A DNA stretch of 64,000 nucleotides from Pseudonocardia sulfidoxydans NBRC 16205 (GTDB taxonomy: Bacteria; Actinomycetota; Actinomycetes; Mycobacteriales; Pseudonocardiaceae). The position numbers were made by a program, and so were the translations under genes. The stretch spans positions 1 through 64,000 of the forward strand of contig NZ_BJVJ01000018.1 of NCBI RefSeq assembly GCF_007989085.1. The letters are read 5' to 3'. Below, piece after piece: positions 1 to 64,000 of the stretch. The number at the start of each line of letters is the position of its first letter. Position 1 is the first letter of the stretch. The notes beneath the pieces were generated by a model. The model was not told the origin of the DNA and ran no database searches. It was given only the letters and a program-made list of their open reading frames with translations.

Positions 1-253
1 CAGGGCGGGGCCGACCGCGGCGTGGCGCACCGTGGGCTGGCCGACCGTGGGCGCGGCCGGCCGCGGTGTGGCGCACCCTGGCGTGGCCGACCGTGGGAGT
101 GGCTGACCGTGGGCTCGCCGGCCGTGGGCTCGCCGGCCGCGGGCGTGGGGCGCGTGGGCGTGGCTCCACCCTCGGCGCGGCCCCCATCGGGGCGGCCCAC
201 CCTCGGCGCGGCCCCTCTCGGGGCGAGCCGGCGTCGGTCGGGCCTCGCCACCC
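1..253. repeat. GC-rich low-complexity intergenic stretch
   Basis: This stretch has no convincing gene. It is built from short imperfect repeats: GACCGTGGG recurs several times, CTCGCCGGCCG occurs twice around 114-140, and CCCTCGGCGCGGCCCC occurs twice around 170-220. Reading frames that cross it have no ribosome-binding site and encode only R/G/P-rich peptides. I treat it as intergenic repeat sequence; the gene it trails may lie left of the window. Confidence 0.4.
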
Positions 254-318
254 GGTGATCGTTAGTGCTGGTGCATGAGCGTCATCTGCGTCGCTCACGC
301 GCCACATACGGTGATCAC
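254..318. repeat. Palindromic intergenic repeat, TGATC-bounded, copy 1
   Basis: This imperfect inverted repeat is bounded by GGTGATC on the left and GTGATCAC on the right. Its inner stem is GGTGCATGAGCG / CGCTCACGCGCC around a loop of about ten bases. A second copy with the same architecture lies at 436-501. The inner arms differ at compensating or tolerated positions while the TGATC ends are kept, which suggests selection for a folded or protein-bound structure. Confidence 0.7.
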
Positions 319-435
319 GGCGGGAGTTGGCCCCGGGGAGGAGCAGCAGGGCGGAGGCCTGGGGGCCGTCGGCGGAGGGGCCTCGGCCGGCGTGGTGGCG
401 CGACGAGCGGGCCCTCGGTCGGCCTCGGGCGTTGG

Positions 436-501
436 GGTGATCGCCAAGTTTGGTGCTTGAGTGCCATGCACGTCGCTCAGGCACCACAAATGATGATCAC
501 C
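436..501. repeat. Palindromic intergenic repeat, TGATC-bounded, copy 2
   Basis: This second copy of the 254-318 element starts with GGTGATC and ends with GATGATCACC. Its inner stem is TGGTGCTTGAGTG / CGCTCAGGCACCA. The sequence after both copies is also alike (GGGAGTTGG after the first, AGTAGTTGG after the second), so the duplicated unit is somewhat longer than the palindrome. Confidence 0.7.
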
Positions 502-557
502 AGTAGTTGGGGCGAGGACACGGACGGCGGTGGCGCCGGCAAGTAGGCTGGCCGCCG

Positions 558-1724
558 ATGGGAGAGCCGCGCACGCCCCAGCCGCCGGAGCCGGGCCCGC
601 CCGCCGTCGGGGAGGGGCGCACCGTCGACATGTCGAAGCAGGGCAGCGGCCCCGTGCACGACGACGAGCGGACCCCCGTTCCTCACGGCGTCTGGTACCA
701 CCCGGGTGCCCCCGGGCAGCCGGGTCAGCAGCAGGGCTACCCGCCGCCTCCCGGGTGGGGTTCACCGCCGCAGCCGCAGTCACTGCAGCCGCCCTCACTG
801 CAGCCGCCCTCACTGCAGCAGCAGTCACCACAGCTGCAGCCCTCACAGCAGCAGCCACCACAGCAGCAGCCACTGTCCGGCGGAGTGTGGGCGTGGTTGC
901 GGGCGCGCGGCTGGCGGCTGGCGATCGGCGTCGGCATCGCGGGCGCGGCCGTGCTCCTCATCCCGTTCTTCCTGTTCCCGACCCTCGACCCGGACAGGCC
1001 CGTTCACCAGTGGTGGCCGCCGTTCGCGATCGGTCTCGGGACGCTGGTGCTGCTGTCGATTCTGCGGCTTGACCGGTTGCTCAAGGGCTGGACGTGGCAC
1101 GTCGCGGGGATCGCGTTCGTCGGCGCCCTGGTGGTGTTCACGAAGGAGAACCCGTGGGCGTGGGCGTTGGCGTTGAGCCTGGCGCTGTTGCTGGCGGGGC
1201 TGTTGCGGTTGCCGCGTTGGCAGTTGTCGGCGGCGGGGGCTGTTCTGTGCGCGCTGTCGATCGTGGGTTTCTCGATCACGGCGTCGCACGTGACCCAGGC
1301 ACAGTTGCAGGAGGAGATTCAGGCGGGCAACGAGGTGCGGGCGACGGTCGGCGGGGTGCCGAACGCGCAGGAGGTGCCGCCGCTGCTCGACCGGGTGATC
1401 TCGGGTCGGGTGGCCGACCCGCAGCCGTTGTGCCGCATCGTCGGCCCGGCTGCCGAGACGCAGCTCACGGCGGCGACGGGGACGGCCGACTGTGCTGCGG
1501 CGGTGGCCGCGGTGTGGCAGAAGCGGGAGTCGGCGGGTGGGCCGGCGCCGGTGACGAGTGTGCGCAGCGATGCGGCGCCGATGACCTCGGAGCCGACGTA
1601 CACGCTGTCGACCTGCGGTTCGGCGTGGGCGGCGGCCGCGGGGGCGCAGCTGGGCCGGGTCACGGTGGCGTGGACCGATGACAACGCTCGTCGCTACTCG
1701 GTGACCGGCTTCCAGTCCTGCTGA
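558..1724 (+). CDS. Q/P-rich N-terminus polytopic membrane protein, unknown function
   Basis: I do not recognise a family. The 388-residue protein starts with about 110 residues rich in Pro, Gln and Gly, including short SLQPP-type repeats. About five hydrophobic helices follow between roughly residues 115 and 250 (for example a stretch ending LLIPFFLFPT and one containing ALALSLALLLAGLL). A C-terminal soluble domain of about 130 residues has four Cys (in PLCRIV, TADCAA, LSTCGS and the final FQSC), which suggests two disulfides outside the membrane. Start choice is uncertain: ATG 558 has a weak AGG upstream, ATG 630 is also in frame, and an upstream ATG at 507 overlaps the end of the palindrome flank. 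It stands alone, with the EtfD gene 180 bp downstream. Confidence 0.6.
   Translation: MGEPRTPQPPEPGPPAVGEGRTVDMSKQGSGPVHDDERTPVPHGVWYHPGAPGQPGQQQGYPPPPGWGSPPQPQSLQPPSLQPPSLQQQSPQLQPSQQQPPQQQPLSGGVWAWLRARGWRLAIGVGIAGAAVLLIPFFLFPTLDPDRPVHQWWPPFAIGLGTLVLLSILRLDRLLKGWTWHVAGIAFVGALVVFTKENPWAWALALSLALLLAGLLRLPRWQLSAAGAVLCALSIVGFSITASHVTQAQLQEEIQAGNEVRATVGGVPNAQEVPPLLDRVISGRVADPQPLCRIVGPAAETQLTAATGTADCAAAVAAVWQKRESAGGPAPVTSVRSDAAPMTSEPTYTLSTCGSAWAAAAGAQLGRVTVAWTDDNARRYSVTGFQSC
766..876 (+). repeat. 15-bp in-frame coding repeat (SLQPP-like)
   Basis: CAG-rich tandem units near CCTCACTGCAGCCGC encode SLQPP-type pentapeptides inside the membrane protein at 558-1724 and decay into QQ/PQ-rich variants downstream. 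The unit length is a multiple of three, so copy-number change would keep the frame. Confidence 0.6.
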
Positions 1725-1772
1725 GGGGGGCCGTCGTCCGGTTCCTGCGTTACGTTCTTCACCTCCGCTGGG

Positions 1773-1793
1773 TTACTCTCCAGTAACTAGTTA
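1773..1793 (+). promoter_or_regulatory. Inverted-repeat operator candidate upstream of etfD
   Basis: TTACT-CTCC-AGTAA (1773-1786) is a perfect inverted repeat, and it overlaps the palindrome TAACTAGTTA (1784-1793). It lies about 110 bp before the chosen start of the EtfD-type gene. The form is typical of TetR-family operators that control actinobacterial acyl-CoA metabolism; the regulator is not identified here. Confidence 0.5.
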
Positions 1794-1903
1794 GACAATT
1801 GACCGGGTGCTGGTCGGCGCCCGGAGGTGCGGAGGGCTACCCTCCCGCCGCAACGGGCCGCGTCCCACCACACGCGGAGTCCCGGCTGTTCGAGGAGGAA
1901 CAC

Positions 1904-4183
1904 GTGTTGGTCCGACTGATCATCGGTCTGGTGATCACCGTCGCCGCCGTCGCGATCGCCGGCCGCCGCGCGATGCAGGTCTACAAGCTCGTCGAGTCGG
2001 GCCAGCCCGACGACGCCCGCCGCGACGGGCTCGGCGCGCGGGTGCGGGCCCAGTTCGTCGAGGTGTTCGGTCAGCGGAAGCTGCTGAAGTGGTCCGTCCC
2101 GGGCCTGGCGCACTTCTTCACGTTCTGGGCCTTCGTCATCCTGGCGACGGTCTACCTCGAGGCGTACGGCGCGCTGTTCGACCACGACTTCCACATCCCG
2201 TGGGTCGGCCGGTGGGCGGTCCTGGGCTTCCTGCAGGACACGATCGCGGTGCTGTGCCTGCTCTCGTTGGGTGTCTTCGCGGTCATCCGCTTGCGCAACG
2301 CACCGGCCCGTGAGGCGCGCGCGTCGCGGTTCTACGGCAGCCACACCGGCGGGGCGTGGCTGATCCTTTTCATGATCTTCAACGTCCTGTGGACGCTGTT
2401 CTTGTTCCGCGCCGCGTCGTCGGCGCTGGGGGTGTTCCCGTACAAGTCGGGTGCGTGGGCGTCGATCGGCCTCGGCCACCTGTTCGAGGGGATGCCGCAG
2501 GGGGCGCTGGAGGTCGTCGAGACGGTCGGCCTGCTGCTGCACATCGGCGTCATGCTGGTGTTCCTGGTGATCGTCGCCTACAGCAAGCACCTGCACATCT
2601 TCACGGCGCCGATCAACGTCTCGGCCAAGCGCATGCCCAAGGCGCTGGGCCCGCTGCTGCCGATGATGTCGGACGGCAAGAAGATCGACTTCGAGGATCC
2701 CGACGAGGACGCGATCTTCGGTCGCGGCAAGATCGAGGACTTCACGTGGAAGGGCATGCTCGACTTCGCGACCTGCACCGAGTGCGGTCGTTGCCAGAGC
2801 CAGTGCCCGGCGTGGAACACGGGCAAGCCGCTGTCGCCGAAGCTCGTGATCATGGACCTTCGCGACCACCTGTTCGCGAAGGCGCCCTACATCATCGGCG
2901 GCCAGGAGCTGCCCGAGGTCGAGTCGGTCGACTTCGACGTCCTGGAGGCCGCGACCAACGGGCACGGCCACGGCGTCCCGGAGTCGGGCTTCGGCCGCGT
3001 GCCGGGTTCGAACCCGCAGCAGGCGGCGCGCCCGCTCGTCGGCACCGCGGAGCAGTTCGGCGTCATCGACCCCGACGTCCTGTGGTCCTGCACCTCGTGC
3101 GGTGCGTGCGTCGAGCAGTGCCCCGTCGACATCGAGCACGTCGACCACATCATCGACATGCGTCGCCACCAGGTCATGATCGAGTCGGAGTTCCCGTCCG
3201 AGCTGGGTGTGCTGTTCAAGAACCTGGAGAACAAGGGCAACCCCTGGGGTCAGAACGCCAAGGACCGCCTGGAGTGGACGAAGGGCCTCGACTTCGAGGT
3301 CCCGGTGTTCGACGGTGAGCTGTCGGCCGAGACCGAGTACCTGTTCTGGGTCGGCTGCGCGGGCGCGTTCGACGACAACCAGAAGAAGACGATCCGGGCG
3401 ACGGCGGAGCTGCTGCACCGCGCGGGCGTCGGCTACACGGTGCTCGGCCCGGAGGAGTCCTGCACGGGCGACCCGGCCCGGCGGTCCGGCAACGAGTTCC
3501 TGTTCCAGATGCTCGCGATGCAGAACGTCGAGGTGCTCAACGCGGTGTTCGAGGGCCGCGAGCCCGGCACCCGCAAGATCGTGACGACGTGCCCGCACTG
3601 CCTCAACACCCTGGGCCGGGAGTACCCGCAGCTCGACGGGCACTACGAGGTCGTGCACCACACGCAGCTGCTGAACAAGCTGGTGCGCGAGGGCAAGCTG
3701 GTCCCGGTCGCGGAGCCGGCCGCCGACAAGGCCGCGCCGGTCACCTACCACGACCCCTGCTACCTGGGCCGGCACAACGAGGTCTACGCCGAGCCGCGTG
3801 AGCTCGTCGCGGCCGCGGGGGCGACGCTCACCGAGATGCCGCGTCACGGCGACCGCTCGATGTGCTGTGGTGCGGGCGGTGCGCGGATGTGGATGGAGGA
3901 GCGGATCGGTCAGCGCGTCAACGTCACGCGCACGACCGAGGCGCTCGACACCCTGTCGGGCGTGGGTGGCGACGGCGGCACGATCGCCGTCGGCTGTCCC
4001 TTCTGCAAGACGATGCTGTCGGACGGCCTGACCGAGAAGCAGGCCGAGGGTGGCGGCGCGGGCGTCCAGATCCAGGACGTGTCGCAGATGCTGCTCGCGG
4101 CGGTCAAGCGTGGCGACCCGGCCACCAACGGGGCTGCCGTGGCCGGCGCGACGGCGGACACGACGGAGGACGCCACCTCCTGA
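1904..4183 (+). CDS. etfD: EtfD-type membrane Fe-S oxidoreductase (electron-transfer flavoprotein:quinone route)
   Basis: This 759-residue protein looks like M. tuberculosis Rv0338c/EtfD, which passes electrons from the beta-oxidation flavoprotein ETF to menaquinone at the membrane. The N-terminal ~270 residues hold several membrane helices of a NarI/cytochrome-b-like domain. Two 4Fe-4S motifs follow: CTECGRCQSQCP and CTSCGACVEQCP. Then come two CCG cysteine-rich domains with the pairs CPHC, CCGAGG and CPFC, as in HdrD/GlpC proteins. I start at GTG 1904 because GAGGAGG lies just upstream; TTG 1907 would give better spacing and nearly the same protein. No etfBA is in the window. The operator-like repeat at 1773 suggests control by a fatty-acid-responsive repressor, which is inference. 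Confidence 0.88.
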   Translation: MLVRLIIGLVITVAAVAIAGRRAMQVYKLVESGQPDDARRDGLGARVRAQFVEVFGQRKLLKWSVPGLAHFFTFWAFVILATVYLEAYGALFDHDFHIPWVGRWAVLGFLQDTIAVLCLLSLGVFAVIRLRNAPAREARASRFYGSHTGGAWLILFMIFNVLWTLFLFRAASSALGVFPYKSGAWASIGLGHLFEGMPQGALEVVETVGLLLHIGVMLVFLVIVAYSKHLHIFTAPINVSAKRMPKALGPLLPMMSDGKKIDFEDPDEDAIFGRGKIEDFTWKGMLDFATCTECGRCQSQCPAWNTGKPLSPKLVIMDLRDHLFAKAPYIIGGQELPEVESVDFDVLEAATNGHGHGVPESGFGRVPGSNPQQAARPLVGTAEQFGVIDPDVLWSCTSCGACVEQCPVDIEHVDHIIDMRRHQVMIESEFPSELGVLFKNLENKGNPWGQNAKDRLEWTKGLDFEVPVFDGELSAETEYLFWVGCAGAFDDNQKKTIRATAELLHRAGVGYTVLGPEESCTGDPARRSGNEFLFQMLAMQNVEVLNAVFEGREPGTRKIVTTCPHCLNTLGREYPQLDGHYEVVHHTQLLNKLVREGKLVPVAEPAADKAAPVTYHDPCYLGRHNEVYAEPRELVAAAGATLTEMPRHGDRSMCCGAGGARMWMEERIGQRVNVTRTTEALDTLSGVGGDGGTIAVGCPFCKTMLSDGLTEKQAEGGGAGVQIQDVSQMLLAAVKRGDPATNGAAVAGATADTTEDATS

Positions 4184-4191
4184 GGTACGCA

Positions 4192-4224
4192 ACGGCGGCG
4201 GACGGGCATCCCGTCCGCCGCCGT
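4192..4224 (+). terminator. Strong hairpin terminator after etfD
   Basis: A perfect 15-bp stem (ACGGCGGCGGACGGG against its complement) with a CAT loop begins 8 bp after the etfD stop. There is no T-run, as is usual for actinobacterial terminators. Confidence 0.75.
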
Positions 4225-4521
4225 CGTCGTGAGCGCGGAAGGTTCAGGACGATCGCGCTGTTCGGTAGCGAGACGCGACACAGCCGTTCGGCCGAACGCT
4301 GTCCGTAACAGTGTTCTCGCCCTGCGTGAGCATCACACGTTCGGTCGAAGGTGTCGCGGGACCGTCGCAGTGCGCTCATGACCGATTCCGACAACCGGAC
4401 GTTGTCGCCGCTTGACGCTTATTTTTCCTCTCCTGAGCATGCTTGACTCGGAACCCCGGCCACCGGCCGGGCACGGTAGCGTGCGCTGGTCGCGGGCTGG
4501 ACGTCATGGGGAGGGGTCGGC
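4225..4521. other. Intergenic region before the type IV-like locus
   Basis: No gene is supported here. It contains a rare AT-rich stretch (CTTATTTTTCC, about 4418-4428) preceded by TTGACG, and TTGACT near 4443; I could not find a convincing -10 box at proper spacing for either. A strong ribosome-binding site (GGGGAGGGG, 4508-4516) ends the region. It probably holds the promoter of the 4.5-12.5 kb locus. Confidence 0.4.
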
Positions 4522-4791
4522 ATGAGCGCCACCACGGAAGGGGTGACCTTCTGGGTTGCGCAGGTGTCGACGGGAGGTCTGCAGGGCTGGATCCAGAACA
4601 ACATCGTTCCGCTCATCCTGCTCGGCATCGCGATCATCCTGCTGTGGATCGGCGGGCGCGGTGACAATGCCGGCGTCGCGCGGCGCAGTATCGGTCTGAT
4701 CGTCGGCCTGGTGGCCCTCGGCATCGCGGTGTCCGGCACCGGCCCCGCCGTGGGGTCGTTCCTGGCGTCGCTGATCACCGACGCCAGGTGA
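4522..4791 (+). CDS. Small two-helix membrane protein, VirB2/pilin-sized, first gene of type IV-like locus
   Basis: This 89-residue protein has two hydrophobic helices (about residues 27-43 and 57-74) joined by a short charged loop (GGRGDNAGVARR). That size and topology fit VirB2/TrbC-type pilin subunits of type IV secretion systems. Sequence alone does not prove the family, so the call rests mostly on position: it is the first gene of a compact run that continues with a VirB3-like protein and a VirB4-like ATPase. A strong GGGGAGGGG site precedes ATG 4522. No clear signal peptide cleavage site is visible. Confidence 0.6.
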   Translation: MSATTEGVTFWVAQVSTGGLQGWIQNNIVPLILLGIAIILLWIGGRGDNAGVARRSIGLIVGLVALGIAVSGTGPAVGSFLASLITDAR

Positions 4792-4795
4792 CGGG

Positions 4796-5320
4796 GTGCT
4801 CGTCCGCACTGACGACGAGGTGTACCGCGTCGACGCCGTGTGGCTCGGTCCGCCGCGGGCCACGTTCCCGTGGCGTGCGCGCTATGTGAGCTATGGTCTC
4901 GGGCTCGCCGTGATGGTCGTGATCATGTTCGTCCAGCGTCGGCTGGGCATCTCGTTGGACTTCTTCTCGGTGGCCTGGTCGTTGCTGTTGACGATCGTGA
5001 TCACCCGGTTCCTGGGCAAGCGGATCAACTACGACCGGCCGTTGGGCCAGATCGTGGCGTTGTTCCGGCACGAGGTCACCGGGCCCCGGCCGGCGACGGC
5101 GACGCGGGGCGGGCCGGTGCGCGCGGGCCGGGTGCGGGTGCACAGCTCGTTGCCGCGGTCGAAGCGCCAGGCCGTCGCGATGACGAAAACGCCGGCGCAG
5201 GTGCGGAAGGCCACGCCGCGTAAGCAGGTCCTGGCGGCCCGGACGCCGCAGGCGCGCACGGTCGCGGACCATGTCAACGGCAGTCGGAGAGTGAACGGGA
5301 GCCGCGGTGGCCCGGCGTAA
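4796..5320 (+). CDS. VirB3/PrgI-like inner-membrane protein
   Basis: The 174-residue protein has two close membrane helices near residues 30-75 (SYGLGLAVMVVIMFVQRR and a second one at SVAWSLLLTIVITRFLG). The following motif, GKRINYDRPLGQI, resembles the segment after the helices of PrgI/VirB3-type proteins that always sit before a VirB4 ATPase. The C-terminal ~90 residues are basic and look disordered. GTG 4796 lies 4 bp after the preceding stop, and the gene overlaps the ATPase gene by 14 bp, which points to translational coupling. It probably anchors the ATPase at the membrane. Confidence 0.65.
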   Translation: MLVRTDDEVYRVDAVWLGPPRATFPWRARYVSYGLGLAVMVVIMFVQRRLGISLDFFSVAWSLLLTIVITRFLGKRINYDRPLGQIVALFRHEVTGPRPATATRGGPVRAGRVRVHSSLPRSKRQAVAMTKTPAQVRKATPRKQVLAARTPQARTVADHVNGSRRVNGSRGGPA

Positions 5321-8315
5321 GCGTGCCGACGACGCGCGTGACCGCGACTCCCGCGCCACGTCCTCGCCGAAGCGCCGGCGCGGCCGGTCGCTGGCGGGCG
5401 AGCTCAAGTCCGACGGTTTCACCCCCGACATCGCGCTGCGGTCGATCGACGGGCACCTGACGCGCACGGGCACGCAGGTCATGGCCTGGTACCGGTTGGC
5501 GGCGCAGGCGTGGAGTTTCCGCAGCGACGTCCAGCGCGAGATCCTGATCCGGCAGATCGCGGCGCAGCTGGGTGAGCTGCAGGGGCGGTGGCTGCACCTA
5601 CGGGTGACGACGCGGCCGTATCCCGTCCACATGTGGGCGGAGTCGTTCGACCACAACGCGTTGGGGCGCATGCCCGACGTCGCGGGTGCGCTGGGCTGGG
5701 ACGGGTTCCTGGAGGGCGAGCAGCGCCACCTCATGGGCCTGTCGATGAGCGACAAGGAAGTCTTCCTCGGCATCGAGGTGTCGGGGCGCGGCATGCTCGA
5801 CCGTTGGGCCGACATCGCCGCTCCTGTCCTCGACCGGTTCCTGCCGGCCGCGGCGCGTGCGGAGCTGGCCGCGCTGGAGTCGGAGGTCAACCACCTCGAC
5901 GTGCTGGTGTCCGGGGCGGGGCTCGACGCGGTGCCCGCGACCGCGGAGGACATCGCGTGGCTCATGCACCGTTCGGTCGCGCTCGGGCTGCCGGCACCGC
6001 GGACGCTCGCGGCGGTGCCGGAGGGCACGGGCCGTTGGGAGACAGAGGATCTCGCGGCGTTCACCGATGGTGTCTCGATCCTGCAGGAGCCGTACGCGCC
6101 CACGGTGCAGGTGATTGGCCGGCTGCGGTCGCAGACGGTGCAGCGCAACGTCGCGGTGCTGTCGCTGGGGCTGATGGAGGGGCTGCGCATCCCGGAGGTC
6201 GACGACCCGTGGATGCAGCATTCCGACCGGTTGCCGTTCCCCGTCGAGTGGTCGGCGCGCATGTACATCCGTCGTCCCGAGGACGTGACGGGTGAGCTGC
6301 AGCGCCAGATGGGCAAGGTGCGCAGCCAGATCCGGCACTACACCCACGATCACGACCTCGAGCCGCCGATGTCGCTGGCGCGGCAGGCCGACCGGGTCCT
6401 GGAGGTGGAGGACGAGGTCACCAGCGGTCTCACCCAGCTGAACACGCGGCTGTACGGGTGGTGGCGCGTCGCGGTCGCGGGTCGCGACGAGGCCGAGGCG
6501 GTCCAACGCGCGCAACAGGTCCTGGAGATCTACCGGCCGAAGGTGCAGATCGAGCACCCGGAGGCGCAGTACCGGTACGCGCGGGAGTTCGTGCCGGGCG
6601 AACCGTTGGCGTCGACGGCCTACCGGCGTCGCGGGTCGGTGACGTGGGCAGCCGCGGCGGTCCCGGCGGCGACGGCGAGCGTGGGCGACCGGCGCGGCAT
6701 CATGATCGGCGAGACCTGCACGGCCACCCGGCGTCCGGTGGCGTGGGACCCGTGGCTGGCGCAGGAGGTGCGGCGGGCCTCGGGCCTGACGGCGATCGTC
6801 GGCGGTCTGGGGTCCGGGAAGTCGTTCCTGACGGGCCTGGTCGTCTACAAGACGTTGCGGGCGGGGGCGCGGTGGACGGTGCTCGACCCGTCGGGTCCGC
6901 TGGCGGAGCTGACGCGGCTCCCGGAGCTGGCGCCGTTCTCCCGCCACATCAACCTGCTGCGCGCCGACCCGGGCATCCTCAACCCGTACCGGGTCGTCGC
7001 GGAGCCGCGGTTCGAGCACTTCGCCGACGACGAGGATCCCGAGCGGGCGTGGCGTCGTGAGAAGTCGCTGGCGGCGGCCACCCGGCGGCGGCTGGTGCTC
7101 GACGTCCTCACCGGACTGCTGCCCTTCGACGTGGCGCGTATGCCGCACACCAGGATCGTGCTGCTGCGCGCGGTCCGGGAGGTGGGCGGTGCCCCCGACC
7201 GGCACCCCGGACTGGTCATCGACGCGCTGCGCCGGCACGCCCGCGAGGGCGAGGACCACGCCGGGGTGGTCGCCGACTTCCTGGAGGAACGTCGTGAGCT
7301 GCCGCAGGCGGCGCTGCTGTTCCCCGACACCTCCCGCGAGGACCCGTGGGCCGTCGACCAGGACTTCCGGCTCACCGTCCTCACCATGCAGGGGATGACG
7401 CTGCCCCGGCCGGGCAGCCCCCGCGAGGAGTGGACGGACTCGGAGTCGCTGGCCGTCGAGCTGCTCAACCTGGCGTCGTGGCTGACGCAGCGCACGATCT
7501 ACGACGCCGACCGCAACATGCGCAAGGGCGTAGCCCTCGACGAGACGCACTTCCTGTCGCAGGTGCCCACCGGCAAGGTCCTCATCGACCGGCTCGCCCG
7601 TGACTCCCGCAAGTTCAACGTCCGGGCCCTGTTCGCCTCCCAGCTCGCGGGCGACCTGCTGCGGGTGTCCGGGTTCGCGTCGCTGGTCAACGCCGTGTTC
7701 GTCGGCCGCACCGACGACGAGGAGGCCCAGACCGACGCGCTGCGGCTGCTGCGGGTGCCCACGGGCGTCGGCTACGAGGAGATGCTGGGGACGCTGTCGC
7801 CGCGGCCGCGCCACGACGACCGCCCCGACGACACACCGCGCCAGTTCGTGTTCGCCGACGGGCACGGTGGCGTCGAGAAGATTCGCATCGACCTGGAAGC
7901 GCCGCACCTCGAGCACGTCCGCGAGGCGCTCGACACCAACCCCGACGCCAGCCGCATCGCCGTGTCCGGCGCGCCCGTCGAGGTCCGGCCGCTGGAGGTC
8001 CGCGCCCCCGACGAGCCCGCCGACCGCAGGCCCCCGCAGCGGCTCCCGCCGGGCCGGCTCGACCTCGACGGCGACGACATCGACCCCGAGGAGCTCGGTG
8101 CGCTACGCAACGGGCAGCGCGTCGTCCTGGGCCCGGTCGGGACCGACGACGTCGTCACCGAACGCGGCATGATCGTCTCCGAGGACACCGACCTGCTCGC
8201 CGACGAGGACCTCGACCTGCTCGACGATCTCGACCTCGACGACGGCTACGTGCCCGAGGAGCCGGTGCACGGCGGAGGGTCAGGGGTCGGGGCCTCGCGC
8301 GAGGCGGGGCGGTGA
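5307..8315 (+). CDS. VirB4-like type IV secretion ATPase
   Basis: The 1002-residue protein has a basic N-terminus, then a long domain resembling the VirB4/TraC N-terminal half. An AAA/HerA-type motor domain follows. Walker A is GGLGSGKS near residue 500 and the Walker B region is VALDETHFLS near residue 742. In VirB4 proteins this ATPase powers assembly of the envelope-spanning channel and substrate movement. The C-terminal ~130 residues are acidic and proline-rich (DLLADEDLDLLDDLDLDDG), an unusual tail that might recruit partners. GTG 5307 overlaps the previous gene and the stop overlaps the next start. No VirD4 coupling protein or relaxase is seen nearby. Confidence 0.82.
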   Translation: MARRKRADDARDRDSRATSSPKRRRGRSLAGELKSDGFTPDIALRSIDGHLTRTGTQVMAWYRLAAQAWSFRSDVQREILIRQIAAQLGELQGRWLHLRVTTRPYPVHMWAESFDHNALGRMPDVAGALGWDGFLEGEQRHLMGLSMSDKEVFLGIEVSGRGMLDRWADIAAPVLDRFLPAAARAELAALESEVNHLDVLVSGAGLDAVPATAEDIAWLMHRSVALGLPAPRTLAAVPEGTGRWETEDLAAFTDGVSILQEPYAPTVQVIGRLRSQTVQRNVAVLSLGLMEGLRIPEVDDPWMQHSDRLPFPVEWSARMYIRRPEDVTGELQRQMGKVRSQIRHYTHDHDLEPPMSLARQADRVLEVEDEVTSGLTQLNTRLYGWWRVAVAGRDEAEAVQRAQQVLEIYRPKVQIEHPEAQYRYAREFVPGEPLASTAYRRRGSVTWAAAAVPAATASVGDRRGIMIGETCTATRRPVAWDPWLAQEVRRASGLTAIVGGLGSGKSFLTGLVVYKTLRAGARWTVLDPSGPLAELTRLPELAPFSRHINLLRADPGILNPYRVVAEPRFEHFADDEDPERAWRREKSLAAATRRRLVLDVLTGLLPFDVARMPHTRIVLLRAVREVGGAPDRHPGLVIDALRRHAREGEDHAGVVADFLEERRELPQAALLFPDTSREDPWAVDQDFRLTVLTMQGMTLPRPGSPREEWTDSESLAVELLNLASWLTQRTIYDADRNMRKGVALDETHFLSQVPTGKVLIDRLARDSRKFNVRALFASQLAGDLLRVSGFASLVNAVFVGRTDDEEAQTDALRLLRVPTGVGYEEMLGTLSPRPRHDDRPDDTPRQFVFADGHGGVEKIRIDLEAPHLEHVREALDTNPDASRIAVSGAPVEVRPLEVRAPDEPADRRPPQRLPPGRLDLDGDDIDPEELGALRNGQRVVLGPVGTDDVVTERGMIVSEDTDLLADEDLDLLDDLDLDDGYVPEEPVHGGGSGVGASREAGR

Positions 8316-10306
8316 CCCCGCCGGACGGACTCGCGGGTACCGGGCCGTGGGTGGTGGTGTTCGTCGTGCTCGCGGCGATCGTGGCCGCGCACCGCCGGCG
8401 GGTCCGGGCCCGGCGCACCGCGGTGCTCGACGTCGGCGACGCGTCGACGTTCCTGCCCGACCCGCAGGTCGACGGGGTGCGCCCGCCGCGGACCGTCCGC
8501 ACGTCGGCGCTGCTGGTCGTCGTCGCGATCATGGCCGGGACGTCGCTGATCGGGACGCCGGCGATCGCGCAGTCGCTCGACTGCAAGGAGGCGCCGGAGC
8601 CCGACCGGCCCGGCACCGGCCTCGTCGGTTCGCTCGACGCCCTGCGCCCCGACGCGGGCGAGCCCGGCAGCGTGTACCGCGAGGTCGGCTACGCGGGCAT
8701 GGTGTGGCACAACTACGACCTCGGCTGCGCGGGCCAGGCCGTGCTCAACCCGTCGACGACCACCGACACGTGGCTCGGCAACCAGACGTTCAACATCGCG
8801 AAGCTGACCGTCGCCGGGGTGAACTGGGCGCACTACCTGATCGCGACCGGCGGGGCGCTGCTCACGCCGCTCGACGACATCATCACCACCGCGACGAAGG
8901 CCATGTACGACGCGGTCTTCACGACGTTCGTCGGCATCGCCCTGCTGATCCTCGCCGTCGTCCTGATCGTCCTCGCGATGCGCGGCGACCTGGCCAGACA
9001 GGCGCAACGCGCCGGGTTCGCGGCGCTGGCCCTGCTCATCGGGTCCGCGGCCTACCTGGCACCGGTCGACTGGTCGAAGGCCGCCGACGGTCTCCTGCTC
9101 GACGGCGTCACGCAGATGCAGGAGGGCTTCCTCTCCCAGATCGGCCTCGGCAACCGCGACACCCTGCCGACGGTGCTCGTCGACCAGGTCATCTACCGCA
9201 ACTGGGAGCGCGGCGAGTTCGGCTCCCCCGACGTGCCGCAGGCCCAGCAGTTCGGCCGCGACCTGCTGCGCGCCCAGACGTTCACCATCGACGAGGTCCT
9301 CGACGGCAAGGACACCGGGGCGCTCGCGCAGGAGAAGAAGAACCAGTTCACGACGATCGCCGGCCAGCTGGGCGACCGCTACACCTACTTCCAGGGCAAG
9401 TCGGGCAGCCGGATCGGGACCGGGCTGCTGGCCGTCGTGCAGGCGTTGTGCATCGCGCTGTTCCAGCTGCTGTCCAAGGTGCTGGTCCTGGTCGCGATGC
9501 TGCTGCTGCGGCTGATGGTGATGTGCGCGCCCGCCATCGCGGTGCTCGCGATCCTCAAACCCGACCTGCTGCCCGCGCTGCTGCGGGTGGCGGGCGCGGC
9601 GATCGTCAACACGCTCATCGTCGGCGCGCTCGCCGGGCTGCACGCGCTGCTCGTCGTGTCGCTGTTCCGGCCCGACTCCGGCATCGACCTGTGGCTCGCG
9701 CTGCTGGTCACCGGCGTCGTGACCGTCGTGATGTGGGCTGTTGCGCGGCCGTTCCGACGGCTCGTGTCGATGGTGTCGCTGACCCGCGAACAGTTCGGCG
9801 GGATCGTGCCCGGCGTCGGTGCCGGGCCCATGTCGGGGGTGTGGCGGCGGTTCCGCGGCGGCCCGGTCGACGACCGGCAGGCCCGCTGGTGGACCGACCG
9901 GCAGGCGAGCGGGACGGGCGGCGACCCCGACGGCGGCCGTCCCGAGACCGTCATGGCCACCGCGACCGTCGTCGGTGGCGCGTCGGCGGCCCGCCAGCCC
10001 CGGCGGCGCAGCGAGGTCACCCCGGGCGGCGCGGCCGCGATCGGGGCGTCCGGCCGGCGCGCCCTGCCCGCCGGCGCGGGCGGGGCCCCGGCCCGCACCA
10101 ACGGCGTCCCCGGCCGCTCCGACCCCGGCGAGGTCGACGAACGCGTCATCTACCGACGACCCGACGCCACCCCGCCGCGGCCCCGGACCCCGGCACTCGA
10201 CCCCGAGGTCGTCGACGGCGTCTCGGTGTACCGCATCTATCGGCCGGCGCGCACCGGCACCCGGACCCCCACGCGCACCGCGTACCGCCGGACCGAGGAC
10301 CGCTGA
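8312..10306 (+). CDS. VirB6/TrbL-like polytopic membrane protein
   Basis: This 664-residue protein has a helix near the N-terminus, a second helix followed by an AxA-like site (GTPAIAQ near residue 85), and an extracellular segment with Cys residues. A cluster of helices follows at about 190-250 and again at about 370-485 (for example VLVLVAMLLLRLMVMCAPAIA). The last ~180 residues are a cytoplasmic tail rich in Arg, Pro and Gly. This plan, with a polytopic core encoded right after a VirB4-like ATPase, fits the VirB6/TrbL channel component. Start GTG 8312 overlaps the ATPase stop (GTGA). Confidence 0.65.
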   Translation: MTPPDGLAGTGPWVVVFVVLAAIVAAHRRRVRARRTAVLDVGDASTFLPDPQVDGVRPPRTVRTSALLVVVAIMAGTSLIGTPAIAQSLDCKEAPEPDRPGTGLVGSLDALRPDAGEPGSVYREVGYAGMVWHNYDLGCAGQAVLNPSTTTDTWLGNQTFNIAKLTVAGVNWAHYLIATGGALLTPLDDIITTATKAMYDAVFTTFVGIALLILAVVLIVLAMRGDLARQAQRAGFAALALLIGSAAYLAPVDWSKAADGLLLDGVTQMQEGFLSQIGLGNRDTLPTVLVDQVIYRNWERGEFGSPDVPQAQQFGRDLLRAQTFTIDEVLDGKDTGALAQEKKNQFTTIAGQLGDRYTYFQGKSGSRIGTGLLAVVQALCIALFQLLSKVLVLVAMLLLRLMVMCAPAIAVLAILKPDLLPALLRVAGAAIVNTLIVGALAGLHALLVVSLFRPDSGIDLWLALLVTGVVTVVMWAVARPFRRLVSMVSLTREQFGGIVPGVGAGPMSGVWRRFRGGPVDDRQARWWTDRQASGTGGDPDGGRPETVMATATVVGGASAARQPRRRSEVTPGGAAAIGASGRRALPAGAGGAPARTNGVPGRSDPGEVDERVIYRRPDATPPRPRTPALDPEVVDGVSVYRIYRPARTGTRTPTRTAYRRTEDR

Positions 10307-10309
10307 CCC

Positions 10310-10897
10310 GTGCCGATCCGATCCCCCCGCGGTCGCGCCGCCGCCTACCGCTCGTTGTGGCAGTGGCCGCTGCACTCGCCGCTGCGCCTGGTCGGGACGG
10401 TCGTCGTCGTCCTGGTGCTCGCCGCGGGGGTCAGCTGGGCCGCGACCTCGGGCCGCAGCTCCGCCCCGTCGGCCCCGGGCCAGAACACCTCCGGCCCATC
10501 CACATCGGACGGCAGGCCCGCCACCGCCGGGTCGCCGTCGGTGCTGCCCCCCGTCGTGCCGCTGAACCCCACGACGTTGCCGCTCACGGCCGCCCCGCAA
10601 GCGGCACTGGCGGCCGCCTCGTCGTGGGCGTCGGCATGGGTCGACCACCCCGCCGGCACCACCACCGAGCAATGGCTCGCCCGGCTGCGCCCCTGGACCA
10701 CCGACGAGTACCTCGGCGTCCTCGGCTCCGTCGACCCCGGCAACGTGCCCGCGAGCACGGTCACCGGCCCACCCGAGGCCACCCGCGTGTCCCCCGCGTC
10801 CGTGCAGGTGAAGGTCCCGACCGACACGATCACGCTGATCCTGCTCGTCGTCGACGACGGGTCCGGCTGGCGGGTCGCCGACTCCGACGAGGGCTGA
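10310..10897 (+). CDS. VirB8/TcpC-like single-pass secretion protein
   Basis: The 195-residue protein has a short basic cytoplasmic start, one membrane helix (residues ~27-46), a Ser/Pro/Thr-rich linker, and an external domain of about 110 residues. That domain (AAASSWASAWVDHP at its start, LILLVVDDGSGWRVADSDEG at its end) looks like the NTF2-like fold of VirB8/TcpC/TraM proteins, which scaffold Gram-positive conjugation channels. The closing pattern of a valine-rich strand and W-R-V is typical of such domains. It lies 3 bp after the VirB6-like gene and 7 bp before the wall hydrolase gene. Confidence 0.65.
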   Translation: MPIRSPRGRAAAYRSLWQWPLHSPLRLVGTVVVVLVLAAGVSWAATSGRSSAPSAPGQNTSGPSTSDGRPATAGSPSVLPPVVPLNPTTLPLTAAPQAALAAASSWASAWVDHPAGTTTEQWLARLRPWTTDEYLGVLGSVDPGNVPASTVTGPPEATRVSPASVQVKVPTDTITLILLVVDDGSGWRVADSDEG

Positions 10898-10904
10898 TCC
10901 CGCC

Positions 10905-11921
10905 GTGGTCACCCCACTGCGGCCGTTGCGGCTGCTCGTCCCCGTCGTCGCGATCGCGGCCGCCCTCGCGCTGTTCATGGGCGTCGGCTTCATCGCGTTC
11001 ACGATCGGCGGCGGGGGCGGCGCCACGACGTCGTCGAGCGGGGTGTGCGACACCGGCGTCGGCGTCTCCGACGGTGCCGGCCGCTCCGGCTCCACCTTCG
11101 CCGACCTGTCCGACGAGCAGCGCAGCAACGCCCAGACCATCATCGCCGTCGCCCGTGACATGGGCGCCCCGCCGCGGGCCTGGCTCGTCGCCCTCGCGAC
11201 CGCCATGCAGGAATCCACCCTGCGCAACATCAACTACGGCGACCGCGACTCCCTCGGCCTCTTCCAGCAACGCCCCTCGCAGGGCTGGGGCACACCCGCG
11301 CAGGTCACCGACCCCGTCTACAGCACGCGCATCTTCATCGACCGGCTGCTGAAGGTCCCCGGATGGGAGTCCCTGCCCGTCACCGTCGCCGCGCAGACCG
11401 TGCAACGCTCCGCGTTCCCCAACGCCTACGCCAAGTGGGAGGGCCTCGCCGCCGCGCTCGTCGGGCAGCTCGCCGACGTCTCCGTCCTCCCCGCCCGCTG
11501 CACCACCCAGACCGCGACCCTCCCCGCCGGCGCGGCCGGAACGGCGATCGGGTTCGCGCTCAAGGAAGTCGGCAAGCCCTACGTGTGGGGCGCGACCGGC
11601 CCCAACACCTACGACTGCTCCGGGCTCATGCTGCGCGCCTTCCAGGCCGCCGGCATCGAGCTGCCCCGCGTCTCCCGCGACCAGTACCGGGCCGGCGGCC
11701 ACGTCCTCGTCCGGGAAGCGCAGCCCGGCGACCTGCTGTTCTACGCGACCGACCCCAGCGACCCCTCGACCATCCACCACGTCGTGCTCTACATGGGCGA
11801 CGACAAGATGGTCGAGGCCCCCTACACCGGCGCCTCCGTCCGCGTGCAGCCCGTCCCGTGGAACTACCGCGAGCTCGTCCCCTTCGCGACCCGCCCCGGC
11901 ACCACCCGCAACGATGCGTGA
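10905..11921 (+). CDS. Two-domain cell-wall hydrolase (lysozyme-like + NlpC/P60), VirB1-like
   Basis: The 338-residue protein has an N-terminal membrane anchor (about residues 10-32). A transglycosylase-like region follows (AMQESTLRNINYGDRDSLGLFQQRPSQ is its core, residues ~103-130; the E in MQES is the likely acid). A C-terminal NlpC/P60 endopeptidase domain has the catalytic Cys in YDCSG at residue 238 and His in HHVVLYMG at about 291-292. Such enzymes open peptidoglycan locally for type IV secretion channels of Gram-positive bacteria. The domain order matches TcpG/VirB1-like proteins of conjugative elements. GTG 10905 is 7 bp after the previous stop. Confidence 0.85.
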   Translation: MVTPLRPLRLLVPVVAIAAALALFMGVGFIAFTIGGGGGATTSSSGVCDTGVGVSDGAGRSGSTFADLSDEQRSNAQTIIAVARDMGAPPRAWLVALATAMQESTLRNINYGDRDSLGLFQQRPSQGWGTPAQVTDPVYSTRIFIDRLLKVPGWESLPVTVAAQTVQRSAFPNAYAKWEGLAAALVGQLADVSVLPARCTTQTATLPAGAAGTAIGFALKEVGKPYVWGATGPNTYDCSGLMLRAFQAAGIELPRVSRDQYRAGGHVLVREAQPGDLLFYATDPSDPSTIHHVVLYMGDDKMVEAPYTGASVRVQPVPWNYRELVPFATRPGTTRNDA

Positions 11922-12030
11922 CCGACGTTTCGCGCGCCCCACGGGCCGCGTCGGGGCCGCCGTGGAAACATCGGGTGCACGGCACGCCGCGAGGCGGGCC
12001 ACCGGCAGGGCACGACCGGAAGCAGGCTCG

Positions 12031-12462
12031 ATGGCACGCGACGAACCCCACAGCCCGGCGTCGACGACGCCGCTGCGCGACTACCTCGACCGGCCGGCGC
12101 GCGGCGCGAGCGAGGACTACCTCGTGGTGCCCCGCTCGCTGGCCCAGTCGATGCCCCTGCGCTGGCAGCAGGTGTTCACCGGGCTGCTCGCCGACCTGCA
12201 CGACGCCTACGGCGACCTCGAATGGCCCGAGTACCGCGTCGCGCCCTGCCGCTACGAGGCCCTCACCGACCTCGACGAGGACCAGCTCGCCCTCGCCGGA
12301 TACCTCGCCGACCTCGGCCCCGACGGCGAGCTCGTCTACCGCGACGCCGAGGACGGCGTCGTCGACGACCCCGAGAGCCACCGCGTGCTCGCGCCGATCG
12401 CCGACCCGCTGCCGCCGCCGTCGGCAGGCCGGGTGGAGCCACGCGCCGCCCGCAAACTCTGA
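12031..12462 (+). CDS. Small acidic soluble protein, last gene of type IV-like locus
   Basis: I do not recognise a family. The 143-residue protein has no membrane helix or signal peptide. It is acidic in its second half (DLDEDQLALAGYLADLGPDG) and carries a tryptophan-rich middle (PLRWQQVFTGLLADLHDAYG). I chose ATG 12031 because CGGAAGCAGG precedes it and the upstream frame overlaps the hydrolase gene with no conserved look. It follows the wall hydrolase by 109 bp on the same strand and meets the EspG-like gene tail to tail. Because it closes the locus it may be a cytoplasmic partner of the ATPase, which is inference only. Confidence 0.6.
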   Translation: MARDEPHSPASTTPLRDYLDRPARGASEDYLVVPRSLAQSMPLRWQQVFTGLLADLHDAYGDLEWPEYRVAPCRYEALTDLDEDQLALAGYLADLGPDGELVYRDAEDGVVDDPESHRVLAPIADPLPPPSAGRVEPRAARKL

Positions 12463-12472
12463 GACCTCCCGA

Positions 12473-13234
12473 TCAGGCCGCCGCGATCAGCTCGTCGATC
12501 CGGCGGACCAGCCCCGCCCCGTCCACCGGCGCCACCGTGACGACGTCACGCCCGTCCCCCGCCGGCCTGCGCAGCCGGACCACGTGCCCCGACGACGTGC
12601 GGTGCAGCCCGATCAGCCACGGCGCCCGCCGCCTGCCCACGCACACCCCGACCATGCCGTGCCGGTCGACATCGCGGTGCATCGCGACGTACGTCGCCGC
12701 ATCGCCCGCCTCGACACCACGGCGGACCAGCTCGTCGACCAGCGCTCCCGGGTCGTCGCCCGCCGCACCGACCGACGACTCGACGTCGCCCGCCCGCACG
12801 TTGACCGTGCGTCCGCGGGCCGCCGACACCGGCCCGACCACCTCCACGACCGCCCGCGACAGCCGCGTCGGCGCCACGTCGGCCAGCGCGATCTCACCGT
12901 CGTGACGCACCGCCAGCACCGCACGGCCGCGGTACCGGGCCGCCACCGCGCTGACGACGGTCGTCCCGTGGATGCGCACGTCCACCGACAGCTCCCGACG
13001 GTCCAGCACCGTCAGCGCCGCCGCCAGCCGCGGTACCGGCCTGCGGTCGTCGACCAGCCCGCGCGCCGCCAACGCCGCCAACGCCCCGTCGACGACTTCC
13101 CGACGCTCCTCCCACGTCCGCCCGTGCCGCGGCGGGTCGAGCTCCCACGGCGTCTCGTCGAACCGCGCCGCCTCCCACGCCACCTCGAACTCCGTCAGCG
13201 ACAGCACGGTCGCCGCGTCCCAGTCGACGGTCAT
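12473..13234 (-). CDS. EspG-like type VII secretion chaperone
   Basis: The 253-residue protein matches the EspG family pattern. The N-terminus LSLTEFEVAWEAARFDETPWEL is followed by a region where basic and Val-rich strands alternate (GRAVLAVRHDGEIALADV), and the protein ends with a helical C-terminus (LVRRIDELIAAA). EspG proteins bind PPE-type substrates in the cytosol and keep them ready for ESX export. Its start overlaps the stop of the PPE-like gene by 4 bp (ATGA), so the two are co-translated and are probably chaperone and cargo. No ESX core gene (EccB, C, D or E) lies in the window. Confidence 0.82.
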   Translation of the reverse strand: MTVDWDAATVLSLTEFEVAWEAARFDETPWELDPPRHGRTWEERREVVDGALAALAARGLVDDRRPVPRLAAALTVLDRRELSVDVRIHGTTVVSAVAARYRGRAVLAVRHDGEIALADVAPTRLSRAVVEVVGPVSAARGRTVNVRAGDVESSVGAAGDDPGALVDELVRRGVEAGDAATYVAMHRDVDRHGMVGVCVGRRRAPWLIGLHRTSSGHVVRLRRPAGDGRDVVTVAPVDGAGLVRRIDELIAAA

Positions 13235-14547
13235 CGACACTCCTCCCCGCCGATCACCGGCGCGACGTGCGGGGTGTCGACGTCGAACGGTGCCGAGCTG
13301 GGCACCAGGTAGCGCGGGGTGTGCCGGTCGTTCCCGCCGCGGCTCCCCGCGGCGCCGGCCATCGGCGGGTACATGCCGCCGGGCAGCCCGCTCCCGCCCG
13401 GACGACCCGCCGCGGTCACCGGCCGGAGGGCGTCCCGGGCGCCCCCCGGGGTGCGCGACGTCGGCTCCGCGACGCCCTGCCCGCCGCCGGCGCGCAGCAG
13501 CTTGTCGGCGAACCCCCGCCCGGTCGACGTGTCCGCACCGCGGGACCAGCCCGGCGTCGGGACGGTGGACCTGCCCGGGGCGGGGACGGTGGATCGGCCT
13601 GGGGTGGGGACGGTGGATCGGCCCGGGGTGGGGACGGTGGGTCGGCCCGGGGTGGGGACCACGGGCAGGTCCGGCCGGATCGGGCCGGGTGGCGGACCGG
13701 GGACCCGGGGTGGTGGCGGAACGTTCGGGACCTTCGCCGGTGAGGTGCGGTCGACACGCGTCCCGCCCGTGACGCCCGGCGGAAGCACGCCGGGATCGAC
13801 ATGACGGGCAGGGCTCTCGGGCAGCCCGGGGACCGCGCCGGGCGGCCGCGGCACGGCGAGGTCGCCGACAGAACCCACCGGCGGCGTCCCGACAGCGCTG
13901 CCCGTCCCACCGGCGCCGACCCCGCCCCCGAAGCCCCCGCCTCCCCCGTCTCCACCGGTCTGCGCGCCGGCCGGAGGCGCATTCCCGGCGACCGGGAAGC
14001 GGTCGAGCGCCTGCCGTGAGGTGTCCTCGTGCACGTACAACGCGGCGTTGGCCTTCGCGTCGATCGTCCGGACCTGCTCGACCGCCTCGCGGTGGTCGGC
14101 CTCCGCAGCCATCAGCGCGAACGGGCCGCCGATCGGGCCGAGGAGCACGAACGGCGCACCCGCGGGCAACGACATCGCCCGCCGCACATCCATGGCGACC
14201 AGATCGCGGCCCGACCCCCCGACGTGGCGGCTCATCTCCCCGAACGACATCCCGTACCCGTCGACCGACGCCCCCGCCGCGCGGCCGGCATCGGAGTGCG
14301 CCTCCGCGCGGGCGGCCGAGGCGGTCACCGCGGCCCCGGCCTCGGAGGCGGCGCGGCCCTGCCACGCGACGCCCAGCGGCTCGAGCTGTCGTCGCAGCTC
14401 CTGGTCGGAGTCGGCGAACTTCCCGCCGAGGTTCGTCATCCCCTGGTGGAGGGTCGCGATCGCGGAACTGCCGGGCCCCTCGCCGAGCCACTTCAGCTTC
14501 TCGGCGAGGGGGAAGCCCTCGTACCGGTGGTAGTTGATCCCGAGCAT
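13231..14547 (-). CDS. PPE/WXG-like type VII secretion substrate with repeat-rich tail
   Basis: The 438-residue protein has an N-terminal helical domain of about 180 residues with a W-x-G turn (GVAWQGRAASEA near residue 65), the shape of WXG100/PPE proteins. It is followed by a Gly/Pro-rich tail that includes about five copies of an eight-residue VPTPGRST unit. It is paired with an EspG-like gene and lies downstream of a DUF3558 lipoprotein gene, a common Pseudonocardiaceae arrangement for ESX-associated loci. ATG 14547 is preceded by about 440 bp of repeats. It lacks an adjacent PE-like partner. The final residues (DTPHVAPVIGGEECR) show no known toxin domain. Confidence 0.75.
   Translation of the reverse strand: MLGINYHRYEGFPLAEKLKWLGEGPGSSAIATLHQGMTNLGGKFADSDQELRRQLEPLGVAWQGRAASEAGAAVTASAARAEAHSDAGRAAGASVDGYGMSFGEMSRHVGGSGRDLVAMDVRRAMSLPAGAPFVLLGPIGGPFALMAAEADHREAVEQVRTIDAKANAALYVHEDTSRQALDRFPVAGNAPPAGAQTGGDGGGGGFGGGVGAGGTGSAVGTPPVGSVGDLAVPRPPGAVPGLPESPARHVDPGVLPPGVTGGTRVDRTSPAKVPNVPPPPRVPGPPPGPIRPDLPVVPTPGRPTVPTPGRSTVPTPGRSTVPAPGRSTVPTPGWSRGADTSTGRGFADKLLRAGGGQGVAEPTSRTPGGARDALRPVTAAGRPGGSGLPGGMYPPMAGAAGSRGGNDRHTPRYLVPSSAPFDVDTPHVAPVIGGEECR
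13551..13665 (-). repeat. 24-bp in-frame tandem repeat (VPTPGRST)
   Basis: About five copies of a 24-bp unit (core GGGGACGGTGGATCGGCC on the + strand) encode eight-residue VPTPGRST repeats in the tail of the PPE-like protein. The copies are nearly identical at DNA level, which suggests recent expansion. Confidence 0.75.
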
Positions 14548-14641
14548 GCGCGGATCGTCGCCTGCCGACGCGCCGGTGTGGGCGGGTCGCGCAGATCCGT
14601 GTTCGGGTGCGAACGGCCCTGCCGCTCGCCGTCGTCGCCAC

Positions 14642-14687
14642 CGAACGTGTGACGAGAGCGAAACGGGAGCGCTGACGACACGCTCGG
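14642..14687. repeat. REP-like palindrome, doublet 1 first copy
   Basis: The left arm is CGAACGTGTGACGAGAGC and the right arm is GCGCTGACGACACGCTCGG. It starts 61 bp before the next copy. It is one of eight copies of the same element in the window. Confidence 0.8.
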
Positions 14688-14702
14688 GGGAACGGCGTCG
14701 CA

Positions 14703-14749
14703 GCGAGCGTGTCACCAGCGCGACGCATGCGCGCTGATGACACGTTCGC
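14703..14749. repeat. REP-like palindrome, doublet 1 second copy
   Basis: The left arm is GCGAGCGTGTCACCAGCGC and the right arm is GCGCTGATGACACGTTCGC. The arms pair almost completely, so this is one of the best-conserved copies. Confidence 0.8.
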
Positions 14750-14813
14750 CGGCAGGTGGGTGGGCCCCGGGGCCCGGCGCCGTGGGCAGGTGCGTCGCCG
14801 TCGCCGTCGACAT

Positions 14814-14858
14814 CGAACGTGTCGTCAGAGTCCGAGACGAGCGCTGGTGACACGCTCG
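14814..14858. repeat. REP-like palindrome, doublet 2 first copy
   Basis: The left arm is CGAACGTGTCGTCAGAG and the right arm is GCGCTGGTGACACGCTCG. It starts 60 bp before the second copy of its doublet. Confidence 0.8.
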
Positions 14859-14873
14859 GCGGTCGGTCTCGTG

Positions 14874-14920
14874 GCGGGCGTGTCATGAGCGCGACGCGAG
14901 AGCGCTGATGAACACGTCGG
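14874..14920. repeat. REP-like palindrome, doublet 2 second copy
   Basis: The left arm is GCGGGCGTGTCATGAGCGC and the right arm is GCGCTGATGAACACGTCGG. The right arm carries an extra A, so this copy has started to decay. Confidence 0.75.
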
Positions 14921-14989
14921 AGCCGCTGAGCCCGCCGAGCCGCGGAGCCCGCTGAGCAGCTGAGCCGCTGAGCCCGCCGAGCCGCGGGG
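14921..14989. repeat. Short direct repeat of about 42-bp period
   Basis: AGCCGCTGAGCCCGCCGAGC occurs twice (starting at about 14921 and 14963) with a degenerate middle of the same GCTGAG words. It directly abuts the stop of the DUF3558 lipoprotein gene. Confidence 0.6.
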
Positions 14990-15568
14990 TCAGCGGCGGC
15001 TGATGCGGGTGAGGGTGCGCAGCGCCGACTCGGTGAAGTCGCGGCCGGAGGTGCAGGCGTCGCCGCTGGGGTCGGCGTCGGCGAGGTGGGTGACCTGCAG
15101 TGTCTGCTTCTCGGCGACGTCGACGAGCAGGTTGCACGCGTGGTAGGTCGTCGACGGGAGCTCGATGGCGTAGAAGCCGAGGATGTCGGTGACCCGGGCG
15201 CCGGTGTCGCCCGCCCGGTCGCGGACGGAGTCGTTGAGCCGGAACGTGATCCGGTCGCTGTCGGCGGACCGGCCCTTGCCCAGCCACTGACAGGCGGGCA
15301 GGGAGGCGCTGTCCTTGAGCGGTTCGGCGTCGCCGAGGTTGCGGGCGGCGCGCTGGGCGGGGCTGACCATGTCGCAGGGGTCGAGCGAGCCGAGGTCGAT
15401 GCGTTGGCGGATCTGGTCGACGGTCTCGCGTCCACCGGCGACGGGCGCGGCCTCGCCCGCGACGATGCTGGTGCAGCCGGCGAGCAGCACGGCGAGGACG
15501 GCGAGGACGGGGAGCGCGACCGCGGTCCGGCGCCGTGTCGGCGTTCTGCGGCGTCCGGGCACGGTCAT
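14990..15568 (-). CDS. DUF3558-family lipoprotein
   Basis: The 192-residue protein has a basic N-terminus, a hydrophobic stretch and a lipobox (LAVLLAGC), so it should be lipid-anchored outside the membrane. The mature part carries the DUF3558 signature DPCDMVSPAQRAA followed by a CQWLG segment, and further Cys (HACN, GDACTSG) that suggest disulfides. Family members have no settled function; many lie near ESX-related genes in Pseudonocardiaceae, as here. ATG 15568 is chosen over longer in-frame starts because the signal peptide then begins properly; GTG 15577 is an alternative. It is transcribed away from dnaK. Confidence 0.8.
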   Translation of the reverse strand: MTVPGRRRTPTRRRTAVALPVLAVLAVLLAGCTSIVAGEAAPVAGGRETVDQIRQRIDLGSLDPCDMVSPAQRAARNLGDAEPLKDSASLPACQWLGKGRSADSDRITFRLNDSVRDRAGDTGARVTDILGFYAIELPSTTYHACNLLVDVAEKQTLQVTHLADADPSGDACTSGRDFTESALRTLTRISRR

Positions 15569-15686
15569 GACGCTCACCCTAGGACCGGTCGGAGGTTGTC
15601 GCCGGACGGTCGAGAAGTGCCCCGGAAAGATTGTCGCGGGGCCGGGAACATCGCGGGGATGCCGGTCGTTGGGCCGAGTGAAGCAA

Positions 15687-15707
15687 GTTGAGCGTGATGG
15701 ACTCAAG
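15687..15707 (+). promoter_or_regulatory. HAIR element (HspR site) 1 upstream of dnaK
   Basis: GTTGAGC-N7-ACTCAAG matches the HspR-associated inverted repeat consensus CTTGAGT-N7-ACTCAAG with two changes in the left arm. The identical left arm occurs in the clpB site at 24625. Confidence 0.88.
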
Positions 15708-15713
15708 CCGAAC

Positions 15714-15743
15714 TTGACGGCGGCGAGCAGTCACGTGAAGACT
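15714..15743 (+). promoter_or_regulatory. Candidate dnaK promoter between the HAIR sites
   Basis: TTGACG (15714-15719) is followed after 18 bp by AAGACT (15738-15743). The -10 match is only fair. The placement, with HAIR 1 upstream and HAIR 2 over the predicted start point, would explain repression by HspR. Confidence 0.4.
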
Positions 15744-15762
15744 TGAGTCGGACAAGCTCAAG
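15742..15762 (+). promoter_or_regulatory. HAIR element (HspR site) 2 upstream of dnaK
   Basis: CTTGAGT-N7-GCTCAAG matches the HAIR consensus with one mismatch. It lies 32 bp before the dnaK start codon, and two sites in tandem suggest cooperative HspR binding. Confidence 0.9.
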
Positions 15763-15794
15763 CAAGGCTCACAGGTATCACGGAGGCAACAACC

Positions 15795-17651
15795 ATGGCT
15801 CGTGCGGTCGGTATCGACCTCGGAACCACCAACTCCGTCGTCGCCGTCCTCGAGGGTGGCGAGCCGACGGTCATCGCGAACTCCGAGGGTTCGCGCACCA
15901 CGCCCTCGGTCGTCGCGTTCGCGCGCAACGGCGAGGTGCTCGTCGGACAGTCGGCGAAGAACCAGGCGGTCACCAACGTCGACCGCACGATCCGCTCGGT
16001 CAAGCGTCACGTCGGGTCGACCTGGTCCACCGAGGACATCGACGGCAAGAAGTACTCCGCCCAGGAGATCAGCGCCCGCGTGCTGCAGAAGCTCAAGCGC
16101 GACGCGGAGGCGTACCTGGGTGAGGAGATCACCGACGCGGTGATCACCGTCCCCGCCTACTTCGAGGACGCGCAGCGCCAGGCCACCAAGGAGGCCGGCC
16201 AGATCGCGGGTCTCAACGTGCTGCGCATCGTCAACGAGCCCACCGCGGCCGCCCTGGCCTACGGCCTCGACAAGGGCGACAAGGAGCAGACCATCCTGGT
16301 CTTCGACCTCGGTGGTGGCACGTTCGACGTCTCGCTGCTGGAGATCGGTGAGGGCGTCGTCGAGGTCAAGGCGACCAACGGCGACAACCACCTCGGTGGC
16401 GACGACTGGGACGAGCGCGTCATCAGCTGGCTCGTCGACAAGTTCAAGACGGCGCAGGGCATCGACCTGACGAAGGACAAGATGGCGATGCAGCGGCTGC
16501 GTGAGGCCGCGGAGAAGGCGAAGATCGAGCTGTCCAGCTCGTCGAGCGCCACCATCAACCTGCCGTACATCACCGTCGACGCGGACAAGAACCCGCTGTT
16601 CCTCGACGAGACGCTGTCGCGCGCCGAGTTCCAGAAGATCACCTCGGACCTGCTCGACCGCACCCGCGCCCCGTTCAACCAGGTCGTGAAGGACGCCGGC
16701 ATCTCCGTCGGCCAGATCGACCACGTCGTGCTCGTCGGTGGCTCCACCCGGATGCCCGCCGTCACCGAGCTCGTCAAGGAGCTGACCGGCGGCAAGGAGC
16801 CCAACAAGGGTGTCAACCCGGACGAGGTCGTCGCCGTCGGCGCCGCCCTGCAGGCCGGTGTGCTGCGCGGTGAGGTCAAGGACGTCCTGCTGCTCGACGT
16901 CACCCCACTGTCCCTGGGCATCGAGACCAAGGGCGGCGTGATGACCAAGCTCATCGAGCGCAACACCACGATCCCCACCAAGCGGTCGGAGATCTTCACG
17001 ACGGCCGACGACAACCAGCCGTCCGTGCAGATCCAGGTGTTCCAGGGCGAGCGCGAGATCGCGTCGTACAACAAGAAGCTCGGCATGTTCGAGCTGACGG
17101 GTCTGCCGCCCGCCCCGCGTGGCGTGCCGCAGATCGAGGTCTCCTTCGACATCGACGCCAACGGCATCGTGAACGTCTCGGCGAAGGACCTGGGCACCGG
17201 CAAGAGCCAGGCCATGACGATCACCGGCGGGTCCGCCCTGGGCAAGGACGAGATCGACCGGATGATGCGCGAGGCCGAGCAGCACGCCGAGGACGACAAG
17301 AAGCGTCGTGAGGACGCGGAGGTCCGCAACCAGGCGGAGACGCTGGTCTACCAGACGGAGAAGTTCGTCAAGGAGAACGACGAGAAGCTGCCGTCCGAGG
17401 TGAAGGACGGCGTGAACGCCGCTCTGGGTGAGGCGCAGGAGGCGCTGAAGGGCACCGACACCGAGGCTCTCAAGGCCGCGGTGGAGAAGCTGGGCCAGGA
17501 GTCGCAGAAGATGGGTGCGGCCCTCTACCAGCAGCAGGGTGCCGATGGTGCCGCCGCGGGTGCCCCGGGTGCCGACTCGACGGCCGCCGGCGAGCAGGCC
17601 GACGACGTGGTCGACGCCGAGATCGTGGACGAGGACAAGGACAAGAAGTGA
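15795..17651 (+). CDS. dnaK: Chaperone DnaK (Hsp70)
   Basis: This is the ATP-dependent cytosolic folding chaperone that works with GrpE and DnaJ. The 618-residue protein has normal length and begins [16 protein letters not shown], the Hsp70 phosphate-binding signature. It also contains [15 protein letters not shown] and [13 protein letters not shown], the other two family signatures. It ends with an acidic tail ([12 protein letters not shown]). CGGAGG precedes ATG 15795. It heads the dnaK-grpE-dnaJ-hspR operon, and its stop overlaps grpE by 4 bp. Two HAIR sites upstream indicate repression by HspR, encoded by the last gene of the same operon, giving feedback control. Confidence 0.98.
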
Positions 17652-18334
17652 GCAACCCGAACGGACCCGACGCACGCAGGGGCCCGGACGGAGAGCACGA
17701 GGGCGAGCGGGTCGTGGTGCGCGATCGTCGGCGTATCGACCCGCAGACCGGTGAGGTCAGGACCCCGGCCGGCGACGAGCCGGCCGGGGCCCCGGCCCCC
17801 GGGCAGCCCGCTCCCGCCGCGGACCCGCGGATCGAGGAGCTGGAGGCGGAGGTCGCGGAGCGCACGTCCGACCTGCAGCGGGTGAGCGCGGAGTACGCCA
17901 ACTACCGGCGTCGCGTCGACCGCGACCGGCAGAGCCAGCTGACGGCGGCGCAGGCGCAGTTCGCGTCCGAGATGCTCCCGGTGATCGACGACATCGAGCG
18001 TGCCGAGCAGCACGGCGACCTGAACGGCCCGTTCAAGTCGGTGGCCGACAAGCTCGTCGACACGCTGGCGAAGCTGGGCCTGGAGCCCTTCGGCGTCGGC
18101 GGGGAGCCGTTCGAGCCGACGGTGCACGAGGCCGTCCAGCACGAGGAGTCCGACGCGGTCGGGGCGACGGTCACCGTGGTGTCCACGGTGCTGCGCCGCG
18201 GCTACCGCCTGGGCGATCGTGTGCTGCGGCCGGCGATGGTGACCGTCGTCGACCGTGCGGCGGCCGACGTGCCGGCCGCCGAGCAGCCGGCACCCGGTAC
18301 CGAACGGCAGCAGAACCCCGAGCAGCAGCGCTGA
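17648..18334 (+). CDS. grpE: Nucleotide exchange factor GrpE
   Basis: GrpE releases ADP from DnaK. The 228-residue protein starts with about 55 disordered charged and Pro-rich residues, then a coiled-coil segment ([19 protein letters not shown]). The GrpE core follows with [10 protein letters not shown] and [20 protein letters not shown], the family signature. The tail is again disordered. GTG 17648 overlaps the dnaK stop (GTGA), so it is translationally coupled. The long ends are typical of actinobacterial GrpE. Confidence 0.96.
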
Positions 18335-18353
18335 TCAGCGGAGAGGAGGCGGA

Positions 18354-19550
18354 GTGACCCAGCGGGACTGGATCGAGAAGGACTTCTACCGCGAGCTGGG
18401 CGTCGCCTCCGGCGCGTCCGCGGACGAGATCAAGAAGGCGTACCGCAAGCTCGCCCGCGAGCTGCACCCCGACGCCAACCCCGGCGACGCCGAGGCCGAG
18501 GCGCGGTTCAAGGCCGTGTCCGAGGCCTACGGCGTCCTGTCCGACGACAAGAAGCGCAAGGAGTACGACGAGACCCGAGCGCTCTTCGCCGGCGGCGGCG
18601 GTGGTTTCGGGGGTGGCGCGGGCGGCTTCCCCGGCGGCTTCGGCACCGGCGCGGGCGGACAGTCCTTCGAGGACCTGTTCGCCCGGTCGGGTGCCGGCGG
18701 TGGGGGCGCCGGTGGCCTGGGCGACCTGTTCGGCGGACTGTTCGGCGGAGGTGGCCGGGGCGGCGCGACGCGCGGTGCCCGGGCCGGTGCCCAGCGGGGT
18801 GCCGACGTCGAGACCGAGGTCCGTATCGCGTTCGACGACGCGGTCCGTGGCGCCGAGGTGGCGTTGCGGCTCAGCGCGCCGGGGCGGTGCGAGACGTGTG
18901 GCGGGTCGGGTGCCCGGCCGGGTACGACGCCGCACACCTGCCCGACGTGCGGCGGGCTGGGCCTGGTCACCCGTAACCAGGGTGCTTTCGGTTTCTCGGA
19001 GCCCTGCACCGACTGCCGCGGGACGGGCCGGATCGTCGACGACCCGTGCCCGGAGTGCCACGGCAACGGCGTGAGCACCCGGACCCGCACGTTGACGGTC
19101 CGGATTCCCGCGGGCGTCGACGACGGGCAGAAGGTGCGGCTGGCCGGTCAGGGTGAGCCGGGTCGCGGTGGGGCGCCGGCGGGCGACCTGTTCGTCAAGG
19201 TGCACGTCACCGCGGACAAGGTGTTCGGCCGCTCGGCGAAGAACGCCGACGACCTGACCCTGAAGGTGCCCGTCACGTTCCCGGAGCTGACGCTCGGTGC
19301 GACGCTGACGGTGCCGACGCTCGACGGGACCGTGTCGCTCAAGATCCCGGCGGGCACGGCCAGCGGCCGGACCTTCCGGGTGCGTGACCGTGGGGTGCGG
19401 CGCAAGAACGGCAAGACCGGTGACCTGCTGGTCACCGTCGAGGTGGCGGTCCCGCCGAAGCTCGACGACGCGGCGACCGAGGCTCTGCAGGCCTACGCGG
19501 AGTCGACGAAGGACTTCGACCCGCGCGCGGGTCTGCTCGACGGGAGGTGA
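18354..19550 (+). CDS. dnaJ: Co-chaperone DnaJ (type I, zinc-finger)
   Basis: The 398-residue Hsp40 delivers substrates to DnaK and stimulates its ATPase. It has a J domain with HPD in LHPDANPGD, then a long Gly/Phe-rich linker ([12 protein letters not shown]). Four CxxCxGxG zinc repeats follow ([32 protein letters not shown]), then a C-terminal substrate domain. I start at GTG 18354, where GAGAGGAGG is upstream and the protein begins [12 protein letters not shown], as in mycobacterial DnaJ1. It lies 19 bp after grpE and its stop is next to the hspR start. Confidence 0.97.
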
Positions 19551-19555
19551 CGGCG

Positions 19556-20032
19556 ATGAGGTCGGCCGACGGCTCGTCGGACGGCGGGGAACCCGTCGTG
19601 GATGCGGTGCTGCCTCCGGGCGCGAGCTCGGACAGTCCGGTCTTCGTCATCTCCATCGCCGCCGAGCTGGCGGGGATGCACGCGCAGACTCTGCGCAGCT
19701 ACGACCGGCTGGGGCTCGTGAGCCCCGGCCGGTCGTCCGGCGGCGGGCGCCGGTACTCGGCGCGCGACATCGCGCTGTTGCGCGAGGTGCAGCGGCTGTC
19801 GCAGGTCGACGGTGTGAACCTCGCCGGGGTGAAGCGGATCATCGAGCTGGAACAGCTCGTCGACGAGCTGCGTGCCCGGGTCGAGGAGCTCACCGCCGAG
19901 CTGTCGACGGCGCACGCCGCGGCCGAGCAGGCGGCTGCGGTCGTGCACCAGTCGTACCGGCGTGATCTGGTGCCGGTCGATCGTCGCCAGGCGCTGGTGG
20001 TGTGGCGGCCGAAGCCGCGCGGCGAGAGCTGA
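19556..20032 (+). CDS. hspR: Heat-shock repressor HspR (MerR family)
   Basis: The 158-residue protein has a MerR-type winged helix-turn-helix (VFVISIAAELAGMHAQTLRS then YDRLGLVSPGR) and the wing SGGGRRYSARDIALL. A coiled-coil segment follows (LEQLVDELRARVEELTAEL). HspR binds HAIR elements, with DnaK as co-repressor, and shuts off the chaperone genes at normal temperature. Three HAIR sites in this window are its likely targets. I favour ATG 19556 because GGGAGG (19542-19547) has good spacing; GTG 19547, overlapping the dnaJ stop, is the alternative. Confidence 0.94.
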   Translation: MRSADGSSDGGEPVVDAVLPPGASSDSPVFVISIAAELAGMHAQTLRSYDRLGLVSPGRSSGGGRRYSARDIALLREVQRLSQVDGVNLAGVKRIIELEQLVDELRARVEELTAELSTAHAAAEQAAAVVHQSYRRDLVPVDRRQALVVWRPKPRGES

Positions 20033-20045
20033 GGCGGGGTCCGGT

Positions 20046-21227
20046 TCAGTCCATCGTGAACGGGTCGTAGCGGATGCGGTCGAGGGGTGTGCCCGCGACC
20101 AGCATCCGCGACACCGTCGCCCGGATCATCGCGGGCGAGCCGCACACGAGTGCGTCGTGGTCGGACCACGAGCCGTAGCGGGTGACGACGTCGGCCAGGG
20201 TGCCGCGCTCGGCCCCGGCGGCGTCCTCGTCGCGTTCCAGGACGGGCACGACGTCGAGCCACGGGTGGGCGTAGGACATGCGACGCAGCGCGTCGAAGTC
20301 GTAGAGGTCGTCCCAGGTGCGGCCGCCGACGAACACCTGGGTGCGTGGCGGCTGGGGGCGGCGGGTGAGGTCGTCGAGGACGGCCTTCATCGGGGCCATG
20401 CCGGTGCCGCCGGCGACCATCAGGAGCTCACGGTCCTCGTGCTGCTGCAGGCCCATGCGGCCCATCGGCGGGCCGATGCGCCAGGTGTCGCCGACGCGGG
20501 CGTGGGCGACGATCGCGCGGCTGACCCAGCCGTTGGTGACGGCCCGGACGTGGAACTCCATGGTCCCGTCGGGGCGGGGCGCGTTGGCGGGTGAGAGGTA
20601 GCGCCACAGCCGCGGGCGCTGCGGTGTCTCGACGCTGACGTACTGGCCCGGCTGGTAGGGGATGGGCTCGTCGGTCTGCACCGTGATGACGGCGAGGTCC
20701 CAGCCGATGCGTCTGTGGTCGACGAGGCGGCCGAGCCAGGAGGCGCGGCCGTGTTCGGCGGCGGCTGCCTCGCTCATGGCTTTGCCGGCGATGGCGTAGG
20801 CCTCGTTCCAGGCCTTCTCGACCTGGGGGGTCCAGTCGGCGCCGGAGTAGGTCGAGACCGCGGACATCAGCGCGTTGCCGACGGCGTCGTAGTGCTCGGT
20901 GAGGACGCCGAACTTGCGGTGGTCGCGGCCGAGCTGCTGCAGGAACGGGATGAGCTCGTCGAGCCGGTCGACCATCTGCACGACGTGGACCAGCGCGCGG
21001 AGCAGCCGGCTGCGCTGGACCTCCATGTTCACGGGGAACAGGTCGCGGGTCTCGGGGGCGTTGCGGAACAGGGTCGCGTAGAAGTGGCGGCCGAGGTCGT
21101 CGGTCTGGTCCTCGATGAGGGCCCAGCTGCGGCGGATCGTCTCGACCAGGCCGAAGGCGTCGGGCAGGGGGGTGGGGCGGGCGGGGGCCGCGGGGAGGTG
21201 GGCACTGAGCAGCTGATCGGCGGTCAT
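20046..21227 (-). CDS. Flavohaemoglobin-like protein (type II, Rv0385-like)
   Basis: The 393-residue protein has an N-terminal globin domain (helix B/C segment HFYATLFRNAPETRDLFPVN; probable haem-ligating His in LGRDHRKFGVL). A ferredoxin-reductase-like part follows: FAD motif RYLS, PGQYVSVETP, and the NAD-binding GGTGMAPM. Classical Hmp oxidises NO to nitrate. However, the length and neighbourhood (clpB, pyrE) resemble M. tuberculosis Rv0385, a type II flavohaemoglobin that is reported to be a poor NO dioxygenase, so the substrate is open. It converges on hspR with a 13-bp gap and is divergent from the PNPOx-family gene. No HAIR site lies upstream. Confidence 0.85.
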   Translation of the reverse strand: MTADQLLSAHLPAAPARPTPLPDAFGLVETIRRSWALIEDQTDDLGRHFYATLFRNAPETRDLFPVNMEVQRSRLLRALVHVVQMVDRLDELIPFLQQLGRDHRKFGVLTEHYDAVGNALMSAVSTYSGADWTPQVEKAWNEAYAIAGKAMSEAAAAEHGRASWLGRLVDHRRIGWDLAVITVQTDEPIPYQPGQYVSVETPQRPRLWRYLSPANAPRPDGTMEFHVRAVTNGWVSRAIVAHARVGDTWRIGPPMGRMGLQQHEDRELLMVAGGTGMAPMKAVLDDLTRRPQPPRTQVFVGGRTWDDLYDFDALRRMSYAHPWLDVVPVLERDEDAAGAERGTLADVVTRYGSWSDHDALVCGSPAMIRATVSRMLVAGTPLDRIRYDPFTMD

Positions 21228-21557
21228 CGGGGGCCGACACTCTCCTCGGTCGTCCTGGGGGTGAACGTGTGGTGCAGCGCGACGGCGAGCGGGTCTCCGA
21301 CCCTAACCGCGCGTCGATCGTCGCAGCGCATCTTCATCCGTTCGGGGACGGTGATCACACTGGGTGGCGCGAGCCCGCGCCGGTGGGCCAGCGTAGCGCC
21401 CGACAGAGCGAAGCGTGACCACCCGGGCACGAAGTGGCACCGTACAGATGTGGCTCTCCGTGTTCCCGGTGTCACCGGCCGCCGCCGGTCCGCCCTCCGC
21501 AGGTCGTCCGGCCCGTCTGTCACGGTACCCGTCGAGGTGCCCGACACCGTCCCCGCG
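21228..21557. other. Divergent intergenic region
   Basis: This region lies between the flavohaemoglobin-like gene and the PNPOx-family gene and should hold both promoters. ACGGTGATCACACTG near 21349 contains the palindrome TGATCA. No HAIR site, terminator or extra gene is visible. Its 3' part could be coding if the PNPOx protein starts at GTG 21450 or 21537 instead of 21558. Confidence 0.4.
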
Positions 21558-22298
21558 GTGGCCCCCACCAGGCCGGATCCCGCGAGCTCGACGTCTCCGC
21601 CGCGCCCCGGCTCGGCGGGTGAACACGTCCTCCAGGACGCGCACGGCACCCGTGACCGGGCCGACCGGTTCTACGCCGACCAGATGCGCGACCGGCTCCT
21701 GCCCCGGATGATCGAGTTCGTCGGACGCATGGAGATGCTGTTCGTGTCCACCTCCGACGCCCACGGGGAGTGTGATGCGTCACTCCGCGCCGGGCCGCCG
21801 GGCTTCGTCGCCGTGCTCGACGAGTACACCCTCGCCTACCCCGAGTACCGCGGCAACGGGGTGCACGCGAGCCTCGGCAACATCAGCGAGAACGCCCACG
21901 TCGGCCTGCTGATGGTCGACTTCGTCGACGACCTCATCGGGCTCCACGTCAACGGGACGGCACGGATCGTCGAGGATGCGGACTTCCGCGACCTCCACGG
22001 CGAGGTTGGCGTCGACCACGGCCGCGGCCGGCGCGCCGAGCGCTGGGTCGTCGTCGACGTCGAGGAGGCCTACATCCACTGCCGCAAGCACATCCCGCGC
22101 ATGGAGCGGGTGTCGCAGCGGCGCGCCTGGGGCACCGATGACCCGGCCCGCAAGGGCGGCGACTACTTCCACGCGAAGGGCACCGAGCCGCGGGTGCCGC
22201 GGGAGCCGCACGCGGCGGCCCGCCGCGCCCGCCCCCGGTTCCCCAGCACGACCCACCTCACCGGCGGGGTGTCGCGGGCGCTGCGCACGCAGCGCTGA
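21558..22298 (+). CDS. Pyridoxamine 5'-phosphate oxidase-family (FMN/F420-binding-like) protein
   Basis: The core begins around TRDRADRFYADQMRDRLLP and has MLFVSTSDAHGECDASLRAGPPGFVAVLD, the split-barrel pattern of PNPOx-like proteins. It then continues NGVHASLGNISENAHVGLLMVDF and HCRKHIPRM. Such proteins bind FMN, F420 or haem and act as oxidoreductases, often in redox stress. The C-terminal ~60 residues are basic and variable. The start is unsure: GTG 21558 fits the family N-terminus best, but there is no clear ribosome-binding site there; 21537 and 21450 are in frame. It ends 3 bp from the convergent TPR gene. Confidence 0.75.
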   Translation: MAPTRPDPASSTSPPRPGSAGEHVLQDAHGTRDRADRFYADQMRDRLLPRMIEFVGRMEMLFVSTSDAHGECDASLRAGPPGFVAVLDEYTLAYPEYRGNGVHASLGNISENAHVGLLMVDFVDDLIGLHVNGTARIVEDADFRDLHGEVGVDHGRGRRAERWVVVDVEEAYIHCRKHIPRMERVSQRRAWGTDDPARKGGDYFHAKGTEPRVPREPHAAARRARPRFPSTTHLTGGVSRALRTQR

Positions 22299-22301
22299 GC
22301 C

Positions 22302-23351
22302 TCAGCGCTCCGACGTGCGCTGCCGGCGTCTGCGCGCCAGGCCGACGACGAGCGTCAGCAGGCCGAGCGCGATCAGCGCGAACCACACGAGGATCGCGAG
22401 GACCCCGAGCCCGGTGGCGACGACCGCGACCAGCACGAGCAGGCACACCGCCAGCACGGCGTAGACCAGCGTGAGTGGGCGGTCGGTGCGCAGCGTCGCG
22501 ACCAGGACCGGCCACGACCCGCGGGGCAGGCCGCGCAACGACCACCAGCCCAGGCCGGCCGTGAGCAGCAGGACGACGCCGCCGACGATCCGCGCGGCGA
22601 GGGCACTCTCGGCCGTCGCCAGCACGGCGATCGTCGCGACGACGAGCCAGAGCCGCATGCGCCCGGACAGCTGCCAGAGCACGGCGACGACCGTCGAGCG
22701 GACCTGCGTCATGGCCGGGGCGAGGCGGCCGGCGTCGATGAGCCCCCGCAGCGCCCGGCCGGGCCTGCGGGCCCGGGCGTCGAGGACGGCCAGGTCGTGA
22801 CGGGCCGCGGCATGCTCCGGGTCGAGGCGCAGCGTCTCCTCGTAGGCGCGTCGTGCCGTGGTCACGTCGCCGAGGTCCCCGGCGACGTCGGCGAGCAGGA
22901 AGTGCGCGTCGGCCGACGACGGCGCCAGCGTCACGACCCGGCCCGCGGCCTGCGCGGCGTCACGCAACCGGCCGGCGCGCTGCAGCACCCGCGCGTAGGC
23001 GATGCCGGCGACCGGCTCCTGCGGGGCGATCGAGACCGACGTCCACGCCGCGGACAGCGCCTCGGCGTGCCGGTCGAGCATCGACAGCAGCAGCCCGCGC
23101 AGCCGGTGCCCGCGCTCGTCCCCCGGGGCGGCGGCGACCGCGGCGTCGGCGGCCGGCAGTGCCTCGGTGTACCGCTCCCGCGCCAGCAGCACGGCGGCGA
23201 GCTCGCACAGCAGCCCGGCGTCCCCCGGCCACGACGACAGGGCGTCGCGGGCGGCCCGTTCGGCGTCGTCGAGGCGGCGGACCTGGCGCAGGTGCGCGAT
23301 CCGGGCCCGCGCGTCGGCGAGACCGTCGGTGCCGGGCCGGGGCGCGCTCAC
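22302..23351 (-). CDS. TPR-repeat membrane protein, partner of the AAA+ gene
   Basis: The 349-residue protein has about 190 residues of tetratricopeptide-type helix pairs (for example YTEALPAADAAVAAAPGDE and ARRAYEETLRLDPEHAAARH). A C-terminal membrane region of about four helices follows (WLVVATIAVLATAESALAARIVGG and the stretch around LVYAVLAVCLLVLVAVVATG). TPRs bind proteins, so it may be a membrane receptor. GTG 23351 overlaps the stop of the AAA+ gene (GTGA), which shows tight coupling. The pair is transcribed from the shared clpB promoter region, so it may be a stress-induced module; this is inference. Confidence 0.75.
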   Translation of the reverse strand: MSAPRPGTDGLADARARIAHLRQVRRLDDAERAARDALSSWPGDAGLLCELAAVLLARERYTEALPAADAAVAAAPGDERGHRLRGLLLSMLDRHAEALSAAWTSVSIAPQEPVAGIAYARVLQRAGRLRDAAQAAGRVVTLAPSSADAHFLLADVAGDLGDVTTARRAYEETLRLDPEHAAARHDLAVLDARARRPGRALRGLIDAGRLAPAMTQVRSTVVAVLWQLSGRMRLWLVVATIAVLATAESALAARIVGGVVLLLTAGLGWWSLRGLPRGSWPVLVATLRTDRPLTLVYAVLAVCLLVLVAVVATGLGVLAILVWFALIALGLLTLVVGLARRRRQRTSER

Positions 23352-24589
23352 AGGTTGCGGTGGCGCTTCAGGTAGGCGGCGAGGTCGTCGTAGCTGCCGT
23401 CGGTGTTGCCGAACAGGGCGACGTTGCGGGCCGCGGCGAACCACGGCCCGGTGCTGGGCGTGACCTCGCGGGCGGCGGCGAGCAGGTCGCGCGTCGTCAG
23501 CGCCTGGACGGTCCCCGAGCGCATCGACGCGGCCAGGGCGCGCTCGGCGGCGGTGTCGCAGACGTGGGCGATGTCGGCGCCGGAGTAGTGCTCGGTCGCC
23601 TTCACCACCTTCACGACGTCGAGCTCCGCGACGGGCCGTTCGCGCAGGTGGTGACGCAGGATCGAGGCCCGGGCCTGCGGGTCGGGTGGCAGGACGAGCA
23701 GCATCCGGTCGAAGCGGCCGGGCCGGCGCAGTGCGCTGTCGAGGTCCCAGGGGTGGTTGGTGGCGCCGAGGACGAACACGCCGTCGTTCGCGCCGGTCGC
23801 GGAGTCCATCTCCGACAGCAGCTGGTTGACGGTGTTGCGCAGGCTGCCCGAGTGCGTCAGGTGCGACCGCTTCTGGCCGAGGGCGTCGACCTCGTCGAGG
23901 AACAGCACGCAGGGCGCGTTGCGCCGGGCCGTCCGGAAGATCTCGGCGAGGTTGCGCTCGCTGCGTCCCACCCACATGTCGAGGACGTCGGCGATCCCGA
24001 TCTCGACGAACTTCGCCCCCAGTTCGCCGGCGACGGCGCGGGCGATGAACGTCTTGCCGCAGCCGGGCGGGCCGTAGAGAAGCAGGCCGCCGCGGGCGGT
24101 GGCGCCGAACTGCCGGGCCATGTCGGGGTTGCGGACGGGCCCGAGGAAGGCCAGCTCCAGCCGCTGTTTGACCTCGTCCATGCCGCCGACGTCGGACAGT
24201 CGGACGGTGGGCCGCTCGGGTGCGCGGAAGTCCTCGGTGGGCGGCGAGCCGGCGTCGTCGGAGGGCGCGGGCTCGGTGAAGCGGATGTCGGCGACCTGCT
24301 GCTCGGCCTTGGCCCAGTCGAAACCGGGGGTGGGCAGCGGTCCCGTCGGAGGCTCCGTCCGGGCTGCCGCGGGTGCACCGCTCGTCAGCGCGCCGGTGAT
24401 CCGTCGGAGCAGTGTCAGCGCCGCCGGGTTGCCCGGTTCGAGGGCGAGCACGTGGCTGCAGTGCGCCAGCGCGTCGGCGGGGCGATGGGCCGTGGTGAGC
24501 AGCTCCGCGACGTGCAGCCGGAGCGGCACGTCGTCGGGTGCGGCGGCCACGGCGGCCAGCAGACTCGTGAGCAGCGGGTCGTCGGTCAT
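23348..24589 (-). CDS. TPR-AAA+ ATPase divergent from clpB
   Basis: The 413-residue protein has an N-terminal TPR-like helical part (residues ~1-65), a linker, then one AAA+ module. It has Walker [11 protein letters not shown], Walker [12 protein letters not shown], sensor region [20 protein letters not shown] with the arginine finger in GRFDR, and a C-terminal lid. The AAA domain is closest in look to Cdc48/FtsH-type unfoldases, but no protease domain is attached. It likely remodels or unfolds proteins, perhaps at the membrane with the TPR protein encoded next. ATG 24589 lies 36 bp from the HAIR site at 24625-24645, so HspR probably controls it together with clpB. Confidence 0.8.
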
Positions 24590-24624
24590 CGTGGTCCAGT
24601 ATCCCTCTCGGCCAAAACAGTGCA

Positions 24625-24645
24625 GTTGAGCGGAACAGACTCAAG
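24625..24645. promoter_or_regulatory. HAIR element (HspR site) between clpB and the AAA+ gene
   Basis: GTTGAGC-N7-ACTCAAG has the same arms as the first dnaK HAIR site. It lies 88 bp before the clpB start and 36 bp before the start of the divergent AAA+ gene, so one repressor site could serve both directions. Confidence 0.9.
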
Positions 24646-24732
24646 TTTCCTGACGTTGGCTCTGATGACAGGGCACACTGGCCGAGGGCCGTGCTGCCCA
24701 CCAGCGATCGGAAGGACCCAGGAGGAACGCGG

Positions 24733-27345
24733 GTGGACGCCTTCAACCCCACCACCAAGACCCAGCAGGCGATCTCAGCGGCCGCCCAGGCGGCCACCCT
24801 CGCCGGCAACCCGGACGTCGGTCCCACACACCTGCTCGGCGCCCTGCTGGCCCAGGGTGACGGGATCGCCGCTCCCCTGCTCGAAGCCGTCGGGGCCGAC
24901 ACCGGCGCGGTGCGGGGCGAGCTCACGCAGCTCGGCCAGCGCCTGCCGTCGGCCGCCGGCTCGACCGTCAGCGCGCCGCAGCTCTCCCGCGACGCGCTCG
25001 CGGCCATCACCGCCGCCCAGCAGCTCGCCACCGAGATGGGCGACGAGTACGTCTCCACCGAGCACCTGCTCGTCGGGCTCGCCTCCGCCGGAGGCCCCGT
25101 CGCGCAGCTGCTGCAGCGCCACGGCGCCACACCCGACGCGCTGCGCGAGGCATTCACCAAGGTCCGCGGCTCCGCGCGGGTCACCAGCCCCGACCCCGAG
25201 GGCAGCTACCAGGCCCTGGAGAAGTACGGCCAGGACCTCACCGCCCGGGCGCGCGAGGGCGACCTCGACCCGGTCATCGGGCGCGACACCGAGATCCGGC
25301 GCGTCGTGCAGGTGCTGTCCCGGCGCACCAAGAACAACCCCGTGCTGATCGGCGAGCCCGGCGTCGGCAAGACCGCGATCGTCGAGGGCCTCGCCCAGCG
25401 CATCGTGGCCGGCGACGTGCCGGAGTCGTTGCGCGGCAAGCGCGTCATCGCCCTGGACCTCGGGTCGATGGTCGCCGGCGCCAAGTACCGCGGCGAGTTC
25501 GAGGAGCGGCTCAAGGCGGTCCTCAAGGAGATCACCGACTCCGCGGGTGAGGTCATCACCTTCATCGACGAGTTGCACACCATCGTCGGCGCCGGCGCGA
25601 CCGGCGAGGGCGCGATGGACGCCGGCAACATGATCAAGCCGATGCTCGCCCGCGGCGAGTTGCGGATGGTCGGCGCCACCACGCTCGACGAGTACCGCCA
25701 GCACATCGAGAAGGACCCCGCCCTGGAGCGGCGGTTCCAGCAGGTCCTGGTCGGCGAGCCGTCGGTGGAGGACACCGTCGGCATCCTGCGCGGGCTCAAG
25801 GAGCGCTACGAGGTGCACCACGGCGTCCGCATCACCGACGCCGCGCTCGTCGCCGCCGCCACACTCTCCGACCGCTACATCACCGCGCGCTTCCTGCCGG
25901 ACAAGGCGATCGACCTCGTCGACGAGGCGGCGTCACGGCTGCGCATGGAGATCGACTCCCGGCCCGTCGAGATCGACACCGTCGAGCGCGCCGTGCGCCG
26001 GCTGGAGATCGAGGAGATGGCGCTGGAGAAGGAGTCCGACGCCGCCTCCGCGGAAAGGCTGGCGGCTCTCCGCGAAGAGCTGGCCGAGAAGCGCGAATCG
26101 CTGAATGCGCTGACGGCGCGCTGGCAGAACGAGAAGGGCGCCATCGAGGCCACCCGCGAGCTCGCCGCACAGCTCGAGCAGCTGCGTGGCGAGTACGAGC
26201 GGGCCGACCGCGACGGCGACCTCGGCCGCGCCTCCGAGCTGCTCTACGGCCGCATCCCGCAGCTGGAGAAGGAGCTCGCCGAGAAGACCAAGGTCGTGCA
26301 GGAGCACGAGGAGGTCATGCTCAAGGAGGAGGTCGGCCCCGACGACGTCGCCGAGGTCGTCAGCGCGTGGACCGGCATCCCCGCCGGCCGCATGCTCGAG
26401 GGTGAGACCGCCAAGCTGCTGCGCATGGAGGAGGAGCTGGGCCGCCGCGTCGTCGGCCAGGCCGAGGCCGTCCGCGCCGTGTCCGACGCGGTCCGCCGCG
26501 CCCGCGCCGGGGTCGCCGACGAGAACCGCCCGACCGGGTCGTTCCTGTTCCTCGGTCCCACCGGCGTCGGCAAGACGGAGCTGGCCAAGGCGCTCGCCGA
26601 GTTCCTGTTCGACGACGAGCGCGCCATGGTGCGCATCGACATGAGCGAGTACTCCGAGAAGCACTCGGTGGCCCGCCTCGTCGGTGCCCCTCCCGGCTAC
26701 GTCGGCTACGACCAGGGTGGCCAGCTCACCGAGGCCGTGCGGCGCCGCCCGTACACGGTGGTGCTGTTCGACGAGGTCGAGAAGGCCCACCCGGACGTCT
26801 TCGACACGCTCCTGCAGGTGCTCGACGACGGCCGGCTCACCGACGGCCAGGGCCGCACGGTCGACTTCCGCAACACCATCCTGGTGCTGACGTCGAACCT
26901 CGGCTCGCAGGCCATCGCCGACCCCGCGCTCGACGAGGCCGCCCGCAAGGACGCGGTCATGTCGACCGTGCAGCGCCACTTCAAGCCGGAGTTCCTCAAC
27001 CGGCTCGACGACGTCGTGGTCTTCCACGCGCTGTCGACCGAGGAGCTGACCCACATCGTCGACATCCAGCTCGACGTCCTGGGTGCCCGGCTGGCGCGGC
27101 GCCGGCTCACGCTCGACGTGTCCGACGGGGCGCGGGAGTGGCTGGCGATGAACGGGTTCGACCCGGTCTACGGCGCGCGGCCGCTGCGGCGGCTGGTGCA
27201 GTCGTCGATCGGCGACCAGCTGGCCAAGGAGCTGCTCTCGGGGTCGGTCCGCGAGGGCGACACCGTGCGGGTCGACCTCGATCCCTCGGCCTCCGGCGGC
27301 ACCGGCGGGCTGATCGTCGGCCGGGCGGCGCTGCAAACCCTGTGA
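24733..27345 (+). CDS. clpB: Protein disaggregase ClpB
   Basis: The 870-residue Hsp100 extracts proteins from aggregates and hands them to DnaK. It has the Clp N domain (two repeats in residues 1-145), NBD1 with GEPGVGKT and [10 protein letters not shown], and a long coiled-coil M domain (residues ~400-525). NBD2 has [16 protein letters not shown] and [15 protein letters not shown]. There is no ClpP-binding loop signature. GTG 24733 follows GGAGGA (24721-24726). It is controlled by the HAIR site at 24625. A 40-bp palindrome just after the stop probably ends the transcript. Confidence 0.97.
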
Positions 27346-27357
27346 GTCGCGAACCCT

Positions 27358-27397
27358 GTGAGTGGCGATAGTCGCTATCGCGACTATCGCCACTCAC
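27358..27397. repeat. 40-bp palindrome (GTGAGTGGCGATAGTCGC family), copy 1
   Basis: The left half is GTGAGTGGCGATAGTCGCTA and the right half is its complement with one mismatch next to the centre. The symmetry extends outward (GCGAACCCT before, AGGGTTCGC after). It sits 12 bp after the clpB stop and may act as a bidirectional terminator. Confidence 0.85.
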
Positions 27398-27470
27398 GAG
27401 GGTTCGCTCCCGGAACAGATTCACCACGAACGCCCACGCGAGGCGGTGGCGCGCTCTAGCGTCCGCGGCC

Positions 27471-27836
27471 ATGACCACACAGGACCGCGCCGCCGCCCGC
27501 GACTGGCTCGACGACTACACGGCCCGCCTCGACGACGTCGCCGCCCGCGCCGAGCGGACCGGCATCGAGATGGCGGCCGTCACCGGCACCGCCCGCAGCC
27601 GCGACGGGTCGGTCACGGTCACCGTCGAGCCCTCCGGGGCGCTGCTCGACGTGGTGTTCTCCCCGGTCGCGTCGTCGATCACCCGGGAGCGGCTCGCCGA
27701 GCAGCTGCTCGGCACGGCCGCGGAGGCCCGGCGACAGGCGGCGGCCGCGGCCGTCCAGGCCGCGGAACGCCTGTGGGGCGCCGACTCCGCGACCATGACC
27801 CTGCTGCGCGCCTCGCTGACCGGGCCGGCGCAGTGA
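27471..27836 (+). CDS. YbaB/EbfC-like small protein, ESX-associated type
   Basis: The 121-residue protein has a helix rich in Ala/Arg, then a GSVTVTVEPSGALLDVVFSP strand segment, then a long C-terminal helix (LLGTAAEARRQAAAAAVQAAERL). This helix-sheet-helix plan is the YbaB/EbfC fold. In Pseudonocardiaceae such small proteins often precede WXG-type genes; here its stop overlaps the start of the next gene (GTGA). DNA binding is known for some YbaB proteins but not shown for this branch. It is probably an accessory or regulator of the type VII substrates that follow. Confidence 0.75.
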   Translation: MTTQDRAAARDWLDDYTARLDDVAARAERTGIEMAAVTGTARSRDGSVTVTVEPSGALLDVVFSPVASSITRERLAEQLLGTAAEARRQAAAAAVQAAERLWGADSATMTLLRASLTGPAQ

Positions 27837-28135
27837 GTGCCGGCGGGTTCTCGGTCGACGCCGACGCGGTCGAGGCGCACGCGGGCACGGTCGAGGAGCG
27901 TGCCGGCCGGGTCAGGGCCGGCGCGCAGGCAGGGAAGACGGTCGGGCCCGGCGCGTTCGGCCTCATCGGTCAGGGGATCTCCAAGGGCGTCATCACGGCC
28001 TCCCACGAGCTCACCACGACGTTGGGCGCGGTGGCGGGCACCGGTGAGCGGCACGGACAGTCGCTGCGTGACACCGTCGCCTGCTACCGCGAGGTCGAGA
28101 GGCGCGTCGCGGCCGGGTTCGGCGGCCCCCGGTGA
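27833..28135 (+). CDS. Small WXG100-like/ESX type C-substrate
   Basis: The 100-residue helical protein begins SAGGFSVDADAVEAHAGTVEERAGRVRAG and ends LRDTVACYREVERRVAAGF. This resembles the small type VII-associated helical proteins that often accompany a larger WXG protein. It lacks a clear W-x-G, so the call is by length, helix pattern and position. GTG 27833 overlaps the YbaB-like stop, and its own stop overlaps the next start. The partner is probably the 316-residue protein encoded next. Confidence 0.65.
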   Translation: MSAGGFSVDADAVEAHAGTVEERAGRVRAGAQAGKTVGPGAFGLIGQGISKGVITASHELTTTLGAVAGTGERHGQSLRDTVACYREVERRVAAGFGGPR

Positions 28136-29082
28136 CCGGGCTCGTCGCTGAGCCGGAGGCCACGACCTGGTACGCCGGTGCGGGCGTCGCGGAGAGCGTC
28201 GCGGAGTTCGGCGAGGCGGTCGGCTCCGGTGACATCGGGTCGATCGCCGTCAAGGGCGCCGCCGCCGGCATCGACGCGCTCGGCGTCCTCACCGACCCCT
28301 TCGGCAGCCTCGCCTCCGCGGGTGTCGGCTGGGCGATCGAGCACATCGGTTTCCTGCGCGAGCCGTTCGATGCGCTCCTGGGCGACCCCGACGAGATCAA
28401 GGCACATGCCGCGACCTGGTCGAACGTCTCGAAGCACCTCAAGACGGTCGCCGCCGACGACACCGCCGCGCTCGACCGGCTCTCCGGCTGGGACGGTGCC
28501 GCCGCCGACGCCTACCGCGTCCGTGCCCGGGAGTGGACGGGCACGGTCGCAGCCGCCGCCGACGAGGCGGACCGGCTCGTCGACGAGACGATCAGCTCCG
28601 CCGCACTGACCGCCGCCGTCCGCTCGACGATCCGCGACCTCATCGCCGACTTCGTCGCGAAGCTGATCGGCCCGCTGCTCGCCGCGGTCACCGCGGCCGC
28701 GGTGACCGCGGGAGCGTCGCTCGTGGCGTTCGTCGCGGGTGTCGTGTCGACGGCGATCTCGTTGGCGCGGAAGTTCGCGAGCATGATCCAGAAGCTGCTG
28801 GACGCGCTCGGGCTCGCCTCCCAGCGGCTCGCGGACCTGATCACGCGACTCGCGGCGCTCAAGCAGAAGGCCGACACCGTGTTCGGTGGGGCGGTGCACG
28901 TCGCGACGACCCCCGACCTCGCCAGGTGGACGGGAGCCAACCCGTTGAAGATGCCCGCGACCGTAGTGAAGGTCGAGGGCAAGGTCGGCAACCCGTACGC
29001 CGGCATGGCGGTCACAGGCGTCGACGAGGCGGTGCAGGTGGACGGCGCGAAGGAGGAGGCGCGGAAGGGCGCGACGGCCTGA
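28132..29082 (+). CDS. WXG-domain type VII secretion substrate with hydrophobic segment
   Basis: The 316-residue protein has a WXG100-like domain (LSGWDGAAADAYRVRAREW, residues ~120-140) preceded by a long N-terminal extension. A strongly hydrophobic helical stretch follows (residues ~175-215, LIGPLLAAVTAAAVTAGAS then LVAFVAGVVSTAISLA), then an amphipathic C-terminal part. The hydrophobic segment could insert in membranes, so a pore-like role is possible but not shown. No known toxin motif or separate immunity gene is apparent. It is the third gene of a coupled trio; the next gene is 82 bp away. Confidence 0.7.
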   Translation: MTGLVAEPEATTWYAGAGVAESVAEFGEAVGSGDIGSIAVKGAAAGIDALGVLTDPFGSLASAGVGWAIEHIGFLREPFDALLGDPDEIKAHAATWSNVSKHLKTVAADDTAALDRLSGWDGAAADAYRVRAREWTGTVAAAADEADRLVDETISSAALTAAVRSTIRDLIADFVAKLIGPLLAAVTAAAVTAGASLVAFVAGVVSTAISLARKFASMIQKLLDALGLASQRLADLITRLAALKQKADTVFGGAVHVATTPDLARWTGANPLKMPATVVKVEGKVGNPYAGMAVTGVDEAVQVDGAKEEARKGATA

Positions 29083-29164
29083 CCGGATGGTTCCGACGCG
29101 CCGAACGGGCGAGTGACCGGCGCGTTACCGGACGTCGAGGGCCTACGCGGCTAGGCTCCGCGCC

Positions 29165-29827
29165 GTGGGCAACGCGTCGGTCTGGTTCGTCATCGCCGTG
29201 GTCGCGCTCCTGGCCGGGATCGGCCTCCTGATCGCCGACCGCACCCGCGGCGACGGGGGCACCCGTGACCGCAGGCGCTGGGCGGCACTGCGGGAGTGGG
29301 AGTTCGCCGAGAGCGATCCCGTGCTACCCAGCCGGTGGCGCTACGGGACGATCCACCAGGGCGGCCCGGGCATCGCCCGGAACCTGGTGAGCGGCAACGT
29401 CCCCACGCACCAGGGACCCCGGCAGGCCTACGTGTTCGACCACGAGCAGCACGGCCGGATCAGTTCCGTGCTCGTCGCGGTGCAGGTGCAGTCGCAGCTG
29501 CCTGCCGCCGTCGAGCTGCGGCTGCCCTCGGCTCCTCTCCCCGACGACGCGGGCCTCGACCTGCTCGCCCCCGTCGGCGAGCGCTACGCATTCGTGTCCG
29601 ACGCCGACGCGGTGAAGCCGCTGCTCACCCCGGAGCTGGCCGACGCCGGCAACGCGGTGGGCGACGACATCGAGCTGCTGTGGGCCGAGGACGCCTGGGT
29701 GCTCGCGGCCGCGCCGGTCGACGCCACGACCGAACGTCTGCAGGACCTGCTGGCCGACATGGCCGAGGTCGCCCACGCCCTCGAGGAGGGGCAGGGCGCG
29801 GCCCGTCACCGGCTCAGCAAGAACTGA
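29165..29827 (+). CDS. Single-pass membrane protein, unknown function
   Basis: I do not recognise a family. The 220-residue protein has one N-terminal helix (WFVIAVVALLAGIGLLIAD), then a soluble domain. A GTIHQGGPGIARNLVSGNV loop is followed by beta-type strands (RISSVLVAVQVQSQLPAAVELRL), and a helical C-terminus ends in RHRLSKN. The domain may face the cytoplasm, since no signal peptidase site is clear. It follows the type VII trio, which makes a role as a membrane-side partner possible but unproved. Confidence 0.6.
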   Translation: MGNASVWFVIAVVALLAGIGLLIADRTRGDGGTRDRRRWAALREWEFAESDPVLPSRWRYGTIHQGGPGIARNLVSGNVPTHQGPRQAYVFDHEQHGRISSVLVAVQVQSQLPAAVELRLPSAPLPDDAGLDLLAPVGERYAFVSDADAVKPLLTPELADAGNAVGDDIELLWAEDAWVLAAAPVDATTERLQDLLADMAEVAHALEEGQGAARHRLSKN

Positions 29828-29871
29828 CCCGCTCCGGCGCGCGGGCGCGGCCCGCTGGTTAGGGTCGTCGT

Positions 29872-30642
29872 GTGCCGACCGCCCTGATCACCGGAGCGAC
29901 GGCGGGCATCGGTGCCGCCTTCGCCGCGCGCCTCGCCTCCGACGGACACGATCTCGTCCTCGTCGCCCGTGACGTCGAGCGGCTGGAGTCGACGGCGCAC
30001 CGGCTGCGGGGCCGCGGTTCCACGGTCGAGGTGCTGGGTGCCGACCTCGCCGACGCCGCGGGCCGCTCCCGCGTCGCCGCCCGGCTCGCCGACCCGGACC
30101 GCTCGCCCGTGGACCTGCTCGTCAACAACGCGGGCATGTCGCACAAGGAGCGGTTCGTCGACACCAGTCCCGAGGACCTGCAGCACCAGCACGACGTCAA
30201 CGTCACCGCGGTCATGGCCCTGACCCGGGCGGTGCTGCCCGGCATGATCGGCAGGGGCCGGGGCGCGGTCGTCAACGTCGCCAGCGTGCTCGGGCTCGTC
30301 CCCGGCCAGGGCTCCATCTACAGCGCCGACAAGGCGTGGGTCACCTCGTTCACCGAGGCGATCGCGGCGTCGTCGGCGGGGACGGGGGTGCGGGCGATGG
30401 TGCTGTGCCCCGGGTTCGTGCGCACCGAGTTCCACGAGCGGGCGGGCATGAACGTCGGCGACCGCAGCGGACCGCTGTGGCTCGACGCCGAGCGCGTCGT
30501 GGACGACTGCCTGGCCGACCTCGCCCGGGGCCGGGTCGTGTCCGTGCCCAGTCGCCAGTACAAGACGATCGTCGGCGTCGCGGACGTGCTGCCGCGCGGG
30601 GTGGTCCGCCGCCTCGCCGCGCGCATGTCGCGGCGCCGCTGA
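29872..30642 (+). CDS. Short-chain dehydrogenase/reductase (SDR)
   Basis: The 256-residue protein is a classical NAD(P)-dependent SDR. It has the cofactor motif TGATAGIG near the start, NNAG at about residue 85, the catalytic Ser in NVASVLG, and the catalytic pair Y-x-x-x-K in YSADKAW. The substrate is not evident; the C-terminal basic end ([11 protein letters not shown]) could touch membrane lipids. GTG 29872 is the first start after a short gap. It is followed 28 bp later by pyrE, so the two may share a transcript, although a metabolic link is not obvious. Confidence 0.85.
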
Positions 30643-30669
30643 GCTCCCCTGCAGGAAGGTTCCCACCCG

Positions 30670-31218
30670 ATGAGTTCCGACACCGACCGCGATCGTCTCG
30701 CCACGCTCGTCCGCGAGCTGGGGGTGGTCCACGGCAAGGTCACGCTGGCGTCCGGCGCCGAGGCCGACTACTACGTCGACCTGCGCCGGGTCACCCTGCA
30801 GCACGAGGCCGCGCCGCTGGTCGGCAGGCTGCTGCGGGTGCTGACGGCCGACTGGGAGTACCAGGCCGTCGGTGGGCTGACGCTGGGCGCCGACCCCGTC
30901 GCCGACGCGATGCTGCACTCCGCCGCGGCCGACGGCGTCGCCCTCGACGCCTATGTCGTGCGGAAGGCGACGAAGGAGCACGGCATGCAGCGCCTCGTCG
31001 AGGGCCCGGACATCGCCGGCCGTCGCGTGCTCGTCGTCGAGGACACCTCGACGACAGGTGGTTCGGTGCTGACGGCTGTGCGGGCGGTGCGTGCGGCCGG
31101 TGCGGAGATCGTGGGTGTCGCGACGGTCGTCGACCGCGACACCGGGGCCAGGGAGGCCATCGAGGCCGAGGGTCTGAGCTACCGGGCGCTGCTCGGGCTC
31201 GCCGACCTGGGTCTGTAG
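30670..31218 (+). CDS. pyrE: Orotate phosphoribosyltransferase
   Basis: PyrE joins orotate and PRPP to make orotidine monophosphate in pyrimidine synthesis. The 182-residue protein has YYVDLRRVTL near the start, the conserved Lys loop RKATKEHG, and the PRPP-binding motif VLVVEDTSTTGGS. The length is normal. GCAGGAAGG precedes ATG 30670. A strong hairpin follows the stop. In mycobacteria pyrE also lies close to clpB and a TrmH-type gene, as here. Confidence 0.94.
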   Translation: MSSDTDRDRLATLVRELGVVHGKVTLASGAEADYYVDLRRVTLQHEAAPLVGRLLRVLTADWEYQAVGGLTLGADPVADAMLHSAAADGVALDAYVVRKATKEHGMQRLVEGPDIAGRRVLVVEDTSTTGGSVLTAVRAVRAAGAEIVGVATVVDRDTGAREAIEAEGLSYRALLGLADLGL

Positions 31219-31225
31219 CGCGGCG

Positions 31226-31254
31226 GGGACCCGGCCCCGCCCCCGCCGGGTCCC
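31226..31254 (+). terminator. Hairpin terminator after pyrE
   Basis: A perfect 10-bp stem, GGGACCCGGC paired with GCCGGGTCCC, encloses a 9-base C-rich loop and starts 8 bp after the stop. There is no T-run. Confidence 0.7.
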
Positions 31255-31373
31255 TCCGAACGGGTGACCCCTGCTTCGGCGAAACAATCGCGCAACCTGT
31301 TCGGCGCAGGCAACCGTCATGTTTGTGTCGCATACTCGGATTCGGTCACGAGGTGGTCACGCAGGGGGGTGCG

Positions 31374-32072
31374 ATGATTGTCCCGCGTCTGCAATTTGAA
31401 TTGCGAAGTAGGACCGTAAAGTCCGTTTTATCATTCTTCGCCCTGGTCGTGGGCCTGACCGCCCTCCTCGCCGGCTGCGGCGGACCCAGTGCGCAATACG
31501 TCATCAACTCGGCCGACAAGACATATCTGAAAGTGCCGAACACGTGGCGGCAGATCGATCCGGCGCAGTTCACCGAGGCCCTCGGCAGCGCACCCGCCGC
31601 GAGCAGCGCCGACGGCACCTGGATCGTCGGGTACGACGCCGCCACCGGCCCGGCGCTCCAGCACATGTTCGACCCCCGGACCGACGAGCCCGTCGTCCTC
31701 GTCAGCGTCGACGGCGTCCCCGAGAAGTCCCGCGGCCAGATCAGCCTCGACGTCGTGCGCGACTTCCGCTTCCCCGTCTCCGCCACGGCCCGCCAGCAGC
31801 TCGAACTCGGCGCCTCCCGGCTCACCGACTTCCAGCTCCTCGCCGACGAGATGCTGACCCCCGGCCACGGGGTCCGCGGCGTGCACACGGTCTTCGCCTA
31901 CCGCATCGACGGCGGCCCACCCCAGGTGTTCGACCAGATCGGTTACCTCAACGACGACGCCAGCAAGGTCTACGTGGCGATCGCCCGCTGCTCGCTCGAC
32001 TGCTTCCAGGAGCGGCAGTCCGAGATCGAGGGCGTCGTCAACTCGTTCACCGTGCGGGAGGACAGCCCATGA
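31374..32072 (+). CDS. Lipoprotein coupled to FtsH-like protease
   Basis: The 232-residue protein has a signal peptide with lipobox (LTALLAGC near residues 31-38), so it should be anchored outside the membrane. The mature domain starts VINSADKTYLKVPNTWRQID and ends with CSLDCFQERQSEIEGVVNSF, the form of the LpqN/PsbP-like exported proteins; the two Cys there may form a disulfide. The first ~70 bases are much richer in A and T than the rest (ATTTGAATTGCGAAGTA), which may ease translation start. Its stop overlaps the start of the AAA protease gene (ATGA), which implies a working pair in the envelope. Confidence 0.75.
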   Translation: MIVPRLQFELRSRTVKSVLSFFALVVGLTALLAGCGGPSAQYVINSADKTYLKVPNTWRQIDPAQFTEALGSAPAASSADGTWIVGYDAATGPALQHMFDPRTDEPVVLVSVDGVPEKSRGQISLDVVRDFRFPVSATARQQLELGASRLTDFQLLADEMLTPGHGVRGVHTVFAYRIDGGPPQVFDQIGYLNDDASKVYVAIARCSLDCFQERQSEIEGVVNSFTVREDSP

Positions 32073-34471
32073 CGGCCCCCGACCTGACGAAACCCGCCGA
32101 CGGGCCGGAAGGGCACCACCACGTCCCGCCGCCCGAACGGCCGACGACCCGCAAGCGGATGCCGATGTGGAACCGCATCCGGCTGCTGCTGCTGTTCGCC
32201 GTCGCGTTCTTCGTCATCGTCTGGGCCGCGATGGCCGACAACCTGCTCATCACGTTCGCCGACTCGCTGAAGATCCAGCTCTACGAGTCGCAGTGGCTGA
32301 TCTGGCTGGCCGGCCTCGAGTTCCTGCGCCAGATCCACTACCTCGTCTCCGAGCGTTCCGTCGGCTACCACCGGTTCTGGTCGGAGAAGGTCTTCGGCGG
32401 GTTCGACCGCGCCGTGAAGAAGCGGTTCTCCGACTGGACCCGGTTCCGGCTCGGCCGGCTCGTCAAGGTCGTCGCGCTGCTCGTGCTGTTCGCCTTCATC
32501 GCCGCCGCGATCCTCGAGACGTCACCGATCCTCGCCGTGTTCCAGCTACCCGCGCTGATCTGGCAGGCGATGCCGCTGATCCTGCAGCTGCTCTTCGCCT
32601 TCTTCTTCATCGCGTTCCAATTCATCGGGCTGTTCTGGCTGCTCTCACGCGGCGGCGTCGACACCTACTACCCCGACGACATCAAGACCCGGTTCACCGA
32701 CGTCTGGGGTCAGGACCACGTCCTCGACCGCATCCGCGAGAACATCATGTACCTGGAGCGACCCGAGGAGATCGAGGCCAAGGGCGGCTACGTGCCCGGC
32801 GGCATCCTGCTGTGGGGCCCACCCGGCACCGGCAAGACGCTGATGGCCGAGGCCGTCGCCGGCGAGACCGGGCGCCCCTACGTGTTCGTCGACCCCGGCG
32901 CGTTCATCAACATGTTCATGGGCGTCGGCATCCTCAAGGTCAAGTCGCTGTTCCGCAAGCTGCGCAAGCTGTCCCTGCGCTACGGCGGCGTCATCGTGTT
33001 CTTCGACGAGGCCGACGCGCTCGGCAATCGCGGCTCGCTCGCCCAGGTCGGCCCCGGCGGCGGACCCCGCGGCATGGCGCCCCCGCCCTTCCGGGCCGCC
33101 GGCTGCCACGGCTTCTCCTACCTCTCCGACGACACCCGCGCGCTGCTCACCCGCGAGGCCATGGCGTCGATCCCGGCGCCGGAACCGGAGCGGCGCAGCA
33201 GGTTCGTCATGGGCGGTGGCATGAACGGCGGCGGGGGCGGCATGGGCACGCTCCAGGCCCTGATCACCGAGCTCTCCGGGCTCAAGAAGCCCCGCGGCCT
33301 GCTCAACCGCTGGGGACGACGCGCACTGGGCATGCGCCCCAAGCCGCCACCGAAGTACCGGATCCTCGTGATGATGGCGACCAACATGCCGGAGGCGCTC
33401 GACGAGGCGTTGCTGCGGCCGGGCCGCATCGACCGGATCTACAAGGTCGGCTACCCGAGCAAGGCCGGCCGGATCCGCACCTACGAGGGCTACTTCGACA
33501 AGGTGCCGCACGAGATCACGGCCGAGCAGCTCGACAAGCTCGCCACGATCACGCCGTACGCCACCGGCGCGACGATCAAGGACCTCGTCAACGAGGCCCT
33601 GATCACCGCCATCCGGGACGGCCGCGAGGTCATCGGCTGGCGGGACGTGCTGCGCGCCAAGCAGCTCAAGGACCTCGGCCCGCCCGAGGACGTCGAGTAC
33701 ATCGAGCGCGAGCGGCACGCCGTCGCCGTCCACGAGGGCTGCCACGCCGTCGTCGCCCACCGGGTGCGCGAGCACATGGAGATCGACCTCGCGACGATCG
33801 AGAAGGGCTCCGACTACCTCGGCATGGTCGCGAGCATCCCACCGGAGGACCAGTTCACCCGCTGGCGCTCGGAGTACGAGGCCGACATCCTCGTCTCCCT
33901 CGCCTCGCTGGCCGGGGAGCGGATGTTCTTCGACGGCGACAGCTCCTCCGGGGTGTCCGGGGACCTCGAGTCGGCCACGACCCTCGCCTCGTTCATGGAG
34001 GGCTTCTGGGGCATGGGAGCGACGGTGTCGTCCTACTCGACGGCGCGTCGCCTGGAGGTCGGCAGCCCCGGTGGCGGCAAGGGCGCCCCTGGGAAGAACG
34101 AGCCGACGGAGGCCGTCCTGCGCCGGGCCCTCGCCGACCGGATCGAGGACCACCTCGGGCGGCTCCTCGACCGCGCCGAACAGATCCTGCGGGACAACAG
34201 ATCCGCCGTCCTCGCACTGGCCCACGCGCTGGAGACGCACAAGACGCTCTCCGGGGAGGACGTCGAGGCGGTCATGAACGGCACCGTCGGCCCTTCCGTC
34301 GACGGCCGGATCTACGCCGACGCGAACTTCCTCGCCCGGCTGGAGGACTATCACGCCGCGGCCGTCGGGGCGCACGTGGGACACACGTCCGTGCAGCTGG
34401 CGCTCCCGGTCGTGCGCCCGCAGGACGAGCATCCGACCAGCGCCGCCGCCACCCCCAGACCCGACCTGTGA
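32069..34471 (+). CDS. FtsH-like membrane AAA+ metalloprotease with insertion in the AAA domain
   Basis: The 800-residue protein has about four N-terminal helices (residues ~30-195) and no usual FtsH periplasmic domain. The AAA+ module has Walker A WGPPGTGKT (~249-257), Walker B VIVFFDEADAL, and sensor/arginine-finger segment MMATNMPEALDEALLRPGRIDR. Between the last two is an insertion of about 110 residues with a glycine-methionine-rich loop (GGGMNGGGGGMGT). The M41 protease part has HEGCH at about 555-559 and the third ligand Asp in SGDLESAT at about 632, so zinc binding should be intact. It likely degrades membrane proteins. It is coupled to a lipoprotein gene and followed by a 40-bp palindrome. 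Confidence 0.85.
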   Translation: MTAPDLTKPADGPEGHHHVPPPERPTTRKRMPMWNRIRLLLLFAVAFFVIVWAAMADNLLITFADSLKIQLYESQWLIWLAGLEFLRQIHYLVSERSVGYHRFWSEKVFGGFDRAVKKRFSDWTRFRLGRLVKVVALLVLFAFIAAAILETSPILAVFQLPALIWQAMPLILQLLFAFFFIAFQFIGLFWLLSRGGVDTYYPDDIKTRFTDVWGQDHVLDRIRENIMYLERPEEIEAKGGYVPGGILLWGPPGTGKTLMAEAVAGETGRPYVFVDPGAFINMFMGVGILKVKSLFRKLRKLSLRYGGVIVFFDEADALGNRGSLAQVGPGGGPRGMAPPPFRAAGCHGFSYLSDDTRALLTREAMASIPAPEPERRSRFVMGGGMNGGGGGMGTLQALITELSGLKKPRGLLNRWGRRALGMRPKPPPKYRILVMMATNMPEALDEALLRPGRIDRIYKVGYPSKAGRIRTYEGYFDKVPHEITAEQLDKLATITPYATGATIKDLVNEALITAIRDGREVIGWRDVLRAKQLKDLGPPEDVEYIERERHAVAVHEGCHAVVAHRVREHMEIDLATIEKGSDYLGMVASIPPEDQFTRWRSEYEADILVSLASLAGERMFFDGDSSSGVSGDLESATTLASFMEGFWGMGATVSSYSTARRLEVGSPGGGKGAPGKNEPTEAVLRRALADRIEDHLGRLLDRAEQILRDNRSAVLALAHALETHKTLSGEDVEAVMNGTVGPSVDGRIYADANFLARLEDYHAAAVGAHVGHTSVQLALPVVRPQDEHPTSAAATPRPDL

Positions 34472-34481
34472 GCCCCGACCT

Positions 34482-34521
34482 GTGAGTGGCGATAGTCGCT
34501 ATAGCGACTATCGCCACTCAC
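34482..34521. repeat. 40-bp perfect palindrome, copy 2
   Basis: GTGAGTGGCGATAGTCGCTA is followed immediately by its exact complement, with no mismatch and no loop bases. It lies between two convergent genes, 10 bp after the FtsH-like gene stop and 4 bp before the stop of the exporter gene, a position suited to a bidirectional terminator. Confidence 0.9.
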
Positions 34522-34525
34522 GAGC

Positions 34526-35998
34526 TCAGTGTGCGACGGGGGCGGGCTGCCGGGAGCCCTCCGGGGCCCGGCGGACGAACACCGCCAGCAGCACCGCCAC
34601 CAGCGAGATCGCGGCGCCGACGAGGAACGCGGTGTGCACGCCGTGCGCCAGCGCCGGCACCGGGGCCTCACCCGTCGAGGCGGCGTTCTCGGCCCCGACC
34701 GACATCAGCGTCACGAACAGCGCGGTGCCGGCGGCGCCCGCGACCTGCTGCAACGTCGTGACGATCGCGCTGCCGTGCGAGTACAGGTGCACGGGCAGTG
34801 ACCCGAGAGCCGAGGTCATCAGCGGGGTGAGCATGAACCCGAGGCCCGCGGTCAGCGTCAGGTGCATCAGGATGATCAGCCACAGCGGGCTGGCGACGTC
34901 CAGGGTGGTCATCCACCACAGCGCCCCGCTGGAGACGGCGGCGCCCGGGAGCACGAGCGGCCGCGGACCGAACCTGTCGAACAGGGTGCCGACGACCGGG
35001 GCGAGAATGCCCATCAGTGCGCCGCCGGGCAGCAGGGCGAGTCCGGCGTCGAGGGTGGAGAGGCCGAGGACGGACTGCAGGTAGATCGGCAGCAGGATCA
35101 GCGTCCCGAACAGGGCGATGAAGCTGACGACCGCCACGGCGACGGCCAGCGAGAACGCGGGGCTGCGGAAGGTGCGCAGGTCGAGCAGGACGCGCGGGGT
35201 CTCGCGCAGCGCGATCTGGCGCAGGACGAACGCGACGAGCGCGACGGCGCCGACGACGATCGGGATCCACACCGGGATGGGCGCCTGTCCCTCGGCGGCC
35301 TCGCCGATCCCGGCCAGGCCGTAGATCAGGGCGCCGAAGCCGAGGGCTGACAACACGATGGAGGCGAGGTCGAACTGCACCGAGCGGGTCTCGGTGACGT
35401 TGCGGACCCACAGGGTGCCGAGGCCGAGCACGATCAGCGCGATCGGCAGCACGATGATGAACATCCAGCGCCACGGCAGCGACGCGAGGACCAGACCGGA
35501 GATCGTCGGGCCGATCGCCGGGGCCACCGAGATGACGATGGTGATGACGCCGGTCATGCGGCCACGGCGTTCGGGAGCGACGACCGTCATGACCGTGGTG
35601 AACAGCAGCGGGATCATGACGGCCGTGCCGGAGGCCTGCACGATCCGGCCGATCAGCAGGATGCCGAAGCCGGGCGCGATCGCGGCGATGGCCGTCCCCA
35701 GCGTGAACAGCCCCATCGCGGTGAAGAAGACGGTGCGCACCGTGAGCCGCTGCAGCAGCAGTCCGGTGGTGGGGATGACGACGGCCATGGTGAGCATGAA
35801 GCCGGTGGTCAGCCACTGCGCGCTGATGGCGGTGATGTTCAGGTCGTTCATGAGCGCGGGGAGCGCGACGCCCATGATCGTCTCGTTGAGGATGACCACG
35901 AACGCGGCCACGACGAGCAGCGCGATCACGGGTCCGGTGCGGATCGGGGGCGCCGCCGCGGCCTCCTGCGGTGGTGCTCCGGACTCGGTCGTACTCAC
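34526..35998 (-). CDS. MFS drug exporter, DHA2/EmrB type
   Basis: The 490-residue protein has about 14 membrane helices. Family marks are ALPALMNDLNITAISAQWLTT in the first helices, GRIVQASGTAVMIPL, and the motif C region ISVAPAIGPTISGLVL. It should use the proton gradient to expel drugs or metabolites. GTG 35998 is chosen because GGGGGAA lies upstream; an upstream in-frame ATG (36049) would overlap the operator-like palindrome. It is divergent from a TetR regulator, the usual pairing for such exporters. Confidence 0.9.
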   Translation of the reverse strand: MSTTESGAPPQEAAAAPPIRTGPVIALLVVAAFVVILNETIMGVALPALMNDLNITAISAQWLTTGFMLTMAVVIPTTGLLLQRLTVRTVFFTAMGLFTLGTAIAAIAPGFGILLIGRIVQASGTAVMIPLLFTTVMTVVAPERRGRMTGVITIVISVAPAIGPTISGLVLASLPWRWMFIIVLPIALIVLGLGTLWVRNVTETRSVQFDLASIVLSALGFGALIYGLAGIGEAAEGQAPIPVWIPIVVGAVALVAFVLRQIALRETPRVLLDLRTFRSPAFSLAVAVAVVSFIALFGTLILLPIYLQSVLGLSTLDAGLALLPGGALMGILAPVVGTLFDRFGPRPLVLPGAAVSSGALWWMTTLDVASPLWLIILMHLTLTAGLGFMLTPLMTSALGSLPVHLYSHGSAIVTTLQQVAGAAGTALFVTLMSVGAENAASTGEAPVPALAHGVHTAFLVGAAISLVAVLLAVFVRRAPEGSRQPAPVAH

Positions 35999-36043
35999 GG
36001 CTGTTCCCCCATGTGTGACAGTGTGCGCCCATGTGGCACTGAC

Positions 36044-36056
36044 TGCCATATTGGCA
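36044..36056. promoter_or_regulatory. TetR operator candidate between exporter and regulator
   Basis: TGCCA-TAT-TGGCA is a perfect inverted repeat 20 bp before the regulator start. Another GTGGCA half-site lies at 36033. It probably binds the TetR protein encoded next and controls both directions. Confidence 0.65.
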
Positions 36057-36076
36057 CAGCTCGGTATCCTCACTCC

Positions 36077-36706
36077 ATGGACCGCGACGAGCAGCAGCCG
36101 AGCCTGCGCGAACGCCGTCGTCGCCAGACCGAGGACGAGATCGGCAACGCCGCCCTGGAGCTCTTCGAACGCCAGGGCGTCGCCGCGACGACGGCCGAGG
36201 ACATCGCGCGCGCAGCCGGCATCTCCCCGCGCACGTTCTTCCGCTTCTGCGCCACCAAGGAGCAGGCCGTCATGCTCGGCGACCGCGAGCTGGAGACGGA
36301 TCTCCTCGCGGAGCTCGGTGCGCTGCGCGCCGGTGACGACGCCTACGCCGCGCTCGAGACCTACTGGCACGACGCGCTGACCCGGCTGGGCGCCGACCCG
36401 ACGTCGGGCGACCGGTTCCTGCGGGTCCGCCGGCTGGCGCTCCACGAGCCGACGGTGCTGGCCACCAGTCTGCGCCTCGACGCCGAGCGGACAGAGCTGC
36501 GGGTGTCGACGCTGGTCGCGAGCACGGGGACGACCCCGTTGCGGGCGCGGGCGGTCGTCGACGCCTTCTCGACGATGGTCCGGCTGACCCTGGAGGAGTG
36601 GGTGCGGTCGGTCGAGGCGGGCGACCCTGCCGATCCGCTCACGGTCTACGCGCAGTGTCGCGTCGCGTTCCGCGAGGCCGTTGCGGGCAGCCGGGTCACC
36701 GCGTGA
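36077..36706 (+). CDS. TetR-family repressor of the adjacent exporter
   Basis: The 209-residue protein has a TetR helix-turn-helix: ALELFERQGVAATTAEDIAR then AAGISPRTFFRFCATKEQAV. The ligand-binding C-terminal domain is all-helical and variable. It is divergent from the EmrB-type exporter gene across 78 bp that hold a matching palindrome, so it most likely represses the exporter and itself until a toxic ligand binds. ATG 36077 gives the normal N-terminus; upstream in-frame starts lie in the operator. A 40-bp palindrome follows the stop. Confidence 0.9.
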   Translation: MDRDEQQPSLRERRRRQTEDEIGNAALELFERQGVAATTAEDIARAAGISPRTFFRFCATKEQAVMLGDRELETDLLAELGALRAGDDAYAALETYWHDALTRLGADPTSGDRFLRVRRLALHEPTVLATSLRLDAERTELRVSTLVASTGTTPLRARAVVDAFSTMVRLTLEEWVRSVEAGDPADPLTVYAQCRVAFREAVAGSRVTA

Positions 36707-36710
36707 TCTC

Positions 36711-36750
36711 GTGAGTGGCGATAGTCGCTACAGCGACTATCGCCACTCAC
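36711..36750. repeat. 40-bp palindrome, copy 3
   Basis: It has the same GTGAGTGGCGATAGTCGCTA left half as the other two copies; the right half has one mismatch at the centre (C for T). It follows the TetR stop by 4 bp and ends 13 bp before the next start codon. Confidence 0.88.
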
Positions 36751-36763
36751 AGGGGGTTGGAAC

Positions 36764-37414
36764 ATGAGCGAGCAGGCGGGGGCGACCGAGTGGGCCGTCC
36801 CCGGGCAGGTGGGCGTCGGGCCCTGGGACGGGCCGCTGCCCGACGACCCCCGGCTCGATCCCGACCTGCTGGCCGGGGGCGACCGGCGCAACGTCGTCGA
36901 CGCCTACCGGTACTGGCGACGGGAGGCCGTGGTCGCCGACCTCGCCGGACGGGCCCACCCCTTCCACGTCGCGATCGAGAACTTCGGCCACGACCACAAC
37001 ATCGGCACGGTCGTCCGCACGGCCAACGCGTTCGCGGCGGCGGGCGTGCACATCGTCGGCCGGCGCCGGTGGAACCGCCGCGGCGCCATGGTCACCGACC
37101 GGTACCAGACCCTGCACCACCACGAGGACGCCGCGGCGCTGCACGACTGGGCAGACGAGCGGGGGCTGCCGATCGTGGCCGTCGACAACACGGCGGGTGC
37201 GGTGCGGCTGGAGCAGACGACGTTGCCGCGCGAGTGCGTGCTGCTGTTCGGGCAGGAGGGACCGGGCCTGACCGACGTCGCACGGGAGGCGGCGTCGACG
37301 CTGGTGTCGATCGCCCAGTTCGGCTCGACCCGCTCGATCAACGCGGGCGTCGCGGCGGGGATCGTCATGCACGCGTGGGTGTGCGCGCACGCCGACCTCG
37401 ACACGGCCTGGTGA
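36764..37414 (+). CDS. TrmH/SpoU-family RNA methyltransferase
   Basis: The 216-residue SPOUT enzyme transfers a methyl group from S-adenosylmethionine to a ribose in tRNA or rRNA. The three family motifs are seen: NFGHDHNIGTVVRTANAF, VLLFGQEGPGL and IAQFGSTRSINAGVAAGI. The exact RNA target cannot be told from sequence. It resembles Rv0380c, which in M. tuberculosis also lies near pyrE. GGGGG is close to the start (ATG 36764), and the upstream palindrome separates it from the TetR gene. Confidence 0.88.
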   Translation: MSEQAGATEWAVPGQVGVGPWDGPLPDDPRLDPDLLAGGDRRNVVDAYRYWRREAVVADLAGRAHPFHVAIENFGHDHNIGTVVRTANAFAAAGVHIVGRRRWNRRGAMVTDRYQTLHHHEDAAALHDWADERGLPIVAVDNTAGAVRLEQTTLPRECVLLFGQEGPGLTDVAREAASTLVSIAQFGSTRSINAGVAAGIVMHAWVCAHADLDTAW

Positions 37415-37450
37415 TCGGGCCCGCCCGGTTCGTCCCGTAACCTCGGCCGC

Positions 37451-39133
37451 GTGGTGGCGGTGACGGGCGCGCGAGTGTTGCGCACCGCCGTCCGCGAGGC
37501 CCGGCGCGGCTTGTCCGGGGCCGGTGTGCTGCTGGTCGGCCACCAGGCGGGCGAGGCGATGGTGCCGGTCCTCGTGGGCGTCGTGATCGACCGGGCCGTC
37601 GACGGCGGCGGTGTCGAGAGCCTGCTGTTCTGGCTGGCGGTGCTGGCCGTCGACTTCGCGGTGCTGTCGCTGTCGTACCGGTACGGGGCGCGGGCGGCGG
37701 CGATCGCGTCGGTGAGGACGGACCAGCGGTTGCGGCTGCGGATCGCCGACCGGGTACTCGATCCGCGCGGGGGCGCGGAGGCGGGCCGGCTGCCCGGGGT
37801 GCTGGCGGGGATCGCGGTGGCCGACGCGCAGCGCGTCGGGGCGCTGGGGTTCGCGCTGCCCGTGGCGTTGTCGGCGGTCGCGGCGCTGGTCGTGGCGGCG
37901 GTCGCGCTGCTGAACATCTCGGTCCCGCTCGGGCTGCTGATCCTGCTGGGCACGCCGCCGCTGCTGTTCGTGGTGCACCTGCTGGGCAAGCCGTTGGAGC
38001 GGCGCAGCGGGCCGGAGCAGGAGCGGGCGGCCCGCGCGGCGGGTGTGGCGGCCGACCTCGTGACCGGTGTCCGGGTGCTCAAGGGCATCGGCGCGGAACG
38101 CGCGGCCGTCGCCCGCTACCGGTTGACGAGCCGGGACGCGCTGGGAGCGACGCTGCGCGCCACCGGTGCCCAGGCCTGGTACTCGGGCACGGTCCTGGCG
38201 TTGAACGGGCTGTTCCTGGCGCTGGTCGCGCTCGTGGGTGGCCGGCTCGCCGCGGACGGTGCGCTGAGCGTCGGCCAGCTGGTGTCGGCCGTGGGGTTGG
38301 CCCAGTTCCTGATCGGGCCGCTGGAGGTGTTCGGCTGGGTCAACGGGCGGCTGGCGCAGGCGCGCGCGTCGGCGGCCCGGATCGCGGAGGTGCTGTCGGC
38401 GCCGCCGGCCGTCGACGGCGAGGGCGAGGTCACGCCGGCCGGCGGCGCGGTCACCGTGCGCGGCCTGCGCCACGGCGCGCTGCGCGACGGCCTCGACCTC
38501 GACGTCGCCGCCGGCGCGTTCGTGGGTGTCGTCGCCACCGCCGACGAGGCGGTCGTGCTGCTCGACTGCCTGGGCCGGGAGATCGACCCGGAGGAGGGCA
38601 CGGTCGAGGTCGACGGCGTCGGTCTCGAGGCGTGCGCCCCGGCCGCGGCCCGCCGCGCGGTGCTGGTCGCGGGCCACGACGCGTTGCTGTTCACCGGGTC
38701 CGTGCACGACAACGTGCTGGCCGCCGCGCCCGTCGGTACCGATCCGGCACCGGCGATGCGGGCGGCGCAGGCCGACGAGGTCGTCGCCGGGCTCCCGGCG
38801 GGCGCGTCGACCGAGGTCGGCGACCGCGGGACCGCGCTCTCGGGCGGGCAGCGGCAGCGGGTCGCGCTGGCTCGCGCGGTCGCCGCCGACCCGGCCGTCC
38901 TGGTCCTGCACGACCCCACGACCGCGGTCGACGCGGTCACCGAGGCCCGGATCGCCGACGGGCTGCGCGCCGCCCGCCGGGGCCGGACGACGGTCGTCGT
39001 CACGGCGAGCCCGGCGCTGCTGGCCGTCGCCGACCGGGTGGTGCTCGTCGAGGCCGGCCGGGTCCGCGCCGACGGCACCCACGCCGACCTGCTGCGCGAC
39101 GACGCCCGCTACCGGAAGCTGGTGCTGGGATGA
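37451..39133 (+). CDS. ABC exporter half-transporter A, degenerate Walker A/B
   Basis: The 560-residue protein has a six-helix exporter domain (residues ~15-290) fused to a nucleotide-binding domain. The signature LSGGQRQRVALARA is perfect. The Walker A loop is lost: near residue 360 the sequence reads GVVATADEAVVLL with no GxGK. In Walker B, LVLHDPTTAVD replaces the expected aspartate-glutamate pair with His-Asp. On its own it should not hydrolyse ATP. It overlaps the next half-transporter by 4 bp (ATGA), and together they form a heterodimer. The substrate is unknown. GTG 37451 is the first plausible start; GTG 37457 is close. Confidence 0.85.
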   Translation: MVAVTGARVLRTAVREARRGLSGAGVLLVGHQAGEAMVPVLVGVVIDRAVDGGGVESLLFWLAVLAVDFAVLSLSYRYGARAAAIASVRTDQRLRLRIADRVLDPRGGAEAGRLPGVLAGIAVADAQRVGALGFALPVALSAVAALVVAAVALLNISVPLGLLILLGTPPLLFVVHLLGKPLERRSGPEQERAARAAGVAADLVTGVRVLKGIGAERAAVARYRLTSRDALGATLRATGAQAWYSGTVLALNGLFLALVALVGGRLAADGALSVGQLVSAVGLAQFLIGPLEVFGWVNGRLAQARASAARIAEVLSAPPAVDGEGEVTPAGGAVTVRGLRHGALRDGLDLDVAAGAFVGVVATADEAVVLLDCLGREIDPEEGTVEVDGVGLEACAPAAARRAVLVAGHDALLFTGSVHDNVLAAAPVGTDPAPAMRAAQADEVVAGLPAGASTEVGDRGTALSGGQRQRVALARAVAADPAVLVLHDPTTAVDAVTEARIADGLRAARRGRTTVVVTASPALLAVADRVVLVEAGRVRADGTHADLLRDDARYRKLVLG

Positions 39134-40890
39134 GCGAGGAGAAGGGGCGCTCCCTGCTGCCGGTCGCCTCCGGGGCGGAGATCCGCACGGCCCTGGCCGG
39201 GCTCGTGCGCCCGTTCCGGCTGCGGGCGGTCGCGGCGCTGGCGGCTCTCGTCGCCGGTGCCGCCGTGAGCCTGGTGACGGCGCCGCTGCTCGGGCGGATC
39301 GTCGACCTGGTCGCCGACGGGCGTGGCCCCGACGCGGTCACGACGCCGGTGCTGCTGCTCGTCGTCGTCGCGATCGCCCAGGGGCTGCTGGCGGTGCTCG
39401 GAGTGGCGCTGGTGGCCCGCGTCGGCGAGAACATGCTGGCCGACCTGCGGGAGCGCTTCGTCGAACGCGCGCTCGGGCTTCCGTTGCAGCGCATCGAATC
39501 CGCGGGTGCCGGGGACCTGACGTCGCGGGCGAGCGAGGACGTCGCGCTGGTCGGCGAGGCTGTCCGCGAAGCGGTCCCGGACTTCGCGCGGGCCGCCCTC
39601 ACGATCGCCCTGACACTCGTCGGGCTGGCCGTCCTCGACTGGCGGTTCACGGTCGCCGCGCTGCTGGCCGTTCCCGTCCAGGTGCTGACGGCGCGCTGGT
39701 ACCTGCGGCGGTCATCGCCCATGTACGCGCTGCAACGCCGCTACGCGGGCGCCCAGCAGCAGCAGCTGCTCGACACCGTCGGCGGGGTGCGGACGGTCCG
39801 CGCGCTCGGGCTGGCCGACGACCACGCGCGCCGGGTCCGCTCCCGCACCGAGGACGTCGTGACGACGGAGCGGCGCGTCGTCCGGCTGCAGACGGGGTTC
39901 TTCGGCCGGCTCAACGTCGCCGAGTTCATCGGCGTCGCGGGCGTCCTGACCGCAGGGTTCCTGCTGGTCAGGTCGGGGACGGCCTCGATCGGGACGGCGA
40001 GCGCGGCGGCGCTGTACTTCATCAACCTGTTCAACCCGATCAACCAGGTGCTGTTCCTGCTCGACACGGCGCAGTCGGCGGCGGCGAGCCTGGGGCGCAT
40101 CGTCGGCGTGGTGAACCTGCCGCCGGCGCAGGCCGTGGCCGAGCCGCGCACGGCGTCGGACGGGTCGGTGCGGGTGAAGGGCCTGGGCCACGCCTACGTG
40201 GCGGGCCACGACGTGCTCGACGGCGTCGACCTCGACGTGGACCCGGGCACGCGGGTCGCGCTGGTGGGGGCGAGCGGCGCCGGGAAGACGACGCTGGCGA
40301 CGCTCGTCGCCGGGGTGCACAGCCCGGTCCGGGGTGCGATCGAGATCGGTGGGGTGCCGCTGGAGTCGCACGACCCGGAGCGGTTGCGGACGTCGGTCGC
40401 GCTGGTGACGCAGGAGGTGCACGTCTTCGCCGGCCCGCTGGCCGACGACCTGCGCCTCGCCCGCGCCGACGCCACGGACGCCGAGCTGCGGGCCGCGCTC
40501 GACGCGGTCGGTGCCACGGGCTGGGTGGACGCACTGCCCGACGGGTTGGCGACGGAGGTCGGCAGCGGCGGGCACACGTTGACGGTCGTGCAGGCCCAGC
40601 ACCTGGCGCTGGCCCGGCTGGTGCTGGCCGATCCGCTGGTGGCGGTGCTCGACGAGGCGACGGCGGAGGCGGGCAGCGCGGGGGCACGGTCGTTGGAGGA
40701 CGCGGCGGAGCGGGCGCTGGCCGGGCGGACCGGGCTGCTGGTGGCGCACCGGCTGACGCAGGCCGCGGGGGCCGATCTGGTGGTGGTGCTGGAGGCGGGG
40801 CGGGTCGTGGAGCAGGGGACGCACGACGAGCTGCTCGCGGCGCGCGGCCGCTACCACGGTTTGTGGGCGGCGTGGACGGACTCGCGCTGA
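39130..40890 (+). CDS. ABC exporter half-transporter B, degenerate signature motif
   Basis: The 586-residue protein has a six-helix exporter domain and an NBD with intact Walker A (VGASGAGKTT, ~380) and intact Walker B (VAVLDEATAE, ~507). The signature is lost: where LSGGQ is expected it reads GSGGHTLTVVQAQ. The switch His is present in LLVAHRLTQ. With half-transporter A it makes one complete ATP site (Walker motifs from B, signature from A) and one dead site. Coupled by ATGA overlap to A. Heterodimeric exporters with one consensus site are known; here the loss in both halves is unusually complete. Confidence 0.87.
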   Translation: MSEEKGRSLLPVASGAEIRTALAGLVRPFRLRAVAALAALVAGAAVSLVTAPLLGRIVDLVADGRGPDAVTTPVLLLVVVAIAQGLLAVLGVALVARVGENMLADLRERFVERALGLPLQRIESAGAGDLTSRASEDVALVGEAVREAVPDFARAALTIALTLVGLAVLDWRFTVAALLAVPVQVLTARWYLRRSSPMYALQRRYAGAQQQQLLDTVGGVRTVRALGLADDHARRVRSRTEDVVTTERRVVRLQTGFFGRLNVAEFIGVAGVLTAGFLLVRSGTASIGTASAAALYFINLFNPINQVLFLLDTAQSAAASLGRIVGVVNLPPAQAVAEPRTASDGSVRVKGLGHAYVAGHDVLDGVDLDVDPGTRVALVGASGAGKTTLATLVAGVHSPVRGAIEIGGVPLESHDPERLRTSVALVTQEVHVFAGPLADDLRLARADATDAELRAALDAVGATGWVDALPDGLATEVGSGGHTLTVVQAQHLALARLVLADPLVAVLDEATAEAGSAGARSLEDAAERALAGRTGLLVAHRLTQAAGADLVVVLEAGRVVEQGTHDELLAARGRYHGLWAAWTDSR

Positions 40891-40913
40891 GGGGCGCCGC
40901 CTCGGCCCTCCGA

Positions 40914-40958
40914 CGAACGTGTCATCAGCGCACCGGCGTTGCTCTCACGACACCTCCG
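40914..40958. repeat. REP-like palindrome, doublet 3 first copy
   Basis: The left arm CGAACGTGTCATCAGCGC matches the consensus; the right arm (CTCACGACACCTCCG) is decayed. It starts 61 bp before the next copy. Confidence 0.75.
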
Positions 40959-40974
40959 ATGCGGAGCCGATCAC

Positions 40975-41020
40975 CGAACGTGTCGTCAGCGCACCCGGCC
41001 GACCCTGACGACACGCTCGG
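40975..41020. repeat. REP-like palindrome, doublet 3 second copy
   Basis: The left arm is CGAACGTGTCGTCAGCGC and the right arm is CCTGACGACACGCTCGG. It is a well-kept copy of the element found at 14.6-14.9 kb and 51.1 kb. Confidence 0.8.
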
Positions 41021-41075
41021 CGGCGATGCGGCTGCGCGGGGGCTTCTGGGCGGGCGCGCGTCCTATCGTGGCGGC

Positions 41076-41522
41076 GTGCCGTTCTGGAGGACCGAGGAAC
41101 GCGGGACCCGTGCCGTCGAGGAGTGGAACCGGCAGCTCCTCGCCGACGAGGCCGGTGCCCGCGAGCGCGCCCAGCAGGAGTTCGAGGAGTCGCCCACCGG
41201 CCGCGCCCGCGCCGCCTACGACGACGGCCTGGAGATCTTCCAGTTCTCGCTCCCGCTCGACGAGGTGACCTCGGTGCCCGTGGCCCGCGCCGCGTCCGGC
41301 GAGGTGCACCTGGCGGCCGACATCTCCGACGTCCTCGACGCCGTCGTGCGCGAGGGCTGGGACCTGCACTCCTTCTCGACGGTGTTCGCGATGCGTACCG
41401 CGTCCGTGACCGGCGGCGGGACGGGCCGCGCCGACGTGTCCGGCGACCTCGTCGCCACCTACGTGTTCCTGCGCGAGGAGAGCTCCCACGCGCCGCTGGA
41501 GGTCCCGGAGGGCAACGCGTGA
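41076..41522 (+). CDS. Small soluble protein, unknown function, coupled to GH76-like gene
   Basis: I do not recognise a family. The 148-residue protein begins VPFWRTEERGTRAVEEWNRQ with an N-terminal charged helix. A compact domain follows: LEIFQFSLPLDEVTSVPVAR, then DVLDAVVREGWDLHSFSTVF. This second half resembles the DUF4177-type small domains (two strands and a helix with a GWxLHSFS-like core). GTG 41076 is chosen as the first start after the palindromes. Its stop overlaps the next gene (GTGA), so it is likely made in step with the GH76-like enzyme. Confidence 0.6.
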   Translation: MPFWRTEERGTRAVEEWNRQLLADEAGARERAQQEFEESPTGRARAAYDDGLEIFQFSLPLDEVTSVPVARAASGEVHLAADISDVLDAVVREGWDLHSFSTVFAMRTASVTGGGTGRADVSGDLVATYVFLREESSHAPLEVPEGNA

Positions 41523-42568
41523 CCGTGTGGGGGGAGCGCGCCGCCGAGGCCGAGGCAGCGGTCCGTGCCCGGCACCTGCGCCGCGTCGTCGGCGTGACCC
41601 CCGGGACGCGGATCGGACGGATCCGCTGGCCGCGGCCACGGTTGGACCGGCCATGGCCCTGGCACTACTGGTGGCAGGCGCACCTGCTCGACTGCCTCGT
41701 CGACGCCGAACTGCGCGCCCCCGACCGACGCCGCGCCGCCGCGATCGCCGGGACCGTGCGCGGAGTGCGGCTGATGAACCTGGGCCGCTGGGTCAACGAC
41801 TACTACGACGACATCGCCTGGTTCGGTCTGGCCGTCGAGCGGGCGGGTGCGCTCGCGCGGCGCCCCGGCCCGGCGGCCGTCACCGCGGTGACGACGCGGC
41901 TGCGCGCCGGCTGGACCCCCGACGGCGGCGGCGGGATCTGGTGGCGCCGCGCCGACGACTTCAAGAACGCCCCCGCCAACGGTCCCGCCGCGATCCTGCT
42001 GGCCCGCAGCGGCCGGGTGCCGCTCGCGGCGTCGATCGTCGACTGGATGGCCGCCTCGCTCGTCGACCCCGGCAGCGGGCTCGTCCGCGACGGCGTCCGG
42101 CTCGCGCCCGACGGCACCGTCCGCGAGATCGCCGCGACGACCTACACCTACTGCCAGGGCGTCTACCTGGGCGCCTGCGTCGAGCTCGCCGAACGCGACG
42201 GCGCCCCGCGCTGGGCCGCGCGCGCATCGGCCGTCCTCGACGCGGTCGCCGACCGCATGGCCGGCGCCGACGGCGTCATCCCCGGCTACGACGACGGCGG
42301 CGACGGTGGCCTGTTCAACGGCATCCTCGCCCGCTACCTCGCCGACGCCGCACGGCGCCGCCCGGAGCTCGCCGACACCGCGCGGCGGCTGGTGCTGGCC
42401 AGCGCGGAGTCGGTGTGGGACAACCGCGCCGAGGTCGCGACCGGACCGGTGTTCGCCCATGACTGGCGGAAACCCGCCCGCGTCCCCCGGCCCGGGACGC
42501 CGGAGGCCGACCTGTCGGTGCAGCTGTCGGGCTGGATGCTGCTGGAGGCGGCGGCGACCCTCGCGTGA
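41519..42568 (+). CDS. GH76-family glycoside hydrolase-like protein (Rv0365c-like)
   Basis: The 349-residue protein has the (alpha/alpha)6-barrel pattern of alpha-1,6-mannanases. The catalytic Asp-Asp pair is seen in NDYYDDIAWFGLA near residue 93, and GGIWWRR and YTYCQGVYLGACVEL match other barrel helices. No signal peptide is seen, so it may act in the cytoplasm, as suspected for the mycobacterial homologue Rv0365c. Mannose polymers such as lipomannan are possible substrates, but this is inference. GTG 41519 overlaps the preceding stop. The gene meets a DedA gene tail to tail. Confidence 0.8.
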   Translation: MTVWGERAAEAEAAVRARHLRRVVGVTPGTRIGRIRWPRPRLDRPWPWHYWWQAHLLDCLVDAELRAPDRRRAAAIAGTVRGVRLMNLGRWVNDYYDDIAWFGLAVERAGALARRPGPAAVTAVTTRLRAGWTPDGGGGIWWRRADDFKNAPANGPAAILLARSGRVPLAASIVDWMAASLVDPGSGLVRDGVRLAPDGTVREIAATTYTYCQGVYLGACVELAERDGAPRWAARASAVLDAVADRMAGADGVIPGYDDGGDGGLFNGILARYLADAARRRPELADTARRLVLASAESVWDNRAEVATGPVFAHDWRKPARVPRPGTPEADLSVQLSGWMLLEAAATLA

Positions 42569-42572
42569 GGGA

Positions 42573-43277
42573 TCAGGACTCGGCGGGCCCGGTGTCGGCG
42601 GCCGCCCGGTTCTCCGGCAGCTCCGCGGTGTCGTCGATCGGGCGGCGCATCTCCTGGCGATAGCGCCACACCCCGAACCCGGTACCGACGACGAAGAACG
42701 CGATCGACCCGACCACCGCGACCGTCTTGAGCCACGGGACCGAGTCGAGCAGGCCCGCACCGTAGTAGCCGATCATCAGCAGCGTCGGCACCCAGAGGAT
42801 CGCGCCGACGCTGTTGGCTAGCAGGAACTTGCGGTTGTCCATGCGGACCGCACCCGCGATCATCGGCGCCAGCGTCCGGATCCAGGGGATCCAGCGGGCC
42901 ACCACGATCGACCAGAAACCCCAGCGGTCGAGGAAGCGCCCCGCCCGCTCGAGGTTGGCCTTGTTGAGCATCTTCCCGTCCTTGCGGGCGAGGATGCGCG
43001 TGCCGGTGTAGCGACCGACGAGGTACCCGGCCTGGTTCCCGGCCACCGCCAGCACCGCCGCCACGAAGGCCAGCATCCAGGCGCCGCGCTCGTGCCCGTG
43101 CTGGGCCAGGACGACGCCCGCCGCGACGAGCAGCGAGTCACCCGGCAGGAACAGCCCGACGATGAACGCGCACTCGAGGAAGATGAACGTGAGCACGACG
43201 GCCCAGACCGTGGCCGGGCCCGCGGAGTCGAGCGGTCCCCAGGCCAGGGTCGTGGTGAGCGCGGTCGTCGTGGTCAC
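42573..43277 (-). CDS. DedA-family membrane protein 1
   Basis: DedA proteins (SNARE-associated domain) are now seen as lipid flippases, for example for undecaprenyl phosphate. The 234-residue protein has the family hairpin FLECAFIVGLFLPGDSLLVAAG and the conserved GRYTG...RWIPWIRTLAPMIAGAVRM segment. The C-terminal tail is charged (EMRRPIDDTAELPENR). GTG 43277 is the likely start. A second DedA gene lies 58 bp upstream on the same strand. DedA gene Rv0364 sits next to fba in M. tuberculosis, in agreement with this neighbourhood. Confidence 0.88.
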   Translation of the reverse strand: MTTTTALTTTLAWGPLDSAGPATVWAVVLTFIFLECAFIVGLFLPGDSLLVAAGVVLAQHGHERGAWMLAFVAAVLAVAGNQAGYLVGRYTGTRILARKDGKMLNKANLERAGRFLDRWGFWSIVVARWIPWIRTLAPMIAGAVRMDNRKFLLANSVGAILWVPTLLMIGYYGAGLLDSVPWLKTVAVVGSIAFFVVGTGFGVWRYRQEMRRPIDDTAELPENRAAADTGPAES

Positions 43278-43335
43278 TGGTCTCCAGCATGGTCGCCGGG
43301 CCCGGTCGTCGCAAAGGTGATGAACACGGCGACGG

Positions 43336-44022
43336 TCAGCGGCGGGCGCGGTGGGCGGGGCCCGGGCGGGCACGCCGCGCCCGGACGACCTCGATGACGA
43401 TCGGGATCACCGAGATCAGCACGATCAGGATCAGCATCGCCTCGATGTTGTTCTTGACGATGTCGAAGCTGCCGAGGAAGTAGCCCAGCACCGTCACACC
43501 CGCGGCCCACGCCACGCCACCGATCAGCGAGTACGTGAAGTACCGGCGCGGGTCCATCTTCGCGACGCCCGCCATCACGGTGATGAACGTGCGCACGATC
43601 GGCACGAAACGTGCCATGACGATCGCGCGGTTGCCGTACTTGTCGAAGAACCCCTGCGTCTTCTCGACGTGCTCGGGCTTGAACAGCCGCGACTTCGGCT
43701 TGTCGAAGATCGCCGGCCCGGCCTTGCGGCCGATCCAGTAGCCGCATGCGTTCCCCGCGAACGCGGCGACCACCAGGATCAGGCACGTCAGCCACAGCGG
43801 CGTCTTGATCGCGCCGACGTGGACGAACAGGCCCGCCGTGAACAGCAGCGAGTCACCCGGCAGGAAGAACCCCAGCAGCAGCCCGCACTCGGCGAACACG
43901 ATCAACGCGAGCCCGACCAGCGCCCACGGACCCAGCCACTCGATGATCGTGTCGGGCTGGAGCCACTCCGGGCCCAGGGCCAGCGTGGCGGTCGACGGCG
44001 CGATGCCGAGGAGATTCGTCAC
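43336..44022 (-). CDS. DedA-family membrane protein 2
   Basis: The 228-residue protein is a paralogue of the neighbouring DedA gene. Family features are FAECGLLLGFFLPGDSLLFTAG, GYWIGRKAGPAIF and ARFVPIVRTFITVMAGVAKMDPRRY. It has about five membrane segments and ends in a very basic tail (RARRARPGPAHRARR). Having two DedA genes side by side suggests a duplication followed by divergence, perhaps for different lipids or for assembly as a pair. Its start (ATG 44022) is 28 bp after the stop of the Pro-rich membrane protein. Confidence 0.88.
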   Translation of the reverse strand: MTNLLGIAPSTATLALGPEWLQPDTIIEWLGPWALVGLALIVFAECGLLLGFFLPGDSLLFTAGLFVHVGAIKTPLWLTCLILVVAAFAGNACGYWIGRKAGPAIFDKPKSRLFKPEHVEKTQGFFDKYGNRAIVMARFVPIVRTFITVMAGVAKMDPRRYFTYSLIGGVAWAAGVTVLGYFLGSFDIVKNNIEAMLILIVLISVIPIVIEVVRARRARPGPAHRARR

Positions 44023-44050
44023 GGTTCACGACGGTACCCGTCCCCGACAC

Positions 44051-44506
44051 TCACCCGAGCGGCGGTAGCAGCCCCGGCACGAGCACCGACAGCAGCGCCA
44101 ACGCGCACCCGAGCACCGCGCCGCCCAGCAACGCGACCGTCAACGCCCACCCGACCTGGTTCATCGGGCTGCGCGGCGTGGACCGACGGCCCCGGCCCGC
44201 ACCGGTGGCGTTCACGGCCTGCTGCGACCACATGCCCGACGCCTCGTGCCCGTGCTGCGACGGACCGGCCGGCGGCTGCTGCATCGACTGCTGGGCGGGC
44301 GAGTACCGGCCGGACGCCTGTGGGCCCGGCGCCGGGGCGAGAGGTGCCGGCGGACGGGGCACGGGACCCGGCTGCGGCGGGGCCGCGAACGGGTTGCCGC
44401 TGGTCTGCCCTGCGCGGGCGCGCAACGCCTCCGACAACTTCCGACCCGGGTCGTCCATCGCCGTCACGGTGCCGTTCTCCCTGTTCACGGGGGTTCTGGA
44501 CCTCAT
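44051..44506 (-). CDS. Pro/Gln-rich protein with C-terminal membrane helix, coupled to sigma gene
   Basis: The 151-residue protein (or 135 if it starts at ATG 44458, MDDPGRKLSEALRARAG) has a charged N-terminus and a long disordered Pro/Gln/Gly stretch. One C-terminal membrane helix follows (VGWALTVALLGGAVLGCALA). Its stop-start overlap (ATGA) with the sigma gene shows coupling. A tail-anchored partner encoded directly after a sigma factor could be an anti-sigma factor, but no zinc anti-sigma motif (HxxxCxxC) is present, so this is only a suggestion. Confidence 0.6.
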   Translation of the reverse strand: MRSRTPVNRENGTVTAMDDPGRKLSEALRARAGQTSGNPFAAPPQPGPVPRPPAPLAPAPGPQASGRYSPAQQSMQQPPAGPSQHGHEASGMWSQQAVNATGAGRGRRSTPRSPMNQVGWALTVALLGGAVLGCALALLSVLVPGLLPPLG

Positions 44507-45237
44507 CGGCCCGACGCGCGGGCCGCCATCACCTTCGCGACGGTGTCGAGTCCGCGACTCGCCGTCGACTTGACCGTACCGCGGCTGATGCCCGTCGCCT
44601 CCGCGATCTCGGCTTCCGACATCCCCCCGTAATAACGGAGGACGAGGACCTCGCGCTGCCGCGGCGGGAGCGTCGCCAACGCGTCGACGACCGCCTGGTG
44701 CTCGGCCGACAGCATCGCCAGCGACTCCGCCGAGCGGGCGTTGACGCTGTGCGGCGGCACGTAGTCGCGCGCCGTGCGGCGCCGGCGCAGCACCGACCGC
44801 GACCCGTTGACGACGGCCGTGCGCAGGTAGGCGACCGCGGCCGCCTCGTCGCGCAGCCCGCCCCAGTTGCGGTGCAGACCCGTGAACGCCTCCTGGACGA
44901 CGTCCTCGGCCGTGGTCGGCTCGTCGACCAGCAGGACCGCGAGCCGGACCAGCCGGAGCCGGTGGTCGTTGTAGAGATCCGCCAGGGTCCGCGGCGGCGC
45001 GCCCGGCGGGGGCGGCGGCGGAGCGGCGACGGGATCCGGGCCGGCGTCGATGCGGCGCAACCTGCTGAGGGTCTGCTCGACCGCCCGCTCACCCTCCGTC
45101 GGCGCATGGCGCCCGGTGGCGGATCCCGGGAACGGACCCCCGACGCCGTAGCGGTCGTGGGGCTCGAAAGCGTGCTGGCTCGCCGTACTCCCCTCCCCGT
45201 TCACTCGGGGGAGTCTATCGGCGGCCGGATCCGGCAT
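44503..45237 (-). CDS. SigE-family ECF RNA polymerase sigma factor
   Basis: The protein (244 residues from ATG 45237, or 233 from GTG 45204) has an unconserved Pro-rich N-terminus. Sigma region 2 follows (LYNDHRLRLVRLAVLLVDEP, then EDVVQEAFTGLHRNWGGL), then region 4 (LPPRQREVLVLRYYGGMSEA with helix-turn-helix EIAEATGISRGTVKSTASRG). These match the SigE-70/ECF group that actinobacteria have in many copies. The start is uncertain because neither site has a good ribosome-binding site. It is divergent from fba and translationally coupled to a membrane protein gene that may regulate it. Confidence 0.85.
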   Translation of the reverse strand: MPDPAADRLPRVNGEGSTASQHAFEPHDRYGVGGPFPGSATGRHAPTEGERAVEQTLSRLRRIDAGPDPVAAPPPPPPGAPPRTLADLYNDHRLRLVRLAVLLVDEPTTAEDVVQEAFTGLHRNWGGLRDEAAAVAYLRTAVVNGSRSVLRRRRTARDYVPPHSVNARSAESLAMLSAEHQAVVDALATLPPRQREVLVLRYYGGMSEAEIAEATGISRGTVKSTASRGLDTVAKVMAARASGR

Positions 45238-45326
45238 TGGCGGAGCCCGTCCCCGGGTACGGGATACTTGCCCGTGACGAGCGCCGACACGCCACGACGA
45301 GCGCCACCCGATCGAGAGGACGCCCC

Positions 45327-46358
45327 ATGCCGATCGCCACTCCCGAGGTCTACAACGCGATGCTCGACGGCGCCAAGAAGGGGGAGTACGCCTTCCCGGC
45401 GATCAACGTGACCAGCAGCGAGACCCTCAACGCGGCCCTCCGGGCCTTCGCGGAGGCCGAGAGCGACGGCATCGTCCAGCTGTCGACGGGTGGCTCCGAG
45501 TTCGCGTCCGGCCTGGGCGTGAAGGACATGGTCGTCGGCTCCGTCGCCATGGCCGAGTTCGCGCACGTCGTCGCCGAGCAGTACCCGGTCAACGTCGTGC
45601 TGCACACCGACCACTGCCCCAAGGACAAGCTCGACGGCTTCGTACGCCCCCTGATGGCCATCAGCGCCGAGCGCGTCGCCCGCGGCGAGCAGCCCCTGTT
45701 CCAGTCGCACATGTGGGACGGCTCCGCGGTCGAGCTCGAGGAGAACCTGCAGATCGCCGCCGAGCTGCTCGACGCCGCCGCCAAGGCGAAGATCATCCTC
45801 GAGGTCGAGATCGGCGTCGTCGGCGGTGAGGAGGACGGCGTCCACAACGAGGTCAACGAGAAGCTCTACACGGCGCCGGGCGACTACGAGCGCACCGTCG
45901 ACGTCCTCGGTGGCGGCGAGAAGGGGCGCTACCTGCTGGCCGCCACCTTCGGCAACGTGCACGGCGTCTACAAGCCGGGCAACGTCAAGCTGCGGCCCGA
46001 GATCCTCAAGGAAGGCCAGGAGGTGGCGCGCGCCACGCTCGGGCTGCCCGCCGACGCCAAGCCCCTCGACCTCGTCTTCCACGGCGGCTCGGGCTCGGGC
46101 CTCGACGAGATCCACGAGGCGATCTCCTACGGCGTCGTGAAGATGAACGTCGACACCGACACCCAGTACGCCTTCACCCGCCCGATCGCCGCGCACATGT
46201 TCCAGAACTACGACGGCGTCCTGAAGATCGACGGCGAGGTCGGCAACAAGAAGCAGTACGACCCGCGCTCGTACCTGAAGAAGGCCGAGCAGTCGATGAC
46301 CGACCGCGTCGTCGAGGCCTGCCAGAACCTCAAGTCCGCGGGTCGCACCCTGCGCTGA
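45327..46358 (+). CDS. fba: Class II fructose-bisphosphate aldolase
   Basis: The zinc enzyme splits fructose 1,6-bisphosphate in glycolysis and rejoins it in gluconeogenesis. The 343-residue protein has the zinc-binding HTDHCP and the second signature LEVEIGVVGGEEDG. It also has the third His region FGNVHGVYKPG and the phosphate loop FHGGSGSG, followed by VKMNVDTDTQYAF. GAGAGGA precedes ATG 45327. The length is normal for the actinobacterial type. It lies near DUF3151 and purA as in M. tuberculosis (Rv0363c region). Confidence 0.97.
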   Translation: MPIATPEVYNAMLDGAKKGEYAFPAINVTSSETLNAALRAFAEAESDGIVQLSTGGSEFASGLGVKDMVVGSVAMAEFAHVVAEQYPVNVVLHTDHCPKDKLDGFVRPLMAISAERVARGEQPLFQSHMWDGSAVELEENLQIAAELLDAAAKAKIILEVEIGVVGGEEDGVHNEVNEKLYTAPGDYERTVDVLGGGEKGRYLLAATFGNVHGVYKPGNVKLRPEILKEGQEVARATLGLPADAKPLDLVFHGGSGSGLDEIHEAISYGVVKMNVDTDTQYAFTRPIAAHMFQNYDGVLKIDGEVGNKKQYDPRSYLKKAEQSMTDRVVEACQNLKSAGRTLR

Positions 46359-46455
46359 CGGTCGGCTCCGGGGCTCGGGGCAGGATTGGGGCCATGAGCG
46401 AGCGTCAGCGACACAGTGCGTGCGGCCATCGTCCGAGCTCCGGCGAGGGCGTGCG

Positions 46456-46869
46456 ATGACCGTCCACGGGAACCTCCTCGGCCCCGAGCCCACCCGGCTG
46501 CCCGTCGACCCGGCGGCCGCCGAACTGGCGGGCGGCGCGGACGCCAAGACCGTGGCCGCCGCGCACCCCGCCTCCATGACCGCCTGGGCGACCCTGGCCG
46601 AAGGCGCCCTCGCCGACGGCGAGTCCGTCACCGCCTACGCCTACGCCCGCACCGGGTACCACCGCGGCCTCGACCAGCTGCGCCGCAACGGCTGGAAGGG
46701 CTTCGGCCCGATCCCGTGGTCGCACGAGCCCAACCAGGGCGTCTTCCGCGCCCTCGCCGCGCTGCTGCGGGCGTCGGAGGCGATCGGGGAGACCGACGAG
46801 GTCGAGCGCCTGCGCGCTTTCATCGCCGACTCCGACTCGACCGCGCCCGCCGAGCTCGGCCTCTCCTGA
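46456..46869 (+). CDS. DUF3151-family protein (Rv0360c-like)
   Basis: This is a 137-residue soluble helical protein of the conserved actinobacterial family DUF3151. Recognisable parts are LLGPEPTRLPVDP, AHPASMTAWATLAEGAL and RRNGWKGFGPIPWSHEPNQGVFRALAALLRA. The middle looks like a TPR-type helix pair, so protein binding is plausible, but the function is unknown. ATG 46456 gives the family N-terminus. It follows fba by 97 bp, as in mycobacteria, where the two are close neighbours. A hairpin terminator follows the stop. Confidence 0.85.
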   Translation: MTVHGNLLGPEPTRLPVDPAAAELAGGADAKTVAAAHPASMTAWATLAEGALADGESVTAYAYARTGYHRGLDQLRRNGWKGFGPIPWSHEPNQGVFRALAALLRASEAIGETDEVERLRAFIADSDSTAPAELGLS

Positions 46870-46879
46870 GGGCTTCCCC

Positions 46880-46909
46880 GCGACGGGCGGCGGGCACGCC
46901 GCCCGTCGC
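46880..46909 (+). terminator. Hairpin terminator after DUF3151 gene
   Basis: A perfect 12-bp stem, GCGACGGGCGGC with its complement, has a six-base loop (GGGCAC) and begins 11 bp after the stop. There is no T-run. Confidence 0.72.
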
Positions 46910-47213
46910 CACCGGGCCGGGCTTCCCCGCCGGCCGGCCCCGCCCTTCCCCGCGCCCCGCCCTTCCTCATGCCCGCCCGGAGGCGATCGCCGTCGTCCGC
47001 ACCGTGCAGCGATGCACCCGGGGTGGGGTCGGGAACGCCCCGAATACCACCGACGTTCCCCGTACGGCGCTCGCGGTGGAACACCGGGACATGTGACCGT
47101 CGACGCGACGTTCCCCTCCGGTGACCCGCCGGTCACGACGGGTGGGGGAGAATGATCCGGCGGCAACGCCGACGTCGGGGATACGTCGACTCCTGGGGAG
47201 AGGTCGAACAGCA
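46910..47213. other. Intergenic region before the acyltransferase gene
   Basis: There is no gene of its own here. Near 46920-46975, CGCCCTTCCCCGC-type words repeat two or three times. The rest probably holds the acyltransferase promoter and leader; GGGGAGAGG (47195-47203) is its ribosome-binding site. Some in-frame codons extend upstream of 47214 but begin with low-quality starts. Confidence 0.45.
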
Positions 47214-47885
47214 GTGCAGTTCCTGATCAGGTGGGTCATCCGTCCGCTCGCGATGCTCCTGTGGCGCCCCAAGGCCGAAGGCATCGAAGGGGTGCCCCTC
47301 ACCGGCCCGGTGATCTTCGCGTCCAACCACCGCGCGGCCGTCGACACCGCGGTGATCCCGCTGGTCGCGCCCCGCCCCGTCGCCTTCCTCGCCAAGGCCG
47401 AGTACTTCACCGGCCACAGCCTCAAGAGCCGCTTCGGCGCCCGCTTCCTCTCCGCCCTCAACTACGTCCCCGTCGACCGCGGCAACGCAAAGGCCGGCCT
47501 CGCCGCCCTCGACGCCGGTCGCGGCGTCCTCGAAGCCGGCGGCGCGTTCGGCATCTACCCCGAGGGCACCCGGTCCCTCGACGGCCGGCTCCACCGCGGC
47601 CACACCGGCGTCGCCACCCTGGCGCTCACCACCGGCGCCGTGGTCGTCCCCGTCGGCCTCCTCGGCACCGACAAGGTGCAGCCCGTCGGCGTCAAGATCC
47701 CGCGGATCGCGCCCGTCACCGTCCGGTTCGGCGCGCCCCTCGACTTCTCCCGCTACGAGGGGCTCGAGAACTCACCGGCAATCCGTCGCGCCGTCACCGA
47801 CGAGATCATGGACGCGATCGCGCAGCTCAGCGGGCAGGAGTACGTCGACTCCTACCACCGCCGCCCCGACGCCGAGGCTGCCTGA
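47214..47885 (+). CDS. 1-acylglycerol-3-phosphate acyltransferase (PlsC-like)
   Basis: The 223-residue membrane-associated enzyme should acylate lysophosphatidic acid in phospholipid synthesis. It has the catalytic HX4D motif in SNHRAAVDTAV, the glycerol-phosphate motif FGIYPEGTRSLDGRL, and the VVPVGLLGTDKV segment. One N-terminal hydrophobic helix (FLIRWVIRPLAMLLW) anchors it. GTG 47214 is chosen from the GGGGAGAGG upstream; a longer in-frame form from 47121 is less likely. The gene stands before a convergent unknown gene and purA. Confidence 0.88.
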   Translation: MQFLIRWVIRPLAMLLWRPKAEGIEGVPLTGPVIFASNHRAAVDTAVIPLVAPRPVAFLAKAEYFTGHSLKSRFGARFLSALNYVPVDRGNAKAGLAALDAGRGVLEAGGAFGIYPEGTRSLDGRLHRGHTGVATLALTTGAVVVPVGLLGTDKVQPVGVKIPRIAPVTVRFGAPLDFSRYEGLENSPAIRRAVTDEIMDAIAQLSGQEYVDSYHRRPDAEAA

Positions 47886-47888
47886 CAT

Positions 47889-49947
<2,059 letters not shown>

Positions 49948-49978
49948 CCCGCGCCGCCCGCCCGAGGGTGGTGCCGGC

Positions 49979-50120
49979 GCAGCGGCCGATGGATGCCGCC
50001 GTGCCGCACCGCCGCCGCCCGCGCGTCGGCGGTGCCGCCGCGCAGGTTCAGGTGCCGCCGCAGCGGCCGATGGACGCCGCCGTGCCGCACCGCCGCCGCA
50101 CACGGGTCGGCGGTGCCGCC
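49979..50120. repeat. 81-bp direct repeat, two copies
   Basis: AGCGGCCGATGGA begins the copies at 49981 and 50062, and the following 60 bases match closely through GTCGGCGGTGCCGCCGCGCAGG. The copies start about 30 bp after the purA stop and run into the 20-bp array. Confidence 0.75.
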
Positions 50121-50280
50121 GCGCAGGTTCTTCGGCCGCTGCGCAGGTTCTTCGGCCGCTGTGCAGGTTCTGGTGTCGCTGTGCAGGTTCTGGTGTCGCT
50201 GTGCAGGTTCTGGTGTCGCTGCGTGGGTTCTGGTGTCGCTGCGTGGGTTCTGGTGTCGCTGCGTGGGCCCTGGGGTCGTC
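50121..50280. repeat. 20-bp tandem array, eight units
   Basis: Eight head-to-tail units of exactly 20 bp fall in three variants. Two are GCGCAGGTTCTTCGGCCGCT, three are GTGCAGGTTCTGGTGTCGCT, and the last three start GCGTGGG (the final one diverged). The grouping of identical neighbours shows growth by local duplication. Confidence 0.85.
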
Positions 50281-51114
50281 GCGGTGGCTGTGTAGGCGGG
50301 GGCCCGACCGGACAACCCGCGCGGCGACGCTCGCGTACCCGTGTGTGGCGGTTGTGGAAGGGGTGCAGCCTCGGTCCGCTGGTCGAGCGATCACCGCGCG
50401 GGTTCTGCAGTCGGGGCATGGGTTCCGAGATCGCGGCGGGGCCTGCAAACGGCTGGACGACCGGAGAAGCCGCGCGGCGACGGCGGAACCCGCGGCGGGT
50501 CTCGCACCGGCACCGGCTTCGAGAGGCGGGCAGCGCCGTGCCCTGCCGGCTCGGCCATCGCTGCGCATGTTCTGCGGTCGCCGCGCGGGTCTCGAGATCC
50601 CCGCGGGGCCTGCAGCGGATTCCGCGACCAGACAGTCCGCACGGCGACGACGAACCCGCGACGGAGATGTGGGCTGCTCGCTTCGCGGCCCGCACCCGCT
50701 GGAGGTCCGCTGCACCCTCTGCATGGGTGCGACGGCTGTGGAGGGGCACAGCGCCGCGATCTGCCGGCTCGGCGATCACCACGCAGGCTGTGCAATCGCG
50801 ACGTGCATTCTGACGTCGTGGCGCGGTCTGCAGGTGGCGGTTCGACCGAACAAGCCACGCGGCGGCGGAGCCTGCGTGGCGGCGATGCGGCACTCTCTTC
50901 GCGGCGCGCACCCGTTGCAGGTCCGCTGCACCCTCTGCTGGGGCGGCGGCTGTGGAGGGGCGCAAGCGTCTCCGTCTGCTGGCGGGGTTGTCGCCGCGCG
51001 GGTTCTGCGGTCGCGGCGTGGGTTCTGGGATCGTTGCGCGGCTTGCAGGTGGTAGTCCGACCGGACAAGCCACGCGGTCACGGAGAAACCGCGCGGCGGG
51101 GGCCCGGACGGCCT
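50281..51114. repeat. Diverged tandem repeat, four copies of about 155-225 bp
   Basis: Anchor words recur in the same order. A GGTTCTGC(A/G)(G/A)TCG-type anchor occurs near 50400, 50555, 50780 and 50997. GGTCCGCTGCACCCTCTGC occurs at 50704 and 50920, exactly 216 bp apart. CTGTGGAGGGGC occurs near 50735 and 50950, and (G)ACCGGACAAGCC-like words close each unit. No reading frame here looks like a protein; encoded peptides are Arg/Pro-rich in every frame and have no ribosome-binding site. Confidence 0.7.
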
Positions 51115-51160
51115 CGAAGGTGTCGTGAGCGCTCCCGGGCCGCACTGACGACACGCTCCG
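51115..51160. repeat. REP-like palindrome, doublet 4 first copy
   Basis: The left arm is CGAAGGTGTCGTGAGCGC and the right arm is CACTGACGACACGCTCCG. It starts 61 bp before the next copy. Confidence 0.78.
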
Positions 51161-51175
51161 CGTCGCCCCGGCCGA

Positions 51176-51220
51176 CGAGCGTGTCGTGAGAGCTGCAGAG
51201 CAGCGCTGGTGACACGTTCG
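51176..51220. repeat. REP-like palindrome, doublet 4 second copy
   Basis: The left arm is CGAGCGTGTCGTGAGAGC and the right arm is GCGCTGGTGACACGTTCG. This is the last copy of the family in the window. Confidence 0.78.
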
Positions 51221-51531
51221 CGCCCCACCGCTGCGCGTTCTGCGCCGCTGTGTGCCGGGCGTTACGCACCCCACGCTGCTGCGCACCTCACCGCTCGCTG
51301 CACGCCTCGCGCCGCCGCCCGCCCTGGCCACGCGCCCGCTGCCTGCCGGGTGCTGTGCCCTGCTGCCTGCCGGGTGCTCTGCAGGTTGCCTGCTGGGCGC
51401 TGTGTGCCTGTTGCCTGCTGGGCGCGGTGCGTCTCACGGCGCTGCCCGCCCGCCGCCCGCTGCCCGCCCGCCGCGCGCCGCCGCTCGCCCTGCGCCTGCC
51501 CGCCCTGCGGCGTTGGGGCGCGGCGGCGGGG
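51221..51531. other. Low-complexity gap upstream of the marP stop
   Basis: This is gene-free sequence of short repeated words. TGCCTGCCGGGTGCT / TGCCTGCTGGGCGC recur four times at about 51340-51430, and CGCTGCCCGCCCGCC recurs around 51440-51475. It links the repeat array to the 3' end of marP. Confidence 0.5.
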
Positions 51532-52728
51532 TCAGGCGGCGCAGGTGCCGGTGTCGGCTTTGCGGGTCAGGCCGCTGGAGGCGTTGAGGGCGCCCGCGAC
51601 CTGGTCGGCGGTGAGGACGAAGCCGGTCTCGGAGTCGTCGAGGGCGGCGCCGAACACGACGCCGAGGACCTGGCCGTCGGGAGCGATCATGGGGCCGCCT
51701 GAGTTCCCGGAGCGGACGGTGGCGCGGATCGTGTAGACGTCGCGGGTCACGGTGCCGCTGTCGTAGATGTCGGGTCCGCGGAGCTGGATGCGGTCGCGGA
51801 TCTTGGCGGCGGTGGCGGTGTAGGGCCCGTCGAGAGGGTAGCCGAGGACGATGGCGTCGTCACCGGGTTTGGCGGCGTCGGGCGCGAACTGCAACGGGTC
51901 GGCGTCGAGGTCGGGGACGGCGAGTACGGCGACGTCGATCTCCGGGTCGTAGGAGACGACGGTGGCGGTGAGGGTGCGGGTGCGGCCGTTGCGGCCGGGG
52001 ACTTCGACGCTGGTCTGGTTGGTGCCGGCGACGACGTGGGCGTTGGTCATGACGCGCTGGGGTCCGACGACGAACCCGGTGCCTTCGAGCTGGCGCTGGC
52101 AGGAGGGGGCGCGGCCGCGAACCTTGAGGACGCTGCCGCCGACGTCGCGGACGACCTGGCTTCGGGCGAGGGCGGCGTCGGGTGGGCCGACGGCGGTGAT
52201 GGGGGTCTGCGCGAAGGGGGACAGGACGTCGGGGAACCCGGAGTCGTCGAGGAGTTGGCGCAGTTCGGCGGGTAGGGCGCGGGCGCCCGACGGCATGACG
52301 GAGTCGACGGACTGGAGGACTTCGGAGCTGCGGACGCTGGCGGCGAGGCCGGGGAAGCTGGCGGAGGCGAGTGGGAGGGCGACGAGCCAGGCGGCGACGA
52401 CGACGGTGAAGGCTTGGAGGAGGGCGCCGAGGGAGGAGTCGACCTTGAGGACGCGTTCGCCGGTGATGCGGTCGCGGATGCGTCGGCCGAAGAAGACGCC
52501 GGTGGTCTCGCCGAGGGCGACGAGGAGCACGACGACGACGATGCTGACGATGACGCGGGTGTGTTGGGCTTCGATGCCGGAGACGATCAGTGGGGCGAGG
52601 CGGACGCCGAGGATGGCGCCGCCGAGGACGCCGACGAACGACAGCAGGGCGACGGCCATGCCGTGGCGCCAGCCGGACACGCCCGCGACGATCGCGAGGA
52701 GTACGACGAGTACGTCGACCCAGCTCAT
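51532..52728 (-). CDS. marP: Membrane serine protease MarP
   Basis: The 398-residue protein has four N-terminal helices (the first starts at SWVDVLVVLLAIVAGVSGW, CvpA-like) and an external trypsin-like protease domain. The catalytic residues are His at about 231 (TNAHVV), Asp at about 265 (EIDVAVL) and Ser 343 (SGNSGGP). One Cys lies before the protease domain (APSCQRQ) and one at the C-terminus (GTCAA), and the pair may form a redox disulfide. M. tuberculosis Rv3671c (MarP) keeps internal pH in acid and cleaves a peptidoglycan hydrolase. ATG 52728 starts a four-gene reverse-strand block with Nudix, thioredoxin-like and nth, the same order as in mycobacteria. Confidence 0.93.
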   Translation of the reverse strand: MSWVDVLVVLLAIVAGVSGWRHGMAVALLSFVGVLGGAILGVRLAPLIVSGIEAQHTRVIVSIVVVVLLVALGETTGVFFGRRIRDRITGERVLKVDSSLGALLQAFTVVVAAWLVALPLASASFPGLAASVRSSEVLQSVDSVMPSGARALPAELRQLLDDSGFPDVLSPFAQTPITAVGPPDAALARSQVVRDVGGSVLKVRGRAPSCQRQLEGTGFVVGPQRVMTNAHVVAGTNQTSVEVPGRNGRTRTLTATVVSYDPEIDVAVLAVPDLDADPLQFAPDAAKPGDDAIVLGYPLDGPYTATAAKIRDRIQLRGPDIYDSGTVTRDVYTIRATVRSGNSGGPMIAPDGQVLGVVFGAALDDSETGFVLTADQVAGALNASSGLTRKADTGTCAA

Positions 52729-52741
52729 GCGGAGATCCCGG

Positions 52742-53449
52742 TCATCCCCCGGTGACCTCCTGCCCCGTGTCGTCCCTCGTGGCGCCGCTGCGCGCGGCGA
52801 GTGCTTCGGCCAGGTCGAGTGTGCGGGCGGCCGTCCACGGAACTTCCCATCCCCCTGCATGCAACAGCGCGGACAATAAGCCCCCGGTGAAACCCCACAC
52901 GAGCAGCCCCTCGACCTGGAACGCGGGGCCGGTGCCGCCGGCGGGGTGGCGGACGCGGACCCGGTTGGCGGGGTCGGCGAGGGCGGCGATGGGGATGCGG
53001 GCGACGTGGGCGGTTTCGCCGGGGTCGACGGCGTGGACGGCGCTGGGTTCGGCCCAGTGTGCGACGACGGGTGTGACGACGTAGCCGGACGGTGGGACGT
53101 ACAGGTCGGCGAGGGTGGTGAGGGGGACGACGCCGGCGGGTTCGAGCCCGGTCTCCTCTTCGGCTTCGCGGAGGGCGGCGCCGACGGGTCCGGTGTCGCC
53201 GGGGTCGATGCCGCCGCCGGGGAAGGCGACTTGACCGGCGTGGTTGCGCAGGTCGGAGGAGCGTTCGGCGAGGAGGACGTCGGGCCCGGACGGGCCTTCG
53301 CCGAAGAGGACGAGGACGGCGGCGCGGCGGCCGCCGTGGGCGGGTGGGGTGCGGCGGGCAGCGATGTCGGTCGGGGCGAAGTCGCGGACGCCGTGGAGGA
53401 GCGGGTGCAGCCAGCGGGGTGCTGCGTCGGGGTGGAGGTCCTCGGTCAC
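52742..53449 (-). CDS. Nudix hydrolase, CoA pyrophosphatase type (Rv3672c-like)
   Basis: The 235-residue protein has the Nudix box in the form GGGIDPGDTGPVGAALREAEEETGL. The segment just before it (LLAERSSDLRNHAGQVAFPG) is the extra signature of CoA-type pyrophosphatases such as NUDT7. The first conserved Glu of the Nudix box is replaced by Thr in this box, with the usual Asp pair ahead of it. It probably trims oxidised or excess CoA derivatives to 4'-phosphopantetheine and 3',5'-ADP. GTG 53449 overlaps the stop of the TlpA-like gene, and the stop lies 13 bp before marP. Confidence 0.86.
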   Translation of the reverse strand: MTEDLHPDAAPRWLHPLLHGVRDFAPTDIAARRTPPAHGGRRAAVLVLFGEGPSGPDVLLAERSSDLRNHAGQVAFPGGGIDPGDTGPVGAALREAEEETGLEPAGVVPLTTLADLYVPPSGYVVTPVVAHWAEPSAVHAVDPGETAHVARIPIAALADPANRVRVRHPAGGTGPAFQVEGLLVWGFTGGLLSALLHAGGWEVPWTAARTLDLAEALAARSGATRDDTGQEVTGG

Positions 53450-54072
53450 GCGGCGGTCCCCTCGGCGACGGCGGCGACGTCGTCGGCGGTGGCGAAGGGG
53501 ACGGGCGGCAGGATCGGGGTGACGCGGCCGTCGGCGGCGACGAGGTAGCTGACGGGGACGGCGGGTGGGAGGGAGAGGGCGGCGGCGAGTTTCCCGTCGG
53601 GGTCGGTGACGGACGGGATTCGGACGCCGAGGTCGGCGAGCAGCGTGAGTGCGGGTTCGGGCTGGTCGCGGACGTCGATGCCGAGGACGGTGACGGCGCC
53701 GGGGCGGGCGGCGTACTCGGCGAGGGCGGGGAGTTCGGCGCGGCAGGGGGCGCACCAGGACGCCCACACGTTGAGCAGCGCGGGCTTGCCGGCGAGGGCG
53801 GCGCCGAGGTCGACGACACCGTCGGTGCCCAGGCAGGGCACGGTGACGCCGGCGAGCGGCCCGGCGGCGGGGGCGCCGCCGGGCGCGGGGCAGGGCGGGA
53901 GGGCGGCGCGGGTGCGCAGCGCGGCGAGGTCGGCGGACGCGGTCGTGGCCGGGGAACCGGACGTGGGCCCGGAGGAGGAGCTGCGCGGCCACAGCGCCAC
54001 GACGCCGAGGGCGACGAGCAGCACGACGACGACCGTCGTGACGATCTCGGTGCGTGTCGCGCGGAGCCTCAC
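53446..54072 (-). CDS. TlpA-like membrane-anchored thioredoxin (Rv3673c-like)
   Basis: The 208-residue protein has one N-terminal helix ([18 protein letters not shown]) that anchors it, a Ser/Pro linker, then a thioredoxin fold with the active site [15 protein letters not shown]. The cis-Pro side [13 protein letters not shown] follows. It should reduce or form disulfides outside the membrane. MarP, encoded two genes later, has a likely disulfide, so it is a plausible partner. GTG 54072 overlaps the nth stop (GTGA), and its own stop overlaps the Nudix gene. Confidence 0.88.
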
Positions 54073-54893
54073 GCGCCGGTGTCCGGCTCGTCCGGCCGGA
54101 GCACGCCGAAGCCGGCCAGCGTGAGGAGGTGGTCGCGCTCGGGGCCCTTGACCAGGGCGGCGGCCTTCTCGGGGTCGGTCGGGCCGTCGCCGAACGACGG
54201 GCAGTCGGCCGCGAGGGTGCAGACGCCGCACGCGGGTTTGCGGGCGTGGCAGACGCGGCGGCCGTGGAAGATCACCTCGTGCGAGACGATCGTCCAGTCG
54301 CGCTTGGGGACGAGTTCGCCGACGGCGTGCTCGACCTTGACCGGGTCTTCCTCGGTGGTCCATCCCCAGCGGCGGACGAGCCGGCCGAAGTGGGTGTCGA
54401 CCGTGATGCCGGGGACGCCGAAGGCGTTGCCCAGCACGACGTTGGCGGTCTTGCGGCCGATGCCGGGCAGGGTGACGAGGTCCTCGAGGGTGGCGGGGAG
54501 CTCGCCGTCGAACCTGTCGACGACGGCCTGGCCGAGCCCGATGAGCGACGACGTCTTGTTGCGGTAGAAGCCGGTGGGCCGGATCAGCTCTTCCAGCTCG
54601 GTGCGCTCAGCCTGCGCGTAGTCGACCGCCGTGCGGTACCGCGCGAACAGGGCCGGGGTGACCTCGTTGACGCGTACGTCGGTGGTCTGTGCGGACAGGA
54701 CGGTGGCGACGGCCAGCTCCAGCGGCGTGGTGAAGTCGAGCTCGCAGTGCGCGTCCGGGTAGGCGGCGGCGAGCGCGCGCAGCGTCCGTCCGACGCGCCG
54801 GGCCCGGCCGATCGGGCTCTCCCCGGCAGCGACACGGGCCGCGAGCCGCGCCGCGCTGCGCCGGTCCGGGAGGGTCCGGGCGGGGGTGCTCAC
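54069..54893 (-). CDS. nth: Endonuclease III (base-excision repair)
   Basis: This DNA glycosylase/AP lyase removes oxidised pyrimidines. The 274-residue protein has [13 protein letters not shown], the catalytic Lys in [11 protein letters not shown], and the helix-hairpin-helix [11 protein letters not shown]. The catalytic Asp is in VDTHFGRL. The iron-sulfur motif [17 protein letters not shown] has the correct C-x6-C-x2-C-x5-C spacing. An N-terminal extension of about 30 residues and a C-terminal extension are present, as in mycobacteria. ATG 54893 heads the nth-trx-Nudix-marP block. Confidence 0.95.
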
Positions 54894-55049
54894 GCTTCGA
54901 GACTACGGGCGCCCACCGACAGCTTCCGACCGGATCCCGACGCCCGGCCCAGCGGGCTCCCCCGACAGGTCACAGATCCATCACGGGACGCGCGGATCGC
55001 GGCCCCGGTGCGCGCGTGCGGACGCGGGTGGGGAATCATCGGCCGGGTC

Positions 55050-55304
55050 ATGACTGCCTGGCTCTCAGTCCTCGTGCCGCTGCTGGTGATGTTCTTCGCG
55101 CTCGGTATGGAGCGTGTGGAGTCCCGGCTGCGCGACGCCACCGTGCCCCAGGACGAACTCGACGAGATGCTCGAGCGCCCCCGCCCGGAGGAGGTGCGGG
55201 CCATGTTCAAGCAGGGGACGGCCCGCGCTCTGGAGCTCTTCCGGCTCCGCAACAGACGTCCGGGCAAGCGCAAGCCGGAGGCACAGAGCAAGATCGCGTC
55301 GTGA
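55050..55304 (+). CDS. Small membrane protein (Rv3675-like)
   Basis: The 84-residue protein has one N-terminal helix (WLSVLVPLLVMFFALGMERVE) and a charged cytoplasmic tail (VPQDELDEMLERPRPEEVRA, then LFRLRNRRPGKRKPE). It sits between nth and crp, as Rv3675 does in M. tuberculosis. The function is unknown; the charged tail could bind DNA, RNA or a protein partner. ATG 55050 has a weak ribosome-binding site (CCGGG). Confidence 0.65.
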   Translation: MTAWLSVLVPLLVMFFALGMERVESRLRDATVPQDELDEMLERPRPEEVRAMFKQGTARALELFRLRNRRPGKRKPEAQSKIAS

Positions 55305-55329
55305 GTGACGACGGCCGACAGGTACGGTT

Positions 55330-55345
55330 CACCCCTGTAGGGGTG
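55330..55345. promoter_or_regulatory. Inverted repeat in the crp upstream region
   Basis: CACCCC-TGTA-GGGGTG is a perfect hairpin 25 bp after the small membrane gene and 101 bp before the crp start, flanked by GTAC on both sides. It may end the previous transcript or act as an operator. A -10-like TAGACT lies at 55389-55394. I saw no clear TGTGA-N6-TCACA CRP site here. Confidence 0.45.
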
Positions 55346-55446
55346 GTACTCGGGGTGGTGTCTCGTCGCAGTGCGGGGCCGTACCCCCTAGACTGACGCG
55401 CCGATGATCCGCGTCGTGGGGCGGGGATGACATGAGGAGCGGGAAC

Positions 55447-56121
55447 GTGGACGAGGTTCTGATCCGCGCCGGGATCTTCCAGGGCGTGGAACCACATGCG
55501 GCGGAGGTGCTCGCCCAGGCGCTGGAGACCGCCGAGTTCCCGCGTGGGCATGTCATCTTCTCCGAGGGCGAGCCGGGTGACCGGCTCTACATCATCGGCA
55601 GCGGCAAGGTGAAGATCGGCCGCAAGTCCCCGGACGGCCGGGAGAACCTGCTGATGGTCGCCGGTCCGTCGGACATGTTCGGCGAGCTGTCGATCTTCGA
55701 CCCGGGGCCCCGCACGTCGTCGGCCTCCGCGGTGACCGAGGTCCGCGCCTACACGATGGACCGCGGTGCGCTGCGCGAGTGGATCGGCAAGCGCCCGGAG
55801 ATCGCCGAGCAGCTGCTGCGCGTGCTGGCCCGTCGCCTGCGCCGCACCAACAACATGCTGGCCGACCTGATCTTCACCGACGTTCCCGGCCGCGTGGCGA
55901 AGTCGCTGCTGCAGCTGGCGCGCCAGTTCGGGTCGCAGGAGTCGGGTCTGCTGCGGGTCACGCACGACCTGACGCAGGAGGAGATCGCCCAGCTCGTCGG
56001 CGCGTCGCGCGAGACCGTCAACAAGGCGCTGGCCGACTTCGCCCACCGCGGCTGGCTGCGGCTCGAGGGCAAGAGCGTCCTCATCCTGGAGCCCGAGCGG
56101 CTCGCCCGCCGCGCCCGCTGA
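55447..56121 (+). CDS. crp: Global regulator CRP (cAMP receptor protein, Rv3676-like)
   Basis: The 224-residue protein matches mycobacterial CRP closely. It has a cAMP-binding domain ([20 protein letters not shown], then [14 protein letters not shown] with the key Arg-Thr-Ser), a central dimer helix, and a helix-turn-helix ([20 protein letters not shown]). It regulates carbon and respiration genes. I use GTG 55447 instead of ATG 55432 because the known protein starts MDE[13 protein letters not shown] and AGGAG lies just upstream (55435-55439). The upstream gene order (nth, small membrane protein) is the same as in M. tuberculosis. Confidence 0.95.
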
Positions 56122-56164
56122 AACCGTTGGCAGGGGACTCCCCCGCCGTGTGAGGGTGGTGGGC

Positions 56165-57415
56165 GTGTCCGTCACGCTCGCCGACTACCGCGCCGCCGTC
56201 CGCACTCCCGGTGCGGCACTGCCGGTCGCGGGGTCGGCGCTGGGCCGGTTGCCCATCGCGATGTACGGCCTCGCCGTCCTGCTGTACGTGCAGCGGACGA
56301 CGGGGTCGTTCGCGTCGGCGGGGCTGGTGTCGGCGGGCATCCTGATCGGGATGTCGGTCGGCGCGGTCGCGCAGGGCCGGATCATGGACCGTCGCGGCCC
56401 CGCGGTGCTCCTGCTCGTCGTCGCCGGACTGTTCGCGACGACGTCCGCGCTGCTGCTGGTGCTCATCGCCACCGACAGACCCGTCGCAGTGCTGGTGGCC
56501 GCCGCGGCGCTGTCGGGCGCGACGATGCCCGCGCTGCCCGGCGCGTCCCGGTCGCTGTGGACGGCGCTGCTGCCACCCGGTCCGCGGCGCGAGGCCGGTT
56601 ACGGCTACGAGGCCATCAGTCTCGAGGTGTTCTTCATCCTGGGCCCGGCGGTCGCCGCGTTCCTGGTCACGGCCCCGTGGCCGGGCACGGGGGCGGTGGT
56701 CGCGGTCGCGGCGATGGTCGTCGGCACCGTGGTGTTCGCGTGCAGCCCCGTGGTGCGCGCGGTCCGCGGCAGCATCCGCACCGGGCGCCGGTCGCTGCTC
56801 GGTGTGCTGGCCCGGCCCGGTCTGCGGATCGTGGCGCTGGCGTCGCTGGGGTTCGGTGTCGTCATCGGCAGCGTCGAGGTCGGGGTGCCCGCGGTGACCG
56901 CGGCGGCCGGGTCGGCGGCGCTCGGGGGCGTGCTGCTGTCCGCGTGGTCGGTGACGTCGGTGCTCGGCGGGATCGGCTATGCCGCCCGGCCCTGGCCGCG
57001 GTCGCTGCACCAGCGGCTGCCGGTGCTGCTCGTGGGGTTCGCGTTGGTCGTCGGCGGGATGGCGGCCGCGGCGGCGACGGGCTCGGTCCTCGCGACGGTC
57101 CTGGTGATGCTGCTCGCCGGGGCGCTCATCACCCCGCAGACCACGGCGCACTCCGTCGCCATCGACGTCGTCGTGGACGAGCGATCGGGCACCGAGGCGT
57201 TCGGGTGGGTCGTCACGGCGGCGACCGTGGGCATCGCGGCGGGCCAGTCGCTGGCCGGGGTGGTCGTCGAGGCGGTCGGCCCGCACGCGGCGTTCCTCGT
57301 CGGCGGGGCGGGCGGGCTGCTGCTCGCCGCCGTCGTATGGCTGGGGAAGGCCGCGGTCCGGGCCGAGCCCGGCGGGGTCAGCGAGCGGCTCGCAGATAGT
57401 CCAGCTGCGCCTTGA
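56165..57415 (+). CDS. MFS transporter (12-helix)
   Basis: The 416-residue protein has about 12 membrane helices in two halves. Its N-terminus is LADYRAAVRTPGAALPVAGS, motif A is GRIMDRRGPAVLLLVV, and PALPGASRSLWTALLPPGPRR is the loop after helix 4. The substrate cannot be told; the type is common as a putative drug or sugar exporter. Several GTG starts are possible (56150, 56159, 56165); 56165 gives the usual short N-terminus. Its 3' end overlaps the convergent MBL-fold gene by 38 bp. It interrupts the mycobacterial crp-Rv3677c neighbourhood. Confidence 0.82.
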   Translation: MSVTLADYRAAVRTPGAALPVAGSALGRLPIAMYGLAVLLYVQRTTGSFASAGLVSAGILIGMSVGAVAQGRIMDRRGPAVLLLVVAGLFATTSALLLVLIATDRPVAVLVAAAALSGATMPALPGASRSLWTALLPPGPRREAGYGYEAISLEVFFILGPAVAAFLVTAPWPGTGAVVAVAAMVVGTVVFACSPVVRAVRGSIRTGRRSLLGVLARPGLRIVALASLGFGVVIGSVEVGVPAVTAAAGSAALGGVLLSAWSVTSVLGGIGYAARPWPRSLHQRLPVLLVGFALVVGGMAAAAATGSVLATVLVMLLAGALITPQTTAHSVAIDVVVDERSGTEAFGWVVTAATVGIAAGQSLAGVVVEAVGPHAAFLVGGAGGLLLAAVVWLGKAAVRAEPGGVSERLADSPAAP

Positions 57416-58178
57416 CCGAGCTGTCCGCGGCCGGCCACAGCACCGTGTCGACGTCCGCGTACACGATCTCGACGACCTGCCGCGGCGTCGCGTCCGGGCC
57501 GAGGGTCTCCAGGGCTGCCCGGACCTGGGCCAGGCGCTCCTCGCGGTGCGCGAGGTAGGTGCGGGCGGCGGCGGGCGCATCGGCCAGCTCGGGGCCGTGG
57601 CCGGGCAGGACGTCGGTCCCGTCGGCCAGCTCGCCCAACAGTTTCAGCGAGTCCAGGTAGGGGCCGAGGGAGCCGTCGGGCTCGGCGATGACGGTCGTGC
57701 CGCGACCGAGGATGGTGTCGCCGGTCAGCACTGCGGGACCCGGGTCTCCGGGGCCGTCGAGGACGAGCGAGATCGAGTCGGCGGTGTGCCCCGGAGTGGC
57801 CAGGATGCGCAGCTCGACCCCCGCGGCCGCGACGACGTCGCCGTGCGCCAACGCCTCCGACCCCAGCACCAGCGACGGGTCGAGCGCCCGCACCGGCGCC
57901 CCCGTCAGCTCGGCGAACCGGCGCGCGCCACCCGCGTGGTCGTGATGGTGGTGCGTGAGGATCACCAGCTCGACCCGGCCCTGCGCCGCAACCCGCGTGA
58001 GGTGCTCCTCGTCGTCCTCCCCCGGGTCGACGACGATGCAGCGCTCCTCGCCCGGCGCCCGCAGCACCCAGGTGTTGGTGCCCTCCAGCGTCATCGGCGA
58101 CGGGTTGCGCGCCAACAGGACCGACGCCAGTGGCGTGACCTCGCGCAGCACCTCGTAGGCGGGATGGACGGCGGTCAT
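57378..58178 (-). CDS. Metallo-beta-lactamase-fold hydrolase (Rv3677c-like)
   Basis: The 266-residue protein has the binuclear zinc motif THHHHDHAGG, the second ligand in TPGHTADS, the bridging Asp in LTGDTILG, and a C-terminal His in PGHGPEL. The N-terminal NTWVL and the winged C-terminal domain resemble the LACTB2/RNase-like branch; acting on RNA or a thioester are both possible. ATG 58178 overlaps the stop of the Nudix gene (ATGA), so they are coupled. It corresponds by position to Rv3677c. Confidence 0.87.
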   Translation of the reverse strand: MTAVHPAYEVLREVTPLASVLLARNPSPMTLEGTNTWVLRAPGEERCIVVDPGEDDEEHLTRVAAQGRVELVILTHHHHDHAGGARRFAELTGAPVRALDPSLVLGSEALAHGDVVAAAGVELRILATPGHTADSISLVLDGPGDPGPAVLTGDTILGRGTTVIAEPDGSLGPYLDSLKLLGELADGTDVLPGHGPELADAPAAARTYLAHREERLAQVRAALETLGPDATPRQVVEIVYADVDTVLWPAADSSVKAQLDYLRAAR

Positions 58179-58972
58179 CGGTGGCCTCCAGCGGGTGCGT
58201 GCCCGGACGCGACGTGGAGGTCGTAGCCCTCGTCGCCGGGGAGCAGGACGTCGGGCAGACCCTCGACGACCATCGGCAGGATCGAGCTGATCGCGCCCGT
58301 GGGCGCGGCGGCGTGCAGTGAGGCGGCGTCGGGGAACGCGGCGATGTCGGTCAGGATCGTCCGGGTCGGGCGCATGAGCCCGATCTCGCCGTCGCGGAAC
58401 GCCGTCAGCGCCGCCGCCGGCGTCCACCACGTGGCCTCGACGGCTTCCGTCGTCTGCGCGTCGGCTTCCTGGCCGGGTGGGACGATCGCGGTGAAGAACG
58501 CGGTGTCGTAGCGACGGGGCTGCACGATCGGGGTGATCCAGCGCGCCCACGGATGCAGGAGGTCGGCGCGGACCCGCAGCCCCAGTCCGGTGAGCACGTC
58601 GCCGAACACCCGCCGGCGCTGCGCGACGTCGTCGCGGGCCCGCGCGAGCACCCCGGCGTCGACGGAGGCGCCGTCGGCGAGCAGGACCCCGCACTCCTCG
58701 AACGTCTCGCGCACCGCGGCCAGCACGAACCCGGCCGCCTCGTCGGCGGTGCAGCCCAACCGCTCCGCCCACCACGCAGGCTCCGGACCCTCCCACGCGA
58801 CCGCACGGTCCGACGCGTCGACGCCGCCGCCCGGGAAGACCGTCATCCCCCCGGCGAACGCCATGCCCTTCACCCGGCGCTGCAGGAACACCTGCAACCT
58901 GCCGTCGGGGCCGTCACGAAGCAGCAGGACGGTGGCCGCGGGCCGCGGCATCACGGGCTCAGCGGCATTCAC
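58175..58972 (-). CDS. Nudix hydrolase, NUDT19-like (long-insert type)
   Basis: The 265-residue protein has a split Nudix box. GGGVDASDRAVAWEGPEPAW is followed by an insertion of about 20 residues and then AAVRETFEECGVLLADG. The Glu-Glu that binds the metal is intact. This long insertion is typical of the NUDT19/RP2 group, which in animals cleaves CoA. The rest, WARWITPIVQPRRYDTAFFT, fits the same group. GTG 58972 begins the protein and the stop overlaps the MBL-fold gene. It forms a pair with that gene, perhaps for acyl-CoA turnover. Confidence 0.85.
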   Translation of the reverse strand: MNAAEPVMPRPAATVLLLRDGPDGRLQVFLQRRVKGMAFAGGMTVFPGGGVDASDRAVAWEGPEPAWWAERLGCTADEAAGFVLAAVRETFEECGVLLADGASVDAGVLARARDDVAQRRRVFGDVLTGLGLRVRADLLHPWARWITPIVQPRRYDTAFFTAIVPPGQEADAQTTEAVEATWWTPAAALTAFRDGEIGLMRPTRTILTDIAAFPDAASLHAAAPTGAISSILPMVVEGLPDVLLPGDEGYDLHVASGHAPAGGHR

Positions 58973-59053
58973 CGAACCGACGTTATCCTTCCGCCGCGGC
59001 GCGCCGCAGCATGAGCGACGCCACGCGCCGCGTCTCCGGGCAGGATGGCGCCC

Positions 59054-59941
59054 ATGGACCGACTGCGGATGGGACTCGTCGGAGCCGGGCCCTGGGCGAC
59101 GACCGTGCACGCCGCCGCGATCGAGGCGCACCCCGTCGCCGAGCTCGCCGGTGTGTGGGCGCGGCGCCCCGAGGCGGCCGCCGCCGTCGCCGAGGGCACG
59201 TCGGCGCGGGTGCACACGTCGTTCGACGACCTGGTCGCCGACGTCGACGCCGTCGCCTTCGCGGTACCGCCCGCCGTGCAGGGGGAGCTCGCGCCGCGGG
59301 CCGTCGCCGCCGGGAAGCACGTCGTGCTGGAGAAGCCGCTGGCCGCCGACCTCGCCACCGCCGAACGCCTCGCGCAGGCCGTCACCGACGCGGGCGTCGT
59401 GTCCGCGGTCGTGCTCACGCTGCGATTCGACGCAGAGGTCCGCGCCTGGGTCGACTCGCTGCCCGCGGGCCCGGCCGGACCCGACACCGTCGGCGTCGGT
59501 CGCTGGTTCTCCGGAGCCCTGCTGGGCGGGCCGTTCGCCGGGTCGGCGTGGCGGGCCGAGCACGGCGCACTGCTCGACGTCGGGCCCCACGTCATCGACC
59601 TGCTCGACGCCGCCCTCGGCCCCGTCACCGGAGTCGACTGGGCGAACCGCGCCGACGCCCTGTGGACCTTCGGCATGACCCACACCGGCGGCGCGCGCAG
59701 CACCGTCTCCATGTCGCTGCGGGTCGCGATCGACCCCACCGAGTTCGAGATCGGGATGTTCGGCGGCACCGGCCGGCACGTCCTCACCAGCCGTCCCGAC
59801 GACGCCACCGTCCCCTACTCGACGCTGCTCGACGAGTTCGTCGCCGACGTCGCTGCCGGCCGCACGGACGGCCCCTGCTCCGCCGCCCGCGGCCTGCACC
59901 TGCAGCGGATCACCGAGCAGGTCGCGGCCGCGGCGGGCTGA
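59054..59941 (+). CDS. Gfo/Idh/MocA-family oxidoreductase
   Basis: The 295-residue NAD(P)-dependent enzyme has an N-terminal Rossmann motif (MGLVGAGPWATTVHAAAIEA), the family EKP in LEKPLAADLATAERL, and the catalytic-side DVGPHVIDLLDAALG with its His. Substrates of this family are sugars, inositols or biliverdin-like compounds; which one applies here is open. I chose ATG 59054 for the spacing to CAGGA; ATG 59045 is possible. It lies divergent from the Nudix gene across 81 bp and tail to tail with the repeat-rich gene. Confidence 0.88.
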   Translation: MDRLRMGLVGAGPWATTVHAAAIEAHPVAELAGVWARRPEAAAAVAEGTSARVHTSFDDLVADVDAVAFAVPPAVQGELAPRAVAAGKHVVLEKPLAADLATAERLAQAVTDAGVVSAVVLTLRFDAEVRAWVDSLPAGPAGPDTVGVGRWFSGALLGGPFAGSAWRAEHGALLDVGPHVIDLLDAALGPVTGVDWANRADALWTFGMTHTGGARSTVSMSLRVAIDPTEFEIGMFGGTGRHVLTSRPDDATVPYSTLLDEFVADVAAGRTDGPCSAARGLHLQRITEQVAAAAG

Positions 59942-59950
59942 GCGGGGACC

Positions 59951-62900
59951 TCAGCCCACGAGATCGGGCGGGTTGTCGTCGCCGTCGTCGCGACCGCTGC
60001 GCGGTCGCTCCCGGGCCGCCAGCTCGGCGTGCAGCAGACGCAGCAGGTCGCGCTCGGTGGCGGTCAGCGTCGACATGGGATCGACGACCTCCCCCGACCC
60101 GTCGCCCTGGTCGACCTGCGCGGCTGCGTCCGAGGACGCCTCCGTGTCGTCCACCGGGGCTTCGGACGTCGTCGACCCGGGTGCCGGGGCATCGGGCACC
60201 GCGCGGACCCGGCGCGGCGCCGGCCGCGGGGCGGGCCGGGGCGCCGGCGAGTCGTCGGCGGCAGGCTCCTCCCTGCCGTCGGCGGACGGCCCCGGCTCGT
60301 CGTCCGCGGCGCCGATCGTCGGGATCGGCACCGGCCGTGGCCGCACCGGGGCGGGCCCGGGCGCCTCGACGGGCCGCGGAGGTGTCGTCTCCGCCGCGGC
60401 GTGCGTCGGCTCCTCGACGACGACGTCGCCCACCCCGAGCGGGTCGTTCGGGTCGACGTGCAGGTCCGACGCGCCGCCCCGCTCCCGGACGCTCGTGACG
60501 CGCCGCGGCACCGACTCGGCGAACAGATCGTCACCGGACACCGCGGAGTCGCCGTCGCCGCCGAAGGGGCGCAGGAACCGCGCCGCGTGCGACGACCGGC
60601 GCGGCAGTGCCGCCTCCGTGCCGCTGCGGCGGGGCAGGCCCTCCGGCGGGGTGGTGGCGTCGCCCTCGGTGGGCGTCGGCGCCGGTGGCGGGGGTCCGTC
60701 GGGCCCCGGCTCGTCCGCCGACACCGCCCGGAAGCTGCCCGTGGGCTCCAGCAGCGGGTCGAGCAACGGCGTGCGCAGCGGCCCCATCAGCGGGTCGTGC
60801 ATCTCCGCCAGCAACGGCGGGTCCTCGTCGGACGGGCCGACGGCCGGCACCCCCGACAGCGGTGTCGGTGCGCTCGGATCGTCGTCGCGGCCGACCACGC
60901 GCAGCACACGTTCGACGCGACCCTCCTCGGGGCCGTCGTCGACCGGCGCCGCGTCAGCGGCCCGGTGCCCAGCCTGGTCGGCAGGACGCTCGTCGAGCTC
61001 CTCGTCCGGCTCCTCGGCGCGGCGGCGGGAGCGGGGGGCGGGCTCCTCGGCGCGGCGGTGGGACCGCGGGGCGGGTTCGTCGTCGGACGGGGCGAAACCG
61101 TCGGGTCCTGAACGGGACAGCGGCGCGACCGGCCGTGACCCGGCGGGTGGGGCGTCCGGCGCGAAGCCGCGGTGCTCGGGCGGGATCCCGTCGAGGCTCT
61201 GTGGCACAACAGGCTTCGGAGTCCCGGCCGGAGGTGTACGCGACGCGTCGTGACGGCCTGGCGCGCGGACGTTGTCGGGCGGTGTTGTGGGCGGGGGGCG
61301 TTTCGTCGCACCGGCGCCGGGGCCCGCGGGCGGCACGTCGGGACCCGGGAGAGCGGTGAACGCGGCCGTCACGGGCTCGGCGGCCTGCGCCGCGTCGTCT
61401 GCGGGGCGCTCCGGGGCGCGGGCCTGCGGCTGCTCGTGGGCGAGGGGAGCGGCCTGCGGGCCGGGGCCGGGATCGGGGCGCCGGTGCTGCTCGGGTGTGC
61501 CGACGCGGCCGTCGTCCGCGAGGTCAGGGCCGCGGTCGCCGTGCCCGGGGTCCGCGGCCGCCGGCTCCCCGGCTCGGGGGTCGGCGCCGCGGGGCTCGGC
61601 GGGTCGCGAGTCGGCAGGGCGTGAGTCGGTAGGGCGTGAGTCGGCGGGGCGCGAGTCGGCGGGGTGATCGGTAGGGCGTGAGTCGACGGGGCGATTGGCA
61701 GGGCGCGAGTCGACGGGGCGTGAGTCGACGGGGCGATCGGCGGGGCGTGAATCGACGGGGCGATCGGCGGGGCGTGAATCGACGGGGCGATCGGCAGGGC
61801 GCGAGTCGGAAGGGTGCGAGTCGACGGGGCGATCGGTAGGACGATCGACGGGGCGGTCGGTAGCGCGCTCCGTCGGCCGCGGGTCGGCCGGTTGCGGCGC
61901 TGCGGGGCGGCGCTCGGCCGGGGCGACACCACCGGTGTCCTCGCCGGTGGACGTCCGGGCGGCGACACCGTTGGCAACCCCGTTGACCGGCCTGCCACCG
62001 GTCCCCGGACCGTCGACGTCCGGCCGGGAGGGGACAGGGCGGGGTGCCGGCGGTGCGGCCGCGTGCCCGCCGCTGTCGCCGACCGGCGACCGCTCGGGAT
62101 CGCGCACGCCGTTCACCGGCGTAGCCGCGTCGGCCCGCTCGTCGGCACGCCGGCGCCGCGGCATCGGCGGCCCGGCAGGCCGGTGCGTGCCGTTGGTCTC
62201 GATCGGGGCCGTCGGGGGCGCGTCGGCACGGGCGATCCCGCTCGGGTCGACGGCCGCCGGGAGCGATGGTGCGACAGGCCGTGCGAGCTCGGGACCCGCG
62301 TCGGCACCCGGCCTCACCTGCCGCAACGGGCGCCCGGTCCGCGAGACGGACGGCACCACGGCGATCAGACCCGTCGCCGGTGGGCCGGGCGGATCGAGGG
62401 GGGCGGCCGGCGCGGGTGAGGGCACCGGGCGGGCCGTGCTGAGCGCCTCACCGTGGTAGGCGGGCAGCGCCGACCCGGCGACGAACACCTCCACACCCAC
62501 CGCGAGCCCGACCCGCTGCAGCGTCGCCGACAGCCGGTAGGCCAGGACGTCGGCGGCATGATCCTCGGGCCCCGGCGTCCCGGGGATCTCGACGAGCAGC
62601 ACCGGGTGCGGCACCGGCCCGGGAGCGCTGCCGGCGGGGGTGGTGCGCCACGTCAGCCAGCTGTGCCCGCCGCCCGGGCGGTGCGCCGACAGTGCCTCCG
62701 CGATCCGCGCGGACAGCCCGGGGACGTCGGTGTCGGCGCGGAAGCGGTGCCCCGTGCCGTTCTCGGGGGCGGCCGGGGGCAGGAGCCGGTCGGCGTCGAG
62801 ATCCACGCGGACCCTCGCGGCGGCCGCGACCAGCGTCTCGCGCACGCCCGGCGGCAGCTGGGCGGCGACGGCGACGAGCGCCGCCGTGAGCAGCTCGAAC

Positions 62901-63025
62901 GCGGGCGCGTCCTCGCCGACGGCGACGAGCTCGCGGCACGTGGCCAGCAGATCGTCGTCGACCCGTCCTGCGAGTGCGAGCAGCAGCTCGTGGGTGGTCA
63001 GGGCCGTGGCCTGCAGTTCCGCCAC
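59951..63025 (-). CDS. 1024-residue repeat-rich protein, unknown function
   Basis: I do not recognise a family. An N-terminal domain of about 190 residues (ELLLALAGRVDDDLLATCREL..., with PHPVLLVEIPGTPGPEDHAADVLAY) is followed by some 800 residues of Pro/Ala/Arg/Asp-rich low-complexity sequence. That part includes a DSRPADRPV-type repeat block at 61600-61870. A short conserved-looking helix closes it (STLTATERDLLRLLHAELAARER). The N-terminus is related to the first part of the protein encoded next upstream (63059-63667). No signal peptide or membrane helix is seen, so it should be cytoplasmic and largely disordered. GTG 63025 is the start. Confidence 0.6.
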   Translation of the reverse strand: MAELQATALTTHELLLALAGRVDDDLLATCRELVAVGEDAPAFELLTAALVAVAAQLPPGVRETLVAAAARVRVDLDADRLLPPAAPENGTGHRFRADTDVPGLSARIAEALSAHRPGGGHSWLTWRTTPAGSAPGPVPHPVLLVEIPGTPGPEDHAADVLAYRLSATLQRVGLAVGVEVFVAGSALPAYHGEALSTARPVPSPAPAAPLDPPGPPATGLIAVVPSVSRTGRPLRQVRPGADAGPELARPVAPSLPAAVDPSGIARADAPPTAPIETNGTHRPAGPPMPRRRRADERADAATPVNGVRDPERSPVGDSGGHAAAPPAPRPVPSRPDVDGPGTGGRPVNGVANGVAARTSTGEDTGGVAPAERRPAAPQPADPRPTERATDRPVDRPTDRPVDSHPSDSRPADRPVDSRPADRPVDSRPADRPVDSRPVDSRPANRPVDSRPTDHPADSRPADSRPTDSRPADSRPAEPRGADPRAGEPAAADPGHGDRGPDLADDGRVGTPEQHRRPDPGPGPQAAPLAHEQPQARAPERPADDAAQAAEPVTAAFTALPGPDVPPAGPGAGATKRPPPTTPPDNVRAPGRHDASRTPPAGTPKPVVPQSLDGIPPEHRGFAPDAPPAGSRPVAPLSRSGPDGFAPSDDEPAPRSHRRAEEPAPRSRRRAEEPDEELDERPADQAGHRAADAAPVDDGPEEGRVERVLRVVGRDDDPSAPTPLSGVPAVGPSDEDPPLLAEMHDPLMGPLRTPLLDPLLEPTGSFRAVSADEPGPDGPPPPAPTPTEGDATTPPEGLPRRSGTEAALPRRSSHAARFLRPFGGDGDSAVSGDDLFAESVPRRVTSVRERGGASDLHVDPNDPLGVGDVVVEEPTHAAAETTPPRPVEAPGPAPVRPRPVPIPTIGAADDEPGPSADGREEPAADDSPAPRPAPRPAPRRVRAVPDAPAPGSTTSEAPVDDTEASSDAAAQVDQGDGSGEVVDPMSTLTATERDLLRLLHAELAARERPRSGRDDGDDNPPDLVG
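61600..61870 (-). repeat. In-frame tandem repeat (DSRPADRPV type)
   Basis: About ten irregular units of 21 to 42 bp, all multiples of three, repeat the word GAGTCGACGGGGCGATCGGC with small changes on the + strand. They encode PVDSRPADR-like peptides in the 1024-residue protein. High identity between neighbours suggests recent slippage. Confidence 0.78.
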
Positions 63026-63058
63026 CTGTCCTCCTTCACCGTGCTCGCCGGGCTCGCG

Positions 63059-63667
63059 TCAGGTCGACGCGCCCACCGTGGCGCCGGTCGACGACCACAT
63101 CTGGGCGGAGCCCACGATCGCGGCCTTGTGGTACGGCGGTGGATCGAGGTCGACCGGGAGCACCTCGACGCACGGGGTGCGGTCGCCGTGTGCCCTCAGC
63201 AGCCGTTGCAGTGTGCCCGCAAGCGCCCACGGACGGTCGCCGCCGAGGACGACGAGCACCGTCCGCTCGCCGAACGGTCCCGAACGGACACTCCGCAGGA
63301 CTTCCTCGACGCCCGCCGTGCCGCGGGCGACGGCAAGGACGCCGAGCGTCGCCGCGTCGTAGCCGTCCGGCGCCGCGCGGAACTCGAACGGGGGACGTTC
63401 CGCCGACTGGATCGGCAGGACCGCCCGGACGGCGCGGCGAACGGCTGCGTCGTCACCGGCTCCCGTCACGAGCAGTGAACGCTCGTGGTCGGTGATGCCC
63501 ACCCGGTTGCGCAGCAGCGCGCGCGGCAACGTCGCGGCCACGGCGGCGCGGCCGTGGTCGGTGTCGTCGGCCAGCCAGTCGCGCAGGCGCCAGGTGACGT
63601 CGTCGGGCAGCCGCCCCGCGAGATGGAGCAGCAGCTCGTGACACGCGGCGACGGCCTGCCCGGTCAC
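63059..63667 (-). CDS. Paralogue of the repeat-rich protein N-terminus, unknown function
   Basis: The 202-residue protein begins TGQAVAACHELLLHLAGRLPDD, resembling TTHELLLALAGRVDDDLLAT of the gene that follows, which suggests an ancient duplication of a small helical domain. The rest has alternating strands and helices (TLGVLAVARGTAGVEEVLRS, ERTVLVVLGGDRPWALAGTL), an alpha/beta arrangement without a known catalytic motif. GTG 63667 lies 2 bp after the RidA stop, and its stop is 33 bp before the large gene, so the three are probably one transcript. Confidence 0.65.
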   Translation of the reverse strand: MTGQAVAACHELLLHLAGRLPDDVTWRLRDWLADDTDHGRAAVAATLPRALLRNRVGITDHERSLLVTGAGDDAAVRRAVRAVLPIQSAERPPFEFRAAPDGYDAATLGVLAVARGTAGVEEVLRSVRSGPFGERTVLVVLGGDRPWALAGTLQRLLRAHGDRTPCVEVLPVDLDPPPYHKAAIVGSAQMWSSTGATVGAST

Positions 63668-63669
63668 GG

Positions 63670-64000
63670 TCAGGCCACCTCGACGATCAGCTCCACCTCG
63701 ACGGGCACGTCGAGCGGCAGCTCGGCGACCCCGACGGCGGAACGAGCGTGCAGACCCGCGTCGCCGAACAGCTCGCCGAGCAGCTCGGACGCGCCGTTGA
63801 CGACCTTCGGCTGGTCGTTGAAGCCGGGAGCCGACGCCACGAAGCCGACGACCTTCACGATGCCGGTGATGGCGTCGATGCCGACGAGCGCGTCGATCGC
63901 GGCGATCGCGTTGAGCGCGCAGGTGCGGGCCTGCGAGTAGGCCTCGTCGAGGTCGACCTCCGCGCCGACCTTGCCCAGCGCGGGCAGCTTCCCGCTGACG
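63670..64000 (-). CDS. RidA-family enamine/imine deaminase, 5'-truncated by window edge
   Basis: The 109 visible C-terminal residues match the RidA/YjgF family. The parts seen are GKLPALGKVGAEVDLDEAYS, QARTCALNAIAAIDALVG, VKVVGFVASAPGFNDQPKVV and GLHARSAVGVAELPLDVPVE. RidA proteins hydrolyse reactive enamines or imines formed by PLP enzymes. It corresponds to Rv3678c, which in M. tuberculosis follows the MBL-fold gene; here three other genes lie between. The start codon is beyond position 64000. Confidence 0.9.
   Translation of the reverse strand, partial: VSGKLPALGKVGAEVDLDEAYSQARTCALNAIAAIDALVGIDAITGIVKVVGFVASAPGFNDQPKVVNGASELLGELFGDAGLHARSAVGVAELPLDVPVEVELIVEVA

Follow-up and report, generated by a model that had tools for sequence, protein, structure and literature searches.

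Why a bacterial cell would own the parts of a mating pore is a question that an operon of Pseudonocardia sulfidoxydans NBRC 16205 raises in genetically testable form. The window, i.e., the whole stretch of DNA analyzed (64,000 nt, C18:1-64000, from a source genome of 6.58 Mb in 209 contigs), holds seven genes resembling a type IV secretion system (T4SS), which the initial annotation had tentatively taken for a domesticated export system rather than a mobile element. In our assessment the operon is very likely a domesticated T4SS. The fuller explanation, according to which it is a host-owned monoderm T4SS that came from a plasmid-type conjugation apparatus and most likely plays an envelope or cell-cell role, receives a probability of about 0.55.

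Layout of the operon

The genes considered below, together with the two flanking genes, are the following:

Gene A, 4522..4791, + strand: 89 aa, the size of a pilin; a pair of hydrophobic helices and a short charged loop; resembles VirB2/TrbC in topology alone
Gene B, 4796..5320, + strand: 174 aa; two helices and a basic tail; PrgI/VirB3-like by topology and position
Gene C, 5307..8315, + strand: 1002 aa; full-length VirB4 ATPase with Walker A (GGLGSGKS) and Walker B (DE)
Gene D, 8312..10306, + strand: 664 aa; polytopic membrane protein; VirB6-like by topology and position
Gene E, 10310..10897, + strand: 195 aa; one TM helix, a linker and a predicted TcpC/VirB8-type NTF2-like domain
Gene F, 10905..11921, + strand: 338 aa; membrane-anchored; lysozyme-like domain and NlpC/P60 peptidase; putative VirB1-like role
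Gene G, 12031..12462, + strand: 143 aa; acidic, soluble
Upstream flank, outside the operon, 1904..4183, + strand: presumably an Fe-S-binding-type protein; operon neighbor in Pseudonocardia and Actinomycetospora
Downstream flank, outside the operon, 15795..17651, + strand: what we take to be DnaK, followed by presumed GrpE/DnaJ-like genes; neighbor in Pseudonocardia and Actinomycetospora

Genes A-G are collinear (4522-12462) and as tightly spaced on one strand as initially described, A to F overlapping or lying at most 7 bp apart and G following F after 109 bp, assuming that it starts where its relatives do. The GC3 of all seven genes is of the coding type (0.90-0.97), and a foreign base composition was rejected, as the gene GC content (0.68-0.76) brackets that of the whole window (0.733). 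The contig begins 4.5 kb upstream of the operon, and the left flank was therefore judged from relatives. Since the A-F order is repeated in relatives sharing only ~40% VirB4 identity, the arrangement is more than chance: the operon is real, conserved, and uncharacterized.

Components of the apparatus

The ATPase and the wall enzyme were identified by profile searches. Gene C matched Pfam AAA_10 (E 3.6e−25), which identifies it as VirB4, as well as NCBIfam TcpF (1.9e−26, below the cut-off of that model) and the PDB entry 4ag5 (profile match, 8e−11), and thus provides the VirB4 ATPase with Walker A and B motifs that is expected of a monoderm T4SS. The P-loop (pattern [AG]xxxxGK[ST]) is kept in 72 of 73 VirB4s, the exception being a plasmid locus (L105). 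Gene F, which supplies a VirB1-like wall hydrolase, another expected part of such systems, combines a muramidase-type domain (PDB 8b2e, 3.5e−28) with NlpC/P60 (Pfam, 1.1e−24). This second domain is NlpC/P60 in Pseudonocardiaceae, while the aligned loci of groups f15, f13, and f11 and one locus of f5 end in a GPHLHFE motif, presumably of M23 type.

For gene E the Pfam profile search was unproductive, and the structural model (pLDDT 83, pTM 0.56) has helices at the N-terminus, then a linker of low confidence and a compact domain. Among its best-ranked PDB folds are TcpC 3ub1 (prob 0.99, E 6.3e−3) and the VirB8 proteins CagV and PrgL, with E-values between 6e−3 and 8e−2, none at 0.001, and low whole-chain TM-scores. 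The predicted model thus supports E as the VirB8/TcpC-fold subunit expected of a monoderm T4SS, in agreement with the earlier proposal for this small subunit.

Genes A, B, and D (2, 2, and 8 hydrophobic segments) fit a pilin, VirB3, and VirB6 by topology and gene order only: profile searches gave no convincing Pfam family match for these three and nothing useful against the PDB for A, B, D, or E. Weak TrbC/VirB2 matches were seen in 2 of 22 members of the A family (best E 0.082); a VirB2-like pilin is not general in monoderm T4SSs. Of the component identities in the initial annotation, those of C, E, and F are thus backed by profiles or by the predicted fold of E, and those of A, B, and D by topology and order. 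Gene G was detected only in Pseudonocardiaceae among the loci examined.

Distribution and chromosomal position

VirB4 matches were found in all 200 sampled Pseudonocardiaceae genomes and in 46/46 genera, which answers, for this sample, the question of presence across the family posed by the initial annotation; in seven of these genomes the best match was weaker (E 1e−204 to 1e−293) and mostly in two or three pieces. Among the matches listed, the best-segment identity of the window's VirB4 is 98% with the protein from Pseudonocardia sp. SCN 73-27 and 92% with the one from P. dioxanivorans CB1190. At the order level, 130 of 298 genomes gave a match at E ≤ 1e−3 (121 strong, 9 weak with E > 1e−10), many of them from group f15, which we infer to be probably Micromonosporaceae, and at the class level 20 of 197 did so at E ≤ 1e−20. 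In the 20 order-level loci that were read, the detected genes hold the A-F order, and in several of the more distant ones A, B, or E falls short of the BLAST threshold.

Neighborhoods were scanned in the best 80 of 456 confirmed stretches, a sample therefore weighted toward close relatives, and 57 of these 80 span at least 20 kb (full flanks). Within these 57 loci from the best 80 (BLAST E ≤ 1e−4), A-D were present in every case, E in 56 and F in 55, and G in 45, being absent or undetected in 12. In Pseudonocardia and Actinomycetospora the operon lies between the Fe-S gene (21/57) and dnaK (20/57), and most remaining loci have genes that we read as RNase H (34/57) and panB (23/57) on its two sides; a presumed folP adjoins two f15 loci, and a presumed rplT one f13 and one f11 locus. 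The operon therefore occupies few fixed chromosomal slots, and its placement between housekeeping genes, as first described, extends to relatives within this best-80 sample, with presumed gene names read from the sequences.

Absence of mobility genes from the neighborhood

A conjugative element would be expected to carry a relaxase and a coupling protein, together with an integrase or a plasmid backbone. In agreement with the initial annotation, the three profiles searched, namely those for VirD4 (PF02534), the TrwC relaxase (PF08751), and tyrosine integrases (PF00589), found nothing in the window, and no tRNA lies within it either. The 57 full-flank loci (best 80 of 456 stretches) were queried with one relaxase, three VirD4s, and two integrases, a set that other classes could escape. 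At BLAST E ≤ 1e−4 no MobF relaxase was found in any of them, and no convincing coupling-protein gene lies within ~9 kb; a single locus gave a weak VirD4 match (E 4e−5), in a reading frame starting inside the VirB4 stretch, and one contained a tyrosine integrase.

The earlier reading was to be given up if a relaxase and an integrase adjoined the operon. MobF relaxases are missing from the 57 loci, and in two near-complete genomes of the same genus (G050, G139) a tyrosine integrase occurs ~7 kb upstream, abutting a tRNA-Gly. Several other genes separate it from the operon, and a third genome of the genus shows equal gene order without it, so the operon lies outside the integrase element and this integrase was rejected as part of the operon.

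Inheritance and selection

In a rapidly built maximum-likelihood tree (LG+G4, SH-aLRT) with 73 VirB4 sequences, the 55 rows from Pseudonocardiaceae form one clade (SH-aLRT 100), and all 11 genera with at least two rows are monophyletic, although support for g21 and g25 is low. The VirB4s of three plasmids lie outside the Pseudonocardiaceae clade; the deep branches are long and drew the program's long-branch warning, leaving the deep order unsure. The operon is best read as vertically inherited. VirB4 is under purifying selection, with a dN/dS of 0.12-0.23 against eight loci of the same genus and of 0.25-0.32 against nine loci of g42 (probably Actinomycetospora). Taken together, the clade structure, the low dN/dS, and the kept ATP-binding motif identify the operon as a maintained core gene set.

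These results also bear on the idea that the operon is left over from an integrative conjugative element (ICE) and in decay. Its genes are ordered as in the transfer regions of plasmids, as such a remnant would have it, but the operon is in every sampled genome of the family, in few fixed slots, under purifying selection and with the ATPase motifs kept, which leaves this origin very improbable; a recent ICE is likewise contradicted by the presence in 200/200 genomes, the genus-wise tree, the fixed slots, and the purifying selection. The same observations, with conserved flanks and MobF in 0/57 loci (best 80 of 456), bear out the initial view of a domesticated rather than mobile locus. Stable positions family-wide without the DNA-nicking and DNA-feeding parts alongside make it look like conjugation machinery that the cell has taken over for itself.

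Comparison with known systems

Transfer-type operons with the gene order of the window are found on the Streptomyces linear plasmids pSM17C and 891-h and on p1 of Pseudonocardia sp. DSM 110487, and their VirB4s are 41-43% identical to that of the window (the equivalent of gene A on the two Streptomyces plasmids was assigned by position only). Unlike the window locus, pSM17C has VirD4 directly upstream of its operon; p1 has a weak VirD4 relative ~5 kb downstream, and 891-h has no VirD4 within the 21 kb examined and carries an FtsK/SpoIIIE gene.

The nearest characterized analogue is cmdABCDEF (SCO4126-4131) of S. coelicolor, a relaxase-less, T4SS-like chromosomal operon with a VirB4-like ATPase that is described as conserved in several Streptomyces and required for normal sporulation and chromosome segregation, its deletion leading to defects in branching, septation, and chromosome segregation and to overproduction of actinorhodin (PMC2782261). 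Our loci L150-L154 are very probably the cmd locus, with six genes, an SCO6880-family subunit (8.5e−54) and an ATPase of 470 aa that has its P-loop lysine at position 90, in line with the published account (PMC2782261); an ATPase matching that of cmd occurs in 14 genomes of f33/g119 (probably Streptomyces).

Both operons are chromosomal and pair a VirB4-family ATPase with membrane proteins. The VirB4 of cmd, however, is split in two (an SCO6880-family N-part and the 470 aa ATPase), whereas that of the window is full-length, the gene order differs, no wall hydrolase is among the six cmd genes, and cmd includes a 520 aa protein with a weak TraG-D_C match (E 0.036, below cut-off). In hhalign comparisons only the ATPases scored (prob 93.5, 20% identity over 352 columns; the rest at prob ≤ 15), and a shared role would therefore be one of analogy. 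CmdB relatives are patchy in Pseudonocardiaceae (70/150 genomes, 31/46 genera, E ≤ 1e−10), in contrast to the VirB4 of the window, which was detected in every sampled genome of the family. The window operon thus has neither the split VirB4 with its SCO6880-family subunit nor the gene order of cmd, and orthology was ruled out.

Two further systems were compared by their descriptions. The archaeal Ced/Ted systems are presented as domesticated T4SSs for DNA exchange with VirB2-, VirB4-, and VirB6-like parts and no recognized relaxase homologue, and differ from the window operon in that no wall hydrolase or VirB8 figures in the account consulted (PMC9905601). The T4SSs of Patescibacteria are reported as chromosomal, monoderm-type, and mostly lacking a relaxase; in the species studied they have a VirD4-like component and a VirB2-like pilin cluster, and the lifestyle is epibiontic (PMC12102498).

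Possible functions

The preferred explanation would have a plasmid-type conjugation apparatus adopted by the host as a monoderm secretion machine, in which F might open the wall, A, B, D, and E might form a membrane-and-wall channel or a short pseudopilus, and C might power assembly or transport with ATP. As no VirD4 is co-inherited, the route of substrates into the channel would be a direct one, one that follows export by Sec, or one by way of a coupling protein supplied from elsewhere. By analogy with cmd, a function at the envelope or between cells during mycelial growth or development is tentatively proposed as the most likely role; if true, it would parallel Streptomyces cmd from a different T4SS lineage. 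No WhiG-type promoter was found in 77 upstream regions with the motif patterns used.

The search for VirD4 and relaxases elsewhere in the genome, which the initial annotation had suggested, qualifies the picture obtained from the window, since the source genome has five VirD4 matches and TrwC relaxase matches at five places, the two occurring together at four. One of these modules is on the operon's own contig (~82-87 kb), ~70 kb downstream and beyond the window. The tblastn queries, five ATPases of VirB4 type and two proteins of SCO6880 type, detected the control plasmid pSM17C but no VirB4 within the 9-15 kb examined at each of the four modules, and the only AAA_10 match above cut-off in the genome is gene C. 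Three plasmids of Pseudonocardiaceae examined whole (pA387, that of Amycolatopsis sp. NBC_01480, and that of Prauserella) likewise carry VirD4 together with a MobF relaxase and gave no VirB4 match; a 2008 paper on pA387, cited in PMC9033027, names a "conjugative shuttle vector" in its title. The complementarity of a putative chromosomal channel and of modules with VirD4 and a relaxase, near which no VirB4 was detected, suggests that the host may provide the channel and that such elements may dock their own coupling protein on it.

The specificity of this suggestion is weakened by two Streptomyces plasmids that also bear VirD4 without a VirB4 match (24.5/30.9 kb and 32.9/35.1 kb examined), and by two split-type T4SS clusters in the source genome that could serve instead. 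The probable Streptomyces group is, moreover, absent among the 20 class-level VirB4 matches, and a close VirD4 relative occurs in a genome (G212, 82% complete) that has merely a weak VirB4 match. Deletion of cmd is reported to have left transfer of an SLP2-derived plasmid unaltered (PMC2782261), but that plasmid has transfer genes of its own. A mating channel for such elements is thus a minority possibility. Its general form, in which Pseudonocardiaceae chromosomes would keep the pore parts that many mobile elements have shed and these plug their VirD4 into a public conjugation channel, is a speculative one. Were the operon to serve relaxase-only elements, predictions of gene flow in Pseudonocardiaceae would change.

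Export of an effector or wall-acting protein, with G possibly as its chaperone, appears rather unlikely. Secretion of a protease has been reported for one Gram-positive T4SS (PMC12857230), and the acidic, conserved G adjoins the operon in most full-flank loci of the best-80 sample, but its absence or non-detection in the others speaks against the idea, and no candidate effector came to light in the analyses run. DNA uptake or exchange akin to archaeal Ced/Ted or H. pylori ComB would draw on a similar minimal set, i.e., a two-helix pilin-like protein, a VirB6-like protein, VirB4, and no adjoining coupling protein, in the published descriptions (PMC9905601; ComB in PMC12857230). The likeness is one of described composition, and this reading is considered improbable. 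If the host nevertheless kept the pore for its own DNA exchange, it would be a bacterial, cell-owned mating system.

Relation to published surveys

As a T4SS is kept family-wide without mobility parts, the presence of VirB4 does not by itself mark a conjugative element in Pseudonocardiaceae, a family rich in antibiotic producers. An actinobacterial ICE survey required an integrase, T4CP, VirB4, and MOBF relaxase together and would therefore not report the window locus (PMC3218068). Literature searches for a core T4SS of Pseudonocardiaceae or of Micromonospora, with subscription journals mostly outside their coverage, yielded no publication about the window operon. VirD4-less and unusual Gram-positive systems are treated in sections of a review from December 2025, and a word search of it for cmdA, Pseudonocardia, and Micromonospora gave no mention (PMC12857230). 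For Micromonospora lupini, a virB4 flanked by genes of unknown function is on record (PMC4182475).

Genes flanking the operon

Two genes on the opposite strand adjoin the seven-gene, relaxase-less T4SS operon:
12473–14547 (−), EspG-family gene (EspG match, 1.2e-45) and a second gene, which we take to be WXG/PPE-like.

Since an espG gene was found beside the operon in 6 of the 57 full named loci (those of at least 20 kb among the best 80 of 456 confirmed stretches), every one of them from Pseudonocardia, it is considered an ESX-related neighbour and not a component of the operon. On the left side, the Fe-S gene (1904–4183, +) was collinear with the operon in the source genome and in P. dioxanivorans CB1190. 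Most of the remaining Pseudonocardia loci that were viewed have it divergent from the operon, and the difference in orientation is a local inversion. In two genomes of the same genus (L161 and L163), tRNA-Gly(CCC) was occupied by an integrase-bearing element; the equivalent place in a third (L165) was without an integrase.

VirD4, relaxase and other T4SS loci in the source genome

Just beyond the window, the same contig carries a VirD4 and relaxase stretch (L076/L077):
C18, about 76–90 kb, tyrosine integrase, VirD4 and MobF relaxase.

This stretch also encodes a weakly DUF2637-like protein, and no VirB4 match was found in it. VirD4 and relaxase modules of like type were located on contigs C24, C95, and C111. 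A second, split-VirB4 type of T4SS was observed in two clusters on contigs C91 (L082) and C34 (L160), with ATPases 86% identical to each other; the C91 cluster includes VirD4 and, presumably, a ParA-like gene.

Operon genes in other records

In the alignment of wall enzyme (gene F) relatives (A6), the lysozyme-like half was kept among families and the second half varied, being either an NlpC/P60 or an M23-like domain. Operon genes were also present in a record titled Blastococcus sp. MAG (L173), with a VirB4 that was 87% identical to that of the window among the matches listed, and this record is probably a mis-binned contig.
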